This document shows, piece by piece, positions 1-64,000 of a stretch of 64,000 nucleotides of DNA (the first letter of the stretch is position 1; every line of letters begins with the position of its first letter). Origin of the DNA: Dongshaea marina (lineage in GTDB: Bacteria > Pseudomonadota > Gammaproteobacteria > Enterobacterales > Aeromonadaceae); NCBI RefSeq assembly GCF_003072645.1, contig NZ_CP028897.1:2989658-3053657 (forward strand), read 5' to 3'. The notes beneath the pieces were generated by a model, which saw only the letters and a list, made by a program, of their open reading frames with translations, was not told the origin of the DNA and did no database searches. Position numbers and translations under genes: made by a program.

Positions 1-501
1 CTGCAGGCCAAGGGGATCACCTCGGTGCGCTCCCGGGTCACTAACCTTTGTGATCTTAAGCCTGAGCTCGATCATCAAAGCGTCTGTGATGCGATCATGG
101 AGGCGTTTTTTAACTTCTATGGTGAACGCGTAAAGCCTGAACTGATCACGGTCGACAAGATGCCCGAGCTCCCCAAGTTTGAAGAGACCTTTGCCAGGCA
201 GAGTCAATGGGAGTGGAATTTTGGAAAAACCCCTGAGTTCATGTATACCCTGGATGAACGCTTTAGCTGGGGCAACGTCGAGCTACACCTGGATGTCAAA
301 CAGGCGCAGATAGAGAAAGCCCGGGTCTTCAGTGACAGCCTCAATCCTGAGCCGCTTGAGGCATTTGCGGATGCCTTGTCTGGCCAGGCCTACCGGGCGC
401 AGGAGATCACAGCAACCGTCGCACAAATTACCAAGCGCTATCCAAACCGCCTGGGTGAGCTGATGGAGCTTCAGAGCTGGCTGAAAACCGCTGTCGCCTA
501 A
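1..501 (+). CDS. lplA: Lipoate-protein ligase A, C-terminal part (5' end outside window)
   Basis: The frame is open from base 1, so only the last ~166 residues are present and the true start lies upstream. The visible sequence (TSVRSRVTNL, then AFFNFYGERV, ETFARQSQWEWNFG, DERFSWG and FSDSLNPEPLEAFA) matches, from memory, the C-terminal accessory domain of E. coli LplA, which activates free lipoate with ATP and transfers it to E2 and GcvH lysines in the cytoplasm. The catalytic N-terminal domain with the lipoate-adenylate site is not in the window. The gene ends with TAA and no strong terminator follows. The assignment rests on recalled family sequence and is strong because several consecutive motifs agree. 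Confidence 0.9.
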   Translation: MQAKGITSVRSRVTNLCDLKPELDHQSVCDAIMEAFFNFYGERVKPELITVDKMPELPKFEETFARQSQWEWNFGKTPEFMYTLDERFSWGNVELHLDVKQAQIEKARVFSDSLNPEPLEAFADALSGQAYRAQEITATVAQITKRYPNRLGELMELQSWLKTAVA

Positions 502-669
502 GAGGCCCCTTGTACCACATAGCTTAAATAGCTTGATCAGGTAATGGGGTTGCGTCGCTCAGAGTCACACTATTTAGGGGTGACTGCGCAGTGGATGTCT
601 TCGGAACAATTATCCAGCCTCTGAGCAGCTGTGAAGGCGAACTGTTCAATGCTCTTTTTCCGAGACAGG

Positions 670-819
670 GTGTAATTGCTCCCAGAGCAATGAAACGCGA
701 GGTAGGGATACCGAGCTGGGAGGGTTATCAGGGATGGTAACCGTCGAGCTGCGTAGTTCTGTGGAGGGACTCACAGTACGGAGCGAGTTTTTGATTACTT
801 TTGGCGATACAAAAGTAAT
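670..819. repeat. Dispersed intergenic repeat, copy 1, ending in a 10-bp hairpin
   Basis: The 400-nt stretch between lplA and the methyltransferase has no convincing gene. It contains a block (TTGCTCCCAGAGCAA, then GGGATACCGAGCTGGGA, then GGGATGG) that resembles the intergenic sequence at about 35,715-35,800. The block ends with the perfect inverted repeat ATTACTTTTG (794-803) / CAAAAGTAAT (810-819). Two other intergenic regions, 23,689-23,825 and 35,715-35,878, have the same layout: a diverged body followed by a long terminal palindrome. This suggests a non-autonomous repeat family. The boundaries are approximate and the body similarity is imperfect. Confidence 0.45.
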
Positions 820-904
820 GTGCTGCCGGCACCCCGGCATTAATGCAGCTTAGCTGAAAATCGCAATACTCAGATAAGTGGTATAGATAATAACGTTAGC
901 GCCC

Positions 905-1432
905 CTAACCCCACACATAACCAAACTGGCTAAACATCTCAGAGAAGCCTTGGGGATTATCCCCAAAATAGAAGAAGGTTTGTCCCTTGTTGGGGTTTCC
1001 GCCCACCTCCCCGGTTGGCCGGATAAAGCGGATCCGCTTACTGGGGAAACACAGGGCTGAGGCTTTAGACAGCATCGCCTGGTAAGGCTTGGTTTCGGTT
1101 CCCGAGTTCACCAGGACGATCGCTTGTTTGACCCTGCCAGCCTCTAGCTCTGCTAGTAAGCGGCTACAGAAATCACCGAGAAGCCCCCGGCTATAGGGCG
1201 GGTTCATCCACAGGTTTCCTCGCCAGTTTGCCTCAGCAGCCAGCCCTGAGTTCTCTCGGCTATAAAAGCGTTTGGCGCGCACCGAGAGCTGTGCTACCGG
1301 ATTACTCGCCGGATCAACATCAATTGAGCCCATCACCTTCCTGGCAGCCTCAATATATTGAGCCGGGGTATTCCATTCATCGTTATTCAGCGCAGAGTGA
1401 TTGCCGATATGCATGGTGACTGCTTCAGTCAT
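905..1432 (-). CDS. Phage-type DNA N6-adenine methyltransferase (Dam family)
   Basis: This 175-residue protein has the small-phage Dam layout: an N-terminal NDEWNTP motif (about residues 17-23), IDVDPAS (37-43, the usual DPA/SAM-region signature) and the catalytic NPPY at residues 77-80. It should methylate the N6 of adenine using S-adenosylmethionine. The ATG at 1432 is supported by a TAGGAG Shine-Dalgarno six bases upstream. Small enzymes of this type usually belong to phages or prophages. Here the gene sits alone beside a tRNA cluster, a common integration place, so a prophage remnant is a reasonable inference. The target sequence cannot be read from the protein. Confidence 0.85.
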   Translation of the reverse strand: MTEAVTMHIGNHSALNNDEWNTPAQYIEAARKVMGSIDVDPASNPVAQLSVRAKRFYSRENSGLAAEANWRGNLWMNPPYSRGLLGDFCSRLLAELEAGRVKQAIVLVNSGTETKPYQAMLSKASALCFPSKRIRFIRPTGEVGGNPNKGQTFFYFGDNPQGFSEMFSQFGYVWG

Positions 1433-1593
1433 GGAAAACTCCTAAGGTGATGGGTGTCATGAGCGCTGGCAAGTCGTTGTCTAGCTCAACGTTAAGTGCC
1501 TGACCTGTTTGGATGAAGCATTTAATCGGCAGTGCTGAGCATGCAGTCATGGGCTGAGCGGCTTATCGCAGATGAATTACCGAACGCCAGATA

Positions 1594-1620
1594 GCAAAAA
1601 ACCACGTCGAGCGTGGTTTG
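1594..1620 (-). terminator. Rho-independent terminator of the tRNA operon
   Basis: On the minus strand AAACCACG pairs with CGTGGTTT around a five-base loop, followed by a run of T. It begins about 23 bases after the CCA end of tRNA-Leu, the last gene of the operon. Confidence 0.8.
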
Positions 1621-1642
1621 ATAAGCCATTTGGCTTGAATGA

Positions 1643-1729
1643 TGGTGCCCGGAGACGGACTTGAACCGTCACGCTGTAACCAGCGAGGGATTTTAAATCC
1701 CTTGTGTCTACCAATTCCACCATCCGGGC
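1643..1729 (-). tRNA. leuZ: tRNA-Leu(UAA)
   Basis: The 87-nt cloverleaf has a GCCCGGA/TCCGGGC acceptor stem, an encoded CCA, an anticodon stem-loop GGGAT-TTAAAA-TCCC with anticodon UAA, a long variable arm as expected for class II tRNA-Leu, and a GGTTCAAGTCC T-arm. It is the last gene of a three-tRNA operon with the same order as E. coli glyW-cysT-leuZ. Confidence 0.97.
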
Positions 1730-1733
1730 AAAC

Positions 1734-1807
1734 TGGAGGCGCGTCCCGGAGTCGAACCGAGGTCCACGGATTTGCAATCCGCTGCATAGCCACTCTGCCA
1801 ACGCGCC
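1734..1807 (-). tRNA. cysT: tRNA-Cys(GCA)
   Basis: The 74-nt cloverleaf starts GGCGCGT and ends ACGCGCC plus TCCA. The anticodon loop ATTGCAAAT gives anticodon GCA. It lies 4 nt upstream of tRNA-Leu and 7 nt downstream of tRNA-Gly in one transcript. Confidence 0.97.
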
Positions 1808-1814
1808 TTCATAT

Positions 1815-1890
<76 letters not shown>

Positions 1891-1935
1891 TTTGCATTTC
1901 GTTTCAGATGTTGTTCTGTCCCGAGTGCGAGATGC

Positions 1936-1963
1936 ATTCTATCTTTCTGGGGGTGAGAGTCAA
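1936..1963 (-). promoter_or_regulatory. Sigma-70 promoter of the tRNA operon
   Basis: On the minus strand TTGACT (-35) and TAGAAT (-10) are separated by 16 bp and followed by a GC-containing discriminator (GCATCTCGC), typical of stable-RNA promoters. It lies about 45 bases upstream of tRNA-Gly. Confidence 0.75.
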
Positions 1964-2017
1964 CTCCCTTTTTGTAATTCCTTGATCGTTCGGCCAAATT
2001 CCACACAAAACGCTTCT

Positions 2018-2159
2018 CTATTGCCCATTTTGTCGAAAATAAACGCCAACGCCTGCTCCCGTGGCAAGCAGCGAAACAAATTCAGGATACTCAGAACTGA
2101 GACCCCACCCAATTAAACCCCTCACAAGCACTGCAAGCACTGCTTCTAACTCTGAACAT
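2018..2159 (-). pseudogene. Small phage-like hydrophobic protein, apparently frameshifted
   Basis: A strong GGAGG Shine-Dalgarno (2166-2170 on the plus strand) precedes an ATG at 2159. One base out of frame with this ATG begins a coherent protein-like reading: ELEAVLAVLVRGLIGWGL, then about 28 more residues to a stop at 2018. Removing one base just after the second codon joins the start to this frame and gives about 47 residues with one hydrophobic segment, resembling small phage membrane proteins. Either the gene carries a one-base insertion or a non-ATG start further upstream is used. Function is unknown. It may be a prophage remnant with the methyltransferase on the other side of the tRNAs. 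Confidence 0.35.
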
Positions 2160-2366
2160 GACGATCCTCCCAGGATATCTCGATACGACAAGCCAATACG
2201 CCGATAGCTCCGACGGGTATTCCTCAAGAGGTACGCCCTGATTCATAGGGTAGAGATGCAGGGCGCATGATAGGTTTTGCTGAGCGGTCTAGACTTAACG
2301 ATGAGGAAAAATAGCTACTGGGTCCTTAGTTCACCCGGGCATGAGTAACAAGGATTAGGGAAGCAT

Positions 2367-3122
2367 ATGAAATATAACATCTTGTTTTTATTAATCGTAA
2401 CAAGTTATGTTAATGCAAAGCTAACCCCTATTGATGTTAATGTCGGTGTGACGGATGGATTTCCTATCTATTATTATGATTCAACATCGAAAACGGCTCA
2501 TGGCCCTATGGTCGACTCTTTTAAGGCTATCTGTGAACATGCAACTCTAAATTGTAGCTTTCATCCACTTCCAAAGAAGAGATTAGAAAATGGCTTAATC
2601 TATGGAACGATTCACTTCGGCTCTGTAGTCAACAGCCCGGTACAAAAAAAGATACTGAGAAATCGTGCTTATTTTACACAGTTTAATATGCCCGCAAAGA
2701 TAGGCATCTACTCCACCCTACCCGAGAGCCAAATACCCATAGATACTAAAGGGTTTTATGGAAAGAGTATCATCGCGGTTTTGGGCTGGAGCTTAGCGGT
2801 ACTGCCGGGCGTGTGGCAGGCAGAGACTGAAGGAAAACTCACGATCTATAAACCTAAAACGATTGAATCAGCAGTAAATATGTTACTTAAACATCGCTCA
2901 CCATTCCTATATGCTAATAAAGCAAAGATGGATATGTTTTTATCCGATAGTGATCAGGTCTACTTCAAAGAAATAAACTATGTAAATCAAACATTCGCTC
3001 TATCAAAAAGTTCAAATAATTATGATGAGATAAAAAATAGAGTTGATGCTGCTATAGCAATATTATTTTCATCCGGAAAGATTGATAAAGAATCCGGAAT
3101 GCTTAAATCTTCAGAGAAATAG
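2367..3122 (+). CDS. Periplasmic solute-binding protein of the SBP_bac_3 (amino-acid-binding-like) type
   Basis: The 251-residue product has a short signal peptide (MKYNILFLLIVTSYVNA) and a body of about 235 residues. Its layout, an early VTDGFPIYYYD, then GPMVDSF and CEHATLNCSFHPLP, resembles periplasmic substrate-binding-like proteins that often act alone in Shewanella, Vibrio and Aeromonas. A Shine-Dalgarno-like AGGGAAG lies just before the ATG. No permease or ATPase gene is adjacent, so a transport role is not supported by context. The gene is markedly AT-rich compared with its neighbours, which suggests transfer. Two cysteines (in ICEHATLNC) could form a disulfide. The ligand is unknown. 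Confidence 0.6.
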   Translation: MKYNILFLLIVTSYVNAKLTPIDVNVGVTDGFPIYYYDSTSKTAHGPMVDSFKAICEHATLNCSFHPLPKKRLENGLIYGTIHFGSVVNSPVQKKILRNRAYFTQFNMPAKIGIYSTLPESQIPIDTKGFYGKSIIAVLGWSLAVLPGVWQAETEGKLTIYKPKTIESAVNMLLKHRSPFLYANKAKMDMFLSDSDQVYFKEINYVNQTFALSKSSNNYDEIKNRVDAAIAILFSSGKIDKESGMLKSSEK

Positions 3123-3285
3123 GCCGTGTGCCACTAACATAGTAAGCATAACTAAACCCCTATCCTTAGCATCTACATATATGTAAATCTGCCCTATTTA
3201 TCACCAATGAAGGTATCTGAAAGCTTCACTTGTTCGGTTGCTCATACCTACAGTGCGCTTCAATCCCTTAGAGGTTCTTCCCCAT

Positions 3286-3322
3286 CAAAAAGTACCCCAC
3301 CAGAATCACTCCTGATGGGGTA
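3286..3322 (-). terminator. Rho-independent terminator of the chitinase gene
   Basis: On the minus strand TACCCCATCAG pairs with CTGGTGGGGTA (one G-U pair), followed by CTTTTT. It starts about 30 bases after the chitinase stop codon. Confidence 0.75.
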
Positions 3323-3353
3323 TCTCTCACAGCTTAAAGCCCTCTACACCAAC

Positions 3354-6254
<2,901 letters not shown>

Positions 6255-6279
6255 AAAGGAGTCCGGATCGGACTCCTTT
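6255..6279 (-). terminator. Rho-independent terminator after the MiaE-like gene
   Basis: AAAGGAGTCC pairs perfectly with GGACTCCTTT around a five-base loop, followed on the minus strand by TTC. It lies about 30 bases after the stop of the gene at 6308. Confidence 0.75.
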
Positions 6280-6307
6280 AAAAGGGGAATCGCAGGCTGC
6301 TGGATAG

Positions 6308-6919
6308 TTAGCAGAGTCGTTCGCTCATCTGAGTCTCAAGCAGTTTCGCCTCATGGCGCGCAAGCTCACTCAATCGCGGCTGCCACTCATCTCCTGCGAG
6401 CTCCCGAGCAAGCTCAAGGTAACGCGAAGCAAGCTCCTGCTTGCGCTCTAACAGCTCACTCATCAACCGGGTGATTGCAGGCTCGCAGTAACAGAGCAAG
6501 CTCTGCAGCCGCTCACAACAGCGGCTCTCCAGCAAACCCGCGATCAGCAGAAGATCGATGAGCCTCGAAGGCTCCTCAAGCCGCTGCGCCGCCAACAGTT
6601 CAACTTGATAGCAAGAGGCCTCAAGGGCCTGGTAGTCAATCTTGAGCTCAAGCATCAGGCCAATTAACCGCTCATAACGACGCTGAGCCTGCTCCGCCAG
6701 CTGCTCCAGTGATAGCAGCTGTGGGTATTGCCAGTAACCAAACCCGATCCCCTGAAGTCGCCGGGCACTGTCCTGCTCCCAGCTTGCCAGCTCCATCACC
6801 CATTGGGATAGCCGGGGTGCCATCTGCTCACTCCAGGCGACCGAGGTCCTGGCCTCAAGGAGCTCCTTAGACTTTTCGAGCGATTTGGGATCCTGCTCCG
6901 ATTGTGTCATCTGTGCCAT
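6308..6919 (-). CDS. MiaE-family protein that appears to lack most diiron ligands
   Basis: The 203-residue, mostly helical protein aligns by eye with tRNA-(ms2io6A)-hydroxylase MiaE (recalled sequence): SRLIDLLLIAGLLESRCCERL matches the MiaE region RLVDKL...IEARSCERF, and the following ELARELAGDEWQPRLSELARHEAKLL matches its C-terminus. MiaE binds two irons through an N-terminal Glu, an EExxH motif, the Glu of EARxCE and a later ExxH. Here the first Glu (SWEQDSA) and the ESR Glu remain, but EExxH reads QAQRR and the last motif lacks Glu and His. Hydroxylase activity is therefore doubtful. ATG 6919 is chosen over a TTG at 6952; neither has a strong ribosome site. It follows purF after a GC-rich hairpin (about 6930-6947). 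Confidence 0.65.
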   Translation of the reverse strand: MAQMTQSEQDPKSLEKSKELLEARTSVAWSEQMAPRLSQWVMELASWEQDSARRLQGIGFGYWQYPQLLSLEQLAEQAQRRYERLIGLMLELKIDYQALEASCYQVELLAAQRLEEPSRLIDLLLIAGLLESRCCERLQSLLCYCEPAITRLMSELLERKQELASRYLELARELAGDEWQPRLSELARHEAKLLETQMSERLC

Positions 6920-6952
6920 TCTCAACAAGGGCCGGAGATCCGGCCCGTCCAA

Positions 6953-8473
6953 TCAGGTGCCTTCGTTATAGAGATCCAGCATGGTTTTCTCTTCACGCCA
7001 GCCCTCCAGAGCCTTGGCGTCATCATGGCGCAGCTCGTTGAGATACTCCAGATAGGCGTTATCCACATCTTCGGTCACATAACGTCCGGTAAACACCGAG
7101 GTTTCGAAGGTGCGGATATCCGGGTTCTCCTCACGTACCGCCTCTTCAAGATCGCTTAAGTCCTGGAAGATCAGGCCATCGGCGCCAATCAGGCGACAGA
7201 TCTCATCGACCTCACGACCATAGGCAATGAGCTCGTTAGAGGTTGGCATATCGATGCCATATACATTGGGGAAACGGATCTCCGGCGCCGCCGAGGCAAA
7301 GTAAACCTTGTTGGCTCCTGCATCTCTAGCCATCTGGACAATCTGCTGTGAGGTGGTCCCCCGCACGATGGAATCATCCACCAGCAGAACATTTTTCCCG
7401 GCAAATTCAGAGCCGATGGCATTGAGCTTCTGGCGCACCGATTTTTTGCGGATCTGCTGCCCGGGCATAATAAAGGTACGGCCGATATAGCGGTTTTTCA
7501 CAAACCCCTGGCGATAGGGAAGCTCAAGCTGCTGTGCGATACGCAGCGCTATATCACAGGAGGTTTCCGGAATCGGGATCACCACATCGATATTCAAATC
7601 ATCCCATTCGCGAGCGATCTTAGCTCCGAGCTTCTCACCCATATGCACCCGGGCACCATAGACAGAGATCCGGTCCAGGTAACTATCGGGTCTGGAGAAG
7701 TAAACATACTCAAAGATACAGGGACAGTACTGGGGTTTCTCAGCACACTGCTCGGAGAACATCCGGCCGGTATGATGAATATAAATAGCTTCACCAGGAG
7801 CCAGATCGCGTACCCTTTCGAAACCGTTTACATCCAGAGCCACACTCTCCGAGGCAACCATGTAATCCTGACCGCCGGCGTCGTTGGTCCGTTGACCCAG
7901 GATCAGGGGACGAATACCATTCGGATCTCTGAATGCCAGTAAACCATGACCTATGATAAGAGCAGCCACAGAGTAGGCACCACGCACCTTCTGGTGAATG
8001 CTGCGCACCGCAGTGAACAGATCCTTAGCGTTCAGCTCGCTCTTATCCTGCTTGTCCAGTTCATGGGCCAGCACATTGAGCAGGATCTCTGAATCAGAGG
8101 AGGTATTGATATGTCGCTTGCCGTTACCCATGATCTCCAGCTTGAGCTCGCGGGCATTGGTCAGATTACCGTTGTGAGCCAAGGCAATCCCGTAGGGGGA
8201 GTTGACATAAAATGGCTGGGCTTCTGCCGCACTGGAACTTCCCGCGGTGGGATAACGCACATGACCGATCCCGAGATTTCCCTTGAGGCGGCACATATGC
8301 TTGGCCTCAAAAACATCCCGTACCAGCCCGTTGGCCTTGCGCTGGCGAAACATATCATCGGCAACAGTGACAATGCCCGCCGCATCCTGCCCGCGATGTT
8401 GCAGTACAGTCAATGCATCATACAGGCCCTGGTTGACAGGGGTTGAACCTACAATTCCTACTATTCCACACAT
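6953..8473 (-). CDS. purF: Amidophosphoribosyltransferase
   Basis: The 506-residue enzyme catalyses the first step of purine synthesis, converting PRPP and glutamine to phosphoribosylamine. It begins MCGIVGIVG, so Cys2 is the N-terminal nucleophile of the class II glutamine amidotransferase domain (about 1-235). The phosphoribosyltransferase domain follows, with the PRPP-binding motif [13 protein letters not shown] near residue 365. The length matches the E. coli enzyme (505). It lies 28 nt downstream of cvpA in the usual cvpA-purF operon, and the next gene follows closely. Confidence 0.98.
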
Positions 8474-8501
8474 ATCCTAAACGACCTCTATAACTGTCCT
8501 G

Positions 8502-8990
8502 TTAAGCCCGGTGAAGGAAGCTCGACGAATTTTGAATAAACTCAAAAAACCAGTGGATGATAAAACCAAATCTGGGGATCAACAGCGAGCTGTTCCACCA
8601 GCTGGTCTGATCCACAGTGGTAAATGCATCCATAAAAAATAGCAGTGCACTCACAATCAATACGCCGCGTATTGCACCAAATACCAATCCCAATATTCGA
8701 TCGGTTCCGGTCAGACCCGTCTTGGAGACCAACTGCCCTATGATATAGTTGATCACAGCCCCGATGATCAGAGTTGCGACAAACAAGATAGCAATGGCGA
8801 GGGCTTTACGGACCAGGGGGTCATCAAATGCGGTTAGGTAGGTAGCGAGCGGGGCGTAAAAATGGCTTGCGATAAAGAAAGCCGCAAACCAGATCACCAG
8901 AGAGAGAGCCTCTCTGACAAATCCACGAAACAGGCTGATCAGAGCGGAGAGCCCGATCACAGCCAGGATAAGGTAGTCAATCCAAGTCAT
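8502..8990 (-). CDS. cvpA: CvpA family inner-membrane protein
   Basis: The product is 162 residues starting MTWIDYLILAVIGLSALISL, with four predicted membrane segments and the conserved RGFVREALSL after the first one. The length equals E. coli CvpA, which is linked to colicin V production and purine operon co-transcription; its biochemical role is unsettled. The reading frame extends 30 residues upstream, but those are charged, non-membrane residues unlike the family, so ATG 8990 is chosen. Confidence 0.95.
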   Translation of the reverse strand: MTWIDYLILAVIGLSALISLFRGFVREALSLVIWFAAFFIASHFYAPLATYLTAFDDPLVRKALAIAILFVATLIIGAVINYIIGQLVSKTGLTGTDRILGLVFGAIRGVLIVSALLFFMDAFTTVDQTSWWNSSLLIPRFGFIIHWFFEFIQNSSSFLHRA

Positions 8991-9179
8991 TGAATGCCTT
9001 CGGTTGATTTGAATTCGCGCGAATTCTAGCAGAAACAGGGGCGAAAAGCTTGCCCTGGATCGTAACGAAATGCCGCTCAACCCTGTGGTTGGCTACTTTT
9101 AAATCAGGCTTTGAGTCACCGCATTGACGAATTTTGGCCTGGCCATACACTTAACACAGAGCAGCACAGGGGAAAGCCC

Positions 9180-9572
9180 ATGTTAACCCTTCACGGATTG
9201 GATCATCTGGTCCTGCGCAGTAACAATGCACAACAGCTGAGTGAGTTCTACTGTAATAAACTTGGTTGCACCCTCGAAAGAGAGCTTGCGGAAGCCAATC
9301 TCATCCAGCTGCGTGCCGGCGCCTCTCTCATCGATATCCAGCAGATCCCCTCTCATCAGGCGTCCCATCCCGCGACTCATAATCTGGATCACTTCTGCCT
9401 TGAGATCGCCCCCTGCGATCTCAAGGCTCTAAAAGTTAAGCTACAGAGCCAGGGCATCGTTTGTGAAGAGATTGCCGAGCGTTACGGGGCCAGCGGCTTT
9501 GGCTTATCCCTGTATATCCGGGACATGGATGGCAACCGGGTTGAGCTCAAGCCCAAGAAACAAGCATCCTGA
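9180..9572 (+). CDS. VOC (glyoxalase-fold) family protein
   Basis: The 130-residue protein starts at ATG 9180 with AGGGGA in front; an upstream in-frame start lacks this. It has two beta-alpha-beta-beta-beta modules: GLDHLVLRS (His9) and NLDHFCLEI (second metal His), ending with YIRDMDGNRVELK, whose Glu is the usual last metal ligand. It is therefore likely a metal-dependent lyase or dioxygenase-like enzyme of about one-domain size, similar to short VOC proteins annotated as virulence-associated or glyoxalase-like. The substrate cannot be read. It is divergent from cvpA. Confidence 0.8.
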   Translation: MLTLHGLDHLVLRSNNAQQLSEFYCNKLGCTLERELAEANLIQLRAGASLIDIQQIPSHQASHPATHNLDHFCLEIAPCDLKALKVKLQSQGIVCEEIAERYGASGFGLSLYIRDMDGNRVELKPKKQAS

Positions 9573-9884
9573 AATCAAACGTCATCTCCTGAGATAGATC
9601 CATTCAAGGCCAGATCTGCAATGTAGTCTAACACTGAATCAACAGAGAGGTAACAATTCGTATCGGTCGGGTCAACCTTCGAATTGATCATTAATTAAAC
9701 GTTTTACAATACAGGGAAGCCACCCTATCATCTGCGCTGTTGCTGGTTAACACCTGGCCTCTTGCCACAAAACTCCTCAGAGGGGAGCTGTGCAAGATCT
9801 GTTGACTCTACCTATACAGGTAGCGCCTTATTCATAAGCTTTACAGCTTCTCTTTTATTTTTTCAGTCATTTAGAGGTTATAAA
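9573..9884. other. Gap of about 310 nt, no gene recognised
   Basis: Between the VOC gene and the next small frame I see no RNA-like hairpin with a T-run, no tRNA and no convincing coding frame with a ribosome site. Confidence 0.4.
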
Positions 9885-9992
9885 ATGATTAACTATATCG
9901 GCTCCCATGAAATCACCCTCATCCCCCACCTGATCGGTATCGTCTGCCTGCTGGTTGCCCTGCGTCAGTATCGTAAACAACAGGACGCGTAA
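9885..9992 (+). CDS. Possible 35-residue single-span membrane protein
   Basis: ATG 9885 is preceded by TTAGAGG at a suitable distance. The short product (MINYIGSHEITLIP, then a hydrophobic stretch to LLVALRQYRKQQDA) has one predicted membrane helix followed by a basic tail, a common shape for bacterial small membrane proteins. The longer in-frame extension upstream is low in plausibility. No family is recognised, and only start signal and topology support it. Confidence 0.35.
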   Translation: MINYIGSHEITLIPHLIGIVCLLVALRQYRKQQDA

Positions 9993-10216
9993 TTAGGGTT
10001 CAGCCTGCATCCGGGCTGCTAATGGCGAACATTGGCAGCCTCACTCCCACCTTTCCCGAAAACCATGATCCCCAAACTCGCCCCTGACTATCCATGGAGC
10101 ATGAGTCACTCAAAGATTTGGTTTATTCAAGGTAACAGACAAGGCAATAGCAGGTTCTCAGGGACACTATGCTGACTCTGACGAAGAGGCTAATATCTTC
10201 CCGCAATTACTTCTGT

Positions 10217-10360
10217 TCATATCATCATGCGGATCCCAAGCTGGATGAGAACCAGGATAAGGATCTGGACCAGCAACCAGGCTGCCACGACCTTAAACAC
10301 CCACTTATGATAACGAAGCCCGGCCGCCATCAGGGCAACCCTCTGTTGAAGATATCTCAT
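10217..10360 (-). CDS. Small membrane protein of 47 residues, unknown function
   Basis: ATG 10360 has a near-perfect GAGGAGG five bases upstream, which strongly supports translation. The product starts MRYLQQRVALMAAGLRYHKW and continues with a hydrophobic helix of about 20 residues (VVAAWLLVQILILVLIQLG) and ends RMMI. The N-terminal half is amphipathic and basic, so the likely topology is cytoplasmic N-terminus with one span. It stands alone upstream of the pgsA terminator on the same strand. No family is recognised. Confidence 0.55.
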   Translation of the reverse strand: MRYLQQRVALMAAGLRYHKWVFKVVAAWLLVQILILVLIQLGIRMMI

Positions 10361-10486
10361 GCCAGCCTCCTCGCTAAATACTATGTCTCTATAGCGACCC
10401 ACCCCGCTAAAACTTAACCCGAAAAAATAAAAAATCTCAGGGCGTGACTGAGTTCAAAGTTTGGGGCGAGGATTGTGAACAGGCAT

Positions 10487-10512
10487 GAAAAAGGGAGCAC
10501 AAAGGCTCCCCT
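10487..10512 (-). terminator. Rho-independent terminator after pgsA
   Basis: On the minus strand GGGAGCC and GCTCCC pair around TTTGT, followed by TTTTTC. It lies about 20 bases after the pgsA stop. Confidence 0.8.
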
Positions 10513-10533
10513 AAAAAATCAGTGTGACTAAAT

Positions 10534-11082
10534 TCAGGTCTGAGCGCGCAGATCTCCCCAGGCCGCAGCTAGATATTGGAACATCGACCAAAGCGTCAGT
10601 ACCACGGCAACATAGAGCAGCAGATAGCCGGCCCAGACCATCCAGATGCTCTGTTGCCAGATAAGCCCCACCAGTGCCAGCATCTGGATCATGGTCTTCC
10701 ACTTGCCCAGGGAGCCGACGGCCACATTGGAGCGCTTGCCCAGCTCAGCCATCCACTCGCGCAGTGCAGAGATCAGGATCTCCCGGCCAATCATAAACAG
10801 AGCCGGAATCGTCACCAGCGCGGAGTGGTAATGATCCACGATCAACACCAGGGCCGAGGCCACCATCACCTTGTCCGCCACCGGATCAAGAAAGGCTCCA
10901 AACGGGGTCATCTGCCCCAGCTTACGCGCCAGGAAGCCATCAAACCAATCCGTCCAGGCAGCAATCACAAAGATCAGAGCCGCCCAAAAATAGGCCGATT
11001 GCATCGGAAGGAAAAACAGAATAATAAAAACCGGGATCAGACAAAGCCGAAAAAAGGTCAGAATATTGGGTATTGTATTCAT
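10534..11082 (-). CDS. pgsA: CDP-diacylglycerol-glycerol-3-phosphate 3-phosphatidyltransferase
   Basis: The 182-residue integral membrane enzyme makes phosphatidylglycerophosphate, the committed step to phosphatidylglycerol and cardiolipin. The CDP-alcohol phosphotransferase signature is visible as [12 protein letters not shown] followed by [11 protein letters not shown], containing all four aspartates. Several hydrophobic segments surround it. The start [12 protein letters not shown] at 11082 gives exactly the E. coli length; an upstream TTG is rejected. It follows uvrC by about 50 nt in the usual uvrY-uvrC-pgsA order. Confidence 0.97.
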
Positions 11083-11131
11083 GGAGCTGCTCAACTGCTG
11101 TAGGCCTTGCGCCTATGGTGCATGATGGCTG

Positions 11132-12958
11132 CTAATGATGCAATGCATGAAAGATTTTTTCTGCCATTGCCGCGCTGATCCCAGGGACTTTGGTTAAATC
11201 TTCCACGCTTGCTGCCATCACCTCCTGGATCCCCCCAAGATACTTCAACAATGCCTGGCGCCGTTTAGCCCCCACCCCGGGGATCTGCTGCAGAGCACTC
11301 GAGGTTCGAGCCTTGCCGCGTCGCTGCCTGTGCCCACCAATCGCAAATCGGTGGGCCTCATCGCGGATCTGCTGTATGAGGTGCAGGGCCGGGTGATCCG
11401 AATCCAGATTTATCTTCTGGTAACTCCCCCCGAGGATCAGGGTTTCCAGTCCGGGCTTGCGCCCCTCTCCCTTGGCGATCCCGATAAGCAGAGGCCTGGG
11501 TTCAGCCAGGGAGTCTAACCAGGGACTCAGCACCTCTTCGGCACTGCTGAGCTGCCCCTTGCCACCATCGATCCAGATGATATCCGGCAGACACTGATCT
11601 TTTGTGCCCTTGAGGTAGCGGCGCTGAAGGACCTGGCGCATCGCTGCATAATCGTCTCCCGGCGTGATCCCCTCGATATTAAAGCGCCGATATTGAGAGT
11701 TCTGCGGACCGTTACGATCAAACACCACACAGGATCCCACCGTCTTCTCCCCCATGGTGTGGGAGATATCAAAACACTCCATCCTCGAAACCGGCAGCTT
11801 CAACTGGAGTAACTGCTCCAGTTGGCGATAGCGCTCATTCAGGGTCGCCCGGCTCGAAAGCCGTGTCGCCAGGGCACTGCTGGCATTGGTGACCGCCAGC
11901 TTAGTCAGCGAAGACTTATGAGGACCTCTGGCGAGCTGCAGCCGTACCGGATGCCCCGCCTGAGCACTCAAAGACTCAGCCAACAGTGTCATCTCATCCG
12001 CCGACTCAGAGAGTAGCACCCGCCTTGGCAGCTGGCGCTTGTCCCCCTGCTCCAGATAAAACTGCAGAATGAAGGCGCGTAACAGCTCCCCATGATCGGT
12101 ATCGGCTGGGATCTTGGGAAAGTAGCTGCGACTTCCCAGCACTTTCTGTTCACGAATGAACAGCAGGTGAACACAGGCGAGCCCCTGGGAGCTTGCAACC
12201 CCGATCACATCCAGAGCTTCCTCTCCATAGCCTTCAACGCTCTGCTGTTGTTGGAGCTGGCGAAGCATCTGGATCTGATCGCGATATTGAGCGGCCTGTT
12301 CAAACTGCAGGGCCTGACTGGCCTGCTCCATCTTCTCCACCAGCAGGCCGATCAACTCCTGACTGCGCCCCTTAAGAAACACCCGCGCCATCTCAAGCTG
12401 CTGCTGGTACTCCTGCTCGGTTATCTTGTCGACACAAGGTGCGCTGCAGCGCCCCAGCTGATAGCTGAGACAGGGCCTAGAGCGGTGAGAAAAAACCGAA
12501 TCCGGACAGGGGCGTAGCTTAAACAGCTTCTGCAGAAGCTGCATGCTGTCGCGGGCAGCGCCCCCATTGGGATATGGACCAAAGTACTGGTGTTTGCCTT
12601 TACGTGGCCCGCGATACAGGCTGATCCTGGGATATTGATGGGCACTGAGAACGATGAAGGGGTAGGATTTATCATCACGCAGCAGAATGTTATATCTGGG
12701 CTGGTAACGCTTGATGTAATTCTGCTCTAGCACCAGCGCTTCGGCTTCGGTGTGAGTCACTGTGACATCGATGGAGGCTATCTTTGAGACCAGAACCTGA
12801 GTCTTGCCCCGGTCGACCCGCTCCCGAAAATAGGAGGCCAGGCGCTTTTTTAGATCTTTTGCCTTGCCGACATAGATCGCCTCACCACGCTCATCATACA
12901 TGCGATAAACGCCACTTTGATGAGTGACAGTGCTTAGAAATGTCTTGGGATCAAACAC
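11132..12958 (-). CDS. uvrC: Excinuclease ABC subunit C
   Basis: The 608-residue nuclease makes both incisions in UvrABC nucleotide excision repair. The N-terminal GIY-YIG domain begins GVYRMYDERGEAIYVGKAKDLKKRL. A four-cysteine cluster (RPCPDSVF, RPCLSYQLGRCSAPC) follows near residue 150. A UVR motif lies near 200-235, the RNase H-like endonuclease half contains ECFDISHTMGE and IWIDGGKGQL, and the protein ends in a helix-hairpin-helix pair (IPGVGAKRRQALL, VPGISAAMAEKI). It lies between uvrY and pgsA, and co-transcription with uvrY is usual in this group. Confidence 0.98.
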   Translation of the reverse strand: MFDPKTFLSTVTHQSGVYRMYDERGEAIYVGKAKDLKKRLASYFRERVDRGKTQVLVSKIASIDVTVTHTEAEALVLEQNYIKRYQPRYNILLRDDKSYPFIVLSAHQYPRISLYRGPRKGKHQYFGPYPNGGAARDSMQLLQKLFKLRPCPDSVFSHRSRPCLSYQLGRCSAPCVDKITEQEYQQQLEMARVFLKGRSQELIGLLVEKMEQASQALQFEQAAQYRDQIQMLRQLQQQQSVEGYGEEALDVIGVASSQGLACVHLLFIREQKVLGSRSYFPKIPADTDHGELLRAFILQFYLEQGDKRQLPRRVLLSESADEMTLLAESLSAQAGHPVRLQLARGPHKSSLTKLAVTNASSALATRLSSRATLNERYRQLEQLLQLKLPVSRMECFDISHTMGEKTVGSCVVFDRNGPQNSQYRRFNIEGITPGDDYAAMRQVLQRRYLKGTKDQCLPDIIWIDGGKGQLSSAEEVLSPWLDSLAEPRPLLIGIAKGEGRKPGLETLILGGSYQKINLDSDHPALHLIQQIRDEAHRFAIGGHRQRRGKARTSSALQQIPGVGAKRRQALLKYLGGIQEVMAASVEDLTKVPGISAAMAEKIFHALHH

Positions 12959-12989
12959 GCGTGTGGAGTTTCCGATTCAACTGAAAGGC

Positions 12990-13634
12990 TCACAGGCCAT
13001 CGGTACTTAACATTCCATAGCGGATCGCCAGGTGAGTCAGCTCCACATCGCCACCAATATTCAGTTTATTGAACAGCCGATAGCGGTAGCTGTTGACGGT
13101 TTTTGGGCTGAGGTTTAGCTGCTCAGAAATCTCGGTGACCTTCTGTCCCTTGGTGATCATCAGCATGATCTGCAGCTCGCGCTCCGAGAGACTCTTGAAG
13201 GGGTTATCCTGAGGCGCGTCAAACTGGCTGAGTGCCATCTGCTGGGCCACCACAGGTGAGATAAAGCGTTGACCACTATGGACCTGACGAATCGCCTGGA
13301 TCATCTCACGGGGGGCGGCGCCCTTGGTCAGGTAACCGGCGGCTCCCGCCTGCATCATTCGGGTGGGAAATGGATTCTCGGTATGCACGGTCAGGACGAT
13401 GATCTTGATGTCCGGGTTGAAACGTAAAATCTTACGTGTTGCTTCCAGTCCACCGATCCCCGGCATATTCATATCCATCATCACCACATCGGCAGGATTT
13501 TCCCGGCACCACTGGACCGCCTTTTCTCCACTATCCACCTCACCGGCAACTTCCATGCCGCGAACATCTTCCAGGATACGACGGATCCCGGTCCGGACCA
13601 GTTCATGATCATCAACCAGTAATACACGAATCAA
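12990..13634 (-). CDS. uvrY: Response regulator UvrY (GacA/VarA/SirA family)
   Basis: This LuxR/FixJ-type regulator has 214 residues from a TTG start at 13634 (reads MIRVLLVDDHELVRTGIRRILED). GGAG lies about nine bases before this start, and the resulting N-terminus matches E. coli UvrY; a GTG further upstream would add residues absent from the family. The phosphoacceptor is Asp54 (VVMMDMNMPGIGG). The C-terminal helix-turn-helix contains LSERELQIMLMITKGQKVTEISEQLNLSPKTVNSYRYRLF. With BarA it activates CsrB-type sRNAs. A CsrB-like RNA with a UvrY-like half-site is encoded at 26,697-26,961. Confidence 0.95.
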   Translation of the reverse strand: MIRVLLVDDHELVRTGIRRILEDVRGMEVAGEVDSGEKAVQWCRENPADVVMMDMNMPGIGGLEATRKILRFNPDIKIIVLTVHTENPFPTRMMQAGAAGYLTKGAAPREMIQAIRQVHSGQRFISPVVAQQMALSQFDAPQDNPFKSLSERELQIMLMITKGQKVTEISEQLNLSPKTVNSYRYRLFNKLNIGGDVELTHLAIRYGMLSTDGL

Positions 13635-13725
13635 AACGATAATCTCCACATGAACTAAAACAGCTTTATGCACCCGAAAAACTTAGCGGCCTGCTTAGTT
13701 ATAATAGCGAATGTTGCGAAAAGAG

Positions 13726-13761
13726 AAAATGGTCAACTCCGACAGGAAGCTGACCATTTTT
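13726..13761 (-). terminator. Bidirectional-looking terminator after ppiD
   Basis: AAAATGGTCA pairs with TGACCATTTT around a 15-base loop. A-runs and T-runs on both sides allow termination on either strand. By position it ends the ppiD transcript before uvrY. Confidence 0.65.
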
Positions 13762-13802
13762 AAGGCATGCTCACTCTGGCTCAGAGCAAGCAGGCAAGCG
13801 GA

Positions 13803-15722
13803 TCACTGCGACGACTCAGAGTCTGAGGCAGCTTTATCCGGATAGCTGATCTCGGCGTTCTTACGCAAGGTCTTGATCAGCGCCTGATAATCGGCTCCCT
13901 GACGCATCTTAAGAATCTGCTGAGTCATCACGGCCGCAAGCTGAGGCTCATTCTTACCCGGAGTCACCTTCAGCAGCTCAACCAGGGCTTCATCACCTCC
14001 GGGCAGCGAAATCACCTGGATGGAGCGATGCTTATCGCTTGGATGAGGCATGGTAAACAGGGTCTGCACCAGATTGGCAGGTAGCTTGTTATCAAAGCGC
14101 GCAACATTGTTCGCGGTCTTGAGCTCCCAGCCATGCTGTTTCAACTCAGCTGCAATCGACTTACCAGATTGCAACTTCACCAGCAGCTGATTTGCAACTT
14201 CGGTCGCTTTGGCCGCCGCCTTCTGATCGGTTAGCTGGCTCTTCGCCAGATCCTTTACTTCAGAGTAAGGTTTCACCGCCTGCTCTTTGTAGCCAACGAT
14301 ATGCAGGACCAGTACCTGATCGTCGGAGATCTGCAGTGCATCTGAGTTGGTATTATCCTGACGCAGTGACTCGGAGAAAGCCGCCTTGAGCGCCTTATCA
14401 CTGTTCAGGGGTGCCGGTGCATCACCACGGCTGAAATAGCCCGTCTTCTGAACCTTAAGGCCAACCTGCTCTGCGGCATAATCCAGTGAGTCCGGGTTCT
14501 CAAAGGTCAGATCCGCAAGCTTTTGCTGGGTATCATAGAACTTGTCTTTTGCCTTGTTGAGCTTCAGGGTCTGCTCTACGTCTGCTTTGACCTCAGCAAA
14601 TGGCAGAGTCTGCTTAGGACGAACGCCCAACAGCTTGATGATGTGATAGCCAAACTGACTCTTCACAACCCCGGAGAGCTCCCCTGGCTTATTCAGAGCA
14701 AAGGCCGCCTTCTCAAAGGCCGGATCCATCACGCCCTTACCAAACCAGCTCAGATCGCCGCCCTTCTTAGCTGAGAAGATATCCTGAGAGTCTTTTTTGG
14801 CCAGGGTTGCAAAATCGGCGCCCTGCTTGAGCTCTTTTAGGATCGTCTCGGCCTTTTGCTCGGCTGCCTTCGGATCTTTGCCGAACTTCACCAGAATATG
14901 CGCGACATGGATCTTCTCAGGGCGTACATATTGGCTCTTGTGCTGCTCATAGTACTGCTTGGCATCGGTAGTGGCCACCTTGATGGTGCTCGCCAGATCC
15001 TTTGCATTAAGCAGCAGGTAATTGACCTTCACCTCTTCGGGACGCATGAAGCGCTGATGATTGGCATCATAGTAGGCTTTGACATCCGCATCGGTCAGCT
15101 TCACCTCTTTGAGGAAAGGTTTATGCGGGATCATCAGGTAGCGGATATCCCGAGTCTGGCGCAGCAGGGTCTCCAGAGATTTGGCTTCATCGGGCAGTAC
15201 AAAGTCATCCTGCACCATGCCATTGATGAACTGCTGGCGAGACAGATCATGAATCATGCTCGCGGCAAACTGATCGGGCGTTTGATTACTGCGGGCCAGC
15301 AGTAAACGGTAGCGTTCGTTATCGAACTGACCATCTTTTTGAAAAGCAGGCATAGAGCGGATCAGCGCTTTTACCTGTGCATCACTGACACGCAACCCCA
15401 TATCGGAAACGGTTTGGTTGAGCAGGGTCTCATTGATCATGTTCTGCAGCACGTTCTCACGCAGCTGCTTGAGGTATTGAGGGTTGCCCGCCAGTTTAGA
15501 AAATTCACTGCCCATCTGCTGTTGCAAGTTAGAGCGCTCATTCTGATAGGCACGCTCCAGGGCCTGAGATGAAATCGTATCCCCATTGACCTTGGCTGCA
15601 TCCGTATCCGCAGGGCGATTCATGTAGCTGCCAACACCAGCCAAAGCAAATGAGATAATGATCAAAGACAGGATGATCTTAACAAAGATGCTGTTCGTGC
15701 CTTCGCTTAACTTCTCCAACAT
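13803..15722 (-). CDS. ppiD: Periplasmic folding chaperone PpiD (SurA-N and parvulin domains)
   Basis: The 639-residue protein has an N-terminal cytoplasmic tail (MLEKLSEGTNSIFVKI), one membrane helix (about 16-33) and a large periplasmic part. The SurA-N-like chaperone region contains VNGDTISSQALERAYQNE. A parvulin domain at roughly 265-365 includes HVAHILVKFG, GGDLSWFGKG and FGYHIIKL. PpiD associates with the Sec translocon and assists release of secreted proteins. The order lon-hupB-ppiD is the standard gammaproteobacterial one. Length is close to E. coli PpiD (623). Confidence 0.97.
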   Translation of the reverse strand: MLEKLSEGTNSIFVKIILSLIIISFALAGVGSYMNRPADTDAAKVNGDTISSQALERAYQNERSNLQQQMGSEFSKLAGNPQYLKQLRENVLQNMINETLLNQTVSDMGLRVSDAQVKALIRSMPAFQKDGQFDNERYRLLLARSNQTPDQFAASMIHDLSRQQFINGMVQDDFVLPDEAKSLETLLRQTRDIRYLMIPHKPFLKEVKLTDADVKAYYDANHQRFMRPEEVKVNYLLLNAKDLASTIKVATTDAKQYYEQHKSQYVRPEKIHVAHILVKFGKDPKAAEQKAETILKELKQGADFATLAKKDSQDIFSAKKGGDLSWFGKGVMDPAFEKAAFALNKPGELSGVVKSQFGYHIIKLLGVRPKQTLPFAEVKADVEQTLKLNKAKDKFYDTQQKLADLTFENPDSLDYAAEQVGLKVQKTGYFSRGDAPAPLNSDKALKAAFSESLRQDNTNSDALQISDDQVLVLHIVGYKEQAVKPYSEVKDLAKSQLTDQKAAAKATEVANQLLVKLQSGKSIAAELKQHGWELKTANNVARFDNKLPANLVQTLFTMPHPSDKHRSIQVISLPGGDEALVELLKVTPGKNEPQLAAVMTQQILKMRQGADYQALIKTLRKNAEISYPDKAASDSESSQ

Positions 15723-15758
15723 GTTAATTCAGACTCTTGTGATGTGAGATGGCGACCA

Positions 15759-15787
15759 ATAAAAAAGCGCATCCAGTCGATGCGCCT
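15759..15787 (-). terminator. Rho-independent terminator after hupB
   Basis: On the minus strand GGCGCATC and GGATGCGC form a hairpin followed by TTTTTT. It lies between hupB and ppiD. Confidence 0.85.
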
Positions 15788-15869
15788 CGTTCTACGGTCG
15801 GGAATCTAATCACTCGGTGCATCAAGAATGAGATGTTGCTCCACTGATGCACGAGTAGCCAGGTTCCGA

Positions 15870-16142
15870 TTAATTGACAGCGTCTTTCAGCGCTTTACCA
15901 GCTTTGAACGCAGGCACTTTGGCTGCAGCGATCTGGATGGTCTCACCCGTTTGTGGGTTACGGCCACTGCGAGCAGAACGCTCACGAACGCTGAAAGTAC
16001 CGAAGCCAACCAGAGCAACCTGGTCATCCTGCTTCATCGCTTCAGTAATGGCTTCAACAAATGAATCCAGAGCGCGGTTGGCCGAAGCCTTAGAAATATC
16101 AGCGCCTTCAGCGATTCGATCGATCAACTGTGATTTATTCAC
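15870..16142 (-). CDS. hupB: DNA-binding protein HU-beta
   Basis: The 90-residue histone-like protein begins [21 protein letters not shown] and contains the HU signature ([23 protein letters not shown]), whose arm inserts into the DNA minor groove and contains the conserved Pro of RNPQTG. It ends [13 protein letters not shown], as E. coli HupB does. It lies directly after lon on the same strand and is followed by its own terminator. Confidence 0.98.
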
Positions 16143-16387
16143 GTTTTCTTCCCCTCTTGACTAACTATTGCCACCGGAAACTTATCTCTCCCTGGCCGGG
16201 ACAAGAACTTGAACAGCAACAGACTCAAGAGCCTGTTTCAAGCTAATAACTAAGCAAAACTAACCAATACAACAGCCAATCAACAATTGCCGATCGGCAT
16301 CGGCTAGGTCCGGTTAGTAAGGCTACTGCCGATTCGTCTTTGTGACAAGCCCTGAAACCCTATCTAACCGGTGATTTTTGCACTCTA

Positions 16388-18745
16388 TCAAGCATTCCCT
16401 GTCGATTCTGCCGGATTTTCAACCAGCGCCAGCTTCAGAACCTCATCGATGCGGCGAACGCAACGAATGTCAAGATCCTGTTTAACATTATCTGGAATAT
16501 CTTCCAGGTTCCGCTCGTTCTCGTGAGGGATCAACACGCGTTTGATCCCACCACGATGTGCCGCCAGCAACTTCTCTTTGAGACCGCCGATCGGCAACAC
16601 CTCGCCACGCAGAGTGATCTCCCCCGTCATGGCTACATCTGAGCGTACCGCAATTCCGGTCAAAGAGGAAACCAAAGCGGTGCACATGGCAATCCCCGCA
16701 CTCGGACCGTCTTTCGGCGTTGCACCCTCAGGTACGTGAACATGAATATCCTGTTTCTCATAGAAATCCGCAGGAATATTAAAGCGCTCGGCACGCTCCC
16801 GAACCACTGTCATCGCCGCCTGGATCGACTCCTGCATCACATCCCCCAAAGAGCCGGTATAGGTGAGCTTACCCTTGCCCGGTACCTTGGTCGTCTCTAT
16901 GGTCAGCAGATCGCCGCCCACCTCGGTCCAGGCCAGCCCGGTCACCTGACCGATCTGGTTCTCTTCCTCGGCCTTACCAAAGTCGTACCGACGAACGCCC
17001 ATATAATCTTTGAGGTTCTCGGCCGTGACTGTCACCGCCTTGAGACTCTTATCCAGCAGGATATCTTTGACCGCCTTGCGACAGATCTTGGAGATGGAGC
17101 GCTCCAGGCCACGTACCCCGGCTTCACGGGTGTAGTAGCGGATGATATCGATCAGCGCATCATCCTGGATGACACACTCACTCTTCTTGAGACCATTACG
17201 CTTCTTCTGCTTCTCAATCAGGTGCTGCTTGGCGATATTGAGCTTCTCATCTTCCGTATAACCGGACAGACGGATCACCTCCATCCGATCCAGCAGCGGC
17301 GCCGGAATATTCATCGAGTTGGAGGTTGCAACAAACATCACATCCGAGAGATCGTAATCCACCTCCATGTAATGATCGTTAAAGCTGTTGTTCTGCTCCG
17401 GATCCAGCACCTCCAGCAGGGCTGAGGCGGGATCGCCACGCATATCCGATGACATCTTATCGATCTCATCGAGCAGGAACAGCGGGTTACGCACCCCGAC
17501 CTTGGCCATCTTCTGGATCAGCTTACCCGGCATCGAGCCGATGTAGGTGCGGCGATGACCACGGATCTCCGCCTCATCTCGCACCCCGCCCAAGGCCATC
17601 CGTACATATTTACGGCCGGTGGCACGGGCAATGGACTGACCCAGGGAGGTTTTACCCACTCCGGGAGGCCCTACCAGGCAGAGAATTGGCCCCTTGAGCT
17701 TGTTGACCCGGCTTTGAACCGCCAGGTATTCGAGGATCCGCTCCTTGACCTCTTCCAGTCCGAAGTGGTCGGCATCCAGGATCTCTTTGGCCTTATCGAT
17801 CGCCTTTTTCACCTTGGTGCGCTTCTTCCAGGGCACCTGGATCATCCAGTCGATATAACCGCGAACCACGGTCGCCTCAGCAGACATCGGAGACATCATC
17901 TTGAGCTTATGTAGCTCAGCCTCGGTCTTCTCCCGCGCCTCCTGAGTCATCCCCGACTCATTGATCTTATTTTGCAGCTGCTCAAATTCATCCGGGGTAT
18001 CTTCCAGATCACCCAGCTCTTTTTGAATCGCCTTCATCTGCTCATTGAGATAATACTCGCGCTGGCTCTTCTCCATCTGCTTTTTAACCCGCGAGCGGAT
18101 CCGTTTCTCAACCTGCAGAATGTCGATCTCAGATTCCATACGCGCCATCAGGTACTCAAGACGCTCGGCAACATCGGTGATCTCCAGCACCTGCTGCTTC
18201 TCATCGAGTTTCAGTGGCATGTGTGCCGCCATGGTATCGGCCAGGCGCGCCGCATCATCGATGGCAGAGATGGAGGTGAGCACCTCGGGTGGGATCTTCT
18301 TATTAAGCTTGATATAGCCTTCGAACTGGCTGATCGCCGAGCGGATCAGTACATCCTGCTCAGCATCCTGCAGCTCCTGGGTCGGCATCAGCTCGATCTC
18401 GGCGGTGAAATACTCCTCATCACCCTGCAGGCTCTTGAGCTCTGCCCGCTGAACCCCCTCTACCAGCACCTTGACCGTGCCATCGGGAAGCTTGAGAAGC
18501 TGTAAAATATTGGCCAGAGAGCCGACCTGGTAGAGATCATCTCCGGTCGGTTCATCTACGGAAGCATCGCGCTGGGCGATCAGTAATACCTTCTTGTCCT
18601 GCTCCATCGCCACTTCAAGGCAGCGGATCGATTTCTCGCGTCCCACAAACAGTGGGATCACCATGTGCGGATAAACCACCACATCCCGCAAGGGAAGAAC
18701 AGGAAGCTCGTTGCGTTCTTCAAAACGCTCTGAATTCATAGACAT
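16388..18745 (-). CDS. lon: ATP-dependent protease Lon
   Basis: The 785-residue cytoplasmic protease has the N-terminal substrate-binding domain starting [23 protein letters not shown], the AAA+ module with Walker [10 protein letters not shown] (near residue 355) and Walker [10 protein letters not shown], and the C-terminal Ser-Lys protease domain with catalytic Ser in PKDGPSAG and Lys in [10 protein letters not shown]. It degrades misfolded and regulatory proteins. A ribosome site AGAGGA precedes the ATG at 18745. The length is that of E. coli Lon (784). Confidence 0.99.
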
Positions 18746-18779
18746 CCTCTTTGAATAGCTCAGCTTCAGGCTTTGAACG

Positions 18780-18809
18780 ACTATATGAGGGCATAATTTG
18801 GAAAATCAA
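18780..18809 (-). promoter_or_regulatory. Candidate sigma-70 promoter of lon
   Basis: On the minus strand TTGATT and TATAGT are 18 bp apart, about 35-60 bases upstream of the lon start. A CCCTCATAT stretch overlapping the -10 region faintly resembles a sigma-32 -10 element, as expected for lon, but I see no matching sigma-32 -35 at the right distance. Confidence 0.4.
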
Positions 18810-18862
18810 TGATGATTTTTCTTCGAATGACGACCACAGCTGTCAGCTCAGAAACTCTATCT

Positions 18863-19252
18863 CTATTTTTTGTTGGGTGTCCGGGTCACAACCAGACTCG
18901 AATCACACCATTGTAACCGATAACAACCGATCTTATCTGCCAAATGCTCCCGTAAATTTTCATCGGGTACATATCCAAGTTCAACACTCAGGGTTTCGAG
19001 AGAAAACTCGGCCGCAAGACGGATCAGGATCTGCAAATTCTTATGATCGGCGAGCTTTACGGAAAGCAGGGCTGCGGCTTGCTGCTCAAAATCCTTCTGC
19101 AGATCCTCACAGACTAACCAGCGCCACCCCATACCAAAGATCGGCGAGACCTTTTGAATGATCCCCTCCAGGGAGAAAAGTTTGCGATGAGAGGTCTCCA
19201 GTAGCTCAGGAAGAGACACAGATAACTCTCTTCTATCCAGGGTATTATTCAT
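18863..19252 (-). CDS. Hypothetical protein between lon and fhs
   Basis: The 129-residue product (MNNTLDRRELSVSLPELLETSHRKLF..., ending VVTRTPNKK) is soluble and slightly acidic, with no signal peptide and two tryptophans in GMGWRWLVCEDL. I recognise no family. ATG 19252 is chosen because GGGG lies at a suitable distance upstream; an in-frame ATG six codons earlier lacks a ribosome site. It is read away from fhs and toward lon. The overlapping opposite-strand frame has no supporting signal. Confidence 0.55.
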   Translation of the reverse strand: MNNTLDRRELSVSLPELLETSHRKLFSLEGIIQKVSPIFGMGWRWLVCEDLQKDFEQQAAALLSVKLADHKNLQILIRLAAEFSLETLSVELGYVPDENLREHLADKIGCYRLQWCDSSLVVTRTPNKK

Positions 19253-19341
19253 CACCTTGACCCCGGGCATTTAAATTTGTCTCAAAATCGACTAGACTCC
19301 GCACCATCCTTGAATCCCCCATCATTGGATAGACGTACAAC

Positions 19342-21078
19342 ATGATAAGCGATCTGGAAATATCACGCCAAACAAAGCTAAGGCCCATCAGTTACATCGC
19401 AAAACGGTTAGGCTTGTCGGAGCAGGAATACGAACCCCACGGTCACCATAAGGCCAAACTCGACTCCACTCCCCTGCTCTCTCGCCTCAAAACCCGCCCC
19501 AACGGCAAACTCATCCTGGTCACCGCCATCACTCCCACCCCACTGGGTGAAGGCAAAACAGTTACTACCATAGGTCTCTCCCAAGCTCTCAATAAAACCC
19601 ATAAGGCCCTCGCCTGTATTCGCCAGCCCAGCATGGGCCCGGTGTTTGGCCTCAAGGGTGGCGCAGCCGGAGGTGGCTACTCCCAGGTGGTGCCGATGGA
19701 GGAGATGAACCTGCATCTGACCGGTGATATCCATGCCGTGAGTGCCGCCCATAACCTGGCCGCGGCAGCGTTGGACGCCCGGCTGTTCCACGAAGAGCGT
19801 TTAGGCGATGAATACCAGAAAAAGACCGGCCAACCCCGGCTGAATATAGATCCCAAGCGGATCGTCTGGCCACGGGTTGTGGATCACAATGACCGCGCCC
19901 TGCGCCACATCACGGTCGGCCAGGGTGGCGATAAAGATGGGGTCGAGCGCAGCGATAGCTTTTATATCACCGCAGCCTCTGAGCTGATGGCAATTTTAGC
20001 ACTCTCTAAGGATCTCCAGGATATGCGTCAGCGCCTGGGCCGGACCATAGTCGCCTATGATCTGCAGGGCAAACCCATCACCTGTGAGATGCTCAAAGTC
20101 GCAGGCGCGATGGCAGTGACCCTCAAGGATGCACTCAAGCCCAACCTGCTGCAGACCACGGAAAACAGCCCGGTTCTGGTCCACACCGGCCCCTTTGCCA
20201 ACATCGCTCACGGCAACTCTTCTGTCATCGCCGATGAGATTGGGATCAAGCTTGCCGATTATGTGGTGACCGAGGGCGGCTTTGGCTCCGACATGGGGAT
20301 GGAGAAGTACTTCAACATTAAGTACCGTCAATCCGGGATCGCCCCCTCCTGCGTGGTGGTGGTTGCCACCCTACGCGGCCTTAAATCCCACGCCCATAAA
20401 TATCAGCAGACACAAAAGGCTCCTAGTGCCAAAGAGCTGGCCCTGCCAGATCAGGAGGGACTGGAAGAGGGCGCAGAAAACCTGGGTTGGCATATCCAAA
20501 ATGGCCTGCGCTACGGCCAGCCGGTGGTGGTTGCCATCAACCGTTTTGCCGAAGATACCGAAGAGGAACTAGAGTGGCTGAAGAGCTGGGCGAAATCACA
20601 GGGCGCTTTTGCCGCCTGTGAAAGCCAGGCGTTTGCCCACGGTGGATGCGGGGCCCTCGAGCTGGCGCAGGCGGTACAAAAAGCCTGTGAGCTGCCTCAG
20701 GCCAAGCCTCAGCTTCTGTATGAAGAGAGTATGACCATTACTCAGAAACTGCTGAGTCTGGTTGAGTGTGGCTATGGTGGTAAGGGAATTCACCTCTCCA
20801 ACCAGGCGCGCCAGGAGATTGAGCAGCTGGAAGCGGGAGGCTTTGGAAAACTGCCGATCTGCATGGCCAAGACCCCGGCTTCTATCAGCCATGACCCAAG
20901 CCTCAAGGGAGCCCCCCAGGGTTTTGTGGTGCCGATCAACTCGGTGAAGGTCAATGCCGGCGCAGGTTTTATCTATGTACTGTGCGGCGCCGTGATGACC
21001 ATGCCGGGACTGGGGGAGAATGCCGCTTACCATCAGATCGATATCGATGCGAATGGGGAGATCCTGGGGCTTTCCTAA
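19342..21078 (+). CDS. fhs: Formate-tetrahydrofolate ligase
   Basis: The 578-residue enzyme makes 10-formyl-THF from formate, ATP and THF, feeding purine and fMet synthesis. The family's P-loop is visible as [20 protein letters not shown] (about residues 65-84), followed by the conserved [23 protein letters not shown] region and [16 protein letters not shown]. The C-terminus contains [15 protein letters not shown]. The length is typical. It is a single-gene unit with its own terminator. It co-occurs in the window with purF and folE, but proximity does not imply a shared operon. Confidence 0.98.
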
Positions 21079-21107
21079 GCCCCCAATGTGAAAGAGCATC
21101 CCCAGGC

Positions 21108-21136
21108 AAGAGCTGCATGATGCGGCTCTTTTTTTT
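21108..21136 (+). terminator. Rho-independent terminator after fhs
   Basis: AAGAGC and GCTCTT pair, with an inner GCA/TGC, followed by eight T residues. Confidence 0.85.
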
Positions 21137-21221
21137 GTCCTCAGGGTAAGCGGATGGCTGCCAACGGATCTTGAGCTTTTTCATCTGGACTCACCTCCCT
21201 GTGCCATTCTGCGGTAACAGT

Positions 21222-21734
21222 CTATCTTGTACCCGGTTGTGTATCTATCTCATAGCTCAGCAGCATATCGTTCCAGTCGACCTCACCATGATTGGATGCA
21301 GATCTTCCCAAAAACTTAAATCCCAGCTGCCGATAAAAACCGATAAGTGGTTCTTTACAGGTTAACACCATGCCAAGGTGACCACGTTTTATGCTGATTT
21401 CGATGAAGTGCTTCATCAGCAGCAAAGCATACCCTCTGCGTTGAAACTCGGGGGCAACGGCCAATCCGAATACGGTTTGATACTTTCCATCAGGGCAGTG
21501 AAGAGAAGCATCTGAATAGAGTTCATCGGGTAACTCGGGGGTATTGGTAATACAACCGTTGATATGCCCCACCACGATGCCATCGACTTCAAGCACGTAG
21601 AAACACTCAGGGAATGTGGCAAACCGTTCTTTAAATCTGCTCAAGCTGGCAGCCTCTGCTTTGGGGAAACAGAGATTTTCTATTTCAGAGATTCGAGCAA
21701 TATCTTCAGCTTTTGCTGGACGTAGCTTATGCAC
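21222..21734 (-). CDS. GNAT family N-acetyltransferase
   Basis: The 170-residue protein starts MHKLRPAKAEDIARISEIENLCFP and contains the acetyl-CoA-binding motif A as VFGLAVAPEFQRRGYALLLM (Q/RxxGxA type) near residues 88-107, then the motif-B region MVLTCKEPLIGFYRQLGFKFLG. The layout resembles AANAT-like acetyltransferases with an FPKAEAA stretch. The substrate is unknown. The next gene upstream on the same strand is a second GNAT protein, so the two may be one transcript. Confidence 0.8.
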   Translation of the reverse strand: MHKLRPAKAEDIARISEIENLCFPKAEAASLSRFKERFATFPECFYVLEVDGIVVGHINGCITNTPELPDELYSDASLHCPDGKYQTVFGLAVAPEFQRRGYALLLMKHFIEISIKRGHLGMVLTCKEPLIGFYRQLGFKFLGRSASNHGEVDWNDMLLSYEIDTQPGTR

Positions 21735-21776
21735 AAGCCCTCCTGAGGCTGGATGGAAACAGAGGCGTTGATACCT

Positions 21777-22247
21777 TTAACTGAGATGGTTGTTGTATAA
21801 GATCACTTCACTGCCCGAACCATACCCCTGGATCACAGCTGCGCGGGAGACCCCCAGGGCAGATTGGTAAAGGTGCTCGGCATAATTCCCCTCTGAGGTC
21901 GTCACCAGGATAGCCCCCACTGCGTGACCCAGGGAGCCGAGGTGATCTTTAAATTGCCGAACAGAGGTTTCGATGAGTTTTTTTCCAAGTCCTCTCCCGG
22001 CAGAATCAGGGTGTACCCCGATCTGCTCCAGCTCGATAATGGTCTTTTCACGAAAACCGTTTTTCACACACCACAGGATATAGCCACAGATCCTCTCCTC
22101 ATCCGAGATCACATAGTAGATCCCCCTTGGATATGAGTGAAAGGAGGCCTCGATCCAGAGCTGATGCTTGAGCTCTCTTGGAAAGCACACTCTATATACA
22201 TTCACAATCCCCTCAATATCTGACTTATCCGCTTTCCTGATCTCCAT
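21777..22247 (-). CDS. GNAT family N-acetyltransferase
   Basis: From ATG 22247 the protein has 156 residues (MEIRKADKSDIEGIVNVYRVCFP); an in-frame GTG five codons earlier is also possible and neither start has a strong ribosome site. Motif A is visible as LEQIGVHPDSAGRGLGKKLIETS, with the RGLGKK loop that binds the CoA pyrophosphate. The C-terminal part (TTSEGNYAEHLYQSALGVSRAAVI) fits a GNAT tail. The substrate is unknown. Confidence 0.75.
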   Translation of the reverse strand: MEIRKADKSDIEGIVNVYRVCFPRELKHQLWIEASFHSYPRGIYYVISDEERICGYILWCVKNGFREKTIIELEQIGVHPDSAGRGLGKKLIETSVRQFKDHLGSLGHAVGAILVTTSEGNYAEHLYQSALGVSRAAVIQGYGSGSEVILYNNHLS

Positions 22248-22425
22248 GAGGAACACGCTCACTTATCTATCTCATGGTGACTGAGTATAGAGATATAGAT
22301 CGACAAAGGAAGGATCTGTCGCCTATTTTTAGATTTGTATCCCAGTTCTGCTGGCAATAACTCTTACACTCAAGCATCGCGCTGGAGAGATGTATACATT
22401 TGGGGAAAGTTATTCAAAAAATATA

Positions 22426-23385
22426 TTAGTGTTTACCACCGATATTTATAGCCTCATCGATGATTTCTTTATCTATTGTCAGTCCAATATTTTTTGCCGC
22501 AGAGAGGTTAATTAGCATATCATTGTTCTTTAATCTCCTTATCGGCATATCTCTTGGCTGTTTCTTATTGAGTAGCACATCTAAGGCCATAGGGATCACT
22601 AGCTCATCAGCCATCTTGTAATAATCACTGGTTAATGATGCGATTGCACCTTTAGGCACTGCCTTCCCATTGTAGGAGTAGACGGCCACCTTTGAATCAT
22701 TGGTAACCTGGGTTATCAAATGAATATTTTCGTATAATAGACCGCTCGAAGTTATTATGATTGAATCCATACCCAGATCAATTAAGTCAATGACAGATGA
22801 GAGGTATTCATCCATATTTTCAACCTGCATGACGATTCCTTTGATGTTCAGATTACGCAGTGCCACTCTTGTTTCCTTCACCTCCACTCGCTTTGATTTA
22901 TTATTTTTATCAAAAATAACTCCCACTGCTTTCATATTTTTTTGTACTTTTCTAAAGAACTCAATTTTTTCCTGGATTGGTATATAGTAAGTTGCCCCCG
23001 TGATATTACCTATCGCTTTCGTGTCTTCGCGGACGCCGAGCAGTGCCGGATTGTTTGCATTGGTGAAAATGATAGGTGTTTTATGAACCGCATGCCTTGC
23101 CAGGATCAATGCATCTGAAGTAATCGTTATTAGTAGGTCAAAGCCCATGGCGTCAATATTTTTTAATATCTGAACCGATTTTACAACCTCCCCTCTTCCG
23201 GTGAACTGGGAGACTAATATTTCATAATCATTATCTTTTAACTGCTTCTCTATATATTTAGCGACTGTATTATCATGGTTTAATCTATCATCATAATCAA
23301 ATATCGCGACTCGATACTCTGCATACACAAGCGATACCGTTCCTAAGGTAATAAATATCGCAAACAAGCAAGAGCGCATTTTCAT
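22426..23385 (-). CDS. Periplasmic ABC-type substrate-binding protein (ABC_sub_bind family)
   Basis: The 319-residue protein has a signal peptide (MKMRSCLFAIFITLGTVSLVYA) and the two-lobe fold typical of the TrpX/YtrF-like ABC_sub_bind family, with markers such as DLLITITSDALILARHAV, KTPIIFTNANNPALLGV and AVGVIFDKNNKSKR. Family members bind small ligands such as aromatic amino acids. No permease or ATPase gene adjoins it, so its partner is elsewhere or it works as a sensor protein. The gene is more AT-rich than the flanks. Confidence 0.75.
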   Translation of the reverse strand: MKMRSCLFAIFITLGTVSLVYAEYRVAIFDYDDRLNHDNTVAKYIEKQLKDNDYEILVSQFTGRGEVVKSVQILKNIDAMGFDLLITITSDALILARHAVHKTPIIFTNANNPALLGVREDTKAIGNITGATYYIPIQEKIEFFRKVQKNMKAVGVIFDKNNKSKRVEVKETRVALRNLNIKGIVMQVENMDEYLSSVIDLIDLGMDSIIITSSGLLYENIHLITQVTNDSKVAVYSYNGKAVPKGAIASLTSDYYKMADELVIPMALDVLLNKKQPRDMPIRRLKNNDMLINLSAAKNIGLTIDKEIIDEAINIGGKH

Positions 23386-23688
23386 TTGTCACGACACCTC
23401 ATCACTTAGGAATTCGCCATGATCACATCACGCTAGTAAATCATTAGCACCTATCTAAGATTGTAGTTTAATTATCAGCGTTGAAGGGGCGATACCAATC
23501 CAGGTTGATAGGTGATCGCTAGGTTAAACATCCCAATTTGGATACCCTGTGAACCATTTGCCTGTTGGCAGTTTTGGCGGAGTTGCTTCGCAATATAGTG
23601 AATGTAAAGCACACGAAACTTGGATGGGATTACTTTCTAGCGATGAAATATAGGCTCGGTGATGGGCAGGAATCGCTGACCGAGGATC

Positions 23689-23825
23689 CGCATCGCGGAG
23701 CTGGAAAGACTTATTCCTGACTGAGGGATAGCTTTACCGGGTGTCACAAAAAATCAGCTAACAGCTGCTCACTTTAAAAAGCACACACTATAAGTTCAGT
23801 TTACTTGAGCAAAAAGTAAACTGAA
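23689..23825. repeat. Dispersed intergenic repeat, copy 2, with 11-bp palindrome
   Basis: The 450-nt gap between the substrate-binding protein and folE has no gene. Its right half (GGAGCTGGAAAGACTT, then GTGTCACAAAAAATCA) resembles the sequence at about 35,750-35,812. It ends with GTTCAGTTTAC / GTAAACTGAAC at about 23,793-23,825, the same palindrome arms as at 35,840-35,877. The hairpin lies just after the folE stop and may also stop transcription, though there is no T-run. Confidence 0.6.
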
Positions 23826-23836
23826 CGCTACTCGGG

Positions 23837-24493
23837 CTACTGGTGTAGATTACTCAAAAGCTCCTGGCGCGTTCCGGCCTGAGTCTTGAACACCCCGCCC
23901 AGTGAGGTGGTGGTGGTGGCACTGGTCACATCCATCACCCCGCGCGCCTTGACGCAGTAATGTGTCGCCTTGATGCTGATTGCAACATCGTCGGTCTGCA
24001 GCAGAGCCTGCAAGGCTACTAATACCTGTTGGGTCAGCCGCTCCTGCACCTGGGGGCGCTTTGCAAAAAACTGCACAATACGGTTGATCTTAGACAGACC
24101 AATCACCTTGCCACGGGGGATATAGGCGATAGTTGCCTTGCCATCAATAGTCACAAAGTGATGTTCACAGGTACTGGTCAGGGTGATATCACTCACCTTC
24201 ACCATCTCATCGACCTGCATCTTGTTATCGATGAGAGTGATCTTGGGAAACTCATGGTAATCCAGCCCGGAGAAGATCTCATCGACATACATCTTGGCGA
24301 TGCGATGGGGCGTCTCCATCAGGGAGTCATCGGTCAGATCCAGCCCTAGCAGGCGCATCACCTCACCCATGTGAGATTCGATCTGTTGCTTTTTCTGCTC
24401 GCGACTCAGACCCGTGTCACTCATCGGCGTCTCCAGCCCCCGCGCTTCTAACGCAGAGCGAACCTGAATCGCCTCAGCACTCAGTGTCGACAT
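23837..24493 (-). CDS. folE: GTP cyclohydrolase I
   Basis: The 218-residue enzyme makes 7,8-dihydroneopterin triphosphate from GTP for folate and, through QueD, queuosine. Zinc and active-site residues are visible in TSTCEHHF (Cys-x-x-His) and in [11 protein letters not shown] (second Cys). The core motif [31 protein letters not shown] is typical. Two ATG codons are adjacent; the second is chosen because GGGAG is then five bases away. The gene diverges from moeA. Its leader region holds a cluster of GGGA motifs (see findings). Confidence 0.97.
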
Positions 24494-24704
24494 CATATCT
24501 CCCAGGCTAAATTAGCTATAAACCATCGAAAAACTGACTAGTTAAAACTGAAACTGAACATAATGCAAGCCCGTAGCTGGAAAAAGGCTCCTCGACAAAC
24601 TCCCTGCGTTTCTCTATGCTCCCTGTTTCTCCCTGAGTCGGGTGCGGCCAACAGCCAGCCCCGCATATCCTCAATAAAACAGCAACAGAGAATAAGGATC
24701 GACC

Positions 24705-25937
24705 ATGGGTTGTTGTGATAAGACAGATTTAATCCCTCTGGAGCAAGCCCGAACCCAGATGCTGGACGTGCTCACTTCGTGCTGCTCGCCGCAGACTCTC
24801 CCGCTGAATGAAGTAGATGGGATGATCCTGGCTCAAGATATCTGCGCGCCCTTAGATATTCCTCCATTTGATAACTCTTCCATGGATGGCTACGCCATCG
24901 ACCATGCCAGTCTTATATCGTCCTCCGGGATAAAAATTGCCGGAGATAGCTTTGCCGGGCATCCTTTCACTGGCAGCTGCCCTGTGGGAGAGGCAGTACG
25001 GATCATGACCGGCGCTCCACTTCCTGCCGGAACCGATACAGTGATCATGCAGGAGGAGGTTGAGCGCACGGGTGATCAGATACAGATTCTTAGTGATTAT
25101 CAGCAGGGACAAAATGTCCGCCCCAGAGGTCAGGATCTGAAACAGGGAGAAAAGCTGCTGGAACAAGGCAATAGGCTCAATGCCAGAAGCATTCAATTGC
25201 TGGCCTCAGTCGGCATAGACAGGGTCTGTGTCTATCGCCCCCTGAAAGTGGCGCTGCTCAGCAGTGGTGATGAGCTAAAAGACCCAGGTTCAGTACTCTC
25301 AGCCGGGGAAATTTTCGACTCTAACCGCGCCGGACTCAAAATCCTGCTGCAGCGTCTTCACTGTGAATGTCTGGATTTTGGGATCATCCCGGACGATAAG
25401 CCGCAGCTGCGTCAGGCATTTTTAGATGCCAACGAGCAGGCGGATGTGGTGATAAGCTCTGGTGGCGTCTCGGTCGGCGAAGCGGATTACACCCGGGATG
25501 TCCTCCAGGAGCTCGGCAGCATCCACTTTTGGAAAATTGCCCTCAAGCCGGGTAAGCCGTTCTCATTTGGCAAGCTGCCCAAAGCCTGGTTTTTTGGGTT
25601 GCCCGGAAACCCGGTCTCCGCCATGGTCTCTTTTTGCCAGCTGGTTCGTCCGGCGTTGGATAAACTCGCAGGCACCAGCTGGCAATCCCCCATCCAGCTC
25701 CAGGCCAAGGTTACCCACCCCCTGCGTAAACAGCCTGGGAGAACCGATTATCAACGGGGATATTTTTTCCGGGATCAGCAGGGGAAACTTTGTGTAACCC
25801 CGGCAAGCCTTCAATGCTCAGGAGCGTTTCGCTCCATGGCAACCGCCAACTGTTTTATCGTGTTGCCCCAGGAGCAGGGATCAATCGATACTGGCCAACA
25901 GGTGACGGTCGAGCCATTTGACGGGGTGCTGAGCTAA
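24705..25937 (+). CDS. moeA: Molybdopterin molybdotransferase MoeA
   Basis: The 410-residue enzyme inserts molybdate into adenylated molybdopterin, the last step of Moco synthesis. It contains the family motifs DNSSMDGYA (near 55-65), RIMTGAPLPAGTDTVIMQE, the MogA-like domain signature LSSGDEL and SSGGVSVGEADYT, and the GLPGNPVSAMV loop. AAGGA lies at a good distance before ATG 24705. Its stop overlaps the moeB start (TAATG), indicating a translationally coupled moeAB operon as in E. coli. The N-terminal MGCCDKTDLIPLEQA matches the family. Confidence 0.98.
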   Translation: MGCCDKTDLIPLEQARTQMLDVLTSCCSPQTLPLNEVDGMILAQDICAPLDIPPFDNSSMDGYAIDHASLISSSGIKIAGDSFAGHPFTGSCPVGEAVRIMTGAPLPAGTDTVIMQEEVERTGDQIQILSDYQQGQNVRPRGQDLKQGEKLLEQGNRLNARSIQLLASVGIDRVCVYRPLKVALLSSGDELKDPGSVLSAGEIFDSNRAGLKILLQRLHCECLDFGIIPDDKPQLRQAFLDANEQADVVISSGGVSVGEADYTRDVLQELGSIHFWKIALKPGKPFSFGKLPKAWFFGLPGNPVSAMVSFCQLVRPALDKLAGTSWQSPIQLQAKVTHPLRKQPGRTDYQRGYFFRDQQGKLCVTPASLQCSGAFRSMATANCFIVLPQEQGSIDTGQQVTVEPFDGVLS

Positions 25938-26695
25938 TGGGTGAACTCAGTCATCAAGAGGAGCTTCGCTACAATCGGCAGATCGTGCTGCCCGAGTTTG
26001 GTTTTGAGGGGCAGCTCGCCCTCAAGCAAGCCAGAGTGCTGATCATCGGTGTCGGTGGATTAGGCTGCAGTGTCGCTCAATCCCTGGCCGCATCCGGGGT
26101 TGGCCAACTGACCCTGGTGGATTTTGATAAGGTTGAGCTTTCCAACCTGCAGCGACAAATCCTGCATCGTGAGGCGACTTTGGGACAGCTAAAAACCCTG
26201 TCGGCCCGCCAGGCGCTGGAGCAACTGAATCCCTGGCTCAAGATTAAGTGTATCGATAACAAGCTTGAGGGCCAGGAGCTGCTGGCTGAAGTCGCGCAGC
26301 ACAGTGTCGTGGTTGACTGCACCGATAATCAGCAAAGCCGGGAGGCCCTCAACCAGGCCTGCTTTACCAGCAGGACACCGCTGGTTTCGGGTTCGGCGAT
26401 TCGCAACGAAGGCCAGCTCATCACCTTTTGCTATGGGGAAGATGAACCCTGCTACCGCTGCCTGAGCCGCCTGTTCGGCTCCGTACCTGAAAGCTGTGTC
26501 GACAGAGGAGTGCTGGCACCCGTTGTGTCCATCATAGGCTCTCTACAGGCACTGGCCGTCATCAAACTACTGAGTCAGGTCGGGAGTATCACAGCGGGAC
26601 AGCTGCAGCTGTTTGACGGTCGTCAGGGAGGTTTTCGCGAGATGAAGCTTGCCAGGGATCCCGGCTGTGAAGTGTGCTCAGAGAAAAACAGATAG
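25937..26695 (+). CDS. moeB: Molybdopterin-synthase adenylyltransferase MoeB
   Basis: The 252-residue E1-like enzyme adenylates the C-terminal glycine of MoaD. The ATP-binding region GVGGLGCSVAQSLAASGVG (about 38-56), the DFDKVELSNLQRQILH motif, the VDCTDNQQSREALN loop and the structural zinc site CYRC ... CEVC near the C-terminus are all present. It overlaps moeA by one base. Downstream, the convergent CsrB-like RNA gene begins, and their ends share the GC hairpin at 26,701-26,722. Confidence 0.98.
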   Translation: MGELSHQEELRYNRQIVLPEFGFEGQLALKQARVLIIGVGGLGCSVAQSLAASGVGQLTLVDFDKVELSNLQRQILHREATLGQLKTLSARQALEQLNPWLKIKCIDNKLEGQELLAEVAQHSVVVDCTDNQQSREALNQACFTSRTPLVSGSAIRNEGQLITFCYGEDEPCYRCLSRLFGSVPESCVDRGVLAPVVSIIGSLQALAVIKLLSQVGSITAGQLQLFDGRQGGFREMKLARDPGCEVCSEKNR

Positions 26696-26696
26696 A

Positions 26697-26961
26697 GAAA
26701 AGGGGCGGCTTGCGCCGCCCCTCGGTCCTTGTCGCCCTATCCCTGAACGTTTATGCTCCCTGCGTTTCCTTACTCGTCCTCTTCCCTTAGGTTTCCTCTT
26801 CCCGATCCTTCGGGGGGTCCTTGCACCTTCCTGGTGTAACGGTCATCCTGTCCGCTCATCCATCTCCGACCCTGGAGGTGTCCATTACCACATCCTGTGG
26901 TGTTCCTTTTGCCTTACCCTGGCAGCCTTTCTATCCTGAAAGACCTCATTGCGTCCTTGCA
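26697..26961 (-). ncRNA. csrB: CsrB/CsrC-type sRNA (CsrA sponge)
   Basis: The minus strand contains 20 GGA triplets in about 240 nt. Many lie in hairpin loops: CCAC-AGGAT-GTGG, CACC-AGGA-AGGTG and CCCGA-AGGA-TCGGG. Others lie in single-stranded AAGGA/AGGGA segments between them. The RNA ends in a strong hairpin (GGGGCGGC-GCAA-GCCGCCCC) followed by TTTT. This architecture is that of CsrB/CsrC/RsmZ RNAs, which sequester the translational repressor CsrA. There is no good coding frame. At about 265 nt it is shorter than E. coli CsrB (369). The 5' end is inferred from the promoter. Its expected activator UvrY is encoded at 12,990-13,634. Confidence 0.9.
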
Positions 26962-26967
26962 CTAGTA

Positions 26968-26995
26968 ACTATAATCGCTCCCGATAAAAGAGCAA
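26968..26995 (-). promoter_or_regulatory. Promoter of the CsrB-like RNA
   Basis: On the minus strand TATAGT (-10) lies 16 bp from TTGCTC, a poor -35 as expected for an activator-dependent promoter. It puts the transcript start near 26,961, just before the first AAGGAC motif. Confidence 0.6.
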
Positions 26996-27130
26996 CGTAG
27001 CAAACCAATAAAAATCAAATTTTTATGAAAAAAAATTGATATCAAAATAACAATATCCTTTTTTTTCATAGTATTAGAACAATTTACCTCAGAAAATCAG
27101 CCGTTATTTATCCTAGATCCCGCACATAAA

Positions 27131-27148
27131 AATGGCCGATCTCTTACA
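27131..27148. promoter_or_regulatory. Candidate UvrY-binding site upstream of csrB
   Basis: The plus strand reads AATGGCCGATCTCTTACA. Compared with the UvrY/GacA palindrome (TGTAAGAGATCTCTTACA, recalled) 12 of 18 positions match and the right half is perfect. Its centre is about 178 bp upstream of the inferred csrB start. It lies between csrB and ompA and could act on either, though csrB is the known class of target. Confidence 0.55.
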
Positions 27149-27390
27149 CAACAGGGAGCGATCTCTGCGTCACGTTTCTTATAACTTAGGTCTCATTCAG
27201 CTTCAGTTAGGGCTGGATTTGTAGGATGGCGCCGATCTGACACATCAAAAAGCAGCTGACCCTTGAGTCAGACAGGATAAAACTCCCTTTTTCGGTGAGC
27301 AAAATCGTCCTTTCAGGACGGCTCATGCGACGCAGACCTTCGATGAGAGCAAAAAGTTCCCCAAATATAGGACCTCTTTGAGCTTATTTC

Positions 27391-27420
27391 TTGAAAGGCA
27401 GCACAAATTCACCGTAAAAT
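27391..27420 (+). promoter_or_regulatory. Candidate sigma-70 promoter of ompA
   Basis: TTGAAA and TAAAAT are 18 bp apart, each with five of six consensus bases. The implied leader is about 150 nt, a long 5' UTR as is usual for ompA mRNAs. Confidence 0.55.
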
Positions 27421-27579
27421 CATAGTGATTCGCTTATTTATATTTAGCGATATCTCATTACAATGCTAATGCTTAAAAGGGAGTCATGGCCGCGACGAGT
27501 CCTTTACGGAGGATAAGCAGCCAGATTGCAGTTGGCCGGGGTCCTTGATCCCGAAGTATCCATTAAGGAGCAATATCAT

Positions 27580-28578
27580 ATGAATAAGAAAGTGGCACCG
27601 ACCCTGATTGCAGCCGCAGTCGCAGCAGTTGCCCTATCTTCAGCCGTCCAGGCACAGACCACCACTGAGCACGATTGGTACCTGGGTATCAACGCTGGTC
27701 GCACCGAGATTCAGGGACTGAAGGGGTATCAAACAAGTGGTACCGAGAATGATAGCTGGGCAGACTCTGTCGGTTATTTCGGTGGTTACAACTTCAACCA
27801 GTACCTGGGCCTTGAGGGTGGTTACTCTCACCTGGGTAAGGCTAAAGTACAGGATCAAAACTACCGTGTAGATGGTCTGTACCTCTCCGGAATTGGCCAC
27901 TTGCCTCTTGGCTATGGCTTCTCCCTGCTGGGTGAGCTGGGCGTAATGCGTACCGGTAACAGCAACGATGTTGTTGGCAAGAACGATGACGGCTTCACTC
28001 CGGTATGGGGTGCTGGTATCGGCTACCAGATCAACGATCTGCTGGATCTGCAGGCCCGCTTCCGCCACATCAACAAGATTGGCGATGGCGCAACCTGGGA
28101 AACCCGTGCCAACAACTTCGGCCTGGATCTGGTGTTCCACCCTGCCCGTGCCCAGGTTGAGCATGCTCCAACCCCAGCTCCAGTAGCTCCGGCTCCAGTC
28201 CAAAAGGCAACTTATAAGACTGTATCCGCCGAGCAAGCGATCTACTTTGGTTTTGACAGTGCTAAGCTGACCCCAATGGCTCAGAGCAAGCTGAACCAGG
28301 TCGCAACTTTTGCCAAGTCTCACCAGGGTGCAACTGTCTCCCTGTCTGGCTATGCGGATAGCACAGGTGGTATGAGCGCTTACAACCAGAAGCTGTCCAT
28401 GCGCCGCGCTGATGCAGCCAAGCAGTACCTGGCATCTAAAGGGATCTCTGCCGACCAGATCAAGGTGAACTATTTTGGTGCGAAGGACTCTATGGGTAAA
28501 ACCAAAGAGCAGCGCAAAATGGATCGTCGCGTCGACGCCAAGGCCCAGGCTCAGGTCAAAGTGATGGTGAACCAGTAA
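27580..28578 (+). CDS. ompA: OmpA-family outer-membrane protein
   Basis: The 332-residue porin-like protein starts at ATG 27580 with AAGGAG nine bases before it; a longer in-frame start has no support. A signal peptide (MNKKVAPTLIAAAVAAVALSSAVQAQ) is followed by an eight-strand barrel (about 27-200, DWYLGINAGRTE ... FGLDLVFHP), a proline-rich linker (APTPAPVAPAPVQ), and an OmpA C-terminal peptidoglycan-binding domain with IYFGFDSAKLTP, SGYADSTGG and RRADAAKQYL. It anchors the outer membrane to peptidoglycan. A terminator follows. Confidence 0.95.
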   Translation: MNKKVAPTLIAAAVAAVALSSAVQAQTTTEHDWYLGINAGRTEIQGLKGYQTSGTENDSWADSVGYFGGYNFNQYLGLEGGYSHLGKAKVQDQNYRVDGLYLSGIGHLPLGYGFSLLGELGVMRTGNSNDVVGKNDDGFTPVWGAGIGYQINDLLDLQARFRHINKIGDGATWETRANNFGLDLVFHPARAQVEHAPTPAPVAPAPVQKATYKTVSAEQAIYFGFDSAKLTPMAQSKLNQVATFAKSHQGATVSLSGYADSTGGMSAYNQKLSMRRADAAKQYLASKGISADQIKVNYFGAKDSMGKTKEQRKMDRRVDAKAQAQVKVMVNQ

Positions 28579-28595
28579 TTGGTCCGCTGATGCTT

Positions 28596-28621
28596 AAAAG
28601 GCTCCCGAGGGAGCCTTTTTT
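28596..28621 (+). terminator. Rho-independent terminator after ompA
   Basis: AAAAGGCTCCC pairs with GGGAGCCTTTT around a GA loop, followed by a T-run. Confidence 0.9.
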
Positions 28622-28644
28622 AATGGATTAAATACAAGCCCGGT

Positions 28645-29405
28645 TCAAAGCAATGCCCGGTAACCGATCGATTGGACCTCCTGCTCTTGTAGCCAGAGCT
28701 TTAACCCCGCAGAGGTTAAGATCTCTAGCTCCAATTCCCGCTGTGCGCAATAGCTCGAAAGCTCGCAAAGAGGCCAGTCCTGATAACCCGGATGGGTCAT
28801 CATCTCCAGGGCCCCCGGGGTGAGTGCCCCTTAAAATTCAAAATGCTCTGCTGCAGCTGGTCCAAAGAGACACCTTGGGCATAAAAGCTGGCATCAAAAC
28901 CATCTGGAGTCGGCACCTTGAGCTCCTCCTGCCCCCCAACAAACTGGTCAATTCGCCGCACCGGTAGCTGCACCTCATTGGCAAGCTCAATAAAGGCTTC
29001 TCGCAGCCTCGGGAAAATAGCTGCAAAATGGTGGCAATCCAGGTGAGTCAGCTCAAGCTTATAAAAGCGGGTATAGTCATACTGCGCACGCAGCTCAGCG
29101 TACACCTGATTTAAGTCCATGGACTCCCGGCTAAAAAGCTCTTCACGACTCAGGAAGTAGCCATGAGTATCGACCAGATCCGGGATCTTCTCTGGGCTAA
29201 GCAGGGGACGACCGGCCGTGAGGGTCAGGTGTAGCCCAACATCGGGTACCTCCCCTTGGCGAATATGTCTGATAGCTTCCCCTGTCGCCGGTTGATTCAC
29301 CATCAGGGTGGTCGAGTGGACCACGCCCTCATGCATCGCCCGAAGGATCCCGCGGTTAACCCCAGGGGTTAAGCCAAAGTCATCCGCATTGAGAATAAGC
29401 TGCAT
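28645..29405 (-). pseudogene. chbG: Chitooligosaccharide/carbohydrate deacetylase (YdjC/ChbG family), frameshifted
   Basis: The N-terminal 190 or so residues are in frame (MQLILNADDFGLTPGVNRGI, THLDCHHF), with the ADDFG metal Asp pair and the HxxxH region of YdjC deacetylases. After SILNFK the frame runs into a stop at 28,800. Adding one G to the GGGG run (plus-strand 28,827-28,830) restores LTPGALEMMTHPGYQDW and a tail ending SIGYRALL with a stop at 28,645, giving the usual length of about 253. ChbG removes one acetyl group from diacetylchitobiose 6-phosphate, allowing ChbF to act. A GGAG precedes the start. It forms a two-gene unit with chbF. Confidence 0.8.
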
Positions 29406-29425
29406 CTATCACTCCGTGGCAGATC

Positions 29426-30738
29426 TTATTTGGCAAAAAAATTCGGCAGATAACGACGATTCACACTTAAAGTCTCATCCAGGGCTTGCTGCAGGGTTTC
29501 GCCACAGGTCACCAGGGGTTGAGGGTCAACGCCTTGATCGCCGTGTCTCGACAGCCGCTGATGGCGGATTCAACGGTAAGGGATTCAAAACGCTTCATCA
29601 ACTGCAGCAGTACCAGGGTATCCGGATCAAAGGGCTTCACGTTCAAAGGCTTAGGCCCGGATCGGGTGATCAGCGAGCTCACTTCGACCGCCGCATCATC
29701 CGGCAGCCCGGCAATACTGCCGTCATTGCGGGTATTAACATGCATGATGGTTCGCTTGTCATTGTAGATAGAGCTTATGAGCTCACAGGCCGCCTGCGAA
29801 TAGTACTGTCCTCCTCGCCCCTCAAGCTCTTTGGGCTTTTCATTGAGCTCGGGATCCCGGTAGCGCTCAAACAAGGCGGCTTCAAGCTTTTTCACCACTT
29901 CACCACGGGTTCCCTCCCCAGCCGCTTCTGCCAACTCCTCGGCCATGATGCTATCCGTCAGGTAGTAGTAGCGAAGATAGGGACAGGGCAACATTCCGAT
30001 CCCCCGGATCAAGGCCTCGGGCCAGCGAAACGGTGAGATGTTTCGGGGAACCAGCCGCTCATCTCCCTCAAGGGCCGCCGCCAGCACCTGGGGCATCCGG
30101 TCCTCAGCTCCTTCATAGAGCTCTCGCAGATACACAAAGTGATTGAGTCCGGCAAACTGCATACAACACCTCTCGGGGTCGAGAGCCAGCATCTCGGTTA
30201 AGCCCCTTTCCATGATCACAGGAACATTGCAAAGGCCCACCACCTTGATATTGGTATGCTGCAACAGTGCCTCGGTCACCATTCCCGAGGGATTGGTAAA
30301 GTTAATCAGCCAGGCATCCGGGCAAAGAAGCTCCATCTCCCGGGCGATCTCTATGGCCACAGGAATGGTTCGGATCGCCTTTGAGAAGCCTCCCAGCCCA
30401 TTCGTCTCCTGACCAATCACCTGATACTTAAGGGAGATACGCTCGTCGCTGATCCTGGCATCCAGGCAGCCAACACGAAATTGAGAGCAAACAAAATCAG
30501 CATCTTTGAGGGCTTCTTTACGATCCAGGCCCGCCGTGACCCGGATATCCAGCCCGGCTTTTTCCAGCATCCGTCGAGTCAGCGCGGTTATGATCTCAAG
30601 TTTCTCCCGACCAGCCTCAATGTCTACCAATGCCAGCTCTCTGAGTGGCAGCTCGCAAGCTCTTTCAATAAACCCCTCAATCAACTCAGGGGTATAGCTG
30701 CTACCGGCACCGATAATCGCAATTTTTAATCCGCTCAT
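29426..30738 (-). pseudogene. chbF: GH4 6-phospho-beta-glucosidase / phospho-chitobiase, frameshifted near the C-terminus
   Basis: The first 409 residues read as a family 4 glycosidase: NAD-binding IAIIGAGSSYTPELIEG at the N-terminus, FVCSQFRVGCLDAR, NFTNPSGMVTEAL, the metal-site Cys in GLCNVP and His in FAGLNHF. The frame stops at 29,509 after TLNPW. Adding one C to the CCCC run (plus-strand 29,515-29,518) restores LVTCGETLQQALDETL and NRRYLPNFFAK, ending at 29,426, about 436 residues, the usual length. GH4 enzymes use NAD+ and Mn2+. No PTS chitobiose transporter gene is adjacent. It is divergent from the LysR gene. Confidence 0.8.
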
Positions 30739-30889
30739 CTTGATCTCCCAAGCTATCTGTCTTCACCTGTCTGTATTACACACAGCTTGATTGCCAGCCA
30801 CAAACGAAACTGCAACTCGCATCCATTAAAATAATTAATCTATAAGCTATTATATGGTTGAAGATAAACTCTATGGATAAAAACTATTA

Positions 30890-31831
30890 ATGGAAAGGCA
30901 GCAACAGATCCTGGGATTACTCTACACCTTTGAGGTCACGGCCCGTCTGCTCAGCTTCTCTCGGGCTGCCGAGGAGCTATTTATTACCCAGGGAGCGATC
31001 AGCCATCGTATTAAGAAGCTTGAAGAGCTACTTGGGTTTAAACTCTTTACCCGCCTGACCCGGGCCTTGGAGCTGACTCCCGAGGGGTCACACTTGCTGG
31101 GGACCCTGAGCAGTAACCTTCGCAGCATTTTCGAAGAGATAGAGGAGATCCGCTTCAACGAACTCAAGGGGACCCTGTACCTCGGGCTCTCGCCCGCCTT
31201 TGCCAGCTACCACCTGATGCCATTGCTCACTAAGTTTCAGCTTGCCCAGCCGGGGCTGGATCTCAGGCTGAGAGTCAAAGCCAGTGCTCTTAACTTTCAA
31301 AATGAGGCGGTTGATCTGGCGATCTATTATGGTGCAGGTCACTACCCGGATCTGGCGGTCACCCATCTTTTCGATGAGGAGCTCATTCCGGTTTGTGCCC
31401 CCGACTACTCTTTTATTCCTTCAGCTCTCGATTCTCTCGGTGATGCGGTGCTACTGCATGTCAATGAGGGAATCGATCAACTATCGCCCACCCATGAGTG
31501 GCAACAATGGCTCCGTTTTCAGGGATATACTGAGCTGTTAGGGAGAAATCACTACCAATTCAATGCCGAAAACCTCGGGATCCAGGCGGCATTAGAGGGA
31601 CTTGGGATCCTGATGGGACGAAAAACCCTGCTCAAAGAGCATCTCAGACAGGGGCGACTGATCGCCCCCTTTAAGGAGGCATTCCCATCAGGTTTGGGGT
31701 ACCACTTGGTTTGCCCGAAAGAGCATCAGTCCAGACCCAGATATCAGGCATTTCAAAGCTGGCTGATTGAGGAGCTGAATCAACTCGGACTCATCACGGC
31801 GAAGGTCCAGGAACAAGCTAGCCAAGGTTGA
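30890..31831 (+). CDS. LysR-family transcriptional regulator (GcvA/DsdC-like), divergent from chbF
   Basis: The 313-residue protein has an N-terminal winged helix-turn-helix (FEVTARLLSFSRAAEELFITQGAISHRIKKLEELLG, about 13-47), LysR typical, and a two-lobe effector domain starting LYLGLSPAFASYHLMP. The VDLAIYYGAGHYPD segment is characteristic of the GcvA/AmpR/DsdC group. It is transcribed away from chbF over a 150-nt AT-rich intergenic region, the standard layout for a LysR regulator of the divergent operon, so control of chbFG is a reasonable inference. The effector is unknown. Confidence 0.88.
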   Translation: MERQQQILGLLYTFEVTARLLSFSRAAEELFITQGAISHRIKKLEELLGFKLFTRLTRALELTPEGSHLLGTLSSNLRSIFEEIEEIRFNELKGTLYLGLSPAFASYHLMPLLTKFQLAQPGLDLRLRVKASALNFQNEAVDLAIYYGAGHYPDLAVTHLFDEELIPVCAPDYSFIPSALDSLGDAVLLHVNEGIDQLSPTHEWQQWLRFQGYTELLGRNHYQFNAENLGIQAALEGLGILMGRKTLLKEHLRQGRLIAPFKEAFPSGLGYHLVCPKEHQSRPRYQAFQSWLIEELNQLGLITAKVQEQASQG

Positions 31832-31861
31832 GCTGCACCTGCCAGCGCGCTCCCACTCAGG

Positions 31862-32719
31862 TTACAGCATCTGATGCTGCCTGAGAGAGTGCTCTAGCTG
31901 CTCGGCGTAACCAAGGCAGTCAAAGGCGCCATCTCCCTGAGACATTACCATGGCCCACAGCCAGGAGCTCCACTCAAGAAGGGGGATCATCTGCTCTATC
32001 CTGGACTCCCAGGCGGGACCGGACAGCTCCGAATAACTGCGAAGGAACTGCTGCCACCAGGCGGGATCACAGTTATGTGTATAGAGAATGGTCGCCAGAT
32101 CAAAGGCGGGATCGCCTGCGGCCGCGTATTCCCAATCCACCAGCCATAACCTGCCCTCGACCTGCATCACATTGTTGGGGTTGAGATCATGATGACAAAA
32201 GGTGCTTGAAACCAGTTTAACCCGCTGACAGTAGGCCAGCAGCTTTCTGTGGAGTACGGTCCGTTCGGGACTTTTCAGGCAATCGGGAATATTCTTCCAG
32301 TACCAGTTAGCGCGCACCGGTAGATCAAGATGCTGCGCCGGGGCCTTAAGCTGATGAAGCCGCGTCACCAGGCCTGCAAGCATGACCGGATCGACGGGCT
32401 CAGGATCCTCTCCAAGAGAGCAGCCACTAAGCCACTCACTGACCAGGCAGTGATGCTCCGGACAGTGCCAGAGAACACGCGGGGCAATCCCGGCCTCGGC
32501 GGCCCGCTGCTGACAACTTACCTCATGAAAACGATCAATGCCCAGCTCACTGGAAAATTCAGACTGACATCGCACAAAAAAGCGCTGCTCATCCACCCTG
32601 GCACAAAAGTTATAGTTGCTCATCCCTCCGTCCAGAAGGGAGAACTGAGCCCTGGTATAGGGCTCAGGCAAGAGTTGCGCCAGCCGGTTGTGCCAGCGCT
32701 TCCCCTGGAAGGTTACCAA
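31862..32719 (-). CDS. thiK: Choline/aminoglycoside-kinase-like protein, probable thiamine kinase ThiK
   Basis: The 285-residue protein has the APH-fold kinase signature: catalytic loop FCHHDLNPNNVM (HxDxxxxN) and the metal motif LVDWEYAAAGDPAFDLA. The upstream neighbours are lpoB, ycfL, a large lipoprotein gene and hinT, matching the E. coli hinT-ycfL-lpoB-thiK order, which supports ThiK (thiamine phosphorylation). The start is a TTG at 32719 that overlaps the last bases of lpoB; no ATG gives the full kinase N-lobe, so translational coupling is likely. A choline kinase function cannot be excluded. Confidence 0.8.
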   Translation of the reverse strand: MVTFQGKRWHNRLAQLLPEPYTRAQFSLLDGGMSNYNFCARVDEQRFFVRCQSEFSSELGIDRFHEVSCQQRAAEAGIAPRVLWHCPEHHCLVSEWLSGCSLGEDPEPVDPVMLAGLVTRLHQLKAPAQHLDLPVRANWYWKNIPDCLKSPERTVLHRKLLAYCQRVKLVSSTFCHHDLNPNNVMQVEGRLWLVDWEYAAAGDPAFDLATILYTHNCDPAWWQQFLRSYSELSGPAWESRIEQMIPLLEWSSWLWAMVMSQGDGAFDCLGYAEQLEHSLRQHQML

Positions 32720-33312
32720 CCCAAAAAGCTCTTCTTGCGCTGCTTGCGGATCTGCTTCTCACCCGCCCACACCACAATACCTGTCTTGAGGTTCATCAGC
32801 TTCATGGTCATCTTGTAGTAGACGTCCTTCACACTGCTATTGCTCTTAACGATACTCGACAGGTTGCCATAGAGCATAAACTCAGCACCGATCTGCTTAC
32901 CCAGCTGAACCGCGGTCGCCTGATCCACCATGCCTGAATCATGCTGATACTGGAGCTGCTGACGCACCGCTTTCACCTTGGTCATATCCACAAAACGGAA
33001 CTTACCCGAGTTGATAAGCTTAGTTTCAATCGAGTCAGTAATTGACTGAGTATCGATATGCTCGCTGGTCTTATTGCGAATGGAGTCAACAAACAGAACC
33101 GGCTGACGGGTTGCGGTCAGTTTCACCAGATTGGGTGATGACAGCATATCATCGGCCATGGTTGAAGCGATGCTTTGTAGATCGGTCGCTCCATAGTCGA
33201 CACTCACTGTCTCGACCGCGTTCGGGTCCTGATAGCTCACCGTCGAGCTACACCCTGAAAGCACAGTTGCTGCCATCGCCAGGGTGAGTCCACCCACTAC
33301 AAGCTTCTTCAT
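32713..33312 (-). CDS. lpoB: Outer-membrane lipoprotein LpoB, activator of PBP1b
   Basis: The 199-residue lipoprotein starts MKKLVVGGLTLAMAATVLSGCSS, with lipobox LSGC. The mature part contains the LpoB core: TMADDMLSSPN, RQPVLFVDSIRNKTSEHIDT, a SIETKLINSGKFRFVD segment, and the LGKQIGAEFMLYGNLSSI region. LpoB reaches through the peptidoglycan to stimulate PBP1b transglycosylase and transpeptidase. The upstream in-frame start (33,330) adds six residues without support; AGGA lies before ATG 33312. The gene sits between ycfL and thiK. Confidence 0.93.
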   Translation of the reverse strand: MKKLVVGGLTLAMAATVLSGCSSTVSYQDPNAVETVSVDYGATDLQSIASTMADDMLSSPNLVKLTATRQPVLFVDSIRNKTSEHIDTQSITDSIETKLINSGKFRFVDMTKVKAVRQQLQYQHDSGMVDQATAVQLGKQIGAEFMLYGNLSSIVKSNSSVKDVYYKMTMKLMNLKTGIVVWAGEKQIRKQRKKSFLGW

Positions 33313-33329
33313 TGAATCTATCCTCATCA

Positions 33330-33719
33330 TTAATCATTCACTTCACGAACGGAGACCTTAAAGGAGGCAACCGAGGTGGTTGGAGCTGTCGCTCTCAGCG
33401 CAATGGATTGGTTTCCATGCAGGGTGATCGGCTGCCAGCTCTGCTGCTCTTCAGCAACCGGGAAGCCTTCGTTATCAAACCAAACAAAACGGTATTGCAG
33501 GTTTTGATCACTAGAGTCTTCATTGGTCAGCTTAGCAGTGGCCTGCAAAATACCACCCACCTTGCGCTGATAATAATCGGAGAGGACCACCTGTCCACCC
33601 AACCAGCTGTTACTAACCTTGGTATAAGGCTTAAGCCCACCCTCGATACCAGAGGTATTACTTGAACACCCTGTGATTAACAGCGCTGTCAGCGCCGCAA
33701 ATATGAGTCCTTTGATCAT
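33330..33719 (-). CDS. ycfL: YcfL-family lipoprotein
   Basis: The 129-residue product has lipobox LITGC ([20 protein letters not shown]) and a beta-rich mature part with the family's FVWFDNEGFPV segment (YcfL, DUF1425). It is conserved beside lpoB in gammaproteobacteria; its own role is not established. The start overlaps the stop of the upstream lipoprotein gene (TAATG), with AGGAG at good distance, so the genes are co-translated. Confidence 0.88.
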   Translation of the reverse strand: MIKGLIFAALTALLITGCSSNTSGIEGGLKPYTKVSNSWLGGQVVLSDYYQRKVGGILQATAKLTNEDSSDQNLQYRFVWFDNEGFPVAEEQQSWQPITLHGNQSIALRATAPTTSVASFKVSVREVND

Positions 33720-35158
33720 TATGTTTCTCCTGATATAACGGTCCAGTGCTGCATCTGATAGTCACCTGCCGAGCTGACGAACAGCAAGGTGGTCTGGCCG
33801 GACTTGATCGGTAGCGTCACCTGATGACTCTCGCCCCCGACCTGCAGCCTCACCCTGTGTTGACCCGGCTTTAGACTGATGCGCGCAATAGCGCTACCCG
33901 CTGGCAGCGTCGTCCAACTGCGAGTATCAGCCTGCTCAGACAGGTAATTATACAGGTTGACGATCACATTCCCTACATCTTCTCCCTTTTGCGCCCCGAC
34001 CTTACGTAGCTGCTCCTTGGCGGTTACCCGCAACACCTCACGAACAAACAGCCCGGGAAGCTGCTGCTTGAGGGCACCATAAGCCAGAGGCCCCAACTGA
34101 TTGAGAGGCTGACCGCTCAGGCTCTCATCTCCGACATCAAGTTGCACCGATGGCAGAGAAACTTCCAGTTTAGGATAGATCGGAAACGCCAGGGTAAACA
34201 GCCTTCCATAACCGCTACTGGTGCTGATCGGGAGCGGCAGCTTAAACGATTGGCGCATCGGCACCTGTCCCTGCTCAGAGATCAACACCAGTTGCCCGGT
34301 TCCCCTGGGTGGCAGCTTGGGCTTGAAGCCAAACCGCTTCTCATAGTAGTTGACGTCATCACGCAGCCCCATCAAAGAGGCAACCCGCAGCAGATCCTGT
34401 TGCAGCACCCGATTATGCGGGTTCACCGCATAGGCATGTTTATAGTCCACATAGGCATCATTAAGATCCCCCGATGCCTCATAGAGGACCGCCGAGGTAT
34501 AAAAGATGTAAGCATCGGCATACTGACTCTGACCATCGGTCGGCGTCGGGTATCGGGATTCAAAATAGTCCCAATTATCCGCGGTTTTTTGCGCCTCATT
34601 GATCGAATCCTGCAGCAGTTCATTATGCTTTCGCAAAATCGCGCTCTGGATCAGATCGGCCTTGCGGATCTCAACCATGGCTCCGGACTGATCCCCCAAA
34701 AACAGGTAGTTTAACGCCTGGTAGTGATGAACCAGTGCCTTCTCATAGGCGGGCACATCATAGGGGATCAGCTGATCATTGGTCACCAGTGAGGAGGTCT
34801 GAGCAATGCCCTGGCTGAGGCGATACTTTGCCTGTTCATCCAGCCATTTCAGGCGATCACTGACCTTATTAAATTCACTGCGGCTCTGTTTCCAATCTCC
34901 CTGCATAAAAGAGACCCGGGCACGCTCCATCTCCCGCAGGATCCCGCTATCTGAGCTCATCGACTGCTCCGGGATCTCATCTTGCGCCTTGGACAGATCG
35001 TTGTCATCGATCGCCTTACGCACCGGATTCATCTGCTGGCTATAGCCCACAAACAGATCCGAAAAATGAAACATTGAGCAGCCACCGAGCAGCAGCGCTG
35101 GGATCAGCAGTAGCCAACGCCACTGTCTGCCTATCGAGCGGATCATGTGGTTAGCCAT
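33719..35158 (-). CDS. Large lipoprotein with TPR-like repeats (COG3014 type)
   Basis: From ATG 35158 the protein has 479 residues; ATG 35146 four codons later is also possible. A signal sequence with lipobox LLGGC ([14 protein letters not shown]) leads to a helical region (about 40-290) rich in alanine/tyrosine helices with TPR-like spacing ([55 protein letters not shown]), then a beta-rich C-terminus. The start lies inside the end of hinT, and its end overlaps ycfL. It is an extra gene relative to the E. coli cluster, so a role in envelope or LpoB-PBP1b function is inferred from context only. Confidence 0.75.
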
Positions 35159-35507
35159 GGCTGGAGAGCATGGGTCCCAGAGGCTGGCCACCAACCAGAT
35201 GCAGATGAAGGTGGAATACCTCCTGTCCCCCATGCTGGTTACAGTTGATGATCAGTCGATAACCATTTTCAGCGATCCCCTCCTGCTTGGCCAGCTTACG
35301 GGCAACGCTAAAGAGATACCCCACCACGGCCTCATCCTCAGCCTCGATATCATTGACTGTCGGGATAATCTTGTTGGGAATGATCAGGATATGGGTGGGA
35401 GCCTTGGGATCGATATCACGAAATGCGGTGACCCGCTCATCCTGATAGACGATGTCTGCCGGAAGCTCTTTTGCGATGATCTTACTGAAAATTGTTTCCT
35501 GTACCAT
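35151..35507 (-). CDS. hinT: Purine nucleoside phosphoramidase HinT (HIT family)
   Basis: The 118-residue HIT protein begins [21 protein letters not shown] and carries the histidine triad [10 protein letters not shown] near residues 98-107, whose central His is the nucleophile in AMP-phosphoramidate hydrolysis. CAGGAG precedes the ATG. It heads the hinT-lipoprotein-ycfL-lpoB-thiK cluster, and its stop overlaps the next gene. Confidence 0.95.
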
Positions 35508-35714
35508 TGACTAAACTCCTGTTGTTATAACTATCTGAATCCTGTTATCGATAAGGCCCGGCCGCGCTGACCCGCCACCAGTCCCTAAAAAACTTCTAGA
35601 GCAACATATAGCTTAAAGCTCAACCAAACCCAATTTGTTTTGGAGTGAACTGTTTGTTGATTTTTTCGACCTTTTGCCACATGGATGTGGCATCAGAGCG
35701 CCCATGAGTAAGTT

Positions 35715-35878
35715 GCTCCTGGAGCAACGCACGCAAAGCAGGGAGCTGAGCTGGGAAGATTTCTCACGGATGAGAAATGGCTTCACAGCGTGTCGCAAAA
35801 AATCAATTAACAGCGAACAGCATATTAATTACTCAATCTGCGTTCAGTTTACTATTACAAATAGTAAACTGAACGGTG
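35715..35878. repeat. Dispersed intergenic repeat, copy 3, with 11-bp palindrome
   Basis: The 370 nt between hinT and the QueD-like gene hold no convincing gene. From about 35,715 the sequence (TTGCTCCTGGAGCAA, GGGAGCTGAGCTGGGA, GGATGAGAAATGGCTTCAC, GTGTCGCAAAAAATCA) matches parts of copies 1 and 2. It ends with GTTCAGTTTACTATT / AATAGTAAACTGAAC (about 35,840-35,877), extending the arms of copy 2. A short plus-strand frame through it has no ribosome site and looks like repeat sequence. Confidence 0.6.
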
Positions 35879-35880
35879 CT

Positions 35881-36756
35881 CTAGCTCACCACTATGGCGC
35901 CTTTCCCCGGCCCTTCAAAGGCTCTGACCTCCAAAACTTTATCTCCCACCTCCGGCTTGAGCTTGTGGGCTATATAGTCTGCCAGCAGCTCAACCGTGGT
36001 ATCGCTATCAATCAGCTCCACGCCCTGCTTGGGAAGGGCCAGCTCAAATAGTCCCTGAGAGACCCGATAGCGAAAACAATCGTGGTCATTACCCAGTTGT
36101 GCCAGCCCGTGGGCACTGAAACTCACGGCATCCGCTGCCACCTGATCCTCCTCGGAGGCCAGATAGATATCCTGCCAACGATCCGCCCAGCTTTGCTCCA
36201 GGGCCTGGTCGCGCTCCCCGTCCACCGAGATCTCGATGGCCGAACGATGGCCGTGGGCGATCCGCTGGCAATTGCCATCATGTTTTTTCAAGCCGTGACT
36301 GTAATGGTAGCTGGCTCCCTCAATCTTCTCTTGCCGAAGGGTCAGCCGAACCGATTGCACATTATCAGGAAGTGCCTGGCGTACCAAATTTAACAAGTGC
36401 TGCTCAAGGCTTTCAGCATCAATCTTGTCGGTATCGACAAACACATATGCCTGCTCGGGGCAGTTGAGATGAATACTCCCGGGCTGAGAGTCAAAATCAA
36501 CCCAAAAGTTCCCGCTGTCCTGAAGCTCTATCCGTGATGCTCCGGTCCGGGTTGGGACCAGCAGCCGGTGATCGACCTCTTTGTCTATCAACCCCTTGAT
36601 CGTTTTTTTGACCCGTCCGAAGTCAAAGATCATGCTCATCTCATTGAGATCGCCACCCATTTCAAGATCAACCAGCCAGCTCTGGCCAACCATGCCACGC
36701 CTTTCACACAAGAGCGAGCAGTCGATCACCGTCAGATCACGGACAAATAGTTTCAT
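35881..36756 (-). CDS. Two-domain 6-pyruvoyl/6-carboxytetrahydropterin synthase-like (QueD-like) protein
   Basis: The 291-residue protein contains two T-fold (PTPS/QueD) halves. The first (about 1-120) keeps MIFDFGRVKKTIKGLIDKEVDHRLL, a QueD hallmark, but its zinc-histidine motif region reads ERRGMVGQSWLVDLEM without His. The second (about 130-291) has YHYSHGLKKHDGNCQRIAHGHRSAIEI, with the Cys and HGH zinc ligands. Single-domain QueD is about 120 residues, so this is a tandem form. It may make 6-carboxytetrahydropterin for queuosine or act on a related pterin. folE, its upstream enzyme in that pathway, is 11 kb away. Confidence 0.75.
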   Translation of the reverse strand: MKLFVRDLTVIDCSLLCERRGMVGQSWLVDLEMGGDLNEMSMIFDFGRVKKTIKGLIDKEVDHRLLVPTRTGASRIELQDSGNFWVDFDSQPGSIHLNCPEQAYVFVDTDKIDAESLEQHLLNLVRQALPDNVQSVRLTLRQEKIEGASYHYSHGLKKHDGNCQRIAHGHRSAIEISVDGERDQALEQSWADRWQDIYLASEEDQVAADAVSFSAHGLAQLGNDHDCFRYRVSQGLFELALPKQGVELIDSDTTVELLADYIAHKLKPEVGDKVLEVRAFEGPGKGAIVVS

Positions 36757-36846
36757 GGTTAATTCAGGTCCTTGCTACAGGATAGAGATCAATTTCGCTA
36801 TTATATCCACTCTATTCATCAATAGTCACAAAGGAACTGCCCCCAC

Positions 36847-38193
36847 ATGAGCCTTTTACTGCTAAAAAATGCCCGGCTGGTTAATGAAGGTACAACTGAA
36901 GTTGGTGATCTGCTGATCAAAGGAGAGCGCATCGAGAAGATAGCTTCTTCTATCAGCGCCGATGCCGGAACCCGGGTGATCGATCTCGATGGTAAGTTAC
37001 TAATGCCAGGCATGATCGATGATCAGGTGCATTTTCGTGAGCCGGGCCTGACCCATAAGGGTAGTATAGCCACCGAGTCCGCAGCGGCCATCGCCGGTGG
37101 TACCACCAGCTTCATGGAGATGCCCAATGTCTCGCCACAGACCACCACTATAGAAGCGCTGGAGGAAAAATATCAGCGGGCTCAGGGAAAGAGTTTAGCC
37201 AACTTCTCTTTCTACCTGGGTGCGACCAACGACAACCTTGAACAGATCAAGCGCCTTGATCCCAATCAGGCGTGTGGCCTGAAGGTGTTCATGGGTTCAT
37301 CTACCGGCAACATGCTGGTCGACAACCCCCAGACCCTGGATGAAATATTCAGCCATTCACCGGTTTTGATTGCCACCCACTGTGAAGACTCACCCACCAT
37401 CAGCGCCAATGAGCAGGCCGCCCGGGAAAAATATGGAGAAGATGTCCCCTTCAGTGAGCATCCGAATATCCGAAGTGCCGAAGCCTGTTATCTCTCCTCC
37501 TCGCTTGCCGCCTCACTCGCTCATAAACATCAAGCCCGTCTCCACATACTGCACCTGACCACGGCCAAAGAGCTGGAGCTGCTGACTCCGACCCAAAACA
37601 TCAGCGATCTGAAAACAAAGCTCATCAGTGCCGAGGTCTGTGTCCATCACCTGTTCTACTGTGATGCGGATTACGAGCGTCTCGGGAGCCTCATTAAGTG
37701 TAACCCGGCGATTAAGACCCAGAACGACCGGGATGCGCTGCGCCTTGCGGTCCGCGAGCAACTGATCGACATCATAGCCACCGATCACGCCCCCCATACC
37801 TGGGATGAAAAACAGGGTAGCTATTTCAATGCTCCCTCCGGACTCCCCCTGTGCCAACACTCGCTGCAACTGCTGATGGAGCTGTGCCATCAGGGAGAGA
37901 TGACCCAGGAGATGATCGCCCAAAAGACCTCTCACGCAGTCGCTGAGCGTTACCAGCTCAAAGACCGCGGCTATCTGCGCGAAGGCTATTATGCGGATCT
38001 GGTCGCCATCGACCCGACAGTGCAACAAACCGTTGACAACAGCTCTCTGTATTACAAGTGCGGCTGGTCGCCGCTGTCGGGACAGACCCTGAACTCACGA
38101 ATCGAGATGACGTTGCTCAACGGGGATATCGCCTACCACGATGGGCAGTTAAATCCGCATATTCGGGGTAAACGTCTGGAGTTTGACCGTTAA
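36847..38193 (+). CDS. pyrC: Dihydroorotase-family amidohydrolase
   Basis: The 448-residue protein is a class I dihydroorotase-like metal hydrolase: PGMIDDQVHFREPGLTHKGSI near the N-terminus, the likely carboxylated Lys in CGLKVFMGSSTG, His residues in IATHCEDS and LHILHLTTAKEL, and the Asp of ATDHAPHTWDEK. It should cyclise carbamoyl-aspartate to dihydroorotate. The usual metal motif DxHVH reads DDQVH here, Gln replacing the first His. I recall the same DQVHFREPG form in Bacteroidetes homologues, so this is a subfamily trait. It may be a second or sole dihydroorotase. Confidence 0.85.
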   Translation: MSLLLLKNARLVNEGTTEVGDLLIKGERIEKIASSISADAGTRVIDLDGKLLMPGMIDDQVHFREPGLTHKGSIATESAAAIAGGTTSFMEMPNVSPQTTTIEALEEKYQRAQGKSLANFSFYLGATNDNLEQIKRLDPNQACGLKVFMGSSTGNMLVDNPQTLDEIFSHSPVLIATHCEDSPTISANEQAAREKYGEDVPFSEHPNIRSAEACYLSSSLAASLAHKHQARLHILHLTTAKELELLTPTQNISDLKTKLISAEVCVHHLFYCDADYERLGSLIKCNPAIKTQNDRDALRLAVREQLIDIIATDHAPHTWDEKQGSYFNAPSGLPLCQHSLQLLMELCHQGEMTQEMIAQKTSHAVAERYQLKDRGYLREGYYADLVAIDPTVQQTVDNSSLYYKCGWSPLSGQTLNSRIEMTLLNGDIAYHDGQLNPHIRGKRLEFDR

Positions 38194-38237
38194 CTGGTCA
38201 ACAACCCAGCAGTCGGTTTTTTTATGGATTTTTACTG

Positions 38238-38266
38238 TTGACAGTGGACCCGGCAGGCTCTAATAT
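38238..38266 (+). promoter_or_regulatory. Strong sigma-70 promoter of tRNA-Pro
   Basis: A perfect TTGACA and TAATAT are separated by 17 bp, followed by a GC-rich discriminator, 18 bases upstream of the tRNA. Confidence 0.85.
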
Positions 38267-38284
38267 CCAGCCCCGTAACAACGT

Positions 38285-38361
38285 CGGCGTGTAGCGCAGC
38301 TTGGTAGCGCACTGTCATGGGGTGTCAGGGGTCGCTGGTTCGAATCCAGTCACGCCGACCA
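38285..38361 (+). tRNA. proL: tRNA-Pro(GGG)
   Basis: The 77-nt cloverleaf has acceptor CGGCGTG/CACGCCG, a GTAGCGCAGCTTGGTAGCGC D-arm, anticodon loop ATGGGGT (anticodon GGG), GGTTCGAATCC T-arm and encoded CCA. It corresponds to E. coli proL. Confidence 0.97.
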
Positions 38362-38372
38362 AAATACCCTGA

Positions 38373-38402
38373 AAAAGGGCTAGCTTAGGCTAGCCCTTTT
38401 TT
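38373..38402 (+). terminator. Rho-independent terminator of tRNA-Pro
   Basis: AAAAGGGCTAGC pairs with GCTAGCCCTTTT around a TTAG loop, followed by T residues. Confidence 0.9.
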
Positions 38403-38624
38403 CGTTTGTGCTCCCAGCGAATCCATTCAGCGCATATTCAGATTCATACAACTCCACCCTCCCTCCCGACAAGGGGCGTCTCGGCCCGACCTCTATTATC
38501 ACTTTTCCATAAAAAACAGTGAGTTTTGCCTCGACAGCCCGTAAAATATTTGCTGAACTAAAAAGATTACTCACATCTGCACTGATGTGAGGCATTTTTA
38601 ATCGGTCACCTTGAAGTAGAGTAG

Positions 38625-38960
38625 ATGAAAAAGACAATAACCATCTTCGGCAGCCTGGCCGACACGCCAAAAACGGGATACTCGCGAAGCGGGCAGCCCA
38701 TCGCCCAGTTCAAGCTCGTCGCCCATTACGAAACCGGCCAGGAAACCATCTCGGTTCTACTCACCGGTAAAGATGTCGGTCTGATTGATGAGCTTGAAAA
38801 AGGAGCCCTGCTGCAGATCGAAGGTAAGATGCAGCAGCAGTGGTATCGCAGCTCACGGGGAAGCATCGAGTGCATGGATCGCTTTATTGGTCATCAGGCC
38901 CTCATTCTCGAAGAGCTGTTTCACTGGCAGACCGAGCACAAGCGCGAAGCATTCGCCTGA
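38625..38960 (+). CDS. Small SSB-like OB-fold protein
   Basis: The 111-residue protein reads as one OB fold of single-stranded-DNA-binding type: KKTITIFGSLADTPKTGY, GQPIAQFKLVAHYE, ISVLLTGKDVGLIDELEKGALLQIEGKMQQQW. The spacing follows the SSB pattern (GxL...P...G..IAxF...G...L.KG....IEG). It lacks the acidic DxxxxPF SSB tail, so it is not the housekeeping SSB; a PriB-like or accessory role is possible. No operon partners; it lies between tRNA-Pro and the cyo promoter region. Confidence 0.65.
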   Translation: MKKTITIFGSLADTPKTGYSRSGQPIAQFKLVAHYETGQETISVLLTGKDVGLIDELEKGALLQIEGKMQQQWYRSSRGSIECMDRFIGHQALILEELFHWQTEHKREAFA

Positions 38961-39369
38961 CAGGGCTCAACTCAAAGTTTACTCTCAAATAAGCTGGCAG
39001 GGACACAAGCGCTTCCCGGCCGTCATTTCAATCCGTCCACTCTTCACAATAATCCGGGTGAATCTTCCCCGTTTAAAAGACAGCTGGCCTCTCACGACTC
39101 AGACAGAGTTTGATTCACTTTGCCCCGCTCAAGGTTCAGATCCATCAGGTAGCCGCTGAGTCATGATCTTGCTCCCCCTCCCAGATCCTAAGTGAGCCGG
39201 ATCACTGTTTAAACTTTTTCTTAACTCCCCTTTGAGATGAAAAGCTCTATCAACCCGCCATTTGTGAACCTTTGTCAAATCTCAATGCAGGCCGAAAGGT
39301 GCCACAGCCCTTAATTGACGCAGCCTCGACACTTTTTAGCCTCTATTGAATCCAATTAAACCACTAACC
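38961..39369. other. Long upstream region of the cyo operon, no gene seen
   Basis: This 400-nt stretch has no convincing reading frame or RNA gene. It probably holds regulatory sites for the oxidase operon, but I cannot point to a specific ArcA, FNR or Fur box with confidence. Confidence 0.4.
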
Positions 39370-39397
39370 TTGACATGGTCTTAACCAGTTTTACAAA
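39370..39397 (+). promoter_or_regulatory. Candidate promoter of the cyo operon
   Basis: A perfect TTGACA is followed after 16 bp by TACAAA (four of six). The implied leader is about 65 nt. Confidence 0.4.
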
Positions 39398-39467
39398 AGT
39401 TCAACATTCCCGTAAGATCTGGAACCACATGAAACTATCCAAAATACCTTTATTTTGAGGTTCTTGA

Positions 39468-40403
39468 ATGAGATTAGGGAAACAGAGGAAAACGCTAGGG
39501 ATGCTGGCACTGTGTTGTACCGCTTTGCTATTGAGCGGCTGTGGCACTGTGCTGATGGATCCCAAAGGTGCCATTGGAGAAGAGCAGAAAAAATTGATCC
39601 TCACGGCTCTGGGGCTGATGCTGATCGTGGTCATCCCGGTGATCATCATGGTTTTTGCCTTTGTCTGGCGCTACCGCGGCAGCAATACCAAAGCCACTTA
39701 CCGTCCCACCTGGGCACACTCCAATAAGATAGAAGCCGTGGTCTGGGGGGTGCCGATCATTATCATATTGATCCTGGCGACCATCACCTGGAAGACCACC
39801 CATGAGCTGGACCCATATCGTCCACTCGATACCGGCAAGAAGCCGCTGACCATAGAGGTGGTTTCCCTGGATTGGAAGTGGCTGTTTATCTATCCGGAGC
39901 AGGGAATCGCCACCGTCAATCAGCTGGCCTTCCCCACCGATGTGCCGATCGCCTTTAAGATCACCTCGGATACAGTGATGAATGCCTTCTTTATTCCAAG
40001 GCTCGGAGGGCAAATTTATGCCATGGCCGGGATGCAGACCCAGCTTCATCTCATCGCCAACCAGCCCGGAACCTACGATGGGATCTCCAGCAGCTACAGC
40101 GGAGCAGGTTTTTCCGGAATGAAGTTCACCGCCATCGCCACCCCAACCCAAGAGGCGTTTGATCAGTGGGTTAAGAAGGTGAAGCAATCACCCGATACCC
40201 TCAAAACCACCCAGGCATTTAATCAGCTGGCGGCCCCTTCAGAAAACAACCCGGTCGCCTACTACTCAAGTGTTAAGCCTCAACTCTTCCAGGAGATTAT
40301 TGCCAAGTATATGGGCGATATGAAACAGATGAAGATGGATCACAAGGGCTCCCATAAAACCATGGAGATGGCAACGCTCTCTCATGCTGGCGTAAAGGAA
40401 TAA
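39468..40403 (+). CDS. cyoA: Cytochrome bo3 ubiquinol oxidase subunit II
   Basis: The 311-residue subunit is a lipoprotein (ALLLSGCGT, Cys25) with two membrane helices (about 45-70 and 90-112) and a cupredoxin-like periplasmic domain ([22 protein letters not shown], then [17 protein letters not shown]). The CuA ligands of cytochrome c oxidases are absent, as expected for a quinol oxidase. GAGG precedes the ATG. It begins the cyoABCDE operon, which encodes the oxidase used at high oxygen. Confidence 0.97.
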
Positions 40404-40406
40404 GCG

Positions 40407-42401
40407 ATGTTTGGAAAATTAACCCTGGATTCAATCCCATACCATGAGCCGATCATCATGGTCACGGTGAGCGTGGTCGCGGTTCTTGGTCTGGCTCTGC
40501 TCGGCTCCATTACCTATTTTGGTAAATGGAAGACGCTCTGGTTTGACTGGTTTACCAGTATCGATCATAAAAAAATCGGCATCATGTATGTCATTGTTGG
40601 GCTGGTCATGCTGGTGCGAGGCTTCGCCGATGCGATCATGATGCGCTCACAGCAGGCACTGGCCTCGGCCGGTGAGGCAGGCTTCCTGCCGCCGCACCAC
40701 TATGATCAGATCTTCACCGCCCACGGTGTCATCATGATCTTCTTCGTGGCCATGCCGCTGGTGATTGGCCTGATGAATATTGTGGTGCCCCTGCAGATCG
40801 GGGCCCGTGATGTCGCCTTTCCCTTCCTCAATTCATTGAGCTTCTGGTTCTTTGTGGTCGGGGTGATCCTGGTCAACCTCTCCCTTGGTATCGGTGAGTT
40901 TGCCAAAACCGGCTGGCTGGCCTACCCTCCACTGTCGGAGAAACCTTACAGCCCCGGGGTCGGGGTCGATTACTGGATATGGAGCTTGCAGATATCCGGC
41001 CTCGGCACCCTGATGACCGGGGTGAACTTCTTTGCCACCATCCTCAAGATGCGTGCTCCCGGAATGTCGCTGATGAAGATGCCGGTCTTCACCTGGGCCT
41101 CCCTGTGTACCAATGTGCTGATCATCATCGCCTTCCCGATTTTGACGGTAACCATAGCCCTGCTCACCCTGGACCGTTATCTCGGCTTTCACTTCTTCAC
41201 CAATGATCTCGGCGGCAACATGATGATGTATATCAACCTCATCTGGGCCTGGGGTCATCCGGAGGTGTATATCCTGGTACTGCCGGTGTTCGGGATCTTC
41301 TCTGAGGTCACCGCTACCTTCTCCAAGAAGAAGCTATTCGGTTACACCTCTTTGGTGTGGGCCACCATAGTGATCACCCTGCTCTCTTTCATCGTCTGGT
41401 TGCATCACTTCTTCACCATGGGCTCGGGAGCCAACGTCAACGCCTTCTTCGGAATAGCCACCATGATCATTGCGATCCCGACCGGGGTGAAGATCTTCAA
41501 CTGGCTGTTCACCATGTATCGCGGACGGATTGAGTTTAAGACCCCCATGCTGTGGACCATCGGCTTCATGGTCACCTTTACCATAGGTGGCATGACAGGG
41601 GTTCTGCTGGCGGTACCGGGCGCAAACTTTGTGCTGCACAACAGTCTGTTCCTGATCGCCCACTTCCATAACGTCATCATCGGCGGGGTGGTGTTTGGGA
41701 TCTTTGCCGGGATCACCTACTGGTTCCCCAAGGCCTTTGGCTTCACCCTCAATGAAAAATGGGGGGTTCGCGCCTTCTGGTTATGGCTGGTTGGTTTCTA
41801 TGTGGCCTTCATGCCGCTCTATGTACTGGGCTTCATGGGGATGACCCGCCGCCTGAGTCAGGATATCGATCCCCGCTTCCATGACTGGCTGATGGTTGCC
41901 GCCTGCGGTGCATTTTTGATCGGCTGTGGGGTTCTGTGTCAGGTGATCCAGTTCTACGTGAGCTTCCGGGACCGCGAGCAAAACCGCGATCTCACCGGCG
42001 ACCCATGGGACGGCCGCACCCTGGAGTGGGCTACCACTTCACCGCCCCCCTTCTATAACTTTGCTCACACCCCTGAGATCCACGAGCGGGATACCTTCTG
42101 GGAGTGGAAGGAAAACGGCAAGGCCTATAAGAATCCCGGCGATTACAAAGAGATCCATATGCCGAAGAACACCGCAGCCGGGGTGATCATCGCAGGATTC
42201 AGCCTGGTATTCGGCTTTGCGATGATCTGGGATATCTGGTGGCTGGCGATTCTCTCCGCCATCGGCATCGCCGTGACCTGGATCGGTAAGAGCTTTGATG
42301 AAGATGTGGACTACTATGTCCCGGTCTCACAAATTGAGCCACTGGAAGCAGCCCACTATGAGCAACTAAACAAAGCAGGTGTAATCAAGCATGGCAACTG
42401 A
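40407..42401 (+). CDS. cyoB: Cytochrome bo3 ubiquinol oxidase subunit I
   Basis: The 664-residue, 15-helix catalytic subunit carries the heme b, heme o3 and CuB sites. Recognisable parts are the His of [28 protein letters not shown] (CuB His and the cross-linked Tyr), the HH pair in [10 protein letters not shown], and the His pair in [17 protein letters not shown]. It pumps protons while reducing oxygen to water. It starts three bases after cyoA and overlaps cyoC by 11 bp. Confidence 0.99.
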
Positions 42402-43026
42402 GACTATGACAAACCAGCCTCTGTCCCAAGAGCTGTCACAGGCCCACGAGCATGAGGGGCATCACGACACAGGAGAGACCAAAGTCTTTGGCTTTTGGAT
42501 CTACCTGATGAGTGACTGCATCCTGTTTGCCTGCCTGTTCGCAACCTATGTGGTTTTATCGGGTGGCACCGCGGGGGGCCCCTCGGGAAAAGATATTTTT
42601 GAACTCCCCTTCGTATTGGTCGAAACCATGCTGCTGCTGTTTAGTAGTATCACCTTTGGTTTTGCGATGCTGGGGATGCAAAAAGGCAGCACCAAGCTGG
42701 TCAACAGCTGGCTGTTTATCACCTTTTTGTTCGGTGCAGGCTTCATCTCGATGGAGCTCTATGAGTTCCATCACTTGATCGCCCAGGGCTTTGGCCCTGA
42801 GCGTAGTGGTTTTCTGTCCGGGTTCTTCACCTTGGTAGGCACCCACGGACTGCATGTGACCATCGGCCTTATCTGGATCCTCTTGATGATGGTACAGGTC
42901 AAGGTCAAAGGGCTGACCGGGGCGAATAAAACTCGCCTGATGTGCCTGAGCCTGTTCTGGCACTTCCTGGATGTGATCTGGATCTGTGTCTTTACCGTTG
43001 TTTATCTGCTGGGGGTTCTGTCATGA
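42391..43026 (+). CDS. cyoC: Cytochrome bo3 ubiquinol oxidase subunit III
   Basis: The 211-residue subunit has five predicted membrane helices ([22 protein letters not shown], and others) and the subunit III signature [14 protein letters not shown]. Its length and hydrophilic His/Glu-rich N-terminus ([11 protein letters not shown]) fit the family. The start lies inside the end of cyoB, and its stop overlaps the cyoD start (ATGA). Confidence 0.98.
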
Positions 43027-43355
43027 AAGACTCAACAACGACAATCGCCGGTGCCGGCCACAGTACCCTCAGGGGATATCTCACCGGGTTTATCCTGTCC
43101 ATCATACTGACAGCGATCCCCTTTGCCATGGTGATGAATGGTGGGGCCTCCCACCAGACCATCATCATCACCATCACCGCCTGTGCCATCATTCAGGTGC
43201 TGGTCCACCTGGTGTACTTCCTGCACATGAATACCTCCTCGGAGGAGCGCTGGAACCTGGTGGCCCTGGTGTTTACCCTGATAGTGATCGCTATCGTGGT
43301 GGTTGGCTCCCTGTGGATCATGTACAACCTTAACCTGAATATGATGCCAACCTAG
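43023..43355 (+). CDS. cyoD: Cytochrome bo3 ubiquinol oxidase subunit IV
   Basis: The 110-residue protein has three membrane helices and the family features [20 protein letters not shown] and VHLVYFLHM. The start is ATG 43023, overlapping the cyoC stop; a longer frame from within cyoC is rejected. It helps assembly of the CuB site by family knowledge. Confidence 0.96.
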
Positions 43356-43369
43356 GAGAGTACCGGAGG

Positions 43370-44242
43370 ATGAAACAGTATCTGAAAGTCACCAAACCCG
43401 GGATCATCATGGGTAATCTCATCTCTGTGGTCGGGGGGTTCCTGTTAGCCTCCCGGGGAGAGATAGACTTTCCCCTGTTTTTAGCCACCCTGCTCGGTGT
43501 CACCCTGGTGGTGGCATCGGGTTGTGCCTTTAACAATGTGATCGATCGCGATATTGATGCCAAGATGGAACGTACCAAAAACCGGGTGCTGGTCCGGGGG
43601 CTCATCGCTCCGAACACCACCCTGGTCTACGCCACCGGGCTGGGAATCGCGGGCATCGCCCTGCTCTACCTGGCCGCCAATCCGCTGGCTGCCCTGATCG
43701 CCTTGATCGGTTTTGCAATCTACGTCGGTGTCTATAGCCTGTGGATGAAGCGTCACTCGGTCTACGGAACCCTGGTTGGCTCGCTGGCCGGGGCCGCACC
43801 GCCGGTCATCGGCTATTGCGCTGTGACCGGACAGTTTGATAGCGGTGCCCTGATCCTGCTGCTGATCTTCAGCATCTGGCAGATGCCCCACTCCTATGCG
43901 ATCGCGATTTTTCGCTTCGATGACTATAAGGCGGCATCCCTGCCGGTGCTGCCGGTCAAAAAGGGCGTTGCCACCGCCAAGCATCATATCCTGAGCTATA
44001 TCCTGGCGTTTATGATCGCAACTGTGCTGCTGACCCTGGGCGGCTACGCCGGGTATACCTATCTGATGGTAGCGATGGCGGTCAGCATCTGGTGGCTGGT
44101 GATGGCCCTGTCCGGGTATATCACCCCTAACGAAGGGCGCTGGGCGCGCCGGATGTTTGTACTGTCGATTATTGCGATCACCTCATTGAGTGTCATGATG
44201 TCGATCGACTTTCATGTCATTCCCCAATATGTAGTATCCTAA
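43370..44242 (+). CDS. cyoE: Protoheme IX farnesyltransferase (heme o synthase)
   Basis: The 290-residue UbiA-family prenyltransferase adds a farnesyl group to heme b, giving the heme o used by CyoB. The prenyl-diphosphate motif is [18 protein letters not shown], and the second region [14 protein letters not shown] follows about 120 residues later. Several membrane helices flank them. It starts 14 nt after cyoD. Confidence 0.97.
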
Positions 44243-44320
44243 ACCCTTCTTACCCGCCTGCCCCTGAGTGACTCTCAGCGGCAGGCTGATTTCTTCCGCT
44301 AACCTTGTGAGCCACTTTTC

Positions 44321-45685
44321 ATGAATGATCATCAAATGACCCCCACCGAACGGCGTGCAACCTGGGGGCTGGGCTCGGTATTTTCCCTGCGCATGCTCGG
44401 CATGTTCATGGTACTGCCGGTCCTGGCCACCTATGGTATGGCACTTCCCGGTGCTAATGAGACCCTGATCGGTATCGCCATCGGTGTCTACGGTCTGGCA
44501 CAAGCGATTTTCCAGATCCCCTTTGGCCTGCTTTCCGATCGTATCGGCCGCAAGCCTTTAATTGTCGGAGGTCTGCTAATTTTCGCCCTCGGTAGCCTGA
44601 TCGCCGCCATGAGCCACTCGATCTGGGGCATCATCATCGGTCGGGCCCTGCAAGGCTCCGGCGCCATTGCCGCAGCCGTGATGGCGTTGCTTTCCGATCT
44701 GACCCGGGAGCAGAACCGCACCAAGGCGATGGCCTGTATCGGCATCAGTTTTGGAATAACCTTTGCCATCGCCATGGTTCTGGGTCCTGTCATCACCCAT
44801 CTGCTTGGCCTGTCCGGGTTGTTTTACGGGATTGCGCTGTTCGCAGGCCTTGGGATCTTTGTCACCTTGGCGGTGGTTCCCTCTGCCAGCTCTCATCATC
44901 TCAACCGGGAATCGAGCATGGTGCGCGGCAGCTTTAAAAAGGTGCTCTCCAATCCTCGTCTGCTGAAGCTGAACTTTGGGATCCTCTGCCTGCATACCCT
45001 GCTGATGGCCTGTTTCGTCGCCCTGCCCCTGTGCCTTGAAAAATCCGGGTTGGTGCCTGGCAAGCAATGGATCGCTTATCTGTGCACCATGCTGATCGCC
45101 TTCGTGGCCGTGATCCCTGTGATCATCTATGCCGAGAAAAAACGGCGGATGAAGCGGGTGTTTGTGGGTTGTGTCACGCTCCTGCTGGTTGCGGAGCTGG
45201 TGTTCTGGCGCTCGGGCAGCCAGTTGTGGATGCTGATCCTGGGGCTACAGCTATTTTTCCTGGCCTTTAACCTGATGGAGGCGATCCTGCCGTCCCTTAT
45301 CAGCAAGGAATCTCCAGCGGGCTACAAGGGAACCGCCATGGGGGTCTATTCAACTAGCCAGTTTATCGGGGTGGCATTGGGAGGAAGTCTTGGGGGCTGG
45401 CTATTTAGCCTGGGGGGCGCAAACCTGATGTTTGTCGGCTGTGTGCTGGTGACCCTGTTGTGGCTTGGGATCAGCATCAGCATGAAGGAGCCACCCTATG
45501 TCAGCAGCCTTCGAATCACCCTGTCGCAACTGGCGGCTAAAGATAGTCTTCTGGAAAGTCAGCTGATGGCTCAGCCCGGGGTGCGTGAGGCGGTGATTGT
45601 CCCCGAAGAGCTCAGTGCCTATATCAAGGTCGATACGAAGCAGACCAACCGGAGTCAGCTTGAGGCGCTGGTCGCAGCTCAATAA
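44321..45685 (+). CDS. yajR: MFS transporter YajR
   Basis: The 454-residue protein has twelve predicted membrane helices, the MFS motif A LLSDRIGRKPLI after helix 2 and a soluble C-terminal domain of about 65 residues (VSSLRITLSQLAAKDSLLESQLMAQPGVREAVIV), a ferredoxin-like fold characteristic of YajR. E. coli YajR is also 454 residues and follows cyoABCDE, so both size and position agree. The physiological substrate is not established. Confidence 0.92.
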   Translation: MNDHQMTPTERRATWGLGSVFSLRMLGMFMVLPVLATYGMALPGANETLIGIAIGVYGLAQAIFQIPFGLLSDRIGRKPLIVGGLLIFALGSLIAAMSHSIWGIIIGRALQGSGAIAAAVMALLSDLTREQNRTKAMACIGISFGITFAIAMVLGPVITHLLGLSGLFYGIALFAGLGIFVTLAVVPSASSHHLNRESSMVRGSFKKVLSNPRLLKLNFGILCLHTLLMACFVALPLCLEKSGLVPGKQWIAYLCTMLIAFVAVIPVIIYAEKKRRMKRVFVGCVTLLLVAELVFWRSGSQLWMLILGLQLFFLAFNLMEAILPSLISKESPAGYKGTAMGVYSTSQFIGVALGGSLGGWLFSLGGANLMFVGCVLVTLLWLGISISMKEPPYVSSLRITLSQLAAKDSLLESQLMAQPGVREAVIVPEELSAYIKVDTKQTNRSQLEALVAAQ

Positions 45686-45739
45686 ATCGAGATCCGGCTT
45701 TCAGCATCACTATCCTGGGTTGAAAGCCGATTTCTGGAC

Positions 45740-45849
45740 AAAAAAATGCGCTTAGAACGGCCGAACTAAGCGCGAATGTCAGGATTTGATTTCACTTGCG
45801 GTGATCAATTTCTGCTTGTTTTACAGAGATACATAGTGCATTGATGGAG
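45740..45849 (-). ncRNA. Candidate small RNA of about 110 nt with Fur-box-like promoter
   Basis: On the minus strand a hairpin (GCGCTTAG / CTAAGCGC, plus-strand 45,748-45,773) is followed by a seven-T run, a full intrinsic terminator, yet no minus-strand gene lies upstream to use it. About 90 bases upstream is a promoter with TATAAT. The resulting transcript (starting near GGTGACTCCATCAATGC) is of sRNA size and has no open frame with a ribosome site. It has no match to the recalled RyhB core, Spot 42, SgrS or FnrS. It lies between yajR and the divergently read TauE gene. Transcription is inferred from promoter and terminator only. Confidence 0.6.
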
Positions 45850-45855
45850 TCACCA

Positions 45856-45883
45856 ATTATACGCAAATGAAACTCATTTGCAA
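45856..45883 (-). promoter_or_regulatory. Promoter with Fur-box-like palindrome for the candidate sRNA
   Basis: TTGCAA and TATAAT are 16 bp apart on the minus strand. The spacer is occupied by the 19-bp palindrome GCAAATGA-N3-TCATTTGC (45,863-45,881), which matches about 13 of 19 positions of the Fur consensus as I recall it. Repression by iron-loaded Fur is an inference. Confidence 0.6.
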
Positions 45884-46024
45884 CATTAATGCAACAGAAA
45901 GTTACAATGACAGTCGCCTGCATCCAGGGCTAATGCGAGTCTCCTTCGAAGAGCCAAAGAGATGGCTATTCACTCTGAGTCAGGTTAGATTGCCCCATCT
46001 TCCGAGTATTAATACGGAGCCATC

Positions 46025-46816
46025 ATGTTGATCAGTATTCTTCTCTATATGCTGCTGGGCGCCGCTGCCGGGACCCTGGCGGGCCTGTTTGGCATCGGCG
46101 GAGGCCTGGTGATTATCCCGGTGCTCACCATCGCCTTTCAGCTACAGGGCTTTCCACCCGATATCTATATGCACCTGGCTATCGGCACCTCTCTGGCCAC
46201 CATAGTCTTCACCTCGTTAAGCTCTATCTGGGCCCATCACCAGCGTGGCGGGTTGGATTGGACCCTGATCCTGCAGTTGGGGGGAGGCATCATCATAGGT
46301 GCATTTCTCGGAGGACTCACCGCCAATGCGATCTCTGGTGGCGTTTTGGCTAAGATGTTTGGGGTCTTTGTCTACCTGATGGCGATTCAGATCGGTCTTG
46401 GGCTTAATTTTGGATCCGGCGGCAAGCTCCCCGGGCGAAAAGGTAAGTTTATCGCCGGAGGCATCATCGGCTGGGTATCGGCTCTTTTTGGGACCGGTGG
46501 AGGCAGCATGACGGTGCCCTATCTCAACTGGTGCCAGGTTCCGATCACCCGGGTGGTCTCCACCTCCGCAGCCTGTGGCTTCCCGATCGCTCTGTCCGGC
46601 TGTATCAGCTATATCCTCACCGGCTGGCACAACACGGCGCTGCCGGACTGGAGCCTGGGCTATGTCTACCTGCCCGCCTGGTTTGGCATCGTCCTGCTCA
46701 GCACTGTGTTCGCAAGATTCGGAGCCCGGCTTGCTCACACACTTCCGCCGGTTGTACTCAAGCGCAGTTTTGCGGTGCTGCTGCTGTGTGTCGGAACCCG
46801 GTTTGTATTCTTTTAA
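46025..46816 (+). CDS. TauE/SafE-family sulfite/organosulfonate exporter
   Basis: The 263-residue protein has about eight membrane helices and the two conserved loops of the family: GLFGIGGGLVIIPVL near the N-terminus and ALFGTGGGSMTVPYLNW in the second half. Family members move sulfite, sulfoacetate or other small anions. The gene stands alone before ffs; no sulfur-metabolism gene is adjacent, so the substrate is unknown. Confidence 0.85.
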   Translation: MLISILLYMLLGAAAGTLAGLFGIGGGLVIIPVLTIAFQLQGFPPDIYMHLAIGTSLATIVFTSLSSIWAHHQRGGLDWTLILQLGGGIIIGAFLGGLTANAISGGVLAKMFGVFVYLMAIQIGLGLNFGSGGKLPGRKGKFIAGGIIGWVSALFGTGGGSMTVPYLNWCQVPITRVVSTSAACGFPIALSGCISYILTGWHNTALPDWSLGYVYLPAWFGIVLLSTVFARFGARLAHTLPPVVLKRSFAVLLLCVGTRFVFF

Positions 46817-46919
46817 GTCAAGATGCGCACAATTGAAGCAAACAGACCTCAGTTGAAAGATTTTAAAAGCCAGAGCATTGCATTTCGATGCGGCTCTGGT
46901 AGGATAGCCCTCGTTCGAT

Positions 46920-47033
46920 GGTGGCCTGGTAGGTCCTCTCGCATCAATAGCTGGTGAACCTGGTCAGGTCCGGAAGGAAGCAGCCACAGCGAGTGACTTG
47001 AGTGCCGAGATGTGGCTTGCAAGGCCGCCACCC
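46920..47033 (+). ncRNA. ffs: Signal recognition particle RNA (4.5S RNA)
   Basis: The conserved SRP apical sequence AGGTCCGGAAGGAAGCAGCC is intact, flanked by complementary arms (GGTGGCC...GGCCGCCACC) that close a hairpin of about 114 nt, the usual 4.5S size. A possible promoter (TTGCAT, 16 bp, TAGGAT) lies just upstream. With Ffh it directs membrane proteins to SecYEG. ffs is a recognised attachment site for Tn7-like elements, and such an element begins 12 bases downstream without damaging the gene. Confidence 0.97.
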
Positions 47034-47054
47034 AAATCCCCTCCTGTTTGTCGT

Positions 47055-47249
47055 TTGCACCAAAAGCTGACATATCTGTACCAGAAGCTGGCATAATTGA
47101 ACCAAAGCTGACAAATTTGCACCAGTTAGTGGCATAGCGTAATTAATTTACGTAATAAAACTACAACAACCTGCCTTTATTAATTTCCATTAATCTGATC
47201 ACTATCCCATATAAACAACCTGTTCAAATTTGCACCAGAACCTAACATA
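47055..47249 (+). repeat. Five TnsB-binding-site-like repeats at the transposon end
   Basis: Related 20-bp units start at 47,055, 47,076, 47,097, 47,117 and 47,230. The shared core is TTGCACCA-AGCTGACATA with small changes (for example CTGTACCAGAAGCTGGCATA). The first four are spaced 20-21 bp, two helical turns, as in Tn7-type ends; the fifth lies about 95 bp further in. Confidence 0.75.
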
Positions 47250-47295
47250 GAGTAACTTACGATCCCAGCTATGGGTGACAGTAAGGATACTCGTC

Positions 47296-47957
47296 ATGTA
47301 CCGCCGCAAACTCAAATACTCTCGGGTAAAGAACCTCTTTAAATTTGCCAGCATAAAATGCAAGGCATCACTGACTGTTGAATCAAGCCTTGAATTTGAT
47401 ACCTGCTTTCATCTCGAGTACTCCCCTAGTATTGCATACTTTGAGGCACAACCTGAGGGGTTTTACTATAACTTTGAAGGCAAAGCATGTGGTTACACCC
47501 CAGATTTCAAGTTAATCAATCATGACCAGCAAGTTTCCTACCTAGAGGTAAAACCATCCAGAAAAACGGCTCAGCAGGATTTTAGAAATCGATTCAAAAA
47601 AAGAGAGAGCAAGCCATCACCCTAGGCTCCTCGCTAAATTTGATCACTGAAAATCAGATAAGACTAAGCCCTCTTCTTGATAATTTAAAGCTCATTCATC
47701 GTTATGCAGGGTTCAATGGCATCACAGATAGACAGAGATCACTCTTAGAATTACTTACAGAGCATGGTCCACTAACAGTTCACTCCCTAATTGAAGAAAC
47801 CAAAATTTCTCAAGGTGAGTTAAATGCAGATCTTCTTAGCCTGATAGCACATCGAGAATTATTTACAAATGTTTCGGAAAATGATTTTAGCGAATTAAGT
47901 ATATATGGAGATGATCATGAACTCAGAAAAAAAATTAATCATGACTACATTTACTGA
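47296..47957 (+). pseudogene. tnsA: TnsA transposase endonuclease, one frameshift
   Basis: The first part (from ATG 47296, TAAGGA upstream; MYRRKLKYSRVKNLFKF) holds the catalytic domain: Glu in ESSLEFD, Asp in GYTPDFK and the EVK motif in YLEVKPSRKTAQQD, as in TnsA, which cuts the 5' ends of the transposon. The frame stops at 47,625. Adding one A to the A-run near 47,595 continues it as KREQAITLGSSLNLITENQI into a winged-helix C-terminal domain (QRSLLELLTEHGPLTVHSL) ending at 47,957. About 220 residues in total is the family size. It overlaps the tnsB start. Confidence 0.8.
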
Positions 47958-49728
47958 TGAGTTTGAAAAGATATCGCCTGAATGCGATATCAAATCTACT
48001 GACATAGAAAAATATGCAGAAATCAATTTGGATAACACTGCTATAACCGTAGCACGTGATCTTGACAGTTTTCCTGATGATCTAAAAGACGAAGCATTAG
48101 AAAGATACAAGCTACTATGCTTAATTCAAAAAGATCTTATCGGTGGATGGACAAGTAAAAACTTGGATCCGCTGATCGAAAAGTATGCACAACAAGTAAA
48201 CATCACAAAACCAAGCTGGAGAACAGTCGCCAGATGGTGGCAAAAGTATAAAACATCCGAAGGAGAAATAGTCTCACTTGTGACCCGAAATCATAAAAAA
48301 GGAAATAGTAAACTCAAGATTATCGGTGATGAGAAATTTTTTGACGAAGCATTAGAGGTGTTTTTAAGCGCGACAAGACCATCGGTAAGAAAAGCTTATG
48401 AGTATTATCATGATCGAATTGTATGTGAAAATGAAAATATTATCTCTGGAAAAATCCCGATAGTTAGTGAAAGAGCCTTTTACAAAAGAATTAACAATCT
48501 TCCCCCGTATCAAGTTGCACTAGCTCGACATGGAAAACATTTGGCAGACTGTTGGTATGACTATTATTCAGCTCATGAACCTCCAACCAGAGTTCTGCAG
48601 CGTGTGGAGATTGATCATACTCCAATAGACCTAATTCTTATTGATGATAACTTATTTGTTCCAATAGGAAGACCCTACCTTACTTTATTATATGATGTCT
48701 TTAGTAGTTGTATTATTGGCTTTCATATTAGCTTTCGGGCTCCAGGATACGAACCTGTAAGAAAAGCTATTCTTCATTCAATAAAGCCTAAGGATTATAT
48801 CAAGGATAAGTATCCTCAAGTGATTAAATCATGGCCATGCCAAGGGAAGATTGAAAATCTTAATTGTAGACAATGGTGCCGAATTTTGGTCAAAAAGTCT
48901 TGATCATGCTTGTATGGAAGTAGGTATAAACATCCAATATAATCCAATTAAAAAGCCATGGTTAAAGCCATTTATTGAGCGTTCATTTGGAAAAATTAAC
49001 AGCTCACTTATAATAAATATTCCAGGCAAGACATTTTCTAATATAGTTGAAAAAGAAGATTACAACCCACAAAAGAACGCCATTGTTAGATTCTCAACAT
49101 TCTTGGAGTTATTCCATAAATGGATTGTTGATATTTATCACCAAAACTCCGATTCGGTAAAAAAAGAATTCCCAACCTGCTGTGGAATATAGGTTACTCA
49201 TCACTTCCTCCAGCTATACCTAGTGAGTATATGATGAATAAACTAAATGTAGTTATGGGAATAAAAAAGTTGCTTCTCTTAGAAAAGGAGGAATAACAAT
49301 AAATCATTTACGTTATGATAGTGAAGAACTTAGTGATTACAGAAAACAATATATTCAAATGAAAAAATCAATTAAAATAATAATTAAAATAGACCCTGAC
49401 GACATATCAAGAATATATGTTCTTTTGGAAAAATTTGATAAGTATTTAGCAGTGCCATGTGTAGACCCTATAGGATATACCAAAAATCTCAGCCTAAATT
49501 ATCACCTGACATTGACAAAAGCTCACCGTGATTATATCAACTCAAAAATTGATATCGTAAGTCTTGCTAAAGCAAGGTTATGGCTCCATGAGAGGATTGA
49601 ATCTGAGCAAACAGAATTCAAATCAAAAGGAGGCAAAGAATACAAAACCTAGCCATTCTCATGATCTGTTGGACGAAATTGATCTTGAACAGTGGGATGA
49701 AATGGTCAAAGATATCGAGGGATTCTGA
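47917..49728 (+). pseudogene. tnsB: TnsB DDE transposase with about four frameshifts
   Basis: The start ATG 47917 has GGAG six bases before it, inside the end of tnsA. The pieces in order: an N-terminal DNA-binding region (SWRTVARWWQKYKTSEGEI), the DDE core with first Asp in RVEIDHTPIDLILID, second Asp in LIVDNGAEFWSKSLDHA and the Glu in KPFIERSFGKIN, then a C-terminal domain (IDPDDISRIYVLLEKF, VPCVDPIGYTKNLSLNYH), and an acidic tail (DEIDLEQWDEMVKDIEGF) that overlaps tnsC (TGATG). Breaks lie near 48,855, 49,165, 49,266 and 49,610; at least two are repaired by adding one A to an A-run. TnsB joins the 3' ends. Confidence 0.8.
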
Positions 49729-50750
49729 TGTTTAATTTAAATAAGCATATCGAAGATATTCGTGCATTTAAAGAGTGTACTATTGAATACCCTATGCTAA
49801 AAACAGTTATTAATGACTTTGACGAGCTAAGATTTAATTTTAAAATTGGTAACAATCAACAATGCATGATGCTTACAGGTGATACCGGTGCAGGAAAATC
49901 TCATCTGATACGTTACTATAAATCTAAAAATAACGAATATAATTCGAATCGAGGCATAACTATTCCTGTACTATTTAGCAGAATATCAGATAAGGGAACT
50001 CTAATTGCTACACTAGCTCAACTACTGAAAGATCTTGGGCAATTTAATACACCTTATAGGGAAAAATTAAGTAGCGATCTGTCATTAACAGAATCTCTGA
50101 TAAAGCTACTCGACAAATGCAAAACAGAGCTCATCATCATCAAAGAATTTCAGGAGTTGATAGAATTTAAATCAGTTAAGCAAAGGCAAGCTATTGGTAA
50201 TCGCCTAAAATACATTAGTGAAAAAACAGGGATCCCCATGGTTTTTTCTGGAATGCCATGGACAAAAAATATCATGGAAGATCCGCAATGGCGTTCAAGA
50301 ATAATTATCCATAGGAATCTTGAATATTTTAAACTGAGTGGAGAAACTTGCGGAGAAAGTAATTCACAGATATATATACAGTTACTAGCTTCATTAGAAG
50401 ATGAACTTCCAGTTAAAACAACCCCAAGTCTTAAGCAGCACGATATTGCATTTCCTTTATTCGCCATTTGCAAAGGCGAGTTCAGACAAATAAAATTATT
50501 CCTAGAAAAATCATTAATCCAAGCCTACCGAGATAATAAACAAGTTCTCGATAAAGAAACAATGAATAAAACTTATAAAAATATATATCCCGGTAAAACA
50601 TCTCCTTCTGACTTAGATATTAATAAACTTATCGTATGGCAATCCATTAGCGAGTCAGACTTTAACTGCAATGCAGAACATGAGTATGACAGTATGATTC
50701 CAACAATATTTGAAAAAACACCTTTAAGCCAAATTCTGAAGAAGAAATAG
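49728..50750 (+). CDS. tnsC: TnsC AAA+ transposition regulator
   Basis: The intact 340-residue ATPase has Walker A LTGDTGAGKSHLI (about residues 49-61), a Walker B-like TELIIIKEFQELI with Lys in place of the usual Asp, and sensor-like MVFSGMPWTKNIM. The size fits the short TnsC of I-F3/Tn6677-like elements rather than the 555-residue TnsC of canonical Tn7. TnsC links the targeting protein to TnsAB. It is translationally coupled to tnsB. No tniQ or tnsD follows directly. Confidence 0.85.
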   Translation: MFNLNKHIEDIRAFKECTIEYPMLKTVINDFDELRFNFKIGNNQQCMMLTGDTGAGKSHLIRYYKSKNNEYNSNRGITIPVLFSRISDKGTLIATLAQLLKDLGQFNTPYREKLSSDLSLTESLIKLLDKCKTELIIIKEFQELIEFKSVKQRQAIGNRLKYISEKTGIPMVFSGMPWTKNIMEDPQWRSRIIIHRNLEYFKLSGETCGESNSQIYIQLLASLEDELPVKTTPSLKQHDIAFPLFAICKGEFRQIKLFLEKSLIQAYRDNKQVLDKETMNKTYKNIYPGKTSPSDLDINKLIVWQSISESDFNCNAEHEYDSMIPTIFEKTPLSQILKKK

Positions 50751-50887
50751 TGATAATTTCAGTCAGCAGCCAGTTCCTTAATCATTGAATAATGTGTCTG
50801 CTTTGAGCCGAAAGCGGACATAGTAATCCAGATATATTTGTCTTTTATTCAGCCCTACAGAACTAAATTTATGTTTGTTGAATTTCG

Positions 50888-51871
50888 CTAGAAATTTCCG
50901 TTTGATACCACACCTTTAGATGACGGATCTAACTCCAGCGGCACACCGATATCGATCACCTTCTTTGATAACTCAGCTCCTTGATTAATACTTTCAAGGT
51001 TTTTCAGTACCTGACTACCAGAAACTGGTTTTTTATCCTCTGCATAGTATTCAAACCATGAGATCCCAGCTTCTTGATATTGTTCTGGGGTAACCGGTTT
51101 TTGAGGCATGGGTAACCCGGTGATGGTGCTCCAGTGGACACTGTTTACAGTGTGAATGAAACACCTGGAGCCAGCAGTTAGATCCCATGCATCTCACCCA
51201 TACTCATCTTCGTAGATCTCTTGTCTGATCATCCCTCCGGGAGCAATCCCCATTTCAAGGGCATCTGAATAACACTCTTCGCTATAAAGCACCTCTTCGA
51301 TGCAATCCAGAACCAGACCTCTCGGAGATTCGAAGTATTCTCTGTACACTTCTTCCTTCATTGGAAAAGCAATAATCTGGATACCACCAAATTCAGCTTC
51401 ACCTGTAACCTGCTCCTCCACTGTCACATTTTTTCCTAGCTGAGCTGCCACAAACTGACGAACAGTTCCCCTCTCTATTGCGTAGCCATCCAACCATGGC
51501 TGCTCGGAAAGGACCACATAATCTTGAGGCTCGTCACTTAGCTCATTGGTCCATGCCTCTCCTGTTATCGCGTTAATCTTTCCGGTCGCAATCTTAATTG
51601 CCATTGGATAATCTCCGGAAAAATTGATCCACATAGCTTCTGATTGATGCATGGGTAACAACACACCACCACGGCTACGCCAGTGTTCAGGGACTCGCTT
51701 TACGTGATCTTCAATATGCTCAAGATGAAACGAGCCAATCCCTGCTGGCAAAGGATATTGCCTTACATCATCAGGGATCCTGAGTGTCTTCATGAAATCA
51801 ATCTGCCCCACGGCCTTTGGGTGGACCTCCGGGAATCGAAAAATCAGCTGATTATTTTTAAGTTCGATCAT
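50888..51871 (-). pseudogene. Large conserved hypothetical protein interrupted by an in-frame TGA
   Basis: Two stretches in the same frame, 51,871-51,194 and a C-terminal part to 50,888, are separated by one TGA at 51,194-51,196. Reading through gives ...EIYEDEYG-(TGA)-DAWDLTAGSRCFIHTVNSVHW...PVTPEQYQEAGISWFEYY..., one protein of about 327 residues. I recall similar proteins (with the EAGLPWFDYY-type motif) in diverse bacteria, with no assigned function. ATG 51871 (MIELKNNQLIFRFPEV) is the likely start. It follows and nearly overlaps the XRE regulator gene, so the two form an operon. A nonsense mutation is more likely than selenocysteine. Confidence 0.65.
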
Positions 51872-51903
51872 TACTGCGATCCTTATGATGATCGTTAGCG
51901 TTC

Positions 51904-52251
51904 TCACCAATCCCCATCTGAAACCTCTCTTACAATGCTCAAGACAGCATGATCAGGAGCTTCTTTTAGCTGTCGAATCAACTCAGCAAACAGCTTGGAT
52001 CGTTTACGAATAATCTCTTGCAGATCAGAAGAGATCTTACCTGCAAGTGCCAATAGCACATCGGTATCCAGGTTTAGTTCATCAGCGAGCTTTTTTAGTG
52101 TTTCCTCCCCTGGCGGAGGCACAGTACCACGCTCAATCTTGCTAAGATAAGCAGGCTCAATCCCAACACGTTGAGCCACCTGCCGTAGCGAATAAGAGCG
52201 GTCCGACTGCTTGAGTGCTTCTCGCTGTTTTCTTAAAGTATCACCTATCAT
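51904..52251 (-). CDS. XRE-family transcriptional regulator
   Basis: The 115-residue protein has an N-terminal helix-turn-helix (TLRKQREALKQSDRSYSLRQVAQRVGIEPAYLSKIERGTVPP, residues about 5-48) and a helical tail (DLQEIIRKRSKLFAELIRQLKE). It is the first gene of a unit with the large hypothetical gene. An 8-bp-arm palindrome touches its start codon (52,252-52,275), which suggests tight autoregulation. Such pairs occur on integrative elements; a toxin-antitoxin role is possible but unproven. Confidence 0.85.
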   Translation of the reverse strand: MIGDTLRKQREALKQSDRSYSLRQVAQRVGIEPAYLSKIERGTVPPPGEETLKKLADELNLDTDVLLALAGKISSDLQEIIRKRSKLFAELIRQLKEAPDHAVLSIVREVSDGDW

Positions 52252-52275
52252 AGTGTGTACTATATACTACACACT
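52252..52275. promoter_or_regulatory. Operator palindrome of the XRE regulator
   Basis: AGTGTGTA-CTATATAC-TACACACT is a perfect inverted repeat with 8-bp arms directly before the ATG of the regulator. Its central TATATAC may overlap the -10 element or the leader. Confidence 0.7.
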
Positions 52276-52450
52276 AAACATTATCAAAAATACCTTACCA
52301 AGAAAAACCCATGTCACAAGCCAGGTGTCAGTTCTGCCCGGATCTGGTACTGAAAAGTTACATTAGGACATGACCGTTACACGATTTGACTTGGTGCTTT
52401 AAGCAAAGTAGTGTTACCACCTCTCCTTAGCTCCCCAAAAACAGAATCTT

Positions 52451-52753
52451 ATGAAACTACTCAACACCTATGAAGATAAAGATGAAGCTGAGGCTGCGCT
52501 TGACAAAATTGATGGGCAAAAACGCCTGGCTAGTGAGCGCGATAGCACTGAAGTGATTTACAATCTGTTTGGTCAACCTAGCTGGAGCAACTTCTACAAG
52601 CTAGATATGTTTGAGTTGCCGCTATTGAAACAATTACTCGAGAAAAGAAAGGAGAGCGAGGCGTTTGATGGGAAGAAACATCGCGAAATTATCACGATGC
52701 TTCAATATGCAGCAAAGAGTTTTGATCTAGAAATACCCAAGCATTGGTTATAG
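52451..52753 (+). CDS. Hypothetical protein at the end of the BREX island
   Basis: The 100-residue acidic soluble protein (MKLLNTYEDKDEAEAALDKIDGQKRLASER..., ending EIPKHWL) is read convergently toward the BREX genes. The sequence composition is helical and charged. There is no recognisable domain, and the ribosome site is weak. It could be a small cargo or defence accessory gene, but nothing in the sequence says which. Confidence 0.5.
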   Translation: MKLLNTYEDKDEAEAALDKIDGQKRLASERDSTEVIYNLFGQPSWSNFYKLDMFELPLLKQLLEKRKESEAFDGKKHREIITMLQYAAKSFDLEIPKHWL

Positions 52754-52761
52754 TGTAGAAA

Positions 52762-53469
52762 CTACATAAACACAACAATATCAGACGATTGAAGATGCGC
52801 TTCTAACTCTTTATTGGTTTGCACATCTGATAAATCAAAAAATATTTCAAATGGAAACCAAACGGAATCATCGTTGATACTTGAAAGGCTTCTGCTAGAG
52901 CTTTGATTTGAAAGCATAATCGCCTCAACAAGCCAACCTTTGATCTCGGAGCTTTCAATTTTTAGAGGCCGGCTCACCCCATAGACACCTTGCTCTGGAT
53001 TCCTCAATACATCAAGATTCATAAGTGTTCGTACAACAAACTGCATACTACGTTTTATTGTTGAAGTATCACCGTATTGTTCTGCCACACGCTCTTCAAG
53101 TTGAGAGTACATAAACGTATCGTTTAGCTTCGTTAACTTACCAATCTGGCCCACAACAAAAGCAAAGAACGGATATTTAGACAGCATCATTCCCCAATGG
53201 AAAACCAAATGCTGCTCGCTATGCTCTATTAATAGATCTGCGCCCTTTCCTTGAAATCTACTCGTCATATCCTTAGGCAACTTATTCCAGATTCCAAACA
53301 GCAAATTACGTGTTTTATCCTTCGCCACCTTACTGGTAAAAGCTGGTTCAAGCATAGAATCAATACGCTCTTTCAACGCTTGTCCTTCAATACCATTTGC
53401 TACCCAAGATGCAGTTTGAGCTAACCAGTCTGGCTCTAAATGACGATTAAAACCAATAGATACTTTCAA
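52762..53469 (-). CDS. Second BrxA-like protein (paralogue of the adjacent gene)
   Basis: The 235-residue protein aligns along its whole length with the product of 53,481-54,188: GIEGQALKERIDSMLEPAFTSKVAKDKTRNLLFGIW versus GFEQKELDQQIDLMLEPSINCKVNRGKTRNQLTKLW, then FHWGMMLSK/LHWGMLIAK, EQYGDTSTIKRS/ELYGDTETVKRS and VWFPFEI/VWFPFAF. Identity is only moderate, so the duplication is old. BREX type 3 loci normally have one brxA as the last gene. The two genes are 11 bp apart. Function is inferred from position; BrxA-type proteins bind DNA by recent reports as I recall. Confidence 0.65.
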   Translation of the reverse strand: MKVSIGFNRHLEPDWLAQTASWVANGIEGQALKERIDSMLEPAFTSKVAKDKTRNLLFGIWNKLPKDMTSRFQGKGADLLIEHSEQHLVFHWGMMLSKYPFFAFVVGQIGKLTKLNDTFMYSQLEERVAEQYGDTSTIKRSMQFVVRTLMNLDVLRNPEQGVYGVSRPLKIESSEIKGWLVEAIMLSNQSSSRSLSSINDDSVWFPFEIFFDLSDVQTNKELEAHLQSSDIVVFM

Positions 53470-53480
53470 TTTAACTCTCT

Positions 53481-54188
53481 CTATTTCTTAAACAATACAA
53501 GGTTATTACCTTGCTGGTGAAGATCAAACCAAGTCGTTTCAAGCTCATTTACAGAGACAGAAAACGCAAACGGGAACCAAACAAGATCATCAAGCAAGTC
53601 TGTAAGTGCTCGACTCCGATAGTTTTGGTTATACATCAATGACTGTAACAACCAGCTTTTATACTTACTTTCTATTTGACAGTTTAGCTTTTGAGCTTTG
53701 TATGTCCGATTACGTTGACGTTCTAAAATCTTAAAATTGACCAGAGTTTTCAAGACTGAGCGAAGCGAACGTTTTACCGTCTCTGTGTCTCCATACAGTT
53801 CAACAATATGCTTCTGCGCTTGTGCATAAGTGAATAAATCTGAATGTTTTCCGCGTCGACCAATAAACCTAACAACATCAGCAAAAAAGTTATTTTTCGC
53901 TATCAACATCCCCCAGTGAAGTACAAAGTCTGGATGATCACTTTCTACTACAGAATCGATAGCGAATTTATCAAAGTTTTGTGCGATACCTTCAGAGTCA
54001 GAAGACCATAGTTTAGTCAACTGATTCCGCGTTTTACCTCGGTTGACCTTACAGTTAATAGAAGGCTCAAGCATCAAGTCAATCTGTTGATCGAGTTCTT
54101 TTTGTTCGAACCCTTGAGCAATCCACTCAGCAACTAGATCTAACCACTGAAGATTGATATGACAACTAAAGCCAACTCTCTTTGACAT
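53481..54188 (-). CDS. brxA: BREX type 3 protein BrxA
   Basis: The 235-residue protein begins MSKRVGFSCHINLQWLDLV at 54188, with AAGAGA upstream, overlapping the neighbourhood of the pglZ stop by a few bases. It has the EPSINCKVNRGKTRNQLTKLW segment, similar in style to the BrxA (DUF1819) core that has an Arg/Thr-rich helix. It directly follows pglZ, the brxA position in type 3 BREX. A second paralogue follows. Confidence 0.65.
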   Translation of the reverse strand: MSKRVGFSCHINLQWLDLVAEWIAQGFEQKELDQQIDLMLEPSINCKVNRGKTRNQLTKLWSSDSEGIAQNFDKFAIDSVVESDHPDFVLHWGMLIAKNNFFADVVRFIGRRGKHSDLFTYAQAQKHIVELYGDTETVKRSLRSVLKTLVNFKILERQRNRTYKAQKLNCQIESKYKSWLLQSLMYNQNYRSRALTDLLDDLVWFPFAFSVSVNELETTWFDLHQQGNNLVLFKK

Positions 54189-54189
54189 G

Positions 54190-56139
54190 CTAATTTCTCT
54201 TAACAATAGCTAATGGAACAACAACCTCATGTAAACTTATTCCGCCATGCCCCACTATCAGTTTTTCTTTCTGAACAAACGCATGACTACCTTTACTCAC
54301 TAGGGGATATACATCAGATGGTAGTCCATATTTCTTAGCCGGCCATTCTAGCACATTCACCTCAGCATTCGAATATTCAACTGTATTTTTATACAGCCTT
54401 ACTCTTTCACCTCTCGTTTCTGCTTTAACACCTTCACCAGGCCACCCCTGACCTACCGCTTCTTGGTTACCGTGATCTGCAGTAATAATCACTTCAAACC
54501 CACTATCCAGTAGAGCCTCAATCTTGGATGTGAACTGCCACTTATAAAGCCAATCCACCAATGCCGCATTGAGTCCCGACATTCCTGATTTCGTGCCATG
54601 CATTTGCTCATCAATGTAATTTATAACGAAGCCAGCAACCTTCAGCTTTGGTGAGTGGAAACGATCCTTGAATAAATCAAGGCTCATGCTATTTTCAACT
54701 TTAACAGCATACGTTACCTCACTTTTACTTAATCCTTGGTCTTCCCAATAAGCTTGCCATAGAGCTTTTTCCTTTGAGGTTGTAAGTATTGAGTCAGGAA
54801 ATGAGCGAGGCGGTTTTCCGGAAAATAAAGCTTGTCTTGATATAGATGTTATTGTGGGTACCCAAGAAAAAATTCCCCGCTCCTCGATTCGAATATCGGG
54901 TATATCAATAATGCTTTGCTTGACATGAGTCCATTGCTGAAATCCCATCCCATCCATTACTAGTAAACATACCTTTTGGCCTTTACACACTTTCAGATTT
55001 AACCAGTTTGGTATTTTATGCAAAATCTTAGGAAAGCGAGAGGTCGGTGTATTGATCAACTTACCGAAGTTTTCTTGTAACCATGTTTCAAACTGCTCAT
55101 CTATTAGAGTATTAAGGTTCGCAATCTGTGTGTTCAAGCTATCAGCATCAACTCCTTTCAAAGAGTAAGACAAAGAGTTCAGAACACCTAGATCATACGC
55201 GACCTCTTCCCAAAACTCAGGTGTAAATGGTTTGTCCATAGTATCAAACTGATTTGATAACTTTAAATGCAACTGCTTCAGTCGCAACAGATCCCTAGAT
55301 ACACCATCGGAAATAACCCCAACCTGCTCCCAATCATCTTCTCCCAATCCGTCGAACTCCACGGCCTGGAGAAAACCGTCTGCAAACAAGTTATCAATGA
55401 ATACTCTTATATCTTGATCACCAAATGGAACAACTAATTCATCTTTGCTCCAATCAGAGTTTATAATCTCTTCACGATCCACCTTTTGTTCTAGATGTAA
55501 TACCCACTGACGTTGCAGAAAATCAAAGAATTCAGCTCTATCAGGTAAAATCTTAGTGAAATCCCAGCGACTGAATCGCTCGCGAGCTCCTAGTGTTTCA
55601 ATCACCCTATCTTCGAACATCTGTGGCATTTCAATACCTAGATAATGCTTTCGAATAAGTAGCCGAACCAAATCCGTTTCAGATTGAATTATTTCAGGTG
55701 CAATTTTATATATATGCCGTAGAACAAAGTCCAAACTGTCACATCGATTGAGGCTCCCAACTCGATAAATCTTAATGGCTTTTAACAGCTGCTCATAATC
55801 TCCAGGTGATAGAGAACGTAAAACTGATGAATCTAACTTGGGGATCACTTCACTAATATCGAAATCCAGCTTGATAGCTGAAGATTCAATATCATAAGGA
55901 ATAACAGGCTGATCATCTACAACCCTAATAACTAATGCACTACGTCCACCATCTTCAAGCCATTCTTCGTAACACAATCTCAAAGCCATCGGGTCAGTTT
56001 CTGAGAAAAAAACAACTCCTGACTGCTCAAACAGATCTGCAATTGTAGGTTCAAAGCATAGATTGTCTGGATCGTGAACAATGTAATGCATGGACTCTGT
56101 TAACACTCGATGTTCAAGAAGACGCTTTTGCCAGTTCAT
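54190..56139 (-). CDS. pglZ: BREX-3 alkaline-phosphatase-superfamily protein PglZ
   Basis: The 649-residue protein has a helical N-terminal half and a C-terminal phosphatase-like domain. Visible metal-site motifs are CLLVMDGMGFQQW (near residue 397), the nucleophile region PTITSISRQALFSGK, INYIDEQMHG, and TADHGNQE. PglZ is present in all BREX types and is required for phage exclusion; its substrate is not known. It is in frame and complete. Two bases separate it from the helicase C-terminal fragment upstream, so the BREX genes are one transcription unit on the minus strand. Confidence 0.9.
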   Translation of the reverse strand: MNWQKRLLEHRVLTESMHYIVHDPDNLCFEPTIADLFEQSGVVFFSETDPMALRLCYEEWLEDGGRSALVIRVVDDQPVIPYDIESSAIKLDFDISEVIPKLDSSVLRSLSPGDYEQLLKAIKIYRVGSLNRCDSLDFVLRHIYKIAPEIIQSETDLVRLLIRKHYLGIEMPQMFEDRVIETLGARERFSRWDFTKILPDRAEFFDFLQRQWVLHLEQKVDREEIINSDWSKDELVVPFGDQDIRVFIDNLFADGFLQAVEFDGLGEDDWEQVGVISDGVSRDLLRLKQLHLKLSNQFDTMDKPFTPEFWEEVAYDLGVLNSLSYSLKGVDADSLNTQIANLNTLIDEQFETWLQENFGKLINTPTSRFPKILHKIPNWLNLKVCKGQKVCLLVMDGMGFQQWTHVKQSIIDIPDIRIEERGIFSWVPTITSISRQALFSGKPPRSFPDSILTTSKEKALWQAYWEDQGLSKSEVTYAVKVENSMSLDLFKDRFHSPKLKVAGFVINYIDEQMHGTKSGMSGLNAALVDWLYKWQFTSKIEALLDSGFEVIITADHGNQEAVGQGWPGEGVKAETRGERVRLYKNTVEYSNAEVNVLEWPAKKYGLPSDVYPLVSKGSHAFVQKEKLIVGHGGISLHEVVVPLAIVKRN

Positions 56140-56141
56140 CT

Positions 56142-57172
56142 CTATCCCTTGATTTCAAAAACTAGATGAAGATTTAGCTCAGGATACACTTCACGTTTTG
56201 CTTCAACATCCTGTTGCCACTGTTTGTATTCAATGTCCAACTGGCGTATTCGGTATCCCTTAACCTCTGGTAAACCAATACGTTCAATTGCATTTCTTCT
56301 AGCCTTGAAAGAGTATTCACCTTTTTCAATACTAAGTTCTAGTTCATTCAAATACTCAGATAACATTGAGTCAAACATCAACTTACCCTGAGTTTCAGCG
56401 GCCTCTCTTAGCAAAGAGTACACACTTTCATGATCAGAACCAGAGTGGGTTTCAATAGAATCCGAGCAAATAGCATCCCAAACACGTATGGATGCAGTAG
56501 AGAAATACTGCCCGGCACTATTGATGTAAATAGGAAGATACTGCAATTGACGCTCATCCTGACCAGAAAATCGAACACTCCAGAGAGACCAATACCCGGT
56601 CACACCGGAAGGCAGGGAAGGAACTCGTACAAGAGGTATGTTTTGGACTTCGCTCCAAATTGGTAAGTGTGTGCTCAAGCCTCTCACCTTTGGGTTTTCA
56701 AGAGTAATGTGCTTTAACCCTGGTGTTTTCTGCGCTTCCTTACCAATAAAGGTAATGTCTTCCCAGTTAGCGCCATCTGGCCATTTAACACATATCGATC
56801 CATTCTCAGCACGAGTAAATGACGCATCCGCACCTTCAGAGCTCTTGAAACTTAGAAACTGACTCACCATCTGCTCAACCCAATACGGCAAAGGATGATC
56901 AATAACTTTCTGATAATCGTTTGGATTTAGCGACTTACCATCTGAAAACAAACCGTCTTGAGAACGTTTATCTCGAGCTCCACCCTGAATCACTTTCAAG
57001 GCTTTCGCTAATTCCTGATCCATCGTTTCCGGGTTCGATATGGATTCCATAAAGAGCTCATCAAAGAGATGATTTGCCTCGGCGGAGTCAAGTACGTCAC
57101 TGGTTTTATCTACTCCGAATTCATCTAAAATGACTTGAAGCTTCGATTCCAGTACATCTCGCACTCTATGCT
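56142..57172 (-). pseudogene. brxHII: BREX-3 helicase BrxHII, C-terminal fragment cut off by IS21
   Basis: The fragment reads from QHRVRDVLESKLQVILDEFGVDKTSDVLDSAEANHLFDELF to the stop at 56,142 and corresponds to the end of an SNF2-like BREX helicase. Joining it to the other fragment at the target duplication gives ...FVLEDSVEHRVRDVLESKL..., a smooth protein of about 930 residues. As it stands, a start within the IS end (ATG 57188, MDQKTQHRVRD) could allow translation of this part alone. The wild-type gene must have continued from 59,795. Confidence 0.85.
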
Positions 57173-57185
57173 GCGTTTTTTGGTC

Positions 57186-57270
57186 CATCGCGATCACCCA
57201 ATAAGATCGATAGCGATCACTGAATAATATCGATCGCGATCGCTCAATAATATCGATGGCGATCACTTTT
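57186..57270 (+). repeat. Multiple terminal repeats of the IS21 element
   Basis: Four units of about 23 bp with core ATCGAT-GCGATCAC-AATAAT follow each other, with single-base differences. A reverse copy (GGTGATCGCCATCGCG) is at the right end near 59,770-59,786. Repeated terminal sites for IstA binding are typical of IS21. Confidence 0.75.
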
Positions 57271-57405
57271 GAGTTTTATATTATTGGGTGATCGGCATGA
57301 ATATTATGCAGTCCCGACCGAAATGTTATTCATTTCAACTCCCGTTTCGCAGGTGTTTTTTTAACCGGCTATGCTCTCTGTTTGACCTCGAGCGGAGAGC
57401 CAGCC

Positions 57406-58949
57406 ATGCCAACGGTGCATATCACCATGCGAAAACTCAAAGAGATCCTCAGACTCAAGTACCAAGGCGGCCTGAGTCACCGCCAGATCGCAAGCAGCCT
57501 GTCTGTGTCTCCGTCGACTGTGTCCAATTACTGCAAAAGGGCCCAACAGATGGGGCTATGCCAATGGCCTCTGCCTGCTGAGTGGGATGAAGAGCGGCTG
57601 CGCCGTGAGTTCCTTGAGACCCGGATCACGGTTCGTCAGACACCTCCTCTGCCGGATTGGGCCGTGGCCCATCAGGAGCTCAGACGCAAAGGGATGACGC
57701 TACAACTCCTGTGGGAGGAGTATGCTGAGCGACATCCCAAGAACCACTACAGCTATAACCATTACTGCATGCGTTATCGTGAGTGGCGTAAATGCCAGTC
57801 TCCCTCAATGCGTCAGAGCCATAAAGCCGGTGAAAAACTGTTTGTTGATTACTGCGGTCCAACCGTGCCCATCGTGGATCCGAGGACTGGGGAGGAGCGT
57901 CGGGCTCAGATCTTTGTCGCTGTGATGGGTGCATCCAGCTACACCTACGCCGATGCAACCTTGAGTCAGGGGCTGGAAGACTGGGTGATGAGCCATAAAC
58001 GGGCCTTCGAATTTCTGGGGGAGTACCAGAGATGATCGTTCCGGATAATCTCAAAAGCGGAGTCAGTAGAGCGTGTCGCTACGAGCCAGATCTCAATCCT
58101 ACCTATCAGCAGCTGGCTGCACACTATGGTGTTGCAGTGCTTCCTGCCCGTCCTTACAAGCCCAAAGATAAAGCCAAGGCTGAGGTGGGCGTGCAGATCG
58201 TTGAGCGCTGGATCCTGGCAAAACTGCGCCATGAGACCTTCTTCAGTCTGGCTCAGCTAAACCAGCGGATCGGGGCTCTGCTCACCGAGTTGAACAATCG
58301 CCCGTTCAAGAAGCTGCCGGGAAGCCGTAAATCACAGTTTGAATTGCTAGACAAACCGGTGCTCAAATCGCTGCCTCAAAACCCCTATCAGTTCACCCGG
58401 GTGAAGGCGGTTCGGGTTCATATCGACTATCACATCGAGCTCGACAAGCACTACTACTCGGTTCCCTATACCCTGCTCAAACGCAAGCTTGAAGCGCATA
58501 TCTGCGACAACCTGGTACGGATCTATCATGGTGGTCGCTGTGTCGCGACACATCCACGCAGCTATCAGCAGGGAGGGCAAACCACCCACCCCGATCATAT
58601 GCCGGTCGCACACCAAAAGCAGATGCAATGGACCCGGGACGCTTTCTGAACTGGGCTCAGGAGATAGGCCCTCCACGCTTGCGGTGATCAAACAGCTGCT
58701 CTACCGAAAGTCCCACCCGGAGCTTGGATATCGGGCCAGCCTTGGGATCCTCAACCTGGAAAAGCGATATGGACGCCCCGCTTAGAAGCGGCCTGCCAGC
58801 GAGCAGACCGAACGGGCGTTTACTATCAGAAAGGGATCCGCTCCATCCTGGAAAAGGGGCTGGATGGCCAGCCACTGCCCGAAACTCAGCCGGATCGTCT
58901 GGCGGAGCTCACTCACCTCAATATCCGTGGCTCAGGCTACTATCACTAA
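57406..58949 (+). pseudogene. istA: IS21 transposase IstA, three frameshifts
   Basis: The start at ATG 57406 has GGAGAG in front (MPTVHITMRKLKEILRLK), followed by a helix-turn-helix (GGLSHRQIASSLSVSPSTVSNYC). DDE catalytic parts are split over frames: KLFVDYCGPTVPIVDP (first Asp), [20 protein letters not shown] (second Asp) and [18 protein letters not shown] (Glu). Breaks lie at the G-run 58,017-58,021, the C-run 58,633-58,635 and the C-run 58,776-58,779. Each is repaired by adding one base to the run, giving about 515 residues, with a C-terminus SGYYH. The overlaps read smoothly across the repairs. Confidence 0.85.
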
Positions 58950-58958
58950 GGATCAAAG

Positions 58959-59714
58959 ATGACAGAACAACTCAAACAGCAACTTCGGGAGCTGAAACTA
59001 AGTGGTATCCGGGATGCCCTGGAAAGGCAACATCAGCAACCCGGGCACTACCAGGAACTCGGGTTCGAAGAGCGACTCAGCCTGCTGCTGGAGCAGGAGC
59101 TGACGGATCGGTCTCAGCGGCGGATCGAGCGCCTTATCAAGCAGGCCCGATTCCGGCTGCAGGCAAATCTGGAGCAACTGGATTATCGAAGTGATCGCGG
59201 CTTGCATAGAGCCCAGATCCGCTCACTGGCAGAGGGATACTGGCTTAGCCTGGGGCAGACTCTGATCCTGACCGGGGCGACCGGGTGCGGGAAAACCTAT
59301 CTGGCCTGCGCCCTGGGCCATCACTTCTGTCTGCAGGGACTCGGGGTTCGCTACTTCCGGTTTAAAGAGCTGCTGGAGCAACTGCAGCTGGCTCAGGCTG
59401 ATGGCAGCTATCGAAAGCTGATGGTTCAGTTGAGAAACACGCCGCTTCTGATCCTCGATGACTGGGGACTGGAGTCGCTGAATGCGCTTCAGCGTAGCGA
59501 TCTACTGGAGTTAATCGATGCTCGCCATGGTCACGGAGCCACACTGATCGGCAGCCAGCTTCCGCTGGAGCACTGGCACACAATGATCGGTGAATCAACC
59601 CATGCGGATGCGATCCTGGATCGTCTGGTTCATGGAGCGATCCGTGTAGAATTATGCGGAGAATCGATGAGAAAAATCACCGCAGAGTTGACGGATGCCG
59701 ATCACTCAGGGTAA
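58959..59714 (+). CDS. istB: IS21 transposition helper ATPase IstB
   Basis: The complete 251-residue AAA+ protein is related to DnaC/DnaA helicase loaders. It has Walker A TGATGCGKTYLA (about residues 106-117), Walker B LLILDDWGLE, and the N-terminal LRELKLSGIRDALERQ segment. It follows istA by 9 bp as usual and controls target choice by IstA. Confidence 0.93.
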   Translation: MTEQLKQQLRELKLSGIRDALERQHQQPGHYQELGFEERLSLLLEQELTDRSQRRIERLIKQARFRLQANLEQLDYRSDRGLHRAQIRSLAEGYWLSLGQTLILTGATGCGKTYLACALGHHFCLQGLGVRYFRFKELLEQLQLAQADGSYRKLMVQLRNTPLLILDDWGLESLNALQRSDLLELIDARHGHGATLIGSQLPLEHWHTMIGESTHADAILDRLVHGAIRVELCGESMRKITAELTDADHSG

Positions 59715-59794
59715 AAAATAACCCAGTCTGTGAGACGGGATGTTGAGGTGATCGACATCATATTATTCGGTGATCGCCATCGCGATAATACGCA

Positions 59795-61560
59795 CTATGC
59801 TCCACAGAGTCTTCCAATACAAAGTTTAGAGCTCGCACGACATGGGGCTGGCCAATACGATCAACACGTCCAATGCGCTGCTCCATTCTCATTGGGTTCC
59901 AAGGCATATCGTAGTTTACAATGACGTGACAAAATTGAAGGTTTAAACCTTCACCACCCGCGTCAGTAGAGATCAAAATTCGCGTATCACCAGCAAACGA
60001 AGCCTGTGCTCTTTTCCGCTCATGCATATCCATAGAGCCATTAAGCGTGACAACACTGATCCCCCTATCGGTAAAGAACTTCGTTAGCATCTGTTGGGTT
60101 GGCACAAATTCGGTAAAGACCAACATTTTTAGTTCAGGATTTTGTTCTTCTTGTTGAAGTTGATAGAGCCAATCAATCAGTGCTTCTGCTTTAGTATCAC
60201 TTTCTTTGCCGACACATTCATTGGCAATATTCAACAAACGCTGTACATCAGCTTTCTCGTTTGCCAACGCTTGCTTACTCGTTGCAATCAACTCATCTAA
60301 TTGCGCTTGGCCATCAAGGTCCGCCCAGTCATCGGCAAAAGCTAGTGGAAGCTCATCTTCAATAACAGTACTCTCGAGTGACTGTAATCGCCTAGACAAT
60401 GTCATTGCAATTGCTGCACTACTAGAGCTAACAAGGCGCTGCATCAAGATCATCAAAAAGCCAATAGCGTTTTGTTTTTGGGCTTTTGCTTGGTTATAGC
60501 CTTCTTTTACATATTCAGTGACTTCTTCGTACAGGTGCCGCTGCAAAGCATGCTTACTCTCCCAGGCTACTGGAACTAGCTCTGTCTTCCTTGGCTTAAA
60601 TAGAGGTTTACCATTACCATCGATTGAGATTCGCTTTTCAGTTCTTACTACATAAGGCTGAACGCGCTCTTTAGTGACACTTCCAACATCAGGGAATGCT
60701 TCTTTATCGAGCAAAGCCATTAACCGATGGAACGCATCACTTTTCCCCTGATGTGGTGTGGCCGACAGCAGCAATAAATAGGGTGACGTTTCGGCCAGGC
60801 CTTGCGCTAACTTATAACGTGCAACGAGCTCGGTACTGCCACCTAATCGATGCGCTTCATCAATGACAATTAGATCCCAACCAGCAGACAACAGATCATC
60901 GAACCTATGCTTGTTGTACTCATGAACTTGTTTAACCGACCAGCCTTTTCTGCTCTCAATTGGCTTTATGCTATCAACAGGACAAACAACCAAATCATGC
61001 CGAAGCCAAACATTGTCGTTTTCATCTATAGGTTTATTCTCCCCAGGGATGAGCAGATGAAATGATTCTCCAAAGTGAGTGCTCATCTCACTCACCCATT
61101 GACTTACCAAGCCTTTAGGTGCACACACTAAGATTCGTTTAGCCATACCTCTTAGCTTAAGCTCTCGCATAACCAAGCCAGCCTCGATGGTTTTACCAAG
61201 TCCTACTTCATCAGCAAATAGATAGCGCACTTGCTTACGCGACATGGCTTTGTCTAATGCTTTTAACTGGTGAGGCAATGGAATGACATTTGATTCTACA
61301 GGAGAAAGCAGAATATCCTCTTTTTGAGCATTCGCAATTTTGGCTGCGATACCAATGTAAGAGAAAAAATGTGGGCTAGGCGATTTATCCATAGAAGTTT
61401 TAGACAAATCATCCGAAGAAACTTTTACAACGCTATCTTGTTGTTGGAGCCAAACACGATAAAAGCTCTGGCCCCAAAGGCCAGAGCTTTCTATCACTTT
61501 AACATATTGTTGATGGGCTTGACTCCAAGCCCAATCACCGACATTTAAAAGTGTTGTCAT
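59795..61560 (-). pseudogene. brxHII: BREX-3 SNF2-type helicase BrxHII, N-terminal fragment cut off by IS21
   Basis: About 588 residues of helicase remain: Q-motif-like region PLPHQLKALDKAM, Walker A FADEVGLGKTIEAG (near 110), VIDEAH, LLSATPHQG, then motif V/VI ISTDAGGEGLNLQF and MEQRIGRVDRIGQ. Translation runs on into the IS for a few codons and stops at 59,758. The missing C-terminus is the separate fragment at 56,142-57,172. Start: MTTLLNVGDWAW at 61560, overlapping the stop of pglXI by one base. The helicase motor may still be made but lacks its end. Confidence 0.9.
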
Positions 61561-64000
61561 TACCAGTCCTCGGTAGAGGTTAGCGTTAATGCATTATCAT
61601 AGAACATCAACAGCTTCTCATCTTCCTGAAGAACCGCTGGTGGAATTTTCGCTGAGATATCCAAAATGGTTTGGAAGTCCTGAGCTTCCCACGCTGTATT
61701 AAAACCAGCTCGCAATGCTTCAGCTCTAGGTTGCTTTATTTTCTTCTTCGCTTCCTTGTAAGTTTCAAACTCTTTAAGTAGCGCTCGGAGACGAATTTTC
61801 TCTAAATCCGCTGCTTTGTTTGGATCTGGCACATACCAACGATCTTTAGCCTTCTCAACAAGCTTCGAATCACTCTTATCTAAACCACGCATATCTTTGA
61901 AGTTGGTAGATAGGTAGGTATGAATCTGAGATGGAACATCATCTTCTCCATCATACTTTAGGAAGTTCTGCTCAAGCAGGGTCGAAAGCTCAAGCTCTAA
62001 CTCATTTTTCTTCCAGCCAGAGAGTTCATTCAAGAATAACGGATGTATCTCTGAATAGGTTTTAGGCTTATCCTTTAGCTCTTGTCGCATCCATTCAATA
62101 GCAGAAGATTCATCATCAACGAAAATTGATATTTGTTGTACACGACTAACCACAGCTCGTTTACGATCATAATCGGCAACTTGCTCTGCCGTAAAGTACA
62201 TTCCATCTCTCTCGTAAAACTTTTGAGCAAGCCCAGTCTGAAAATCCAAACTTGAAATAGGAACTTCATGGCCGCGTTGAATATAAAATGTGACCACTTG
62301 GTCAAATAGTATTCTAGGATCTCTTTCGGGTACAAAAACAATTTCATTATCTTTTACTCTTGCCGCGGGTAAGAAGCGCAGATGGTTACCAATAAACTCC
62401 CAGACAGATACATTTTCAACATGTTTCGATGCTTTATCATGAGCAAACCCTTCCAAAGGTTTATAAGCCGTAATAACCAAGTCTTGTTTAACAGCGGTGG
62501 GACTAGTCATTGCTTTATGACTACCTTTCTTCTTGTCCAAAGCTGATACACTAGAAACCACAAAACCTGCCTCGGTTAAAGCAGATTGTATACTATTCCA
62601 AACAGCAGCTTTTGTATTAGAAAACTCTACTGTCAACCAGCGGCCAGGTTTCAACACTCTATAGGCATTCGCGAAGGCTGCTTTCATTAAAACACGATAA
62701 TCATCAAGCTGTTTTTTTTGGGTTTCATTGACTATTGCTTCATCAATGGTGTTGGTTTTTACTTTAAGCCAACCTTCCCATAGTGCATTGACTTCCGAAT
62801 AATTAATATTTGCTCCAAACGGTGGATCATAAAACATATAATCAATAGAGTTGTCAGGTATTGCTAATCTAGCTGCTGAGCCTGTAGTGACGACCGATGG
62901 TTTTGAAACTAACAAACTCTTTCTTAGCCTAGCTCTTAGCTTAATTCTGCTAATAACATTTACCTCCAAAGAGATTGAAGGCATATATAGCGTGCGCTCT
63001 AACGGCTTATCTACTGTCCCTCCTTTTTTGGAAAAGTGATTACCTACATGCAGCCTACATAATCGATTTAAATATTGATGAGCAGAAGTAAATACAAACT
63101 TTAACTTGTTCTTTTGAGGAGAATTATTAGAAAATTCAAGCCAACGCGAAAGCGCGTAAAGGTTTCTTTTTGTATAAAAGTGATGTATGTGAGACATCCC
63201 ATGAGAGTTTTTGGGTTGCCTAGTGTTAACACCATCCTGTAGTTCATCAGTTGGAACGGGATACAAAGGCTCTAGCTTGAAAGACTTATCAATAACCTCT
63301 AAATCATTAGTATCCGGTATCTTAGTAAATCTTTTATTACCCACAGAATAATTGATTAAAACAGGTTTTTGTTTGGCGGTCTTTATGACGGCACCTTGCA
63401 GCTCATCAAATACTTGCTCATAAACTCTAACCATGTTTTTCTTATTAAGAACTGAATGACACTTAGGACAATTAAAGTCATTTTTGACTTTACCCTTAGT
63501 ATGGTCTAGAGCATTATCCCAGAAAAACACTTCTTCTGAACACTCAGGACACTCAAAGACATCAGACCATATGGTATAGTTTATTACTCCATCTGAGCCA
63601 TCATCGTGCTTAGTTTTATACATCCACGATAGTTCATGTTCTAGCTCTCCTAATATATTTTCTACCTCTAATTCATACGAATCAGCTTCAAGTGGAGAGT
63701 TATAGTTCGACGCGATAAACGTAGCTGCTGGCGATAAATCATTTACAATTACATTTCTTTGTCCAAGCTTTGAAATTTTGCTAGTTGGATTTTTATACTC
63801 ATCGACTTTGTATATATCACCGCTCTCATCGACAAAGTAACCTAGAGACTCTACAGCTGACCTGTCTCCACATAAATTAGCAGCAACTCCCGTCATACCA
63901 GTACCGCAAAACCCGTCTAACACGCTATCACCAGGTTCAGTATAATGAAGTATGTATCTCATTACAGCCTTGTGAGGAACCTTGGTGTGATACGAGTGAG
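61560..64000 (-). CDS. pglX: BREX-3 adenine-specific DNA methyltransferase PglXI (5' end outside window)
   Basis: The frame stays open to the window end: before ATG 63962 it reads HSYHTKVPHKAV, so the real start is beyond base 64,000. The 813 or so visible residues hold the SAM motif LDGFCGTGMTGVAA, a zinc ribbon with two CPxC pairs (FECPECSEEV, FNCPKCHSVL), the catalytic YDPPFGANINYSEV and a long C-terminal helical region. This layout matches the DUF1156-type methylase of BREX type 3, which marks host DNA on adenine so that phage DNA can be told apart. brxC and brxF should follow to the right. Confidence 0.9.
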   Translation of the reverse strand, partial: HSYHTKVPHKAVMRYILHYTEPGDSVLDGFCGTGMTGVAANLCGDRSAVESLGYFVDESGDIYKVDEYKNPTSKISKLGQRNVIVNDLSPAATFIASNYNSPLEADSYELEVENILGELEHELSWMYKTKHDDGSDGVINYTIWSDVFECPECSEEVFFWDNALDHTKGKVKNDFNCPKCHSVLNKKNMVRVYEQVFDELQGAVIKTAKQKPVLINYSVGNKRFTKIPDTNDLEVIDKSFKLEPLYPVPTDELQDGVNTRQPKNSHGMSHIHHFYTKRNLYALSRWLEFSNNSPQKNKLKFVFTSAHQYLNRLCRLHVGNHFSKKGGTVDKPLERTLYMPSISLEVNVISRIKLRARLRKSLLVSKPSVVTTGSAARLAIPDNSIDYMFYDPPFGANINYSEVNALWEGWLKVKTNTIDEAIVNETQKKQLDDYRVLMKAAFANAYRVLKPGRWLTVEFSNTKAAVWNSIQSALTEAGFVVSSVSALDKKKGSHKAMTSPTAVKQDLVITAYKPLEGFAHDKASKHVENVSVWEFIGNHLRFLPAARVKDNEIVFVPERDPRILFDQVVTFYIQRGHEVPISSLDFQTGLAQKFYERDGMYFTAEQVADYDRKRAVVSRVQQISIFVDDESSAIEWMRQELKDKPKTYSEIHPLFLNELSGWKKNELELELSTLLEQNFLKYDGEDDVPSQIHTYLSTNFKDMRGLDKSDSKLVEKAKDRWYVPDPNKAADLEKIRLRALLKEFETYKEAKKKIKQPRAEALRAGFNTAWEAQDFQTILDISAKIPPAVLQEDEKLLMFYDNALTLTSTEDW

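What the first reader, a model, noticed from the sequence alone, without database searches (positions are those of the whole stretch)
45740..45883. Orphan sRNA gene candidate under a Fur-box-like palindrome
A TATAAT promoter and a complete terminator lie about 110 nt apart on the minus strand between yajR and a TauE gene, with no coding frame. The spacer of the promoter is a 19-bp palindrome, GCAAATGA-N3-TCATTTGC, close to the Fur consensus. I see no RyhB core sequence. It might be an iron-responsive sRNA of a new family; its position after the heme-copper oxidase operon is suggestive.
Basis: partly seen in the sequence, partly recalled or inferred. Interest (0 to 1): 0.75.

Follow-up and report, generated by a model that had tools for sequence, protein, structure and literature searches.

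The report
Orphan small-RNA gene, iron-type promoter
Between two ordinary transporter genes lies a compact gene for a small untranslated RNA whose promoter carries an iron-repressor-like operator, in a bacterium without a recognisable copy of the usual iron-saving RNA RyhB, so it may be an independently evolved stand-in; no transcript has been shown yet.

Summary
On the minus strand a promoter (TTGCAA-N16-TATAAT), a perfect 8-3-8 palindrome over the -35/spacer and a strand-specific terminator delimit a ~111-nt unit without a coding frame. In 464 kb of this genome the same strict 'promoter + terminator, no ORF' scan finds two units: a tRNA gene and this one. It is not yajR's terminator: the T-run follows the hairpin on the minus strand only. 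No Rfam family matches; no homologue was found in 394 genomes of the order. With no second species of the genus at hand, conservation is untested. Fur control is plausible, not proven: the 13/19 consensus score lies within the 12-15 of true RyhB promoters of relatives, but 13/19 is common by chance and the genome has better boxes. The RyhB core is found in 59 of 60 genomes of two other genera of the family, not here. The unpaired 5' end is complementary over 8 bp to the sdhC ribosome-binding site, a modest lead; the whole-RNA duplex test was negative. Most likely a lineage-specific, probably Fur-repressed sRNA that works like RyhB without being RyhB.

The parts
45878..45883 (-). -35 hexamer TTGCAA
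   Evidence: 9 of 12 RyhB loci of relatives have TTGCA(A/C) shortly upstream of their Fur-like box
45863..45881 (.). operator-like palindrome GCAAATGA-GTT-TCATTTGC, Fur-like core ATGA-N3-TCAT
   Evidence: 100% complementary 8-nt arms; 13 of 19 to the recalled Fur consensus; identity of the regulator inferred
45856..45861 (-). -10 hexamer TATAAT
45740..45850 (-). predicted sRNA, ~111 nt; start inferred from the -10, not mapped; first 9 nt unpaired in the predicted fold
   Evidence: longest ATG frame 9 codons; no Rfam match
45843..45850 (-). ACTCCATC, putative seed, complementary to the sdhC Shine-Dalgarno stretch
   Evidence: suggestive only
45740..45773 (-). intrinsic terminator: 8-bp stem, 10-nt loop, A and seven T

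Best explanation
A free-standing gene for a ~111-nt trans-acting small RNA. A sigma-70 promoter is overlapped by a Fur-type operator: with iron, Fur would cover the -35 and spacer and block transcription; without iron the RNA is made and stops at its own terminator. Its exposed 5' end would then pair with ribosome-binding sites, sdhC being the best candidate, and spare iron as RyhB does. In a genome without recognisable RyhB it could fill that place without being related to RyhB. Shown: the anatomy and the lack of RyhB. Inferred: transcription, Fur as repressor, pairing, role. Layered estimates: real RNA gene 0.85; Fur-repressed 0.6; RyhB-like iron-sparing role 0.4.
For: Complete promoter-operator-terminator unit with no coding frame; one of only two orphan units in 464 kb, the other a tRNA gene. 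No minus-strand gene nearby that could need this terminator: yajR and TauE are both on +. AATGANNNTCATT sites are in excess in this genome, 16 against 2 for the reversed pattern. RyhB loci of relatives (12 of 12 read) carry boxes that score 12-15 of 19, here 13, and 9 of the 12 have the same TTGCA(A/C) upstream; one reads CAAATGAGAATCATT against CAAATGAGTTTCATT here. RyhB core found in 36 of 37 genomes of genus g4 and 23 of 23 of g2 but not in the own genome; Rfam RyhB over cut-off in 26 of 61 genomes, not in the own. nt 1-8 pair perfectly with the sdhC Shine-Dalgarno stretch; that 8-mer stands before a start codon in 2 of 402 genes of 464 kb.
Against: No transcript data. No homologue in 61 relatives or 394 genomes of the order, so no conservation. 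13/19 to the Fur consensus is common: 118 positions in 464 kb, shuffled consensuses 15-35 per 164 kb; on a double 7-1-7 model it gets 18 of 28, with 244 positions at least as good; eight other places in the genome are within 3 mismatches of the consensus, this one is 6 away. Duplex energy with sdhC is no better than for shuffled RNAs (z -0.15), and the seed match was seen afterwards; 179 of 5000 shuffled RNAs have an 8-bp match there. Two other genes among 138 have matches of 9 and 8 nt to nt 1-24, though at doubtful starts. The fold is not unusually stable.
Confidence: 0.42

Rival explanations
1. A real sRNA gene whose palindrome binds another regulator, such as Zur or an unidentified repressor, so that it answers to a different signal.
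For: The Fur match is weak by position-wise scores. A one-mismatch copy of the 17-bp core palindrome sits at the start of what reads as znuC in another genome of the order (L183; gene names by eye).
Against: That znu locus has a separate, longer palindrome nearby that looks like the usual Zur box (read by eye). The ATGA-N3-TCAT spacing is that of Fur, and RyhB promoters of relatives share it.
Confidence: 0.2
2. A Fur-repressed sRNA with a role other than sparing iron in iron proteins, for example on uptake, envelope or sulfur transport genes.
For: No statistically firm iron-protein target. The best duplex score among 57 starts is a glyoxalase-family gene (0 of 200 shuffles as good).
Against: The best 5'-end match at a convincing ribosome-binding site is sdhC; the glyoxalase-family hit is not significant after 57 tests.
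Confidence: 0.17
3. No functional RNA: a chance promoter and hairpin, or a decayed gene remnant, in a 340-bp gap.
For: No conservation shown; each part alone is common.
Against: The composite occurs twice in 464 kb and the other case is a tRNA gene; palindrome, -10 and terminator are all intact.
Confidence: 0.14
4. A RyhB gene moved and diverged beyond recognition.
For: Same kind of promoter as ryhB of relatives, with TTGCAA and a Fur-like box.
Against: No RyhB match for this stretch even at E<=10; no core within 3 mismatches anywhere in the genome; different place.
Confidence: 0.05
5. The hairpin is the terminator of yajR.
For: It lies about 60 nt after the yajR stop codon.
Against: In the yajR direction the hairpin is followed by GAATGTC, not by T; the T-run is on the minus strand.
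Confidence: 0.02

Closest known systems
RyhB (Rfam RF00057)
   Same: Free-standing sRNA gene; promoter with TTGCAA-like -35 and Fur-like box of similar consensus score; own terminator; possible sdh target (that RyhB acts on sdh is recalled).
   Different: No RyhB core, no match to the Rfam model, other genomic place, seed at the 5' end.
HrrF of Haemophilus influenzae
   Different: HrrF is proven by Northern blot and Fur pull-down, has three Fur boxes and is conserved in Pasteurellaceae (same passages); here one box, no experiment, no relative. The two sequences were not aligned directly.
PrrF, NrrF and other non-homologous iron sRNAs (recalled)
   Same: Functional analogues of RyhB without homology.
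   Different: Nothing but microRNA families and one staphylococcal sRNA, all far below cut-off, matched this stretch at E<=10.

Membership tests
RyhB (RF00057) | Match to the covariance model at its gathering score | tested here: not met
   Window scan, stretch at E<=10, whole own genome: 5 weak matches, best 25.1 bits against 55 required
RyhB (RF00057) | Conserved core GACATTGCTCACATTGCTTCC | tested here: not met
   None within 3 mismatches in the own genome; found in 60 of 75 genomes of the family
RyhB (RF00057) | Fur box in the promoter | tested here: inconclusive
   Score 13 of 19, RyhB loci of relatives 12-15, but common by chance
Fur-repressed sRNA (functional class) | Operator overlapping a sigma-70 promoter of a non-coding unit with its own terminator | tested here: met
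   that the operator binds Fur is not shown
Fur-repressed sRNA (functional class) | RNA induced by iron limitation or loss of fur | not testable with these tools
   needs Northern blot or RNA-seq
Fur-repressed sRNA (functional class) | Pairing with mRNAs of iron proteins | tested here: inconclusive
   sdhC: 8-bp match at nt 1-8, whole-RNA duplex z -0.15
Fur-repressed sRNA (functional class) | fur and hfq genes in the same genome | not tested
   no search was made for either
Any Rfam 15 family | Match at gathering score | tested here: not met
   six matches in the window, none in 45740-45883

The most novel reading that the evidence does not exclude
On this branch of the family RyhB was lost, and a non-homologous sRNA under the same kind of Fur-type promoter took over, with a 5'-terminal seed that blocks the sdhC ribosome-binding site: a convergent rebuilding of the iron-sparing circuit.
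Probability: 0.28. Interest if true: 0.65.

Novelty: new member of a known kind. Interest (0 to 1): 0.45.

Why it matters
RyhB is the standard iron-sparing RNA in this part of the Gammaproteobacteria, yet this genome has no recognisable copy. It offers one concrete candidate for a replacement and one concrete target, both easy to test. If true it would be, like HrrF, another case of the same circuit rebuilt from an unrelated RNA, and it raises the question of what the other genera of the family without a RyhB core use.

Tried and rejected
Synteny: one search printed the stretch after yajR correctly only for loci in plus orientation (own plus 8 relatives); for 8 reversed loci it printed the gene end instead. 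I repeated it with orientation handled: 29 of 29 relatives' stretches after yajR (L013-L041) and 19 of 19 stretches upstream of TauE homologues (L193-L211) hold no promoter + terminator unit and no AATGANNNTCATT, and blastn of the unit against them gives one chance hit of 17 nt, E 0.33. No TauE homologue lies within the yajR loci of relatives (which searched both strands).

Homology by DNA: 61 relatives, the plasmid collection (one 34-nt hit, E 0.1) and 394 genomes of the order (276 have something at E<=1, best outside the own genome 6e-4 per genome, as expected by chance over 394 searches).

Weak RyhB matches of the own genome (5 at E<=10) were read: the best lies inside an open frame, three of the rest end in ordinary terminators or lie in coding-like sequence without a Fur-like box; rejected by eye. 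Fur-like sites of genus g3 (18 stretches) showed no sRNA-like unit. RyhB loci of relatives share no genes with the window apart from one weak hit, E 8e-4. polA of the own genome, which would mark a second former ryhB place, is not in the stretches I held.

Target search: duplex energy over 57 starts put a glyoxalase-family gene first and did not support sdhC (z -0.15) nor the next two sdh genes (z -0.81, -0.60). The sdhC seed match was noticed by eye after that test. A second inverted repeat flanking the promoter (10 nt, 90%) was not pursued.

Full report
What is there. On the minus strand, 45883 to 45740, lie in order TTGCAA (-35), a 16-nt spacer, TATAAT (-10), about 77 nt of RNA body, and a hairpin GCGCTTAG-UUCGGCCGUU-CUAAGCGC followed by A and seven U. 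A perfect 8-3-8 palindrome, GCAAATGA-GTT-TCATTTGC (45881-45863), covers the last four bases of the -35 and most of the spacer. The longest ATG frame before the terminator has 9 codons. yajR (MFS_1 plus YajR_YAM) ends on + at 45685 and is convergent; a TauE-family gene starts on + at 46025 and is divergent. No minus-strand gene is there to need this terminator, and on + the hairpin is followed by GAATGTC, so it is not yajR's.

Is it more than chance. Each part alone is ordinary: 27 perfect 8-3-8 palindromes in 464 kb, six promoter-like hits in 3.5 kb with 2.7 expected, a fold only slightly better than shuffles (z -1.24). The combination is not. I scanned both strands of the window plus 20 stretches of 20 kb of the same genome (464 kb of 5.1 Mb) for a promoter of at least 10/12, a terminator 20-220 nt downstream and no overlapping ORF of 100 aa or more: two units came out, a tRNA gene (window 38285-38358) and this one. 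The scan is strict; it missed the window's CsrB and SRP RNA genes. Of 67 AATGANNNTCATT sites (59 distinct contexts) in loci L042-L056, L142-L171 and L214-L239, only this one is followed by a -10-like hexamer and a terminator.

Is it known. cmscan with all of Rfam 15 finds six RNA genes in the window, none here; at E<=10 only four microRNA families and one staphylococcal sRNA, far below their cut-offs. BLAST of the unit finds only the own genome among 394 genomes of the order; the best other match has E 6e-4 per genome, as chance gives over 394 searches. In 29 of 29 relatives' loci the stretch after yajR holds no such unit, and 19 of 19 TauE upstream stretches neither. The held set has no second species of the genus, so conservation is untested rather than refuted. 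The family contains Tolumonas (L016 equals the named L128). That g4 is Aeromonas and the own genus Dongshaea are guesses from genome sizes and numbers, not confirmed.

Is the operator a Fur box. For: the core ATGA-N3-TCAT has Fur's spacing (recalled); AATGANNNTCATT occurs at 16 places in this genome against 2 for the reversed pattern, one of them between what read as ExbB/TonB-like genes and a TonB-receptor-like gene (names by eye; 15 of the 16 places read). Twelve loci with genuine RyhB genes have boxes scoring 12 to 15 of 19 (best of about 120 positions each); this site scores 13 on its better strand. Nine of the twelve have TTGCA(A/C) shortly upstream, as here; one has CAAATGAGAATCATT against CAAATGAGTTTCATT here. 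Against: 118 positions in 464 kb reach exactly 13, shuffled consensuses 15 to 35 per 164 kb; on a double 7-1-7 model the site gets 18 of 28 with 244 positions at least as good, while the clearest boxes score 23-25; eight places in the genome lie within 3 mismatches of the consensus and this is not one. A one-mismatch copy of the core palindrome at the start of a znuC-like gene of another genome leaves zinc control open. I put Fur at 0.6.

The RyhB gap. Rfam's RyhB model is over cut-off in 26 of 61 genomes, not in the own; a laxer search of the own genome gives five matches, best 25.1 bits against 55 required. The 21-nt core within 3 mismatches is present in 36 of 37 genomes of g4 (the exception is 80% complete), 23 of 23 of g2, 0 of 3 of g5 (two of them 71% and 65% complete), 1 of 11 of g3 (three mismatches, probably chance) and not in the own genome. 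ryhB follows yhhQ directly in L240 (g4) and L241 (g2) and about 0.9 kb away in G034 (g2); polA, recognised by eye, follows in L003 and L009. The own genome has no yhhQ at E<=1e-10; in the six g3 and one g5 genomes read, yhhQ is present but the 420 nt after it hold no RyhB core. So RyhB was lost, or was never there, on the branch of this genome.

What it may do. The first nine nucleotides of the predicted RNA are unpaired in the predicted fold. sdhC was chosen beforehand as the classical target of RyhB-type RNAs (recalled) and found with PF01127. The whole-RNA duplex energy at its start is no better than for shuffled RNAs (z -0.15, 84 of 200 as good). Its ribosome-binding stretch, CTCTCGATGGAGTGAATATTCGTG, is however perfectly complementary to nt 1-8, ACUCCAUC. 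Of 5000 shuffled RNA bodies 179 have an 8-bp match somewhere in that region. Among 138 genes tried with up to six starts each, two others match nt 1-24 over 9 and 8 nt, at starts that look wrong. The exact 8-mer stands before a start codon in 2 of 402 genes of 464 kb, sdhC being one; the stretch with sdhC had been included on purpose. Co-folding gives -52.1 kcal/mol against -22.5 and -22.1 apart. This is a lead with a modest p-value, seen after a negative test, and it depends on the inferred start site.

Verdict. A real small-RNA gene is likely (0.85), Fur control plausible (0.6), an iron-sparing role in place of RyhB possible (0.4). It would work like RyhB but is not a member of the RyhB family: both sequence features tested were not met. 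[quoted passage not shown] that Shewanella has both Fur and RyhB is from passages of PMC8891985. Paper searches: 'Dongshaea' 3 papers, 'RyhB'+'Aeromonas'+'Fur' 38 papers of which 12 listed, 'Fur-regulated small RNA' or 'HrrF' 113 of which 12 listed, 'RyhB'+'PrrF'+'NrrF'+'functional homolog' 1, 'Tolumonas'+'RyhB' 1. Apart from the two papers named I saw listings only; none of the listed titles concerns this RNA.

Noticed in passing
window 46928-50750: Just after the small SRP RNA gene (46928-47024) lie a TnsA-N-like frame (E 1.3e-5, just under its cut-off), a TniB/TnsC-like AAA protein (E 2e-22) and, between them, two frames of which one has a weak integrase-core hit: a Tn7-like element beside the SRP RNA gene, its transposase apparently split over two frames.
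   Followed up: partly
family genera g3 and g5 (L243-L249): Genera g3 (10 of 11 genomes) and g5 (3 of 3) also lack the RyhB core although yhhQ, the neighbour of ryhB in g2 and g4, is present where looked; what they use instead is open.
   Followed up: partly
own genome C1:1802454-1802472 (L047, L215): A long inverted repeat, CAGGGCTTGCAATGATAATGAGAGTCATTATCATTGCAAGCCCTG, around a strong Fur-like site (2 mismatches to consensus).
   Followed up: no
window 26691-26981, minus strand: A CsrB-family RNA (84.9 bits against 71 required).
   Followed up: no
L244-L249, between yhhQ and polA: A well-conserved stretch around CCACATTGACATAAATCATnTTTCTTGTTAATTC, promoter-like, in all six g3 loci read.
   Followed up: no
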